Shown piece by piece: positions 1 to 32,963 of a stretch of DNA of 32,963 nt. The DNA is from Desulfobacterales bacterium. Its GTDB lineage: Bacteria; Desulfobacterota; Desulfobulbia; Desulfobulbales; JAJRZW01. Each line of letters starts with the position of its first letter. Position 1 is the stretch's first letter. The DNA lies in NCBI GenBank assembly GCA_026993265.1, contig JALWTY010000001.1, forward strand, positions 1 to 32,963, given 5' to 3'. The notes below the pieces were generated by a model, which was not told where the DNA came from, made no database searches, and saw only the letters and a list, made by a program, of their open reading frames with translations. The translations under genes and the position numbers were made by a program.

Positions 1-84
1 TCTCAAGGGCAAGTAGCCTTTTCTCAAGGGCAAGTAGCCTTTTTGGGGATGATGAGTCGCCTGCTCACACGGGCGAGTCGCCTC
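1..84. repeat. 21-bp degenerate tandem repeat, four units
   Basis: Two identical 21-nt units (1-21 and 22-42, core GGCAAGTAGCC) are followed by two diverged units in the same register (43-63 and 64-84) that keep the pattern GRNGAGTCGCC. Each perfect unit can fold into a small stem (AAGGGC with GCCTTT, one G-T pair). The last unit runs into GGGCGAG-TCGC-CTCGCCC, a 7-bp hairpin. The array lies just downstream of the stop codon of the minus-strand CCA-adding enzyme fragment. The function is unknown. The array may continue beyond the window edge. Confidence 0.8.
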
Positions 85-129
85 GCCCCGCCGATTCGGA
101 CTCTGCCGCGCCTTGGGTGGGGCCTCGGA

Positions 130-261
130 TCAGGCCTTTGGGGGGGCCGTCAGGGTCCGCACGAGGGCCTCGGCCTCGGCGCGGGTTTGGACGCGGCCCT
201 CAAGCTGAGCGTCTTCCAGCGCCGCCAGGATGTCCTTGAAGGCCGGGCCCGGGCGGGCGCC
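130..261 (-). pseudogene. C-terminal fragment of a CCA-adding enzyme / poly(A) polymerase-like tRNA nucleotidyltransferase
   Basis: The ORF track does not list this frame. Read on the minus strand from about 261 to the TGA at 132-130 it gives GARPGPAFKDILAALEDAQL, then EGRVQTRAEAEALVRTLTAP and a stop. This matches the usual C-terminal end of bacterial CCA tRNA nucleotidyltransferases, with the pattern (G)xxPGPxxxxIlxaleeAqLeGrv followed by T-R-x-E-A-x-x-L-V. Everything upstream, including the catalytic nucleotidyltransferase head, is absent. From about position 262 the DNA instead encodes the plus-strand HDOD-type protein. About 43 codons remain, so it cannot be functional here. The family assignment rests on my recognition of the motif pattern and was not searched. 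Confidence 0.6.
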
Positions 262-546
262 TATCACACCGTGGGCATGTTTTCCCTGATCGACGCCCTT
301 CTCGACCGGCCCATGGAAGAGCTCCTTTCCGGCCTGAACCTGAGCCGGGAAATAAACGACGCCCTCACCGGCCGGGAAGAAAACCGCCTGTCCCGTTGCC
401 TGGAACTGGTCAAGGCCTATGAGACCGGCCGCTGGGAACGGGTCGCCGATGCCGCGGCCACCTTGGGGATAGACACCGATCTTTTGCCCCTCATGTTCGT
501 GGACGCCCTGGAACGCTGCCGCTGTCTTGAGACGGTTCTGGACTGA
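262..546 (+). CDS. C-terminal part of an EAL/HDOD-type signalling protein, 5' end missing
   Basis: The provided ORF starts at 43, but recognisable protein begins only around residue 74 (YHTVGMFSLIDALLDRPMEE). The pattern GxFSLxDALLxRPxEExL, followed by a segment like LxLVxAYExGxW, is typical of the C-terminal end of two-domain EAL plus HDOD proteins (COG3434, YuxH-like), which act in c-di-GMP-related or general signalling. The first ~73 residues of the ORF are antisense to the CCA-enzyme fragment and the tandem repeats, so they are not native. No ribosome binding site or start belonging to this family is present. About 94 residues of a protein normally around 400 long remain. It ends in TGA at 544-546, convergent with the 5-oxoprolinase gene. 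A GC stem with a T run follows at 589-608. Confidence 0.6.
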   Translation, partial: YHTVGMFSLIDALLDRPMEELLSGLNLSREINDALTGREENRLSRCLELVKAYETGRWERVADAAATLGIDTDLLPLMFVDALERCRCLETVLD

Positions 547-565
547 GGCCTCGGGTTTTTCCCTG

Positions 566-3500
566 TCATCTTTCTCCTGAACCCCATCCCCCGCCGCCCG
601 GGGTTTTTATTATCAGCCGGTCGCCCCGGGACATTTTTGCAGTGAACTTGCCGGGCATCTCCATTTTTTCGCCGTCCCTTACGAGGATGTTGCGGCCCGG
701 TTTGCCCTCTGCGCCGCCTTCCATGCCGAAGGGCGCGGTGCTGCGGCGTTCCGACAGGAGCGACACCTCCACCCGGGCCTTGAACTCGAACTCGCGGACG
801 ATGCCGTCTCCGCCGGGGAACCGGCCCGGGCCGCCCGAGCCACGGCGCACCGCGAAACGGCGCAGAACCACGGGGTAACGGCTTTCGAGGATCTCCGGGT
901 CGGTGATCCTGGTGTTGGTCATGTGGGTGTGGACCGCGTCCGCGCCGGGCCAGCCCGGCCCTGCACCGCTGCCGCCGCCGATGGTTTCATAGTAACCGAA
1001 ACTGTCATCGCCGATGGTCAGGTTGTTCATGCAGCCCTGGCTTGCGGCCGCGGCCCGGAAGGCCCGGAGCAGCACGTCCACGATCCGCTGCGAGGTGAGG
1101 ACGTTGCCCCCGGCCACGGCCGCGTCCTCGGGCGGGTCGAGGATGGAGCCGGGCGGAATCCTTATGGAAAGCGGGGCAAGGCAGCCGTGGTTGAGGGGGA
1201 TGTCCTCGGCGATGAGCAGCCGGATCACGTAGAGCACCGCCGACATGGTAACGGCCCGCGGCGCGTTCCAGTTGCCCGCCACTGCCGGGCCGGTGCCGGA
1301 AAAATCCATCACCGCGCCGCCAGTGGCCGGGTCTATCTCTATTTCGACCGCGATCGTGGTGCCGTCGTCCATGCGGTCTGCGGCCGCGAGCCTGGTTCCG
1401 TAGCGGCGCGCAAGCTCCATCAGCATGGCGCGGCTGGCCTGTTCGGCGTTCTTCTGGATGTGGCCCATGTAGGCGAGCACCGTCTCCCGGGAGTGGTTTT
1501 TTATCATTGCCAGCACCAGTTCCGCGCCCTGGCGGTTGGCCGCGACCTGGGCTGCGAGATCGGAGACGTTGTCTTCCGGCCGCCTGGCCCCGGAAAGAAG
1601 CCGCCGCAGTTCCTGTTCCGCTAACGCTCCGTCTTTCACCAGGGTGAAACTCTTTATCGCCACCCCCTCGTCGGCGAGTTTTTTTGAAAAGGGCGGCATG
1701 GAACCCGGCGTGATGCCGCCGATGTCGGCGTGGTGGCCGCGGTTGGCCATGAAGAAGATGAGTTCGCCGCGGTCGAACACCGGGGTGATGACCGTCAGGT
1801 CGGGCAGGTGGCTGCCGCCCGCGGCCGGGTGGTTCGAAAGGATGACCTCGCCGTCGCGGAACCTTCCCGCCCGGAGCCGGATCTGGCTCTTCACCGCCTC
1901 GTCCATGGCCCCGAGGTGCACCGGCTGGTGCGGGGCGTTGGCCACCAGGTTGCCGGAGGCGTCAAAGACGGCGCAGGAGAAGTCGCAGCGTTCCTTGATG
2001 TTGGTGGAGATGGCGGTGCGCTGCAGGGTGCGGCCCATCTGTTCGGCCACCGACATGAACAGGTTGCCGAACACCGAGAGGCGCACCGGATCGGCCTTGG
2101 CGGTTTTTTCTTTCCCGCCGGTTTTCCTCTCCGGTTCCATGCCGCGCCGCGGCAGGGTGATGGTCACGTCCCCGGCCGGGGAAACCTCGGCCGTGCATCC
2201 GGGCTCGACCACCACGGTCGAGGTGTCGCGGACGAGCAGCGCCGGGCCGGTGATCTTGCCGCCGCAGTTTTCCGACAGGTCGAATACCGGGGTGTCCCTG
2301 CGGCCGCCGGAGAAGAAACAGGATACGGTCCGCACCGGCTTCATCGCCTTGCCCTCCTCTGCCGTCTCCGCGGCCTCTTCCACCGGCTCGGGCGTCTCCT
2401 CGGCCCTTATCCGCACCGCCTCGATGAGCACGGCCCGGTCTTCCATGACAAAGCCGAACTCCCGCTGGTGGGCGCGGGCAAAGGCGGCCGTGTAGTCTCC
2501 GTCTTGCGGCCGCATGACCATTATCCTGGTGTCGGTTCCCTCATAACGCAGGGCGAGGTACTGGCTGGTGCGGATTTTTTTTGCGTTTGCGCCCTGGGCC
2601 GCGAGCTTTTCCCTGGCCCTGGCCGCAAGGGCGTCCAGGCGGCGGTGGATGTCCGCGAGGTTTGCCGGATCGTCCACCCGGCCGCCGGCCGGCTCGCTCA
2701 GCTCTTCCGCAAGGCTTGCACGGGCCAGGCCCCAGGCCGAGAGGATGCCGCTGTGACGCGGAATGTGGACGGTTTCTATCCCCAGGCTGGCCGCGATGCC
2801 GCAGGCGTGCTGGCCGCCTGCGCCGCCAAAGCACACGAGCACGTGGTCGCGGAGATCGAAGCCGCGGGCCACGGTGATCTCGCGGATGGGCCTGGCCATG
2901 GTCTGGTTCGCCACCTCGATAAACCCGGCCGCTATCTCGTCGATGTCCATCTCGGGCTCGTTCTGCCGCCTGCGGTCGCGGTTGATGGCCTCGGCCAGTT
3001 CGGCAAAGGCCTTCCTGCTTGCGGCGATGTCCAGGGGCTGGTCGGCGTTTTTTCCGAAGATGGCGGGGAACAGTTCCGGCTGCAGGCGGCCGAGCACCAG
3101 GTTGGCGTCGGTGACGGCGAGCGGGCCGCCTTTCTTGTAGCAAACCGGTCCCGGGTCCGCGCCGGCCGATTCCGGCCCCACCTCGAACATGCCGTGGCGG
3201 TAGAAGAGGCGGGAGCCGCCGCCTGCGGCCACAGTGTTTATCATGAGCTGCGGGGACTGGATCCTGACGCCTGCGGTCTCGGACTCGTCGGTTAGTTCGT
3301 ACTCCCCGCCGTAACGGCAGACGTCGGTGGAGGTGCCGCCCATGTCAAAGCCGATCACCGGCCGGCCGAACCTGCGGTATCCGCTCTCCGCGCAGCCGGT
3401 CACCCCGCCGGCCGGGCCGGAGAGGATGGCGGATGAGCCCCGGAAGCGGCCGGCCGCGGCCAGCCCGCCGTCCGAGCGCATGAAAAAGATCTTTTCCGCC

Positions 3501-4351
3501 GGAACTCCCTCGCGGAAGCGGGAGAGGAATCCGTCCAGGTATTCGCGGATCAGGGGGGAGAGGTAGGCGTCCACCATGGCGGTGTCGCCGCGGCGGACGA
3601 TGCGGGCCTGGCGGTTGACCTCGGATGACAGCGACACCTGTGAGATCCCCGCCTTCCGCGCCATCCGGCCCACCATGCGCTCGTGCTCGGGAAAGAGGTG
3701 GGCGTGCATGAAGACCACGGCCACGCTGTCTATCCCCCTGGCCGCGACCGCGCGCATCCGCCTTTCGACCTCCTCCGGGTCCGGGGTCTTCTCTATGACC
3801 AGCGGCGTGCCGTCGATGCCGGCGTGGTCCGGTTTTTCCCCCCTGGCCGCGGGCCGCACCCGCTCGTCGATTTCGATCACCTCCTCGTAGAGCAGGGAGG
3901 GCTTTTTGATCTCGAGCGCGAAGAGTTCCGGCCGGTTCTGGTAACCGATCTCGAGCAGGTCGCCGAATCCGCGGGTGATGACCAGGGCGCAGCGGGCCCC
4001 CTTTCGTTCCAGCAGGGCGTTGGTGGCCACGGTGGTGCCCATGCGCACCTGGCCGATAATCCCCGGCGGGATCTCGCCGGGTTCGAGGTCACGGCCGAGT
4101 ACACGGGCCACCACCCTTCTTATGCCCTCGGCCGGCGCGTCCGGGTAGTGGGCGGGGTCCACGGACAGGAGTTTTTCGGTGAAGACCCGGCCGTCGCCGG
4201 TCCAGGCGTAAATGTCAGTGAAGGTGCCGCCCCGGTCGATGGCGAAATGTATCCTTTGTCCCGAATCCGTGACGGCTCCGTTACCAGGGGACGGGGGACA
4301 GGAGACAGGAGACGGCCGGCGGATGCGGCCTTCGGCCGCGTTCTTTTGCAT
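566..4351 (-). CDS. Fused HyuA-HyuB protein: ATP-dependent 5-oxoprolinase / hydantoinase family
   Basis: This 1261-residue protein has the usual length of fused 5-oxoprolinases. The N-terminal hydantoinase A half carries the ATP-binding signature DRGGTFTD (residues ~39-46), a GPAGG segment and the FDMGGTSTD loop. The HyuB half starts around residue 745 (NLFMSVAEQMGRTLQRTAIS) and includes NAPHQPVHLGAM and NRGHHADIGG, ending in a Gly-rich tail. Family enzymes hydrolyse 5-oxoproline or hydantoin rings using ATP in the cytoplasm. The exact substrate cannot be read from the sequence. The ATG at 4351 has a modest AGGG upstream, and I see no clear alternative start. Residues ~12-23 are encoded by a 34-bp dispersed repeat also found at 20555-20588, so the first ~30 residues look like an added leader. 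It lies 86 nt downstream of glyS on the same strand. Confidence 0.85.
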   Translation of the reverse strand: MQKNAAEGRIRRPSPVSCPPSPGNGAVTDSGQRIHFAIDRGGTFTDIYAWTGDGRVFTEKLLSVDPAHYPDAPAEGIRRVVARVLGRDLEPGEIPPGIIGQVRMGTTVATNALLERKGARCALVITRGFGDLLEIGYQNRPELFALEIKKPSLLYEEVIEIDERVRPAARGEKPDHAGIDGTPLVIEKTPDPEEVERRMRAVAARGIDSVAVVFMHAHLFPEHERMVGRMARKAGISQVSLSSEVNRQARIVRRGDTAMVDAYLSPLIREYLDGFLSRFREGVPAEKIFFMRSDGGLAAAGRFRGSSAILSGPAGGVTGCAESGYRRFGRPVIGFDMGGTSTDVCRYGGEYELTDESETAGVRIQSPQLMINTVAAGGGSRLFYRHGMFEVGPESAGADPGPVCYKKGGPLAVTDANLVLGRLQPELFPAIFGKNADQPLDIAASRKAFAELAEAINRDRRRQNEPEMDIDEIAAGFIEVANQTMARPIREITVARGFDLRDHVLVCFGGAGGQHACGIAASLGIETVHIPRHSGILSAWGLARASLAEELSEPAGGRVDDPANLADIHRRLDALAARAREKLAAQGANAKKIRTSQYLALRYEGTDTRIMVMRPQDGDYTAAFARAHQREFGFVMEDRAVLIEAVRIRAEETPEPVEEAAETAEEGKAMKPVRTVSCFFSGGRRDTPVFDLSENCGGKITGPALLVRDTSTVVVEPGCTAEVSPAGDVTITLPRRGMEPERKTGGKEKTAKADPVRLSVFGNLFMSVAEQMGRTLQRTAISTNIKERCDFSCAVFDASGNLVANAPHQPVHLGAMDEAVKSQIRLRAGRFRDGEVILSNHPAAGGSHLPDLTVITPVFDRGELIFFMANRGHHADIGGITPGSMPPFSKKLADEGVAIKSFTLVKDGALAEQELRRLLSGARRPEDNVSDLAAQVAANRQGAELVLAMIKNHSRETVLAYMGHIQKNAEQASRAMLMELARRYGTRLAAADRMDDGTTIAVEIEIDPATGGAVMDFSGTGPAVAGNWNAPRAVTMSAVLYVIRLLIAEDIPLNHGCLAPLSIRIPPGSILDPPEDAAVAGGNVLTSQRIVDVLLRAFRAAAASQGCMNNLTIGDDSFGYYETIGGGSGAGPGWPGADAVHTHMTNTRITDPEILESRYPVVLRRFAVRRGSGGPGRFPGGDGIVREFEFKARVEVSLLSERRSTAPFGMEGGAEGKPGRNILVRDGEKMEMPGKFTAKMSRGDRLIIKTPGGGGWGSGER
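589..608 (+). terminator. Possible short intrinsic terminator after the HDOD fragment
   Basis: CCCCG-CCGCC-CGGGG forms a 5-bp GC stem followed immediately by TTTTT. It sits 43 nt after the plus-strand stop codon. It also lies inside the last codons of the convergent minus-strand gene, whose Gly-rich C-terminus explains part of the GC pattern, so the resemblance may be accidental. Confidence 0.35.
4284..4317 (+). repeat. 34-bp dispersed repeat, copy 1 (inside the hyuAB 5' end)
   Basis: CCAGGGGACGGGGGACAGGA is the first part of a 34-nt block that recurs, with three mismatches and in opposite orientation, at 20555-20588. It consists of GGGGACA/GGAGACA-type 7-nt sub-units. Here it encodes part of the atypical N-terminal leader of the 5-oxoprolinase. 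Confidence 0.75.
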
Positions 4352-4437
4352 GGTTCATTCCCTAAAACCCTAAATCCCTGACCATCGTCCTCTGGCGTGA
4401 CCTGGGTTCGTGGTCAGGGGAGAGGACGGCGGGGCCC

Positions 4438-6501
4438 TCAGCCCATCCTGGAGAAATCGCCCACCCTCAGGAACAGCCGCGCCACCCGGCCCATCAGGCT
4501 GATGCGGTTTGCGCGCAGCTTTTCGTCCTCGGCCATGACCATGACCTGGTCGAAAAAGGCGTCGATGGGATCCTTGAGGCCGAGAAAGGAACGCATGGCC
4601 GCCTGGTAATCGCCATTTTCCAGCAGGGGAGCGGTCTTTTCCTCGGTGGCGGACAGGGCCTCGTGCAGGTTGCGCTCCGCCTCCTCGGTGAGCAGGGCGG
4701 GGTCGAATCTTTCCGGCTCCGCATCCTGGCCTTTGAGGATGTTCCTCACCCGCTTGAAGGAGCCGGCGAGAATGGCGAAGGATTCGTCCCGGCTGGCCGC
4801 GGCAAGGGCCTCGAGCCTGCGGTCGCAGTCCGGAATGGAGTCGAAAGATACCGAGGTGACCGCCTCCACCGCGTTGACGGAAAAGGCCGCGGCCCGGTCG
4901 TTCACGTAGCGGCCGCGGATGAAGTCGAGAGCGGCCCGGACCGTTTCATCCTGCGGCTCGGTCAGCATGTCCCCGAGCAGTCTTGCTGCCTCGGCAAGGA
5001 GTTCCGCGAGCGGGATCGCAAAACCGTGTCCGGCGATGATGTGGATCATGCCCAGGGCCAGCCTTCTCAGGCCAAAGGGATCGGCGTTGCCGCTCGGCTG
5101 CTTGCCGGTGCCGAAACAGGCGGCAATGGTGTCTATCCGGTCGGCGATGCCGACTATGGCCCCGGCCGCGGAACCGGGCAGCCCGGCCCCGGCCCGCACC
5201 GGCATGTAGTGCTCGCCGATGGCCTCGCAGACCTCGGCCGCCTCGCCTGCGAGCCTTGCGTACTCGCGGCCCATGATCCCCTGCAGGCTGGGGAACTCGC
5301 CCACCATCTCGGTGAGCAGGTCGGCCTTGGCCAGCCCGGCCGCGCGCACGGCGTGTTCGCGGAGCTGCGGAGCAATCCGTTCGCAGAGCCAGGCTGCGAG
5401 CTTTTCCATGCGTTCGCTCTTTTCCCGCATGGTGCCGAGCCCGGCCTGGAAGATCACGCCGTCCAGGCGGCCCGCGAGATCGGAAAGGGGTGTTTTGCCG
5501 TCTTCCCGGAAGAAGAAGAGGGCGTCCTCGAGCCGGGCGCGGAGAACCCGTTCATGGCCGCGGACCGCGTCCGCGTCGTCGCCGGTGTCGATGTTGTTTA
5601 TGGCGACGAAGTTCGGCATGAGTTTTCCGTCCGTATTCACCACGGCAAAGTATTTCTGATGCTCGCGCATGGAGGTGATGAGCACCTCGCGGGGCAGTTC
5701 GAGGAATTTTTCGTCAAAGGAACCGGCCACCGCGTGCGGCATCTCCACCAGGTTGGTTACCAGATCCAGGAGTTCTTCGTCCGCAAGCAGCACGCCGCCC
5801 GCCTTTTCCGCAGCATTCCTGGCCTGTTCCGCGATCATCTCCCGCCGCTCGGCGATGTCCGCCACCACCCCGGCATCCCGCAGCCTTTCGCGGTAGGACG
5901 CCGCGTCCACCCGGACCGGGGCGGGAGAGGTGAAACGGTGGCCGAAGCTGTCCGGGCCGCTTTGCACCTCGTTGATCCGGCAGGGAATCACGCTCTCGTC
6001 AAAGACAGCGGCGATCCACTTCACCGGCCGGGCGAAATGGTCCTTGCCGCTGCCCCAGCGCATGGACTTGGGAAAGGGAATGTGGGCGATGATGTCGCCG
6101 AGAACCGGCGGCAGGATGGCAACGGTGTCCCGGCCGCGGTTCTCCACCACCGCCATCAGGTATTCCCCCTTGGGGGTTTCGACCACCTTGAGGTCTTCCA
6201 CGGCCACGCCGCGGCTTGCGGCAAAACCGGTGGCCGCCCTGGTCGGGTTGCCGTCAGCGTCAAAGGCGGCCTTTTTCGGCGGCCCGGTGACCTCCTCGCG
6301 CCAGTCCGGCTGTCTTGCGGCAAGGCCCCTCACCATCAGGGTGAGCCGCCGCGGGGTGCCGCAGGTGTATATCTCCCCGTGGTCGAGGCGGTTTTCCTCC
6401 AGGGATGCGGTCATCCTTTCGGCCATGAATTCGAGGGCCGGGCCGATGTATCCGGCCGGGATCTCCTCGGTTCCTATCTCGAACAGCAAATCACCGCGCA
6501 T
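4438..6501 (-). CDS. glyS: Glycyl-tRNA synthetase, beta subunit
   Basis: GlyS is the beta subunit of the bacterial heterotetrameric glycyl-tRNA synthetase, which charges tRNA-Gly in the cytoplasm. The N-terminus MRGDLLFEIGTEEIPAGYI is the family hallmark. The catalytic-core-like and HD-like regions follow (SMREHQKYFAVVN, ADRIDTIAACF, DPFGLRRLALGM), with an anticodon-binding C-terminus (FFDQVMVMAEDEKLRANRISL). The length of 687 residues is close to E. coli GlyS. The ORF track starts six residues earlier. I prefer the ATG at 6501 because AGGAGAG lies 7-8 nt before it, inside the longer ORF, and because the family begins there. The alpha subunit gene glyQ, usually adjacent, is not in this window. 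The upstream neighbour on this strand is the FolE2-like gene. Confidence 0.95.
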   Translation of the reverse strand: MRGDLLFEIGTEEIPAGYIGPALEFMAERMTASLEENRLDHGEIYTCGTPRRLTLMVRGLAARQPDWREEVTGPPKKAAFDADGNPTRAATGFAASRGVAVEDLKVVETPKGEYLMAVVENRGRDTVAILPPVLGDIIAHIPFPKSMRWGSGKDHFARPVKWIAAVFDESVIPCRINEVQSGPDSFGHRFTSPAPVRVDAASYRERLRDAGVVADIAERREMIAEQARNAAEKAGGVLLADEELLDLVTNLVEMPHAVAGSFDEKFLELPREVLITSMREHQKYFAVVNTDGKLMPNFVAINNIDTGDDADAVRGHERVLRARLEDALFFFREDGKTPLSDLAGRLDGVIFQAGLGTMREKSERMEKLAAWLCERIAPQLREHAVRAAGLAKADLLTEMVGEFPSLQGIMGREYARLAGEAAEVCEAIGEHYMPVRAGAGLPGSAAGAIVGIADRIDTIAACFGTGKQPSGNADPFGLRRLALGMIHIIAGHGFAIPLAELLAEAARLLGDMLTEPQDETVRAALDFIRGRYVNDRAAAFSVNAVEAVTSVSFDSIPDCDRRLEALAAASRDESFAILAGSFKRVRNILKGQDAEPERFDPALLTEEAERNLHEALSATEEKTAPLLENGDYQAAMRSFLGLKDPIDAFFDQVMVMAEDEKLRANRISLMGRVARLFLRVGDFSRMG

Positions 6502-6648
6502 CTTGTATCTCTCCTGCATCGGATATTTTTTGTCTCACATGCGGAACGCGCCCTGTCCGCCGGGGAGGCGGAGAGCGCGGACGCCGCGTTTGGGGGCGGG
6601 GCCGCAAAGCCGCGCTTCCGGGGGACGGAAGCCTCGCGAGGCCGTTCT

Positions 6649-7389
6649 TCAGGCGCTGTCGTCCTGCGGCCCTTCGACCAGGGCGAAGGTGGAGTACCCC
6701 TCGGAGAGGTTTTTCACCTTAAGGGAAAACCACCGCACCGGGGGGAAATCCTCCAGCGCCCTGCCGATGGCCCGGGCCATTCCTTCCACCGTGGGGCCTC
6801 CGTCCTCGTCCCCGGACGGGTCATTATGCCGCAGGATCGCTTCTTCCGCCAGGTTGATTATCTCCTCGATCCAGGCGAAACGTTCGAAACGCACCTGGAT
6901 CAGGGCCTCGCCCCAGCGGCCGCGGGACCTGGGCATGAGCCCGGCCCTGGGCGCGGGCGGGGCGAGGCGGATGGGGATCTTCACCCCAAGGACCAGGTCA
7001 TGACCGCCGGCAAGGGAGCCGTGCAGGCTGCACATGTAGCGGTCCATCTCCACCCGCACCGGCGCGGGCCGCTCCCGTTTGACGAAAAAGGGAAAGGTCA
7101 TCTCCACGTGGGCCTCCTCGGCCTCGAGCCTCTCCTTCATCTCCTCGAGGATGCGGTGAAAACCCTTGATGCCGATGCGGTCCCGGTGGTTGTTGAGGAT
7201 CTCGACGAACCGGCTCATGTGGGTCCCCTTGAAGTGGTGGGGGAGGTTTACGAACATGTTCACCGAGGCGATGGTGCGCTGCTCGCGGTTGGCGCGGTCC
7301 AGCACGGTCACCGGGTAGGTGATGTCCCGGACTCCGACCTTGCGGATGTTGACTAGCCGGTCGTCCGGCTGGCTCTGGATGTCCTGCAT
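6649..7389 (-). CDS. FolE2-like (GTP cyclohydrolase IB family) protein lacking the expected catalytic residues
   Basis: The protein has 246 residues from the ATG at 7389. The family-typical start MQDIQSQPD and the following RKVGVRDITYPVTVLDR, FKGTHMSRFVEILN and AHVEMTFPFFVKRE clearly match the FolE2/MptA family (COG1469), which makes dihydroneopterin triphosphate from GTP. The catalytic stretch differs: where the family has a CPCS motif, this protein reads RLAPPAPRAG (residues 141-150). The downstream histidine position (family GAHNQRS) is Arg (~156). The ELY and SIHNH segments near the C-terminus are also not recognisable. The frame is open throughout and neither alternative frame restores Cys, so this is not a simple frameshift. 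I infer a diverged, probably non-cyclohydrolase paralogue. No strong ribosome binding site precedes 7389, and the longer ORF start at 7494 adds 35 atypical residues. Confidence 0.8.
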   Translation of the reverse strand: MQDIQSQPDDRLVNIRKVGVRDITYPVTVLDRANREQRTIASVNMFVNLPHHFKGTHMSRFVEILNNHRDRIGIKGFHRILEEMKERLEAEEAHVEMTFPFFVKRERPAPVRVEMDRYMCSLHGSLAGGHDLVLGVKIPIRLAPPAPRAGLMPRSRGRWGEALIQVRFERFAWIEEIINLAEEAILRHNDPSGDEDGGPTVEGMARAIGRALEDFPPVRWFSLKVKNLSEGYSTFALVEGPQDDSA

Positions 7390-7576
7390 CTTTAATCGGT
7401 GGGGTGGCGAATGGAAATTTATTGCCCGCGCGGCTGCCGGGCCATTGAAACCGCTGCGTCCGGTGATACGGCGGCGATTGAAGATCCGGCCCAAATGCCC
7501 GCTTGCCGCAAGAAGCCGGAGCGGTTCACCGGATTTTTCCCGGTATTATCCCCGGTTGCGCTCGTTCAACGGTCTG

Positions 7577-7930
7577 CTACTGGTCGAGGATCTGCGCCAC
7601 CGTATCCCGCAGTTCGTCGAGGTCGGCCGACTTGACCACAAAGGCGTCGCAGGCCCAGGAAGAGAGGTCCTGCTTGTACTCCTGGTAGGCGGAACTCAGG
7701 ATGACCGGGAGTTCCGGGTCGCTCTCCTTGAGCTTGCGCAGCACCTCGATCCCGTTGATTCCCGGCATCTGGATGTCGAGGATTACCAGATCGGGCCTGA
7801 GGGCCGGAACCAGCCGCAGCGCCTCCTCGCCGTTCATGGCCGAGTGGACCTCGTAGCCGGCGTTTTCTAGTTCGTCGCGGAAAATCAGATGGATGGACTC
7901 TTCGTCGTCGACAACCAGGATTTTTTTCAT
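7577..7930 (-). CDS. Stand-alone response regulator receiver protein
   Basis: This is a single CheY-like receiver domain of 117 residues with no output domain. It has the acidic pair D8-D9 (ILVVDDEE), the phospho-acceptor D52 (LVILDIQMPG), Ser at 79/80 and K100 (VVKSADLDEL). It is expected to accept phosphate from an unknown histidine kinase and signal through protein contacts. The start is supported by GGAG seven nt upstream of the ATG. It lies 22 nt after galT on the same strand and upstream of the FolE2-like gene (187-nt gap). No kinase is adjacent. Confidence 0.93.
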   Translation of the reverse strand: MKKILVVDDEESIHLIFRDELENAGYEVHSAMNGEEALRLVPALRPDLVILDIQMPGINGIEVLRKLKESDPELPVILSSAYQEYKQDLSSWACDAFVVKSADLDELRDTVAQILDQ

Positions 7931-7952
7931 CGTCTTCTCCCTTTGGCCCTAA

Positions 7953-8957
7953 TCAGCCCTGTATATTGGCGTCGCGCAGGTACGATGCCGCCTTTTCCGG
8001 CGGCAGGGGATTGATGTAGAACCCGGATCCCCATTCGAATCCCGCGATCTGGGTCAGTTTGGGCATGATTTCGAAATGCCAGTGGTAGTACTCCAGCGGC
8101 CCGTCCCCAAGGGGAGCGGTGTGGAGGACGAAGTTGTAGGGGACGTCGTTTATGCAGGCGTTGAGGCGGCGCATGCACTCGGAAAAGATGGCCGCCAGCG
8201 CCTTGAACTGCGCCTCGGTGGTGTCGATGTAGGATGAACTGTGCCCCTTGGGCAGAACCCACATTTCAAAGGGCGAGCGCGGCGCGAACGGGGTTATGGC
8301 GAGGAAATCGTCGTTCTCGGCCACCACCCTGACGTTTTGCCTCTTTTCCTGGCGGATGATGTCGCAGAAGATGCAGCGCTCCTTGTAGCCGTAATACTTT
8401 CTGCTGCCCTCCAGTTCGCTGACGATCATCCGCGGCAGCACCGGCAGGGCCACGAGCTGGGAATGGGAATGCTCGAGCGAGGCCCCGGCCGCATGGCCGT
8501 AGTTCTTGAAGACCATCACGTACTTGAAGCGGGGGTCGCGGCCGAGATCGATGATCCGGTCGCGGTAGGCCCAGAATACCTGGACCATCTTGTCCGGCGG
8601 CATGAACGAGAAGGGCAGGTTGTGCTCCGGGCTTTCGACGATGACCTCGTGGGCGCCGATGCCGTTCATCTTGTCGTATATGCCGTCGCCTTCCTTGTCG
8701 AGATCTCCCTCGATCACCAGGGCGGGAAACTTGTTGGGAACCACCCGCAGGCTCCAGCCGGGGCGGTTGGGCGCGGGAACGGTGCGGCCGTAGCTCAGGA
8801 CTTCTGGCGGAGTGGTGTTCTCGTGGCCGGGGCACAGGGGACAGAACCCTTCCTTGCTCTCGGCCCGTTCAACGACGAAATCGGTCGGCCGCTTCGAGCG
8901 TTCGGTGGCGATGATTATCCAGCGGCCGAGGATGGGATCGCGACGCAGTTCAGGCAT
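7953..8957 (-). CDS. galT: Galactose-1-phosphate uridylyltransferase family (HIT superfamily nucleotidyltransferase)
   Basis: The 334-residue protein matches the GalT family. It has MPELRRDPILGRWIIIATER at the N-terminus, a zinc-type CPLC (C39, C42), a second CIFC pair, and the active-site segment H163-S-H165-S-Q167, where H165 aligns with the nucleotidylated histidine of HPHxQ. YHWHFEIMPKL follows near the C-terminus. GalT transfers UMP between UDP-glucose and galactose-1-phosphate. The HSHSQ variant resembles the GalT-like ADP-glucose phosphorylase of plants, so the real substrate could be a different sugar phosphate. No other Leloir-pathway gene is nearby. The start is supported by AGGA about seven nt upstream. 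It is part of the long minus-strand run headed by rpoZ. Confidence 0.85.
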   Translation of the reverse strand: MPELRRDPILGRWIIIATERSKRPTDFVVERAESKEGFCPLCPGHENTTPPEVLSYGRTVPAPNRPGWSLRVVPNKFPALVIEGDLDKEGDGIYDKMNGIGAHEVIVESPEHNLPFSFMPPDKMVQVFWAYRDRIIDLGRDPRFKYVMVFKNYGHAAGASLEHSHSQLVALPVLPRMIVSELEGSRKYYGYKERCIFCDIIRQEKRQNVRVVAENDDFLAITPFAPRSPFEMWVLPKGHSSSYIDTTEAQFKALAAIFSECMRRLNACINDVPYNFVLHTAPLGDGPLEYYHWHFEIMPKLTQIAGFEWGSGFYINPLPPEKAASYLRDANIQG

Positions 8958-9037
8958 GTTGTGTCCTGATGAAGGGAAAGGGGTGGGTCTGGAGCCAAGG
9001 CGTCATTGGTGGGGGAGAAGGCCGGGACGTCCGCCGG

Positions 9038-9400
9038 TCATCCGGCCTTGGCGTTTTCCTGGTGTTCCTGCCTGGTCTTGCATTCTATGCAGTACGACGC
9101 CACCGGCCTGGCCTCGAGCCGCTCGATGGCGATGTCGTCGCCGCAGGACTCGCAAATGCCGTACTCGCCGTTGTCGATCTTTTCCATCGCCGCCTGAATC
9201 TTGGCGAGCAGCTTGCGCTCCCGGTCACGCAGCCGCAGCTCGAAGCTGCGCTCCGACTCTGCCGCGGCCCGGTCGGTGGGGTCGGGGTAGTTGTCGGTGT
9301 GATCGGTCATCTCGTTCAGGGTCTTTTCCGCCTCTCCCAGGAGTTCCATGCTCATCTTTTCGAGCTTCTCACGGAAGTGAGCCAGAGTCTCCTCGTTCAT
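9038..9400 (-). CDS. DksA/TraR-family C4 zinc-finger protein
   Basis: The 120-residue protein has an N-terminal coiled-coil hairpin and a C4 zinc finger (C83, C86, C104, C107, spacing C-x2-C-x17-C-x2-C). The coiled-coil tip has D40-P-T-D43-R-A45, the DxxDxA motif with which DksA reaches the RNA polymerase active site through the secondary channel. DksA with ppGpp adjusts promoter choice during starvation. Coiled-coil length and tip motif favour DksA over the short TraR/YbiI type. It is the third gene after rpoZ, an RNA polymerase subunit that forms a ppGpp site, so the pairing makes functional sense. GGAG lies eight nt before the ATG. Confidence 0.9.
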   Translation of the reverse strand: MNEETLAHFREKLEKMSMELLGEAEKTLNEMTDHTDNYPDPTDRAAAESERSFELRLRDRERKLLAKIQAAMEKIDNGEYGICESCGDDIAIERLEARPVASYCIECKTRQEHQENAKAG

Positions 9401-9495
9401 AACAGAATCTCCGTTCGTGTTGATGGGCAGGATGGAATCCTGTCCGATTATATCAGACTATACGATCTGATGCTTGCCTGAAGCCCAGGGAGGCG

Positions 9496-10596
9496 TCAGG
9501 ATGCCATTCGGAACAGCCTTTTCAGAAATCCTTCGTCGTTGTCCGCCTCCCTTTCCAGGTCGGCGAACTCCTCGAGCAGCTCGCGCTGTTTCGCGCTCAG
9601 CTTCTTCGGCACCCTGACCTCGATCTCTACGATCATGTCGCCACGGCCGCCGCCTCTTAGCCTTGGGATGCCCTCCCCCTCTATGACCAGGGTGTCGCCC
9701 GGCTGGGTTCCGGCCGGGATGTCGAGTTCGCTCTTGCCGTGGATTGTCGGCACCTCTATGCGGCACCCGAGCGCGGCCTGGGTCATGGACACCGGCAGCC
9801 GCAGGTGAACGTCGTAGCCGTCGCGGTGGAAGTACTCGTGCGGCTCCACGTAAAGGAACACGTAGAGATCGCCGGGCGGGCCGTGCCTGAGGCCGCCTTC
9901 GCCCTCGCCGCTCACCCGCATCCTCGCGCCGTGGTCCACCCCGGCCGGTATCTTTATGGACAGGGTCTTTTCTACTTCCCGCAGCCCCGCGCCGCCGCAG
10001 TCTTCGCACGGGTCGCTTATGATCCTGCCCTCCCCCCGGCAGGCCGGGCAGGTGGTGCTTACCCTGAAGAAACCCTGGGCCCGGACGATCTGGCCGCGGC
10101 CGCCGCACTGGTGGCAGATTGCCGGATCGCTGCCCTCTTTCGCGCCGGTGCCGCCGCAGCCTGGGCAGGTGTCGGCCCGGGTGATGCGGATCTCTTTCTC
10201 TGTTCCCAGGGCCGCTTCCATGAAGGTGATGTTGAGATCGTAGCGGAGATCGGCTCCGCGGGTCGGGCCGGAACGCTGGTGTCGGGCGCGGCCGAAACCG
10301 AAGAGGTCGTCGAATATGTCACTGAAACTTGAAAAGATGTCGCTGAAATCGCCCGGCCCCTGGTAACCGCTGTTTCTCAGGCCGTCGATGCCGTAGCGGT
10401 CGTATATCTGCCGTTTCTCGGCGTCGCCCAGGACCTCGTAGGCCTCGGCCGCCTCCTTGAAGCGCTCCTCGGCCTCCTTGTCGTCAGGGTTGCGGTCGGG
10501 GTGGTATTTCAGCGCGAGCTTGCGGTAGGCCTTTTTGATTTCATCGGCCGTGGCCGAGCGGCTGACCCCGAGGATTTCGTAGTAGTCCTTTCCCAT
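9496..10596 (-). CDS. dnaJ: Chaperone DnaJ (class A Hsp40)
   Basis: DnaJ delivers unfolded proteins to DnaK and stimulates its ATPase. The 366-residue protein has the full class A layout. The J domain has the HPD motif ([10 protein letters not shown]) within the first 40 residues, followed by a G/F-rich linker ([21 protein letters not shown]). The zinc-binding domain has four CxxCxGxG-type repeats ([32 protein letters not shown]), and the C-terminal substrate-binding and dimerisation domains follow. No dnaK or grpE is adjacent. The gene sits 19 nt behind rpoZ, so the two are likely cotranscribed. The ribosome binding site is weak. A second DnaJ elsewhere in the genome is possible. Confidence 0.95.
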
Positions 10597-10615
10597 GAGC
10601 TTGAAACAACCGGGG

Positions 10616-10873
10616 TCATACCGCCTTCTGTTCCCTGTCCGCTTCCCCTTCCTCCACCGGTTTTACCTGGCCGAGTTCATGGATGTTGTCAAAATTGACC
10701 AGTCCGGCGGCGATCTCCCGCAGGGTGGCCACCGCCTCCTTGTTCTTGCATTCGACCAGGAAGGGCGCGCCCTTGCGGTGCTGTTTTATCCGCGCCACCG
10801 CCAGATGAATGAGGGCGAAGCGGTTCTCGTTACCCACCGTGGACAGACAGTCTTCAACAGTTATTCTTGCCAT
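10616..10873 (-). CDS. rpoZ: DNA-directed RNA polymerase subunit omega
   Basis: The 85-residue protein starts [20 protein letters not shown] and continues [15 protein letters not shown], the conserved core of omega, which helps beta-prime fold and assemble and forms part of a ppGpp site. The ORF track begins 11 residues upstream, but the family always starts at MARITVEDC, so I place the start at 10873. It appears to head the long minus-strand run. A probable promoter lies about 125 nt upstream. In many bacteria rpoZ follows gmk and precedes spoT. Neither is present, so this location next to dnaJ and a dksA-like gene is less usual. Confidence 0.93.
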
Positions 10874-10995
10874 GGCACCTGTATTCTCCGTGCCCGGCCC
10901 CGCCATGTGGACCGGTGGTTATGTTTTTTTTCTGAACAGTCTCCGTGTCCGGCGCCGCAATAAAGATCTGCCGCCGGAGCATCGCTAAACATTCA

Positions 10996-11023
10996 AATAT
11001 AATCCGATGTCCGCGATTGGCAA
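10996..11023 (-). promoter_or_regulatory. Predicted sigma-70 promoter for rpoZ-dnaJ
   Basis: On the minus strand TTGCCA (11018-11023) and TATATT (10996-11001) are separated by 16 nt, each one base away from consensus. Transcription would begin near 10988, leaving about 115 nt of leader before rpoZ. The surrounding sequence is locally AT-rich, unlike its neighbours. Confidence 0.5.
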
Positions 11024-11192
11024 ATTGTTTTTTCCCGGATCCGCGAGCGGTTGGGATCGGGCCAGCCACCTGGCGTCCGCGTGGGCTGGACGGCCGGGGC
11101 GGGTCGGTTCTGGAGGTTGCGGCCAACACGGGCAGGAATAGGTCACGGATCAAGATCTCCGGCAGGCCGATGCCGTGAGTATGGCTCGGCCG

Positions 11193-11209
11193 TGGCATGG
11201 AAAATGCTT
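11193..11209 (+). promoter_or_regulatory. Candidate sigma-54 (RpoN) promoter upstream of the FlgO-like operon
   Basis: TGGCATGGAAAATGCTT matches the consensus TGGCACG-N4-TTGCW at all but two positions and has the diagnostic GG-N10-GC spacing. It points toward the FlgO-like genes, about 250 nt downstream. Sigma-54 control is common for motility genes in this group of bacteria. No activator-binding site was identified. Confidence 0.45.
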
Positions 11210-11466
11210 CAGCCCTTGTCCGGTAATGGCGCTTCCTGACGCGGACCGGTATCTCTCCGGGGAAGACTGCTTCTGCCCCTTTCCGTATGGAAGGAAAAAA
11301 TTGCCGGGTTGCGGAGAGGGAAGGGGGAAAGGATGGATGTTGCTGCCCTTTGTGACCGAGGCGTGCGGAGGTGGCCTGAAGGAACATTCCGGCCCGGCGG
11401 GCAAGCGGGTTGGCGTGATCCGGTGGGCCCGGTTTAGCGGAGACGTTTATGACGCAGGAGAAGGCG

Positions 11467-12246
11467 ATGGCAAGGTTTTTTTTCTGTCTCATGATTGCGG
11501 TTTTCTTTACGCCTGTGGCGGCGGGAACTTGCGCGGCGGGCGGCGACATGGCCCGGCAGCGGTCCGGCGGGGCGGATGCCGCGGCCGCGGGTGAGCGGAT
11601 GTGGTTCTACAACCATTACCGCCGGGTGCCGCCGGATTACGTCTACCGCACCGGCCGGATATGGGGGGGCACCCCGCCGCGGCAGGCGAAAAAGGACGGC
11701 CGTGCTGAACGGCCCGGCGTCCCGTCTGCGGCGGAAAGGCTGCGGACGGTGGTGGCCGGGATGGCGGCCGAGCTGGTCCGCGAAAGCCGCGTCGTCCTTC
11801 CTGACGGCAGCCTCGTGGCGGTGGCCAGTTTCGTCAACCTGAACGACCTCTACCGCACCTCCAGCCTGGGCCGTTACCTGGGCGAGGAGATGCTCGCCGG
11901 ACTGCACCGTGCCGGGGCTGCGGTGGTTGAGGTGAGAAAGACCGTGGGGCTGCTCGTTCGCCGCAAGGGGGGAGAGTACGGGCTTTCCCGCGATATAGAT
12001 CAGCTGGATCCGGTCCGCAGGGCCCAGGCGGTGGTGGTGGGAACCTATGTGGCCGACGGCGGCGAGGTAATGGTGAATGCGCGGCTTCTCAACAACAGCG
12101 ATGGCCGGGTGCTCGCCACTGCGGGCGCGGTTCTCCCGCTGGACGGACTGGTCCGGGATATGCTCGCGGACGAGGGTGACGGAGACCTTCTGCCCCGGCA
12201 GGAGGGCGGCTCGGCGGTGCGGATAAGGCAGGTGGCGGAGAGATGA
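11467..12246 (+). CDS. FlgO-like exported protein (first of two)
   Basis: The ~259-residue protein has an N-terminal signal peptide (MARFFFCLMIAVFFTPVAAG) without a clear lipobox. After a charged linker it carries a FlgO-type domain in roughly residues 100-225: LVAVASFVNLNDLYRTSSLG, RYLGEEMLAGL, VVEVRK, VVVGTY and VNARLLNNSDGRVLATA. FlgO proteins are outer-membrane-associated and in Vibrio are linked to flagellar stability. The role here is inferred from that. I chose the ATG at 11467 because AGGAG lies six nt before it and the signal peptide then begins normally. The ATG at 11449 is a possible alternative. The stop codon overlaps or nearly abuts the next gene, so the three genes probably form one operon. 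Confidence 0.75.
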   Translation: MARFFFCLMIAVFFTPVAAGTCAAGGDMARQRSGGADAAAAGERMWFYNHYRRVPPDYVYRTGRIWGGTPPRQAKKDGRAERPGVPSAAERLRTVVAGMAAELVRESRVVLPDGSLVAVASFVNLNDLYRTSSLGRYLGEEMLAGLHRAGAAVVEVRKTVGLLVRRKGGEYGLSRDIDQLDPVRRAQAVVVGTYVADGGEVMVNARLLNNSDGRVLATAGAVLPLDGLVRDMLADEGDGDLLPRQEGGSAVRIRQVAER

Positions 12247-12257
12247 GGGGTGAAGCA

Positions 12258-12833
12258 ATGAGGATAGCGGCGTTTCTTTTCGTCCTTCTCGTTGCCGCGT
12301 CGGGCTGTGTGCTTACCGCGGAGCGGGGCGGGACGGTTTCTGTCAGGACTCCGGATTTTTTTGGACTGGGAGAGGAACTCAGCCGGCAGCTCGTTCATAA
12401 CCGCAAGGTCGAGCTTGCCGGCAAAAAGCGGCTGATAATGACCACCTTCGTGGATATTGACGATCTCGGCCGCACCAGCCGTTTCGGCCGCCTGCTCGCC
12501 GAGGCCCTGGCCACCCGCATGTTCAGCAGCGGTTTCGGAGTGGTGGAACTCAGGCGGGGCCGGGATCTGCTCATGAAAAAAGGGACCGGCGAGCTGGTTC
12601 TGACCAGGAACGGCAGCCTCATGGCGCAGCAATGCGAGGCCGAGGGCGTGGTGGTGGGGACCTACGGCCTTGCTCCCACCACGGTGATAATCAACGTGAG
12701 GCTGCTCGACGCCGGCAGCGGCGAGGTGTTGAGCGTGGCCGGGATCGAGCTGCAGCGCACCGCCCAGGTGGACGGCCTTCTCGCCGATCCGTGGCCGGAC
12801 AGGATCGGCCGGATGTCGGCTTACGAGAGATGA
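12258..12833 (+). CDS. FlgO-like lipoprotein (second of two)
   Basis: The ~191-residue protein has a lipoprotein signal peptide MRIAAFLFVLLVAASGC, with lipidation expected at the Cys. A FlgO-type domain follows: KRLIMTTFVDIDDLGRTSRF, GRLLAEALATRM, VVELRRGRDLL, VVVGTYGLAP and INVRLLDAGSGEVLSVA. It shares domain order and motifs with the preceding gene, so the two look like paralogues from a tandem duplication. One is lipidated and the other apparently secreted. The ATG at 12258 follows AGGGG. The ATG at 12243 overlaps the previous stop as ATGA and is an alternative. It is expected to be anchored in the outer membrane and face the periplasm. Confidence 0.75.
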   Translation: MRIAAFLFVLLVAASGCVLTAERGGTVSVRTPDFFGLGEELSRQLVHNRKVELAGKKRLIMTTFVDIDDLGRTSRFGRLLAEALATRMFSSGFGVVELRRGRDLLMKKGTGELVLTRNGSLMAQQCEAEGVVVGTYGLAPTTVIINVRLLDAGSGEVLSVAGIELQRTAQVDGLLADPWPDRIGRMSAYER

Positions 12834-13483
12834 ACATGGGAAGTTGCGGCATGAAGACAGAAAAGAGTCTTGCCTGCGGGCCGGTCATGGCCGTGCTTGT
12901 GTTTGCGGCTCTCGCCGGCGGCTGCGCCGCCTTTTCCGGGGAGCGCGCCTCCGGGTTGGAAGAATCGCCGCCGGTGGTGTATGTCCGGCCGCTCGAGCCT
13001 GAACTCTACCGGGGGGCGCGGCTTGCGGTGCTGCCGTTCGCGGCCGCAGGCCGGGAACTCGGCACGGCCGCGGCCGCGGTTTTCCGCGACGTGTTTCTCG
13101 CCAGCGGTCTTTTCCGGTCGGTGATACTGGTGGATGAGACGGCCGGAACCAGGAAGGAGGCCCTGGCCGCTGCCCGCGGCGCCGACCTGGCCCTGTTCGC
13201 CCGGGTGAACCGGGCCTTTGTGGACGGCGGCGCGGGCGGAAGCGAATTGGACATATCGCTTCGGGTGCTGCACGTGAAGAGCGGGGATACGGTCTGGTAC
13301 ATCCGGCAGCGGATAAGACGGCCGGTGAACTGGCCGCGCCAGGATCTGGCCACCCGCCTCAAACGGACCCTGGGCCCGACCCCGCCTCTGACCCCGCTTT
13401 CCCCCCAGGTCATGCCGGCCATGCTTCAGACCGCGGCCCTGGATATGGCCACGGTCATGGGTGCCGGCTTTGCCGGGAGGTAA
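12830..13483 (+). CDS. Predicted envelope lipoprotein, CsgG/LpoB-like, third gene of the FlgO-like operon
   Basis: The ORF track starts far upstream, inside the previous gene. The likely start is the ATG at 12830, which overlaps the previous stop as ATGA. ATGs at 12836 and 12851 are in frame as well. A signal peptide ends in LAGGC, an imperfect lipobox. The ~217-residue protein then reads LAVLPFAAAGRELGTAAAAV and ISLRVLHVKSGDTVWYIRQR. This pattern of one domain that opens with a 'VLPF' strand and ends with a 'GDTVWY' strand recalls CsgG/LpoB/FlgT-type envelope proteins. I cannot name a specific family. Its translational overlap suggests it works with the two FlgO-like proteins. Confidence 0.6.
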   Translation: MNMGSCGMKTEKSLACGPVMAVLVFAALAGGCAAFSGERASGLEESPPVVYVRPLEPELYRGARLAVLPFAAAGRELGTAAAAVFRDVFLASGLFRSVILVDETAGTRKEALAAARGADLALFARVNRAFVDGGAGGSELDISLRVLHVKSGDTVWYIRQRIRRPVNWPRQDLATRLKRTLGPTPPLTPLSPQVMPAMLQTAALDMATVMGAGFAGR

Positions 13484-13486
13484 AAG

Positions 13487-13642
13487 TGATGGACTCGTAA
13501 CAACGAGTCCATCATCCGCCGCAGGACGCGGCGGCGAAATTGCGCTGTTTGAAAAACTGCGTAATTTCGAGAGGAAAGCCGAAGCTACGCTTTGGCTTTC
13601 CGTTGAGTAACAACGGCAGGAAGCCGTTGTTACGATTTCATC
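13487..13642. repeat. Cluster of four hairpins bounded by inverted copies of a GATGGACTCGTAACAACGAG-type element
   Basis: Four consecutive hairpins fill this intergenic stretch. They are a 12-bp perfect stem with a 4-nt loop (13487-13514), a 7-bp stem (13516-13534), an 8+4-bp stem with one G-T pair (13573-13601), and an 11-bp perfect stem with a 5-nt loop (13607-13633). The sequence GATGGACTCGTAACAACGAG at 13488-13507 recurs on the opposite strand at 13642-13623 with 16 of 20 matches. Hence the whole block has the look of a REP/BIME or MITE-like element between two convergent genes. No T run follows the stems, so classical intrinsic termination is not indicated, although the stems could protect 3' ends. 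Confidence 0.75.
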
Positions 13643-13665
13643 AAAAGTGCTCGTAACAGCCCGTT

Positions 13666-15114
<1,449 letters not shown>

Positions 15115-15219
15115 TTAGAGAACTCCTTGGGTCATCATTGAGCGTCCGGGAGCGGGCCGGATGCAAGGCTTTGCGGGCGCTGTCCGCCGTTTTCCGGTTG
15201 TCCCGGTTGCAGGTGCAAA

Positions 15220-15588
15220 ATGTTTGGAATAGGTCTGCCCGAGTTCATTCTCATTCTGATCGTCGCCCTTCTGGTGGTGGGGCCGGAAAGGCTGCCCGAC
15301 CTCGCCCGCACGGTGGCGAAATACGTGGTCGAGCTGAAGAGAACCGCGAACTCCCTGAAACAGAGCCTCACCGAGGAGGAGCCTGAAAGCGTGCTCGACC
15401 GGCCGCCGCGGGACTTCACCATGCCCGAGGGGTTCACCGTGCCCGACGCCCTGCCCGGGGGAGGCCGGGAGGACGGTGACGGCGGCGAGGCGGACGGCGG
15501 CGGTATGGCCGTGACTGACGGGGGCGCGGAAGACGGCAAGCCGGACGGAGACAAGGAGGAAGACAGGGGCGACCATGGCCGGGACTGA
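15220..15588 (+). CDS. tatB: Twin-arginine translocase subunit TatB
   Basis: The 122-residue protein has one N-terminal membrane helix, MFGIGLPEFILILIVALLVV, followed by the GPERLPDLAR hinge and an amphipathic helix. The MFGIG-PE start favours TatB over TatA. TatB and TatC form the receptor for folded proteins with RR signal peptides in the inner membrane. The C-terminal half is a Gly/Asp-rich, probably disordered tail, as is common in TatB. AGGTG precedes the ATG. It overlaps tatC by 14 nt. No separate tatA is present here, so TatA is encoded elsewhere or this protein serves both roles. Confidence 0.85.
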   Translation: MFGIGLPEFILILIVALLVVGPERLPDLARTVAKYVVELKRTANSLKQSLTEEEPESVLDRPPRDFTMPEGFTVPDALPGGGREDGDGGEADGGGMAVTDGGAEDGKPDGDKEEDRGDHGRD

Positions 15589-16300
15589 CACCCCCCCGCT
15601 CGACAACCTCCTCATCCGCCATCTGGACGAACTGCGGCGCAGGCTCGGAGTGTCGCTTCTCGCGGTCGCCCTTGCCGCGGCATGTATCTATCCTTTCCGG
15701 CTCGCGGTGTCACGTTTCCTGTGCCTGCCGCTGGCCCGGGCCATTCCGGGGTTTGAGGGGCTGGTGTACACCGGCCTTCCCGAGGCCTTTGTCGCCTATC
15801 TGAAACTATCCCTGATTCTCGGCCTGCTTCTGGCCTCGCCGGTGCTGGTCCACAACCTGTGGCGTTTTGTCTCGCCCGGCCTGTTTCCGCACGAAAAAAG
15901 GGCCGCGGCCTGGGTGGTCGTGACCGGCAGCGTCCTGTTCTTTGCCGGCGTCGCCTTTTATTATTTCGTGGCCCTGCCGCGGATGGTCGCCTTTTTTCTC
16001 TGGTTCGAGGGCGGGCGTTTCGAGCCGGTTCTGAAGCTGGGCGGTTACCTCGGGTTCGTTGCCCGCGGCGCTCTCGCGTTCGGCATCGGTTTCGAGGTGC
16101 CGTTCCTGGTCGCGGCCGCGGTCAGAACCGGGCTGGTCTCCCGTGAGTTTTTCGTGTCAAGACGCATTTCCTTCTATATCGGCCTTGGAGTTGTTTCCTT
16201 CATGCTTGCGGCCGGTGACGTGGTCGCTGCGGTCATGCTGTTTATTCCCCTGGCCCTGCTCCAGGAGACCGGCCTGATCCTTGCCGGCCGCAGCCGGTAA
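15575..16300 (+). CDS. tatC: Twin-arginine translocase subunit TatC
   Basis: This 241-residue polytopic membrane protein has about six hydrophobic helices. Family features include the cytoplasmic N-terminal HLDELRRRLGVSLLA, the periplasmic loop before EAFVAYLKLSLILGLLLASP, WRFVSPGLFPHEKRAA, and a helix with FGIGFEVPF carrying the conserved Glu. It binds the twin-arginine signal and works with TatB. The start overlaps the tatB 3' end by 14 nt, which indicates translational coupling. It lies about 240 nt upstream of the cytochrome bd cluster on the same strand. Confidence 0.95.
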   Translation: MAGTDTPPLDNLLIRHLDELRRRLGVSLLAVALAAACIYPFRLAVSRFLCLPLARAIPGFEGLVYTGLPEAFVAYLKLSLILGLLLASPVLVHNLWRFVSPGLFPHEKRAAAWVVVTGSVLFFAGVAFYYFVALPRMVAFFLWFEGGRFEPVLKLGGYLGFVARGALAFGIGFEVPFLVAAAVRTGLVSREFFVSRRISFYIGLGVVSFMLAAGDVVAAVMLFIPLALLQETGLILAGRSR

Positions 16301-16470
16301 GGGCTCGTCTAGGGCTCGTCTTCGCCGGTAGCCTCCGGCGCCGTTTCTTACCCCGCATACGTTTTTCATCCGTCCGTTTCCCGCCCGGAACAAGGGTCTT
16401 ATGCCTCAGGCTTCCGTATTTGTCGCAGTCTGCGCAATCTTCTTGTGTTCCGTAATTTAACCCGCCTAAG

Positions 16471-16517
16471 ATGAAAAAAAGCCTTGCAAGGATTTTTTCA
16501 TAATGATAATTATTCCT
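16471..16517 (+). promoter_or_regulatory. Operator region ahead of the cytochrome bd operon: 31-nt near-palindrome and Fur-box-like site
   Basis: A near-perfect inverted repeat occupies 16471-16501, with arms ATGAAAAAAAGCCTTG and CAAGGATTTTTTCAT around a CCTTGCAAGG centre. It is followed at 16499-16517 by CATAATGATAATTATTCCT, which matches 14 of 19 positions of the classical Fur box. A GATAAT that could serve as a -10 lies inside this site, with a weak TTGCAA 15 nt upstream. The region starts about 70 nt before the DUF4492 gene. Control by a Fur/PerR-type repressor responding to iron or peroxide is plausible but inferred. Confidence 0.5.
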
Positions 16518-16540
16518 GAAAAATATTGCGGGGAGTTGGG

Positions 16541-16813
16541 ATGATATCTGCAATCAGAAGCACGGTTGCCGCGGTTTACCGTTTCTACCGGGACGGCTTT
16601 GCCTCCATGACTATGGGGCGCACCCTGTGGCGGATAATCATCATTAAGCTCGTCATCCTCTTCGGAGTGGTGAAGCTGTTTTTCATGCAGGATTTTCTGT
16701 CTCAGCGGTTCGAGACCGACAGGGAAAAGGCCGGATACGTGAGCGGCCGGCTGATTGCGGCCGCTCCAGCCGGTCTGGAGAACCAATCAAGCAAGAGGGA
16801 GGTGAATAAATGA
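16541..16813 (+). CDS. DUF4492 small membrane protein associated with cytochrome bd
   Basis: The 90-residue protein contains FYRDGFASMTMGRTLWRIII followed by a hydrophobic helix (IKLVILFGVVKLFFMQDFL). This is the DUF4492 pattern encoded just ahead of cydA in several Bacteroidota and epsilon/deltaproteobacteria. The role is unproven but the link to cytochrome bd oxidase is consistent. I chose the ATG at 16541, with GGAG upstream, rather than the TTG at 16526. Its stop overlaps the cydA start as ATGA, so the two are translationally coupled. Confidence 0.8.
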   Translation: MISAIRSTVAAVYRFYRDGFASMTMGRTLWRIIIIKLVILFGVVKLFFMQDFLSQRFETDREKAGYVSGRLIAAAPAGLENQSSKREVNK

Positions 16814-18345
16814 TTGAACAACTGGGTGAGGCCACGGTGAACTGGGCCAGGGCCCAATTTGCCCTGACAGCCATGTACCACTGGATATTCGTGCCCCTGA
16901 CCCTGGGGCTGTCGTTCCTCCTGGCCTTTTTCGAGACCATCTATGTGAAAACGGGCAACGAGGAGTGGAAACAGCTGACCCGGTTCTGGATGCGGCTCTT
17001 TGCGGTCAACTTCGCCATCGGCGTTGCCACCGGCATCATCCTCGAGTTCGAGTTCGGCACCAACTGGTCCAACTATTCCTGGATGGTGGGCGATATATTC
17101 GGCGCGCCGCTCGCTGCAGAGGGTATTTTCGCCTTTTTCATCGAGGCCACCTTCTTCGCGGTGATGTTCTTTGGTTGGGAGAGGGTGTCGAAAAGGATGC
17201 ACCTCTTTTCCACCTGGATGGTGGCCATCGGCTCCAACCTTTCCGCCCTGTGGATCCTGGTGGCAAACGCCTGGATGCAGTACCCGGTGGGAATGAAGTT
17301 CAACCCGGACCTGGCCCGGTTCGAGATGCGGAATTTCTGGGACATCCTCTTCTCGCCCGTGGCCATCAGCAAGTTCACCCATGTCACAAGTTCCGCCTTC
17401 CTGCTCGCCTCCCTGTTCGTGATCTCGGTTTCATCCTGGTATCTGCTGAAAGGGCGGCATGAGAGATTCGCCAGGCGCAGCATTGCCGTGGCCGCGGTTT
17501 TCGGCCTGCTTGCCTCCGGCATGGTGGGCCTGACCGGCGACGAGGCCGCCCACACCATCGCCAGGGTCCAGCCCGTGAAACTCGCCGCCTTTGAAGGCCT
17601 TTACAAGGGCGAGAAGAACGCGGGGATCGTCGCAGTCGGGCTTCTCAACCACGCGAAAGACGTTGATAACGACGAGGAGCCGTTTCTCTTTGCCATGAAG
17701 GTGCCAGGCATTCTTTCCTTGCTCGCCAACCGCAGGCCCGGCTCCTTTGTGCCCGGAATAAACGACCTGGTTTACGGCAACGAGGAGTACGGCATAGAGG
17801 GTATTGACCGCAAGATGGCCAAGGGCCGCAACGCGGTCGCCGCCCTGGCCGCCTACAAGAAGGCAAAGGCTGAAGGCGACGCGGCCGCGGCCCGCTCCGC
17901 CCTGGCGGCATTCAACCGTTACAGTGAATATCTTGGCTACGGTTACCTGAACAAACCGGCCGAGGCGGTGCCGCCCGTACCCCTGACCTTCTACAGCTTC
18001 CATATCATGGTCGCCCTCGGCACGCTTCTGCCCCTGGTATGTCTCGCCTATCTTTACTTCCTGTACAAGGGAAGCCTTGGCCGGAACAGGTGGATTCTGC
18101 CCATCGGCGTTGTCTCGGTGTTTCTCGGCTGGGTGGCCCAGGAGGCCGGCTGGGTGGTGGCCGAGGTTGGCCGTCAGCCCTGGGCCATTCAGGGCCTTCT
18201 GCCGGTTGGCGTGGCCCGTTCCAACATCGCCGCTTCCTCGGTGCAGGCCACCTTTTTCATGTTTCTCGTGATCTTCACCCTGCTGGTCTTCGCCGAGGTG
18301 AAGATAATGACCAGCCAGATAAAGCAAGGACCGGAGGAAAACTGA
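16810..18345 (+). CDS. cydA: Cytochrome bd ubiquinol oxidase subunit I
   Basis: CydA is the quinol-oxidising, haem-carrying subunit of the high-affinity terminal oxidase in the inner membrane. The 511-residue protein has the expected ligands and channel residues: H24 (AMYHWIFVP), E104 and E112 (EGIFAFFIEATFF), H191 (SKFTHVTSS) and the C-terminal GRQPW motif (VAEVGRQPWAIQG). The length and a long segment between about residues 245 and 390 (including EEPFLFAMKVPG and a helical Ala/Lys-rich stretch) indicate a large periplasmic Q-loop. It allows oxygen respiration at low oxygen and oxygen detoxification in otherwise anaerobic bacteria. It is directly followed by cydB. Confidence 0.97.
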   Translation: MIEQLGEATVNWARAQFALTAMYHWIFVPLTLGLSFLLAFFETIYVKTGNEEWKQLTRFWMRLFAVNFAIGVATGIILEFEFGTNWSNYSWMVGDIFGAPLAAEGIFAFFIEATFFAVMFFGWERVSKRMHLFSTWMVAIGSNLSALWILVANAWMQYPVGMKFNPDLARFEMRNFWDILFSPVAISKFTHVTSSAFLLASLFVISVSSWYLLKGRHERFARRSIAVAAVFGLLASGMVGLTGDEAAHTIARVQPVKLAAFEGLYKGEKNAGIVAVGLLNHAKDVDNDEEPFLFAMKVPGILSLLANRRPGSFVPGINDLVYGNEEYGIEGIDRKMAKGRNAVAALAAYKKAKAEGDAAAARSALAAFNRYSEYLGYGYLNKPAEAVPPVPLTFYSFHIMVALGTLLPLVCLAYLYFLYKGSLGRNRWILPIGVVSVFLGWVAQEAGWVVAEVGRQPWAIQGLLPVGVARSNIAASSVQATFFMFLVIFTLLVFAEVKIMTSQIKQGPEEN

Positions 18346-18346
18346 G

Positions 18347-19477
18347 ATGATAGGAAAACTTGATCATGCAACCCTGCAGAATCTCTGGTGGCTGCTCTGC
18401 TCTGTAGTCGGATCCCTCTTTGTCTTCCTGACCTTTGTCCAGGGCGGCCAGTCGATGCTGCTGACCCTCGGCCGCAGCGAGGATGAGAAAAAGCTCGTGG
18501 TCAACTCCCTTGGCCGCAAGTGGGAGCTTACCTTCACCACCCTGGTGCTCTTCGGCGGGGCCCTTTTCGCCGCCTTTCCCAAGTTCTACGCCACCAGTTT
18601 CGGCGGCGCCTACTGGGTCTGGATGCTGATCCTCTTCACCTTCATCGTCCAGGCGGTGAGCTATGAGTACAGGGGCAAGGAGAACAACTTCCTCGGCACC
18701 ATGACCTATGACATCTTCCTGCTGATAAACGGAGTGGCCGGGATTCTTCTCATCGGTTGCGCCATCGGCACCTTTTTCACCGGCGCCAACTTCAGTCTGA
18801 ACGAGTACAACCTGGTCTCCTGGCACCATCCCCTGCGGGGGCTCGAGGCCGCCTCCGAACCCTTCAACCTCGCGCTCGGCTTCTTCCTGGTATTCGTTGC
18901 CCGCACTCTCGGGACCCTGTATCTGAAGAACAACCTGGCCCACGAGGGCCTGCGGGGCAGGCTCGGCCGCGCCGGCTTCAGGAACCTGCTCTACAGCCTG
19001 CCCTTTCTGCTTTACGTCCTCTTCCGGCTCGTCACCATGGATGGCTACACGGTTGATCCGGCCACAGGCGCGGTTACGCGGGAGGCGGGCAAGTATCTCC
19101 ACAACCTCATGGCCATGCCCCTGCTCGACGTGACGCTCGTCGCCGGACTTGTGCTCGTGGTCTGGGGCGTGGCGCTCAACCGTTTCACCGACAGCGACCG
19201 CGGCATCTGGCTCGCAGGCCCGGGCGCGGCGCTGGTGGCCCTGACCCTGTTTCTGCTCGCAGGCTACAACAACACGGCCTTTTATCCGTCAGCCTATGAC
19301 CCGGCGAGCTCGCTCACCATCCACAATGCCTCGAGCAGCCATTACACCCTCACCGCCATGACCTATGTGGCCATGGCCATTCCGGTGGTGCTCGCCTACA
19401 TCTTCTACTTCTGGCGCAAGATGGACATGGTCAAGCTCTCGATGGCAGAGGTGGCCGCGGACAGTGACAGTTATTGA
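18347..19477 (+). CDS. cydB: Cytochrome bd ubiquinol oxidase subunit II
   Basis: The 376-residue polytopic membrane protein begins one nt after the cydA stop codon. Family features are LQNLWWLLCSVVGSLFVFLT, FVQGGQSMLL (the FDL/FVLGG-like first helix), WELTFTTLVLFGGALFAAFP, and the C-terminal STL-like segment SSLTIHNASSSHYTLTAM. It partners CydA and completes the oxidase. The amino acid sequence resembles the cydB type found with DUF4492. It is followed after 60 nt by a micro-ORF with a strong ribosome binding site that probably belongs to the same operon. Confidence 0.96.
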   Translation: MIGKLDHATLQNLWWLLCSVVGSLFVFLTFVQGGQSMLLTLGRSEDEKKLVVNSLGRKWELTFTTLVLFGGALFAAFPKFYATSFGGAYWVWMLILFTFIVQAVSYEYRGKENNFLGTMTYDIFLLINGVAGILLIGCAIGTFFTGANFSLNEYNLVSWHHPLRGLEAASEPFNLALGFFLVFVARTLGTLYLKNNLAHEGLRGRLGRAGFRNLLYSLPFLLYVLFRLVTMDGYTVDPATGAVTREAGKYLHNLMAMPLLDVTLVAGLVLVVWGVALNRFTDSDRGIWLAGPGAALVALTLFLLAGYNNTAFYPSAYDPASSLTIHNASSSHYTLTAMTYVAMAIPVVLAYIFYFWRKMDMVKLSMAEVAADSDSY

Positions 19478-19537
19478 TCTTGCCGCGCCCGGTGGATGCG
19501 CCGCCGGGCGCCTTCATCACGAGACAAGGAGGATGTT

Positions 19538-19630
19538 ATGCAGGCGTTTCTTCTGATAAGCTGGGTGGTTCTCATCGTCGTCTCCCTGAAGGGGGCGCAG
19601 TTTGTCCTCGCGAGGATGGGAGAGGTCTGA
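19538..19630 (+). CDS. 30-residue single-helix membrane peptide, probable cytochrome bd accessory subunit (CydX-like)
   Basis: This ORF is too short for the ORF track: MQAFLLISWVVLIVVSLKGA, then QFVLARMGEV and TGA. AAGGAGG lies six nt before the ATG, one of the strongest ribosome binding sites in the window. The peptide has one hydrophobic helix and a short basic tail. It lies 60 nt after cydB, where CydX/CydS/CbdX-type small subunits are encoded in other bacteria. It does not share an obvious sequence motif with E. coli CydX, so the assignment rests on size, topology and position. An overlapping ATG at 19533 opens only a seven-codon frame. Confidence 0.65.
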   Translation: MQAFLLISWVVLIVVSLKGAQFVLARMGEV

Positions 19631-19673
19631 CCGTATCGTAACGGGTCCGTGATGGGGACCCGTTACGATACGG
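19631..19673. repeat. 18-bp perfect hairpin immediately after the cydB-associated micro-ORF
   Basis: CCGTATCGTAACGGGTCC, a 7-nt loop (GTGATGG), and the exact reverse complement form an 18-bp stem that begins at the base after the TGA. No T run follows, so it is not a typical intrinsic terminator. It could stabilise the 3' end of the cyd mRNA or stop transcription in another way. The TCGTAAC core and GTGATGG loop recall the hairpin cluster at 13487-13642, so it may be another member of the same repeat family. Confidence 0.8.
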
Positions 19674-19795
19674 AGGCAAAAGTCAAAAGTATCGGAAGGT
19701 TACGAGTCAGATGGTTTCGTGCCTGCTGACCCGTTTCGGGGTTTCTACGGATTCATTATCACATTGTCAAAAAAACTAAAAACGGAGGTATCAAG

Positions 19796-20380
19796 ATGAG
19801 TATCGTTACCGGTCAGGCCCCTGATTTCACCGCCCAGGCGGTGATGCCGGACAACTCCTTTGCCGAGTTGACCCTTTCTTCCTATCGGGGCCGCTATGTC
19901 CTGCTGTTCTTCTATCCGCTGGACTTCACCTTTGTCTGCCCCTCCGAGATCCTCGCCTTCAACCGGGCGGTGGACGACTTCGGCAAGCGCGGCTGCGACC
20001 TCATCGGCGTGTCGGTGGACTCCCAGTACACCCACTTCGCCTGGCGCAACACCCCGGTGAACGAGGGCGGCATCGGTCAGATCGCCTTCCCCCTGGTCGC
20101 CGATCTCGACAAGTCCATCGCCAGAAAATACGGGGTGCTGTTCAACAACGAGGTCGCCCTCCGGGGCCAGTTCCTCATCGACAAGGACGGCGTTGTCCGT
20201 CACGCCCTGATCAACGACCTGCCGCTCGGCCGCAACGTGGACGAGGCCCTGCGCACCCTCGACGCCCTTCAGTTCCACGAGGCCCACGGCGAGGTCTGCC
20301 CGGCCAACTGGCGACCGGGCGAGGAGGCCATGACCCCCACCGCCGAAGGGGTGGCCGAGTATCTGGCCAAACACGCCTGA
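19796..20380 (+). CDS. Typical 2-Cys peroxiredoxin (AhpC/Prx family)
   Basis: The 194-residue thioredoxin-fold protein reduces hydrogen peroxide and organic peroxides in the cytoplasm. Peroxidatic C48 lies in FYPLDFTFVCPSE and resolving C168 in HGEVCPANW, the arrangement of dimeric 2-Cys Prx. The family's GGLG sensitivity motif appears as GGIG, but the C-terminal YF motif is missing (it ends AKHA), which suggests resistance to over-oxidation. GGAGG before the ATG is a good ribosome binding site. It follows the cytochrome bd cluster, forming an oxygen-defence neighbourhood, and ends at a strong terminator. Confidence 0.93.
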   Translation: MSIVTGQAPDFTAQAVMPDNSFAELTLSSYRGRYVLLFFYPLDFTFVCPSEILAFNRAVDDFGKRGCDLIGVSVDSQYTHFAWRNTPVNEGGIGQIAFPLVADLDKSIARKYGVLFNNEVALRGQFLIDKDGVVRHALINDLPLGRNVDEALRTLDALQFHEAHGEVCPANWRPGEEAMTPTAEGVAEYLAKHA

Positions 20381-20403
20381 GGTCTGCCTTTCCTGTATCT
20401 TTC

Positions 20404-20447
20404 CCGGGCAGGGCCGTTTTCCGCCGGCCCTGCCCGGTTTTTTTTTT
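20404..20447 (+). terminator. Strong intrinsic terminator after the peroxiredoxin gene
   Basis: CCGGGCAGGGCCG (20404-20416) pairs perfectly with CGGCCCTGCCCGG (20425-20437), a 13-bp GC-rich stem with an 8-nt loop, followed by ten T residues. It is the clearest rho-independent terminator in the window. Confidence 0.95.
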
Positions 20448-20526
20448 AGCTTTCATCGCCGCCGCCGCGGCCAATCCGGACCGTTTTCCGGTTCGGTCTT
20501 GGCTTTTTCGGAGTTTGCGCGATAAC

Positions 20527-20539
20527 GATGGTCTCGTAA
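20527..20539 (+). repeat. Partial copy of the GATGGACTCGTAA repeat element
   Basis: GATGGTCTCGTAA differs at one position from GATGGACTCGTAA at 13488-13500, and both are followed shortly by CGAG. It lies in the gap between the peroxiredoxin terminator and the radical SAM gene, beside the second copy of the 34-bp repeat. Confidence 0.5.
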
Positions 20540-20550
20540 AAGCGAGGCGG

Positions 20551-21588
20551 TCACGGCTGTCTCCCGTCTCCTGTCCCCTGTCCCCTGGACTTGGCGCAGA
20601 CCTCCTGCTTCAGCAGGCAGCATGAGACGCGGTGTGCCGGGCGGCCGTCAGGCAGATATTCTATGTTGCCCGGCTGCAGCAGCCGGTTCATCACGCAGCC
20701 TTCCGGGATGTTGAGCCGGAAGAAGCGGTCCTCGGTCAGGCCGTCGCGTTCGCAGAGGCGGCCGTCCCTGATCTCCAGGGAGTGAACGGGAAAGTCCTCG
20801 CACAGGGGGCAGCGGTAGACCCGGCGGTTGGGAAAGACGAAGAAGTTGTCCGCCACCAGGCCCGCGCACCGGAACTCCTCACCCGGATCGAGGTACACCT
20901 TGGGATAGTTTACCCGGATGCCCGCCCTGGCCGCATCTTCCGCCACCGGCACAACCTTTGCGAACCATTCCTCAGGAGCAACCTGCAGGGGCGAGGGATC
21001 CTTCGCGCTCCTGCCCCGCAGGCCGATCACCTGAATGAAGAAACGGAACACGCCCAGCTCCTCGAGCAGGGGCACCATCCTTTCCAGGTGGCCGATGTTC
21101 ATCCGGCTCACCGTGCAGATGAGGCTGACCGCGAACCCGCGCTTCACCGCCTCCTTGAGGTTTGCAGTGCAGGCGGCAAAGGACCCCTCGCCGCGGATGG
21201 GGTCGTTGACCGCCGCGTCCGGGCCGTCGAGGCTGAAGCTCAGCACCGCCTCCGCCGGGCTTATCCTGTCGAGGATATCGTTGAACAGGTAGCCGTTGGA
21301 GTCGATGGTCACCGAGGCGTAGCCGATGGCCCGGGCCCGTTTCACCGCAAAGGCAAGTTCCGGATGCATGGTCGGCTCGCCGCCGAGGAAGACGACGTTG
21401 GTCTCCTTGGCCGGATCGAAAAAGAGGGAGAGCCAGTCGTTGATTTCCTCCCGGCCGGCCATGGCGGTTCCGTGCTGTTCCGGGTTGATGTAACAGTGGC
21501 GGCACTTGAGGTTGCAGGCGGTGAGCAGGTGGAAGAAGAGGTTGCGTTCCCCGGCCCTGAATCCCACGGTTCTGGTTTCAGGCTCCAC
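20551..21588 (-). CDS. Radical SAM protein with Cys-rich C-terminus (SPASM/Twitch-like), function unknown
   Basis: The 345-residue protein has the radical SAM cluster motif C25-NLK-C29-RH-C32, then GGEP (69-72) for SAM binding and a TIM-barrel-type core. The C-terminal third has eight further cysteines (241, 260, 263, 279, 298, 323, 324, 331), as expected for SPASM or Twitch extensions that hold extra iron-sulfur clusters and often modify peptides. The start is a GTG at 21588, supported by AAGGAGG six nt upstream, inside the 3' end of the deaminase gene. The two genes overlap by 11 nt and are probably translated together. No small peptide substrate was found next to it. The last ~12 residues derive from a dispersed repeat. 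Confidence 0.8.
   Translation of the reverse strand: MEPETRTVGFRAGERNLFFHLLTACNLKCRHCYINPEQHGTAMAGREEINDWLSLFFDPAKETNVVFLGGEPTMHPELAFAVKRARAIGYASVTIDSNGYLFNDILDRISPAEAVLSFSLDGPDAAVNDPIRGEGSFAACTANLKEAVKRGFAVSLICTVSRMNIGHLERMVPLLEELGVFRFFIQVIGLRGRSAKDPSPLQVAPEEWFAKVVPVAEDAARAGIRVNYPKVYLDPGEEFRCAGLVADNFFVFPNRRVYRCPLCEDFPVHSLEIRDGRLCERDGLTEDRFFRLNIPEGCVMNRLLQPGNIEYLPDGRPAHRVSCCLLKQEVCAKSRGQGTGDGRQP
20555..20588 (-). repeat. 34-bp dispersed repeat, copy 2 (inside the radical SAM 3' end)
   Basis: On the minus strand this reads CCAGGGGACAGGGGACAGGA and continues to match 31 of 34 bases of the block at 4284-4317. It encodes residues ~334-344 of the radical SAM protein (part of RGQGTGDGRQP), directly before the stop codon. 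Those residues therefore look like a repeat-derived tail. Confidence 0.75.
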
Positions 21589-22102
21589 TCGCGGCCTCCT
21601 TCATGGTGTAGTCGGCAAGCAGGCTTCCCCGCCAGTAGTCGTTTTCCGGGTCGGCGAAGAAGCGGGCGAACAATTCCAGGCTTTCCCGCCGCCGCACCCC
21701 GGCGATTATCTCCACCCCGGCCTCGCGGTAGAGCGGCGCGCTCCGGTTGAAAACCGTGGACGTCCCGCCGCCCATGACGTCCTCGTAGGCGTAGACTATT
21801 CGTCTGACCCGGCTGAGGATGATGGCGGCGTAGCACATAAGGCAGGGCTCCATGGTCGAATAGATGGTCAGCCCCTCACGGCGGTTGATGGGAATGGCGA
21901 GCCCGCGCAGGGCCACCATCTCGGCGTGGTCGATCTCGTTGGCCTCCTCGCCGCGGCTGTTTTCCCGGCTGCCGAGACTGACAACTCCGGTTTCGCCGGC
22001 GATGACGCAGCCCACCGGAAACTGTCCGGCCTCCAGGGCCCGGGAGGCCATGCCGAGGGCCATGTCCATGAACTTTTCGTCTTCTTCTGAAACGCCGGTC
22101 AT
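21578..22102 (-). CDS. Nucleoside/nucleobase deaminase (CDA-like, zinc-dependent)
   Basis: The 174-residue protein has the zinc-deaminase signatures H59-A-E61 (IDHAEMVALRG) and P86-C87-L-M-C90 (STMEPCLMCYAAI), with the fold of the cytidine/guanine/tRNA-adenosine deaminase superfamily. EPCLMCYAA differs from the TadA consensus PCPMCAGA and is closer to free-base or nucleoside deaminases, so TadA is not my first choice. The ORF track begins 74 residues earlier. I prefer the ATG at 22102 because the domain begins there, although no good ribosome binding site is seen. ATG 22141 is an alternative. It overlaps the radical SAM gene downstream and diverges from the dGTPase-like gene. Confidence 0.75.
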   Translation of the reverse strand: MTGVSEEDEKFMDMALGMASRALEAGQFPVGCVIAGETGVVSLGSRENSRGEEANEIDHAEMVALRGLAIPINRREGLTIYSTMEPCLMCYAAIILSRVRRIVYAYEDVMGGGTSTVFNRSAPLYREAGVEIIAGVRRRESLELFARFFADPENDYWRGSLLADYTMKEAASGA

Positions 22103-22265
22103 TGTTTTCGTGGCTTGGGGGAGCGCTTGTTGAGCGAACATGCTGGTTTTATCCGCTCGCCGCCCTCTTTGCAAGGCGGGTTTTGCTGAACCTGCTGCGG
22201 AGCGGACGGCAACGGCAACGGATTTTCTTGAAAAAACAGGGACAAGGGGGTAACAATGCCTCCCC

Positions 22266-23321
22266 ATGACGGTTCGAGCGGAAATAGAGGAACGGGAAAA
22301 GGCGCATCTCTCTCCGTTTGCCACCCTTTCCAGCCGTTCGCGGGGCAGGTTGAGGCCCGAGGAGCCCTGCCGGCTGCGCAGCGCCTTTCAACGCGACCGG
22401 GACCGGATCGTCTATTCCAAGGCCTTCCGCCGCCTCAAGCACAAGACCCAGGTCTTTCTCACCCCCACCCGCGACCACTGCCGCACCCGGCTGACCCACA
22501 CCCTTGAGGTGGCCGAGATCGGCCGCACCATCGCCCGGGCCATGCGGCTGAACGAGGATCTGGTCGAGGCCGTCGCCCTGGGCCACGATCTTGGCCACAC
22601 CCCGTTCGGCCACGCGGGCGAGGCCGTGCTGAACGAGCTGGTGAGCGGCGGTTTTTCCCATTACCGCCAGAGCCTGCGGGTGGTGGACGTGCTCGAGGAG
22701 GGCGGCCGCGGCCTGAACCTCACCTTTGAGGTGCGCGACGGCATCAGGAATCATTCCAAGGGCTACGGCGAGGTGATTCCCGAGGGCCGCAGGGGGCTGC
22801 CCTGCACCGCCGAGGGCTGCGTGGTCCGCTACGCCGACATCATCGCCTATCTGAGCCACGACCTTGACGACGCCATCCGCAGCGGTATCGTCTCCGAGGA
22901 CGACGTGCCCGACCTGTGTCACCGGGTAATGGGCCGGTCCCATTCCCAGAGGATAATGACCATGGTCGAGGCGGTGATCGAGGCCACGGCGCCGGACGGG
23001 GACGGCGGCAAGGGCTGCGGCGGCCTCGCCTTCGGGGTTACGCCCAGGGTGGGAGAGGCCATGCGGCTTCTGCGGGAGTTCCTCTTCCACAACGTCTACC
23101 GAGCGCCCGTGGTCCACAACGAGTTCCTCAAGGCCAGCCGGATGTTGCGAGAGCTTTTTCTATATTGTATGGACAACCCTGATTTCGTTGACAGCGAGAT
23201 GGGCGATTTTGGCAAGAGCGTATCGCTTGAGCGCCGGGTCTGCGATTTCATCGCCAGCATGACCGACAGCTACGCCCGCAACCTTTACCAGAAGCTGTTC
23301 CTGCCGGAAAAGACCGGTTGA
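22266..23321 (+). CDS. dgt: Deoxyguanosinetriphosphate triphosphohydrolase-like protein (HD domain)
   Basis: The 351-residue HD-superfamily hydrolase is of the dGTPase type, which cuts dNTPs into nucleoside and triphosphate. The metal-binding residues are visible: H78 (RTRLTHTLEV), the H107-D108 pair (LGHDLGHTPFGH) and a later Asp in YADIIAYLSHDLDDA. The RDRDRIVYSKAFRRLKHKTQ segment near the N-terminus is typical of this family (COG0232). The start at 22266 is the first available in frame, but AAGGGGG lies 15 nt away and is better spaced for an out-of-frame ATG at 22256. The gene is followed closely by a small unknown protein. The neighbouring deaminase hints at nucleotide-pool control. Confidence 0.9.
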   Translation: MTVRAEIEEREKAHLSPFATLSSRSRGRLRPEEPCRLRSAFQRDRDRIVYSKAFRRLKHKTQVFLTPTRDHCRTRLTHTLEVAEIGRTIARAMRLNEDLVEAVALGHDLGHTPFGHAGEAVLNELVSGGFSHYRQSLRVVDVLEEGGRGLNLTFEVRDGIRNHSKGYGEVIPEGRRGLPCTAEGCVVRYADIIAYLSHDLDDAIRSGIVSEDDVPDLCHRVMGRSHSQRIMTMVEAVIEATAPDGDGGKGCGGLAFGVTPRVGEAMRLLREFLFHNVYRAPVVHNEFLKASRMLRELFLYCMDNPDFVDSEMGDFGKSVSLERRVCDFIASMTDSYARNLYQKLFLPEKTG

Positions 23322-23326
23322 ACCAG

Positions 23327-23444
23327 CCTGAATCCGTAAGCGTTCGGGAGCGGCGGGTAAGAATTCCCGAGGCGATTATGCTCGAAAAAACGCATTGTTT
23401 CAAAGAAATGCATAGTAAAACCACGAAGCTGTCACGGATTCAGG
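23327..23444. repeat. Intergenic segment bounded by an 11-bp inverted repeat
   Basis: CCTGAATCCGT (23327-23337) and its exact reverse complement ACGGATTCAGG (23434-23444) flank 96 nt of noncoding sequence between the dGTPase-like gene and the next small gene. An inner TCGGGA/TCCCGA pair can also form. It may be a small MITE-like insertion or a chance stem. No target-site duplication is obvious. Confidence 0.4.
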
Positions 23445-23464
23445 ATCACAAGGAGAACGCAAGG

Positions 23465-23725
23465 ATGAGTGACGAGAACGAATTTCTTCCCTATGAGGAA
23501 GCCAGAAGGGTGGTGTCCAGGGTGATGGAGGAAGAGCACCTCCAGGATCCGGACCGCAGGATCCTGACCGTGTACGACGTAAAGGACCGTGAGCTGTGCT
23601 GGTTCGACGCCGAAGAGCTTATCTCCGAACTAGGGCTAGATCCGAAAAAGCCAGAAACCCGTGAGGCGGCGGTGGAGTACATCTTCCATCATATCCCGCG
23701 CTGGGCCGTCACCCAGTACGACTAG
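23465..23725 (+). CDS. Small hypothetical protein, 86 residues
   Basis: I do not recognise this protein. From the ATG at 23465, preceded by AAGGAG, it reads MSDENEFLPYEEARRVVSRV and is soluble and acidic, with predicted alternating helices and a C-terminal IFHHIPRWAVTQYD. No catalytic motif or membrane segment is visible. The ORF track adds 49 upstream residues, but these run through the 11-bp inverted-repeat segment and are unlikely to be coding. Its stop codon TAG shares CTAG (23722-23725) with the stop of the convergent SDR gene. Codon composition is like its neighbours. Confidence 0.65.
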   Translation: MSDENEFLPYEEARRVVSRVMEEEHLQDPDRRILTVYDVKDRELCWFDAEELISELGLDPKKPETREAAVEYIFHHIPRWAVTQYD

Positions 23726-24618
23726 GCCGTCTGTTCAGGGGGACAATCTCCAGGACCGCCGCTGATCCCGCCGGCGCCGCCGCCGCGGGCCACGTCCTCC
23801 CGCACCCCTGCCTCGCCTGTGGGCATGGGCGGCACCCGGGAGTGGCCGATGGCGAAACCGCCGTCGAGCCGCAGCACCGCGCCGGTCATGTAGTCGGCGT
23901 CGCGGATTAGAAAGAAGAGGGCCTTGATGAAGTCATCGGCCCTGCCGGTGCGGCCGGTCAGGATCTGGCCAAGGACGGCATTCCTCTGCTCTTGCGTGAG
24001 GAGCTTCCAGCCGCGGGTCAATTCGCCGTGGCGGCTGTCGAAGATGCCGAGCATGATCTCGTTCACCCGCACTTCCGGGGCGCAGAGCCTCGCCCAGGTC
24101 TCGGTGAAGCTCGACACCGCCCGGTTGGCCGCGGCGTAGCCGTCATTGAAGAGCAGTCCGGCCGGGCCGCTGCGGCCTATGATTCCTGCCACCGACGACA
24201 CGTTTATCACCACGCCGCCATTCCTTTTCAGCAGCGGCAGGTGGGCGTTGAACACCCACCACTTGGCCTTGAGGGTGGTGTCCATCTCCAGGCCCCACTG
24301 TTCCGGGATGTATGGTCCGTGGAGCACCGGCATGCCGCCGCGTTCGATGTTGTTGACCAGGATGTCGAGGCTGCCATAACGCTCGGCGATCGTCCGGGAG
24401 AGTTTTTCCACTTCTTCAGGCTCGCGAAGGTCTACCCGCACGGCCAGATGCTCCGGCCCCAGGGCCGCGAGCTCTTCCCGCATGGCCGCCGATTCCTCCG
24501 GCCAGTCGAACCAGGTCATGACCACTTTCGCGCCCTCGCGGGCCAGGGCGAGCCCGGCCTCCCGGCCGACGCCCCTGCCCCCGCCGAGCACCAGGGCTGT
24601 TTTTCCCCGGATTTCCAT
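23722..24618 (-). CDS. Short-chain dehydrogenase/reductase with Asn in place of the catalytic Lys
   Basis: This 298-residue Rossmann-fold SDR has an NAD(P)-binding glycine motif (LGGGRGVG, residues 11-18), NNIERGG replacing NNAG, and the NVSSVAG serine (141/142). The active-site Tyr161 is followed by A-A-A-N165, so the YxxxK lysine is Asn. Loss of this Lys usually impairs the classical SDR reaction, so activity is doubtful or unconventional. The last ~40 residues are Gly/Pro-rich and outside the normal fold. It lies 10 nt after the MltD-like gene on the same strand, though the two have no obvious functional link. The substrate is unknown. Confidence 0.85.
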   Translation of the reverse strand: MEIRGKTALVLGGGRGVGREAGLALAREGAKVVMTWFDWPEESAAMREELAALGPEHLAVRVDLREPEEVEKLSRTIAERYGSLDILVNNIERGGMPVLHGPYIPEQWGLEMDTTLKAKWWVFNAHLPLLKRNGGVVINVSSVAGIIGRSGPAGLLFNDGYAAANRAVSSFTETWARLCAPEVRVNEIMLGIFDSRHGELTRGWKLLTQEQRNAVLGQILTGRTGRADDFIKALFFLIRDADYMTGAVLRLDGGFAIGHSRVPPMPTGEAGVREDVARGGGAGGISGGPGDCPPEQTA

Positions 24619-24628
24619 ATCCGTCGTA

Positions 24629-26308
24629 TCAGGCGTCGATGTCGCCGGTCTTGAGCACCAGCATTGTTCCAGGATGGATGATGTCGCTTTCCAGACCGTT
24701 CCAGCGCCGGATGTTGTCCGGGGTCACCCGGAAACGCCTGGCGATTTCCCACAGGGTATCGCCGCTCTGCACGGTGTAGTAGGTGGTGTTGGCGACACTG
24801 TTGTCCGCGGCCCGGCCGTCTTCTGCGTCGGCGAACCTGGTTTGGGGGAGCGTGGCGCGCGCGGCAAGCTCCCTGCCGCCTTTGTCCAGGAAAAGGGCCA
24901 GGCGTTCGCCCGCCTTTATTCTCGACGGATCCTTGAGGTTGTTCCAGGCGGCGATCAGGGCCACCGGCACGTCATATCTCCTGGCGATGCTCCAGACGCT
25001 TTCTCCCGGCCGCACCCGGTGCAGCACCAGGTTGCGGTTAGCTCCGCCCGCGGTGCGCAGTTCGTCGAGCGGCACCGGCGACAGGCGGTACACCGTGCGC
25101 TGCCTGGGTATACGCAGCCGCTGTCCCGGCCTGAGTTTCAGGCTTGACAGGTTGTTGGCCTTGAGCAGGGTGGTGCGGCTTATACGGTAGCGCCGGCATA
25201 CCTTGGCAATGGTGTCGCCCGGCCGGACGGTGCAGGTCCGGAAGGTGGTGACCACGGTGGCGTAGACCCGGTCCAGGTTTCTTTTCACCCTGTCCGCGGT
25301 TCCCGGCGGCACCCTGACCGGATAGGAGGAAACGTCCGGCGGGGTGATGCCGCGGCGCAGGTGACGGTTGAGATCCTTGAGCGTAGCCGGATCTATGCCG
25401 CCGGCGACCGCCACCGCCGCGAGCGAGGTCCACGGCGGAATGTCCACGGTCTCGAAACTCAGGGGCGCAAGCGGCTCGATATCTGTGAACCCGTACTTCT
25501 CCGGAGACTTGGCGATCATGATGGCCGCGGTCAGGCGGGGGACGTATGCCCTGGTCTCGCGTTTGAGAAAACGGCGGCGGACCAGCTCCCAGAAATCACG
25601 GGTCCGCGCCCTCCTGACCGCGCGGCCTACCCGGCCGATGCCGCCGTTGTAGGCCGCGACCGCGAGCCGCCAGTCTCCCAGTTCCTCGTACAGATCCTTG
25701 AGGAAACGTATCGCGGCTCTGGTTGATTTCACCGGATCGCGGCGCTCGTCCACGAAGTTGTCCACCCGCAGCCCGTACATCCTCGCGGTGGAACGGAGGA
25801 ACTGCCATGGGCCGACAGCCCGGGCACGGGAATAGGCGGTCAGGCTGTAGCCGCTTTCTATGAGCGGCAGCCAGGCCAGATCGCCCGGCAGCCCTGCGCG
25901 CAGCAACTCTTTGCGGACCATGTCCACGTATCTTCCCGCCCGGGTCAGCCAGAGCCGGAAGGTTTCGCGGTCGCGGCGCTGGAAGATGTCCAGGTAGCGG
26001 CGGACGTAGCGGTTGTAGGCCATGGGGAAGTCGTATTCCGGCTCCATGGTTGCCGCGGCTTCCGGTTCGGGCGCCGGATCGGCGGCGGTTTTCATGCTGT
26101 CGGCGGTGTCGTTGGTATCAGCGGTGGCGATCACGGGGATCGGGGCCGGAAGCGGGGGGGGCGCGCCGCACCGAGGCAGCGCGGGCGGCGGAGGAGCCGC
26201 AAGCCGCGCCTCTTCCCTTGCCAGCTCCGGTCTGATGGGGGCGCAGGCCGCGGCGGTTATCAGGATGGCCGCGGCATACGTTGCTATGGATGTGGTGGAT
26301 GATCGCAT
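24629..26308 (-). CDS. MltD-like membrane-bound lytic murein transglycosylase with three LysM repeats
   Basis: The ~559-residue envelope enzyme cleaves peptidoglycan glycan strands to 1,6-anhydro ends. A probable lipoprotein signal (MRSSTTSIATYAAAILITAA before Cys22) is followed by a Pro/Ala-rich linker. The SLT domain has the catalytic Glu (WLPLIESGYS, residue ~151), GPWQF and AAYNGGIGRV, as in the MltD/family 1 type. Three C-terminal LysM domains bind peptidoglycan (TVRPGDTIAKVCRRYRIS, RVRPGESVWSIARRYDV, TVQSGDTLWEIARRFRV). The start at 26308 gives a normal signal sequence. The longer ORF from 26416 adds 36 residues that cross the divergent PBP promoter. It is divergent from the large PBP gene, a sensible cell-wall pairing. 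Confidence 0.88.
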   Translation of the reverse strand: MRSSTTSIATYAAAILITAAACAPIRPELAREEARLAAPPPPALPRCGAPPPLPAPIPVIATADTNDTADSMKTAADPAPEPEAAATMEPEYDFPMAYNRYVRRYLDIFQRRDRETFRLWLTRAGRYVDMVRKELLRAGLPGDLAWLPLIESGYSLTAYSRARAVGPWQFLRSTARMYGLRVDNFVDERRDPVKSTRAAIRFLKDLYEELGDWRLAVAAYNGGIGRVGRAVRRARTRDFWELVRRRFLKRETRAYVPRLTAAIMIAKSPEKYGFTDIEPLAPLSFETVDIPPWTSLAAVAVAGGIDPATLKDLNRHLRRGITPPDVSSYPVRVPPGTADRVKRNLDRVYATVVTTFRTCTVRPGDTIAKVCRRYRISRTTLLKANNLSSLKLRPGQRLRIPRQRTVYRLSPVPLDELRTAGGANRNLVLHRVRPGESVWSIARRYDVPVALIAAWNNLKDPSRIKAGERLALFLDKGGRELAARATLPQTRFADAEDGRAADNSVANTTYYTVQSGDTLWEIARRFRVTPDNIRRWNGLESDIIHPGTMLVLKTGDIDA

Positions 26309-26409
26309 TGGGATGTCCGGTGTTTCGCAAAGGTTGTACCCCATGCGGCGTTTTTTGGCAAATGTTGACGGACCCGCAACAGGCCGCGGCATGCGCTGAT
26401 GGTTTGGTT

Positions 26410-26438
26410 TTGCCAAGCGGATAAAAGTCCGGTATTAT
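26410..26438 (+). promoter_or_regulatory. Predicted sigma-70 promoter of the class A PBP operon
   Basis: TTGCCA (26410-26415) and TATTAT (26433-26438) are separated by exactly 17 nt, each one base from consensus. Transcription would start near 26446, about 75 nt before the PBP start codon. Confidence 0.65.
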
Positions 26439-26519
26439 CTCACACGTTTTCTTTTTCGGCAGATACCGTCTGTCAGCGTCATTGTTCCCCTGAAAGCCGG
26501 GGTCCGGATAAATCACCGT

Positions 26520-29500
26520 ATGCTGAGAAGACTCACAGCCCTGATTCTTGCCTCTCTGGCCGGAGCGGCACTCGTCCTCACCGTATCCTTTTATGCGGTG
26601 GTGGTCTTCGGCTCCGGGGAGGAGATCAGCCAGGAAAACATAGAAAAGATCCTCGCGGTGGAAAGCCCGGTGTACTATGCCGACGGCCTCACTCCGGTGG
26701 GGGTGTTCTTCGAGAGCGCCCACCGCCAGTACATTCCCTACGAGAGGATTCCGCGCGACTTCGTCAACGCCATAGTCAGCGCCGAGGACCGTAACTTCTT
26801 TCGTCATCACGGCATCGACTTCATGGGAATCCTGCGGGCCATGGCGGTCAATATCCGGGCGGGCCGCATCGTCCAGGGCGGCAGCACCATCACCCAGCAG
26901 ACCGCGAAAAACCTCTTCAAGCGCAAGGACCGTTCCCTGGGAGCCAAGCTGAAGGAGCTCATCTATGCACTGAGGCTCGAGTATCACTATCCCAAGGAAA
27001 AGATCCTCGAGTTCTACGCAAACCAGTTCTACGTCAGCGGCAACGGCCGCGGGCTGGGGGTGGCGGCCAGATACTACTTCGACAAGGACGCCTCCGAACT
27101 GGACCTGATCGAATGCGCCTTCATTGCCGGCAGCGTCAAGAAACCCAATTACTACAATCCGTTCATAAAGAATACCCCTGAGGAGGAGGCAAGGGCGAGA
27201 CGCAAGTCGCGGGAAAGGGTGGCGTACGTCCTGCGCCAGATGTTCCGCAACCACTACATCGACCGCGCCACCCTCGAGGCCGCCCTGGCCCGGGAGATCC
27301 CGTTCAGGCAGGGAAAGATGACCTATTCGCTCAACACGGTGATGGACCTGGTGAAAGCCGCCCTCACCGATCCGGACATGGAGGATGTTCTCAGGCGTCA
27401 TGGCATAGACAACGTCGCCACCTCCGGGGTCAAGGTCATCACTACTGTTGAGAAACCGTTGCAGGACAGCGCTGTCTATTCCCTGCGCAAGGAGCTTTCC
27501 CGGCTCAGCGTGAGACTCGACGGCTACGATCATGCCAGGCTTCAGGAACGTTATTCAGCCATGCCCCTTGGCAGAGACGCCCCGAAGGTGGGGGATTTCC
27601 TCCTTGGCCGGGTGGTCGGAACGGATGCCGGTGACGGTACGATTTCCGTGGCCTTTTCATCCTCGGACCGGGTGGACGGGGTGATCGACAGCCGCGGAAT
27701 AAGGAGCCTGCTCGTATCCCTGGTCAAGTACGAGCGTGAGTTGTGGTCCACGCCCGGCCGGGGCGAACTCGCCCGTTTCGTCCGCTCGTTCTCTCCCGGT
27801 GAGCTGGTTTACGTGAGCGTCAGGGAAGCCGGCGGCGACGGACCGCTCGTGCTCGATCTTGAAAAGTACCCGCAGATCCAGGGGGCGGCCCTGGTCTACC
27901 GTGAGGGAACCATAAGGGCCATGGCCGGCGGTTTTGAAAACCGCTTCTTCAACCGCGCCATCTATGCCCGCCGTCCCATGGGCTCGGTGATGAAACCGCT
28001 GGTGTACACGGCCGCGATCCAGCTCGGCTGGAACTCGATGGACGCGCTCGACAACCGCCGCGACGTCTTCGTGTTCCAGGGACAGCCCTACTTCCCGCGC
28101 CCCGACCATGAAAGCACCTCGGCCAGGGTGTCCATGAGCTGGGCCGGCGTCCATTCGGAGAACGTGGCTACCGTATGGCTTCTCTACCATCTTTGCGACC
28201 ATCTCAATACCGCGCAGTTCCGCGAGGTCCTCGACACTCTCGGGCTGGAGCGGCTTCCCGGCGAGGAGCATGCCGACTACCGCGCCCGCATCCGCGACGC
28301 CTTCGGGATCGTGGTCGACAAGCCGCAGCTTTACCGTATCGCCTTTGCCCGCGCCGTGGCCAGCCTCGAGCCTGATCTGATATTCTCCGGCCTGATGGAC
28401 GAGTACGAGATCTTGAAGAGCATGCACTACGGTTACGGGTTTGACCGTTTCGACGAGGAGGTTGACGAGGAGCTCGGCCTGGACGAGGAGGTTGACGAGG
28501 AATCCCTGTCGCCGCGGGAAAGGGTGGAGTACCGGAAGAAGAAGGAGGAGGCGCGTTTGCGTCACGAGATCCTCCGGCGCAACTACCTCCGTTACGCCGA
28601 CCTTTATGACATGTTCGTGGACCTGCGCGACGGCGATATCCTCGAGGACGGCGAGCCGGACGAGGTCGTTCTGTATCAGGACCAGGCCGGCTCCGGTTTT
28701 TTCGTCAGCGACCGCGATGATCTCGATGGGGTGGCAACGCCTGTTACCAGGGCTGAACTGGCCCTGCATCTCGATCTGATGGACGAAGAGGGTAGAGACG
28801 CCTTCTGGAGAGGCGTGAAACTTGACAACACCGTAAGCGTAACCACGTTCGAGAGCCTGACCAATGCAGTGGAAAGCGAGTACGAAAAACTCGCCGCCCT
28901 GCCGCCTTACAGTCCGGAAGTGCTTTATCAGGTCAGGGATTTCCGGGTCATGGCCGCGCTGCTCTACCTCACCGGCTTCTGCCGGGAGATAGGGATCGAG
29001 AGCAAACTCGATCCGGTTCTTTCCTTTCCCCTGGGCTCCAATGTCATAACCCCGCTGGAAGTGGCGAGGGCATATGAGGCCCTGGCCACCGGCGAGGTGG
29101 TCACCATGAACGGCAGGGGGTTCTCGGTCGGGCTTTCCATAATAAAGAGGATAGAAGACAGCGACGGCGACGTCATATACGAGGCGACACCGCACCGCAG
29201 GCGGGTAATCGCTCCCGAGGTCGTCCTCGAGGTCAGTGATATCCTCCGTAACGTGGTCAGGTACGGCACCGGACGCTACGCCAGCCGCCACGTAAGGCTG
29301 CGCAGCCGCGACCCGGAGCGGAACCGCCAGCTGGCCGAGCTTGATCTCAAGGTTCCGGTGGCGGGCAAGACCGGCACGGCCAACCGCTTTACCAATGCCG
29401 CTTTTGCGGGTATCATACCCGGAATAGGCCATGGCGGCCTTTTCAACCTTGCCGACGGCTATGTCCTGGCCACCTATGTGGGATACGACGACAACAAGCC

Positions 29501-29843
29501 GATGGTGAGGACTTCATCGCATATAACCGGGGCCGCAGGCGCCCTGCCCATGTGGACCAGGATCGCCAATACCATACTTCTTGAGAAAGACTGGGCCGCC
29601 GGGCTGGATCTGGTTGACCTGACCTTTTCCGGAGTTTCCATATTGCCGCTCGCCCATCCGGGAAGCGGGTATATGGAGGTTCCGGTTAACGCTGAACGGG
29701 GCGGTCTCCCTGCTGGGGAAGACAGCGGGGTTGGCATATTGACTTACGGTGAACCGGTCGGAGGCGGCCGGATAAAGCCGGCGCGTTTTTTCCGGCCGTA
29801 CTGGCGGACGGAAGGGGGCGGCAATGACACGGCGCAGGAATAA
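26520..29843 (+). CDS. Bifunctional class A penicillin-binding protein with an enlarged transpeptidase region
   Basis: This inner-membrane protein polymerises and cross-links peptidoglycan. An N-terminal membrane helix (LTALILASLAGAALVLTVSF) precedes the GT51 glycosyltransferase domain, with SAEDRNFFRHHGID (E89) and GGSTITQQTAKN (~120-131). The transpeptidase domain has S489-VM-K492 (SxxK), S546-E-N548 (SxN) and K950-TG (KTGTANRF). The SxN to KTG distance is about 400 residues, roughly twice the usual. The extra part includes an acidic repeat (DEEVDEELGLDEEVDEE, ~646-662) and a charged helical stretch. At 1107 residues it is longer than PBP1a/1b of E. coli. The DNA of the acidic part contains a 20-nt direct repeat. 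Its last 20 nt overlap the TPR lipoprotein gene. Confidence 0.92.
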   Translation: MLRRLTALILASLAGAALVLTVSFYAVVVFGSGEEISQENIEKILAVESPVYYADGLTPVGVFFESAHRQYIPYERIPRDFVNAIVSAEDRNFFRHHGIDFMGILRAMAVNIRAGRIVQGGSTITQQTAKNLFKRKDRSLGAKLKELIYALRLEYHYPKEKILEFYANQFYVSGNGRGLGVAARYYFDKDASELDLIECAFIAGSVKKPNYYNPFIKNTPEEEARARRKSRERVAYVLRQMFRNHYIDRATLEAALAREIPFRQGKMTYSLNTVMDLVKAALTDPDMEDVLRRHGIDNVATSGVKVITTVEKPLQDSAVYSLRKELSRLSVRLDGYDHARLQERYSAMPLGRDAPKVGDFLLGRVVGTDAGDGTISVAFSSSDRVDGVIDSRGIRSLLVSLVKYERELWSTPGRGELARFVRSFSPGELVYVSVREAGGDGPLVLDLEKYPQIQGAALVYREGTIRAMAGGFENRFFNRAIYARRPMGSVMKPLVYTAAIQLGWNSMDALDNRRDVFVFQGQPYFPRPDHESTSARVSMSWAGVHSENVATVWLLYHLCDHLNTAQFREVLDTLGLERLPGEEHADYRARIRDAFGIVVDKPQLYRIAFARAVASLEPDLIFSGLMDEYEILKSMHYGYGFDRFDEEVDEELGLDEEVDEESLSPRERVEYRKKKEEARLRHEILRRNYLRYADLYDMFVDLRDGDILEDGEPDEVVLYQDQAGSGFFVSDRDDLDGVATPVTRAELALHLDLMDEEGRDAFWRGVKLDNTVSVTTFESLTNAVESEYEKLAALPPYSPEVLYQVRDFRVMAALLYLTGFCREIGIESKLDPVLSFPLGSNVITPLEVARAYEALATGEVVTMNGRGFSVGLSIIKRIEDSDGDVIYEATPHRRRVIAPEVVLEVSDILRNVVRYGTGRYASRHVRLRSRDPERNRQLAELDLKVPVAGKTGTANRFTNAAFAGIIPGIGHGGLFNLADGYVLATYVGYDDNKPMVRTSSHITGAAGALPMWTRIANTILLEKDWAAGLDLVDLTFSGVSILPLAHPGSGYMEVPVNAERGGLPAGEDSGVGILTYGEPVGGGRIKPARFFRPYWRTEGGGNDTAQE
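28453..28502 (+). repeat. 20-nt direct repeat within the PBP insertion
   Basis: GACGAGGAGGTTGACGAGGA occurs twice with a 30-nt period, encoding DEEVDEE twice. It suggests recent slippage or duplication in a disordered acidic loop, which probably tolerates length change. Confidence 0.75.
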
Positions 29844-31704
29844 TAAAGAGATTTTCATCGACGTTCTGGCCGCTCTGGCCTTGGCCCTTATTGGCCTGGC
29901 TCTCTGCTCCTGCGCTCCGGTGAAGGTTTCCGGCGCGGCCGGCCAGCGTATAGTCGAGCTTCCGCCCCGGCCGATGACCGACGACCGGCCCCTCGACGCC
30001 GTGCCGGCGCCGGCCGCGCCGGAGGAAGTGAGCCCCGGCGCTCCTGACGAGCCCGCCGGTGCCCCGGCCGAAGATGGAGTTGGCGCCGAACCTGCGGCGC
30101 CGCCGCAGGTTCAGGTGGTAAAGGTGCTGGTGCTGCCCGATTCCTCCCGGGTTGACGCCCGGCTGAGCGGCTACGCCGAAAAACTCAGGAACTGGAAGCT
30201 GCTCGAGGACCAGATCGTCTCTCTCGGCCTCGAGGACCGCCGTCCTGACGGCTGGGCCGCCTGTCTCAGCGATATCGAGGAGATATTCAACGGTTACTCC
30301 AACCTGCTTGATCTCGTCCTGAAACAGTCTTCCCCTTCTGACAGCGCTGACACGGTGGATTTTGATCTGTGGGGCGTGTACTACAAGGATATCGCCTTTC
30401 TCGAAGGCGATTGCGACCGTATCTTTCGGGACGGGGCCTCCCTGGTCAAGGGATGGCTCGACCGTTTCTCCAGCAAGGCCAGGGAAGAGGCCGAGGAGGC
30501 GGTTGAGCGCTATGCCGAGACCGGCAAGTACGAGGAGGCTATCCTCGCCTACAACAATCTTCTGAGCAGTTATCCCGGCAGGCTGATGAGCTCCGAGGCG
30601 CGGCGCGCCTACGCCATATCCCTGCTCAAGACCGGACGGATGAACGAGGCGGTCGAGGTGCTGCAGGACACGGTGGAGCAGTTGCCTCCGTCGCCGGAGC
30701 GGAGGTCGCTTGAGCGGCTGTGCGGCGATCTGCTCCTGAGCCTTGGCCGGGCTGACGAGGCAAAGGAGTATTACCGCAAGCTGGCGGAGTTTTACAACTC
30801 CCGAAAGGGGGACGATATCTGGGTCAGGGATCAGCTCGATCTTCTTTCCCGGGGCGATACCGACAGTGGCGCCTATACCATGTATCAGGAGGTTCTGCGC
30901 CATTATCTCGCCTTTGACGGCCGTTATATCCCCGAGGGCATGGAAAAGGCGGTGCGGGCCCTGGAGGAACAGTATCCCGGCAGTCCTTTCGCGCTCAGGG
31001 CCAGGGAGAATCTGCGCGAGGTGCTTGATTCGGCCCGGAGCTGGTTTGAAGGAAAGATGGCCGAGATAGACCGGCTGGTGGAAGCGGGCGAGTTCGACCG
31101 CGCCCGCGGGGTGGCGGACATGCTGCTCGCCACGGATCTGTCCGACGCCACCAGGGAGATGGTGCAGCATACTCGCGAGGAGATAGACCGGGCCGAGGAG
31201 CTGGAGATCGCCCGCCAGCAGGAGTTGTTGAAGAAAACCCGCGAGTCCCAGTGGCAGGAGGCGGAGAGCCTGCTGGACAAGCGTGATTACGACGGCGCTA
31301 TCATGATATACAAGATGCTCTACGGCACCGAGTATGACGAGCAGGCGAGAAAACGGGTGGTCGCCGCCTCCGACCGCGCCGCCTCAGAGCTGCGCCGCAA
31401 GGCCGCAGAGCTTTTCATCAAGGCAAGAAGGGCGGCCGATTACGACAGCAAGAGACAGTATTTCATCGATTCATGGAACACCCTGGCCGGGATAGGCGTG
31501 AAATATCCTGACACGACCTTGATGGAAAAAGTCAGGCAGAACCTGGAGATCCTGGCCCGTCAGATAAGATCCTTTGACCCGGATCTGCTCGATACCCTCG
31601 AGAACGCCGGGGAACCGGCCGCCGGCGCCGATACTCCCGGCGGCGAAGCCATGGAGCCGCCGCATCCGGCTGCGCTTCCTTACAGCTCCAACGGAGGCAT
31701 GTAG
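29824..31704 (+). CDS. TPR-repeat lipoprotein, possible partner of the upstream PBP
   Basis: The 626-residue exported lipoprotein has signal peptide and lipobox LCSC (IGLALCSCAP, lipidation near residue 30). A Pro/Ala-rich spacer follows, then many helical hairpin repeats of tetratricopeptide type, for example AVERYAETGKYEEAILAYNN, LLSLGRADEAKEYYRKLAEF and LLDKRDYDGAIMIYKMLYG. It is likely outer-membrane-anchored in the periplasm. The start overlaps the PBP gene by 20 nt, so they are coupled. Outer-membrane TPR lipoproteins such as LpoA activate PBP1A in E. coli. A similar role is inferred from location only. No C-terminal LpoA-type periplasmic-binding fold is recognisable. Confidence 0.75.
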   Translation: MTRRRNNKEIFIDVLAALALALIGLALCSCAPVKVSGAAGQRIVELPPRPMTDDRPLDAVPAPAAPEEVSPGAPDEPAGAPAEDGVGAEPAAPPQVQVVKVLVLPDSSRVDARLSGYAEKLRNWKLLEDQIVSLGLEDRRPDGWAACLSDIEEIFNGYSNLLDLVLKQSSPSDSADTVDFDLWGVYYKDIAFLEGDCDRIFRDGASLVKGWLDRFSSKAREEAEEAVERYAETGKYEEAILAYNNLLSSYPGRLMSSEARRAYAISLLKTGRMNEAVEVLQDTVEQLPPSPERRSLERLCGDLLLSLGRADEAKEYYRKLAEFYNSRKGDDIWVRDQLDLLSRGDTDSGAYTMYQEVLRHYLAFDGRYIPEGMEKAVRALEEQYPGSPFALRARENLREVLDSARSWFEGKMAEIDRLVEAGEFDRARGVADMLLATDLSDATREMVQHTREEIDRAEELEIARQQELLKKTRESQWQEAESLLDKRDYDGAIMIYKMLYGTEYDEQARKRVVAASDRAASELRRKAAELFIKARRAADYDSKRQYFIDSWNTLAGIGVKYPDTTLMEKVRQNLEILARQIRSFDPDLLDTLENAGEPAAGADTPGGEAMEPPHPAALPYSSNGGM

Positions 31705-31959
31705 CCGTCTTCTCGTCCGGCCGCATTTTTTCTTCATTTTCCCTGCCTGCCCTGCATCGTCAAGCGCAGTAGTTTTTCAACGGGCTGCTATGCCGCTCTC
31801 TTGTCCGTTCACAAGGGTTGTCTGGAAAAAACGATTTCTTTTCCTGCAAAGTGCTTGAACTTTCTCCTCGGTGTTGAGGTAGAATATTTCTGGTCTCTGT
31901 TCCACGCATGGGGCCGGCCGTGATTTCTGGGCAGGCAAAGTCTTCATACGGAGCGGGAA
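31705..31959 (+). other. 255-nt gap before the CheA-like gene
   Basis: I see no gene or terminator hairpin here. A weak -35/-10 pair, TTGAAC (31855-31860) and TAGAAT (31880-31885), has a 19-nt spacer, longer than optimal. The first part is T-rich. GGAG precedes the downstream ATG. Confidence 0.3.
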
Positions 31960-32963
31960 ATGGCAGCGGAAGAGATGAACGTGGATGGCATCCTTGACCA
32001 GATGGGGGTCAAGATCATGATGATCGAGCCTGGCGATCTCTCGGTGGTTGGCGATCTGGTCAACCTTGCCGAGGAACTTGCCGGGGCGGCGCGGGGCGGA
32101 GGTGACGAGGCGCTTGCCGCCATGGCGGAGGAGTTTAACCGCGCTCTTGGGCGGATCATCATGGGCGAGCTTGCCGACAGCGCTGAAAATTACGAGGCGC
32201 TCGGCCGGGCCATCGGGGTGATGCAGGAGGTCAGGCGCAAGGGAGGGGAGGCGGCGTTGTATGACGCCTTTCGCGAGGCCCTTGCCGCGGCCGGCCACGA
32301 GGTCGGCGAGGCCTTTGCCTGCTCGGGCGGTCAGGATGCGCCCAGCCAGCCTGAGGCCGGCGCCGCAGCCGCGGAAGATGCGGCTGATGAAGCTCCGGCA
32401 GGGGACCAGCCCGATGGCGGTGACGCCGCTGCTGACACGGAGGAGGTCACCCTTGATTTTCTCCAGGATCCCGAGCTGCTCTCCGGCTTTATCGAAGAGG
32501 CGTTCGAACACCTTGAGTCCATCGAGAGCAACATCCTCGAACTGGAGAACAATCCCGACGACTCCGAGATAATCAACAATATCTTCCGGCCCTTTCATAC
32601 CATCAAGGGGGTCAGCGGCTTTTTGAACCTTGCCGCCATCAACAGGCTGGCCCACACCACCGAGAACCTGCTGGACGACGTCAGAAGCGGCAAGCGGCCC
32701 ATGGACCCGGCGGTCATCGACATCGTTCTTGAGGTCGGCGACCAGTTGCGCACCATGGTGGAGAACGTCCGCGAGGTTCTCGAAAACGGGCCCGAGAGCT
32801 ACAAGGAATTCGATATCAGCGGTTACCTCGACCGTATCCACGCCCTGCAGGAGGGCGGGCCGGCATCGTCCGCCGCGCCGCCCGCGGCGGAGGCATCTCC
32901 GCAGGCCGCGCCGGAATCCACCCCGGCCAAGGGGGATGACGGAGAACCGGGCCGGGAACCTGC
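31960..32963 (+). CDS. CheA-like histidine kinase, N-terminal part, cut by the window end
   Basis: The frame is open from the ATG at 31960 (GGAG upstream) to the window edge, so the ORF track omits it. The first ~130 residues (MAAEEMNVDGILDQMGVKIM...) are helical and not recognised. After an Ala/Asp-rich linker comes a histidine phosphotransfer domain, with FIEEAFEHLESIESNILELE and the phospho-acceptor His213 in FHTIKGVSGFLNL. An Ala/Pro-rich linker follows. This is the P1-type start of a chemotaxis or chemosensory kinase, and dimerisation, ATPase and CheW-like domains are expected beyond the window. The unusual N-terminal extension before P1 may be a species-group trait. It is not clear which chemosensory pathway it serves. 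Confidence 0.8.
   Translation, partial: MAAEEMNVDGILDQMGVKIMMIEPGDLSVVGDLVNLAEELAGAARGGGDEALAAMAEEFNRALGRIIMGELADSAENYEALGRAIGVMQEVRRKGGEAALYDAFREALAAAGHEVGEAFACSGGQDAPSQPEAGAAAAEDAADEAPAGDQPDGGDAAADTEEVTLDFLQDPELLSGFIEEAFEHLESIESNILELENNPDDSEIINNIFRPFHTIKGVSGFLNLAAINRLAHTTENLLDDVRSGKRPMDPAVIDIVLEVGDQLRTMVENVREVLENGPESYKEFDISGYLDRIHALQEGGPASSAAPPAAEASPQAAPESTPAKGDDGEPGREP

Follow-up and report, generated by a model that had tools for sequence, protein, structure and literature searches.

The gene at positions 6649 to 7389 of the window, the 32,963-nucleotide stretch of DNA analysed here, quite likely encodes a subunit of a GTP cyclohydrolase IB that is heteromeric, with a split active site. 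On balance it also seems likely that throughout the order Desulfobulbales, whose members are sulfur-cycling bacteria, the first precursor of folate and queuosine is made by an obligate GTP cyclohydrolase IB encoded by two genes, an enzyme that would have arisen by complementary degeneration of a homo-oligomeric FolE2. The heteromeric reading is drawn from the non-overlapping, complementary losses of two FolE2 paralogues, their co-occurrence, the monophyly of each, purifying selection, the absence of FolE, and the full-length gene of the genus g21. From these patterns we infer the physical association of the pair, the roles of the motifs and the catalysis.

The reading frame lies on the minus strand, with an ATG at 7389 and a stop at 6649, and encodes 246 amino acids, so that the initial annotation was correct in calling it intact. 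The protein matched PF02649 with an E-value of 2.4e-41 and 142.4 bits (cut-off 25), which places it in the FolE2 fold family, and the match was confined to profile positions 1-196 of 260. Against the NCBIfam FolE2 equivalog model it scored 114.8 bits, far short of the cut-off of 215, and it was not recognised at the enzyme level. Its closest solved relatives by sequence are the FolE2 structures 2r5r, 8g6c and 3d2o. With 20 orthologues as input, AlphaFold2 gave a model (mean pLDDT 72, with the N terminus weakest) that resembled 2r5r, 8g8v and 5k95 over approximately 245 columns with TM scores of 0.63-0.67, consistent with a tandem T-fold.

Motifs were compared in an alignment of 60 complete FolE2s, 50 proteins of the window type (designated DEG) and 46 proteins of type B, the second FolE2 of Desulfobulbales genomes. 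MQDIQ, KGTHMSRF and FAWIEE are intact in the window protein, which, compared with the complete FolE2s, is without CPC, AHNQR, the LLKRPDEK loop and ESIHNH. This confirmed the earlier description of a FolE2 scaffold in which the CPCS stretch, the next His and SIHNH have been replaced; the LLKRPDEKYVTE loop is also deleted, a loss absent from that description. The gene and its aligned features, all on the minus strand, are:

6649 to 7389, minus strand: predicted N-half-competent FolE2 paralogue of the window type (DEG), 246 amino acids; from the ORF, PF02649, the order-wide clade and the model-to-structure match
7375 to 7383, minus strand: DIQ, residues 3-5, N-terminal segment kept here and missing in type B; from the alignment
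7207 to 7230, minus strand: KGTHMSRF, residues 54-61, N-module site kept here and lost in type B; from the alignment
6910 to 6969, minus strand: RLAPPAPRAGLMPRSRGRWG, residues 141-160, replacing LCPCSKEIS..GAHNQR; from the alignment
6784 to 6786, minus strand: Glu202, aligning with the FVED Glu, in helix 2 of the C module; from the alignment
6682 to 6711, minus strand: NLSEGYSTFA, residues 227-236, replacing ENFESIHNHSAYA (ESIHNH); from the alignment

Within the replacement site P153, S155, G157, W159 and G160 are invariant across the window-type clade. The Glu202 position (reference position 213) is conserved in 100% of the complete FolE2s, of type B, of DEG, and of type A, the complete MptA-like FolE2, and this Glu of FVED is probably the one that anchors the purine. 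In Neisseria gonorrhoeae the second Cys of CPC is Cys149, a residue reportedly important for catalysis. None of the 50 DEG sequences has the catalytic Cys of CPC, the His of AHNQR or the Glu/His set of ESIHxH, and on this count the proposal that the window protein alone is without catalysis is very probably right. A frameshift in the CPC stretch was considered and rejected, as the other frames, read by eye, gave no motif and the relatives have the same replacement. A new CxxH metal site in YxCxMHGSL was likewise rejected, since many complete FolE2s and type B proteins have the same Tyr and Cys.

FolE2-like matches were found in 257 of the 258 genomes of the class, all in the window's order, with two matches in most genomes; in the phylum outside the order, nearly every matching genome had a single match. 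All 30 fetched members of the window type share the replaced site (consensus VPIxPPxPxQxxxGLPRSLGRWG), and their replaced C terminus reads WFSVxVENLxEGYSTFA. Among 80 named loci, 24 carry the degenerate FolE2, and every informatively named one belongs to the Desulfobulbales group (Desulfobulbaceae, Desulfocapsa, Desulfurivibrio, Desulfofustis, Desulfobulbus and Candidatus Electrothrix). The remaining 56 loci come mostly from other Thermodesulfobacteriota and carry complete FolE2s, with CPC, AHNQ and SIHxH. The window family is monophyletic with an SH-aLRT support of 100, so that the altered site, which the initial annotation called APPAPR-type, does define its own clade, and type B is monophyletic with a support of 99. 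In the sampled tree both fall within the bacterial FolE2s and apart from type A; this tree does not settle whether they are sister clades. In close window-type pairs dN/dS was 0.07-0.16, indicating purifying selection. As the replacement is common to every sampled member of an order-wide clade and dN/dS is low, the window gene is the product of neither chance nor decay; the initial annotation was right that a conserved new role is likelier than decay.

Type B is damaged in the opposite way. It keeps CPC, AHNQR, LLKRPDEK, FVED and ESIHxH, starts about 14 residues later than a complete FolE2 so that the DxQ segment is missing, and has lost KGTHMSRF, where sequences such as RGSCMAVF, RESCVLTF or HDTCAASL are found instead (examples of the type are L196:3175-3909 and L202:3395-4150). 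Nine further complete or near-complete genomes have a type B with the same pattern, and no hidden motif was found in the 90 bases upstream of its starts in these nine. A type B model with a mean pLDDT of 87 is predicted to have the whole FolE2 fold. The window-type and type B genes are not neighbours; type B is often near an S4-domain RNA-binding gene, a purH-like gene and pyrR (L190-L209), a nucleotide-metabolism setting.

The losses of the two types are complementary residue by residue. GTHMSR is present in 50/50 window-type proteins and CPC, H[NS]QR and ESIHxH in 0/50, whereas 46/46 type B proteins show the reverse, with CPC, H[NS]QR and ESIHxH present and GTHMSR absent. A conserved set was defined as the 74 positions at least 95% conserved in the 60 complete FolE2s, and a position was counted as retained when kept in at least 80% of a group. 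The window family has lost 34 of the 74, 32 of them in the C half, and keeps 31/33 N-half and 9/41 C-half positions; type B has lost 21, of which 19 are in the N half, and keeps 14/33 and 39/41, respectively. Not one loss is common to both, against 9.6 expected (hypergeometric P=9e-8, a value that serves only as a guide since conserved positions are not independent). Sequence identity within DEG is 0.675 in the N half versus 0.469 in the C half, and within type B 0.520 versus 0.741, while complete FolE2s give 0.605 and 0.629; slow evolution of either half is confined to the copy that retains its motifs.

Co-occurrence was tallied from the search tables for 149 good genomes (at least 90% complete and at most 5% contaminated). 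The presence of a second FolE or FolE2, raised as a question in the initial annotation, was answered by a second FolE2 in nearly all genomes of the order: both types occur in 138 of the 149 and in 17/17 genomes of at most 10 contigs. The window type alone was found in six good genomes (G000, which is the window's own genome, G019, G221, G017, G248 and G235), type B alone in two (G092 and G255), and neither in three. Canonical FolE (PF01227) was found in 0/149 good genomes and in 1 of the 253 genomes of the order; this sole match (L286, G099:C83:7182-7718) is possibly a contaminant, as its assembly has 8% contamination. Strong matches to type A were present in 58 of the 253 genomes (23%; L001, L160-L188). 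Neither FolE nor type A was found in 12 single-contig genomes, where the pair is therefore the only visible source of cyclohydrolase activity, and type A was rejected as an obligatory partner since most of the order, including these 12, is without it. Only the genus g21 is without both halves. Its four genomes with a match (L240-L243), three of them good, have a single, full-length FolE2 with GTHMSR, CPC, HNQR and SIHNH, which looks acquired, likely by horizontal replacement, as it falls with sequences of Gammaproteobacteria and Magnetococcales.

Type B was not found in the fragmented assembly of the window's genome. In the sister genome G001 the type B gene is flanked on one side by a HAMP/GGDEF-type gene; its other flank is the region that bears the S4-domain gene in G000, with purH-like and pyrR genes beyond it. 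The G000 homologues of these flanks lie near the ends of contigs C42 and C196, and each contig passes into unrelated or repeat-like sequence before it ends. The type B locus of G000 thus falls between two contig ends, and its absence cannot be claimed; all six good genomes with the window type alone are fragmented (160-350 contigs), so that true loss of type B in them is likewise unproven. G000 does have an intact type A (L001, G000:C86), and type A is present in four of the six good genomes that have the window type alone. In the genus g61 the window type is still under strong selection (dN/dS 0.08), and neither the G235 nor the G236 assembly yielded a type B. The type A of G001 consists of two adjoining fragments (residues 29-79 and 230-281; G001:C45:2624-2926, in L285), as if the middle had been deleted, and its type B is intact.

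The gene lies between an orphan receiver gene and glyS, as initially described, in a conserved cluster on the minus strand:

4438 to 6519, minus strand: glyS (glycyl-tRNA synthetase beta subunit), downstream neighbour, from its sequence; downstream in 34/35 fetched loci
7577 to 7930, minus strand: stand-alone receiver-domain protein (PF00072, E=5e-27), upstream neighbour; adjacent in 35/35 fetched loci
7953 to 8957, minus strand: galT-like gene, conserved cluster member, from locus comparison
9038 to 9400, minus strand: TraR/DksA-type zinc finger gene, conserved cluster member, from locus comparison
9496 to 10596, minus strand: dnaJ, conserved cluster member, from locus comparison

The receiver-FolE2-glyS context is kept with rare exceptions: L061 is the sole fetched locus of the 35 without a downstream glyS, and the named loci agree on the neighbours, with one more (L088) lacking glyS. 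Further upstream, dnaJ, dksA and galT are found in the fetched loci wherever the contig extends. Of 56 complete FolE2s from outside the order, none adjoins a receiver, glyS or the cluster genes. The cluster dnaJ-dksA-galT-receiver-window gene-glyS looks housekeeping-like, and gives no direct clue to function. After glyS the window has a 1261-amino-acid ORF (566-4351, minus strand), named by eye as hydantoinase A/B-like; of the other fetched loci, just L049 and L055 have a homologue there.

A FolE2 subunit has two T-fold modules per chain, and the active sites of the homo-oligomer are thought to lie between subunits. In GCYH-IB the guanine-binding Glu is present and the basic patch that neutralises the phosphates is kept, with its residues coming from different subunits than in GCYH-IA, whose active site needs three subunits (PMC4790348). 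In the Desulfobulbales FolE2 exists as two paralogues degenerated in complementary ways, and we propose that neither would be active alone. The window protein would give the N-module part, with the DxQ segment plus KGTHMSRF, where the first helix begins, a part that probably corresponds to the patch that binds the triphosphate; type B would give the C-module part, with CPC, AHNQR, LLKRPDEK, the anchoring Glu and ESIHxH. Should KGTHMSR from one chain act in the CPC site of the adjacent chain, an active site would form in a mixed ring wherever the N module of a window protein meets the C module of a type B protein, while the opposite interface would be dead, and the losses seen would be the outcome expected of relaxed selection on that dead interface. 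The initial annotation had offered three roles, those of a regulator, a pterin binder and a subunit of an active FolE2; the last is now favoured, in a form where the partner is the complementarily broken type B, and the other two less so.

The best-surviving alternative, which we nevertheless consider unlikely, is that type B alone is an active cyclohydrolase with an altered hold on the triphosphate, and that the window protein acts apart from it, sensing or regulating by means of KGTHMSR and the conserved Glu, to which GTP or a pterin phosphate would bind. It would fit the retention of every catalytic residue in type B and the quality of its model, as well as KGTHMSR and Glu202 in the window protein, the selection on that protein where type B was not found, and its receiver-domain neighbour. 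It gives no account, however, of the order-wide loss from type B of just those N-half residues that the window protein retains, of 0 overlap among 55 losses, or of why both genes are missing from the one genus with a complete FolE2. It is more doubtful still that both paralogues serve new, unrelated reactions or binding roles, with pterins supplied by type A or an unrecognised enzyme: the complete MptA-like type A of G000 and of the other genomes that carry it could suit such a scheme, but it is at odds with the 12 single-contig genomes that lack type A and FolE alike, and with the full set of catalytic residues in type B. That the window gene is a decaying pseudogene, a sequencing error or an assembly artefact, as a profile match covering only part of FolE2 might suggest, has practically no chance of being right given the same replacement in independent genomes across the order, the low dN/dS and the invariant residues of the replaced site.

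If the split enzyme is real, bacteria would offer a clear example in which complementary losses, legible per residue, have made an obligate heteromer out of a homomer, with the genus g21 as a natural reversal that serves as a control. It predicts that the two FolE2-annotated proteins of the order, cable bacteria included, are each inactive alone, which bears on pathway annotation and on studies of FolE2 as a drug target, and it offers a simple test for residues of FolE2 that work across the interface between subunits. No paper joining FolE2 with Desulfobulb* was found in the open-access literature searched, which is weak evidence of novelty, as most primary FolE2 papers lie outside that scope.

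The window protein shares with known FolE2/GCYH-IB (PF02649; 3d2o, 5k95, 8g6c and 2r5r) the same full-length fold, DxQ, KGTHMSRF, WIE and the FVED Glu; it differs in lacking CPC, AHNQR, LLKRPDEK and ESIHNH, and known FolE2 assembles as a homo-oligomer from copies of a single complete chain. Type B is a paralogue of the same fold in the same genomes, also damaged, but with the opposite damage. The archaeal MptA-type GTP cyclohydrolase (type A, L001) belongs to the same superfamily and co-occurs in some genomes, but it is complete (GIHMSR, CPC, HSQR and ESIHIH), and its identity to bacterial FolE2 is only about 25%. GFRP is a non-catalytic regulator that acts with eukaryotic GTP cyclohydrolase IA; unlike the window protein it is not a FolE2 homologue, and it does not complete an active site. 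Although its fold and reaction are unrelated, and the association of the FolE2 pair is a prediction, trypanosomatid deoxyhypusine synthase offers a comparable arrangement, in which two complementary paralogues share an inter-subunit site and each needs the other.
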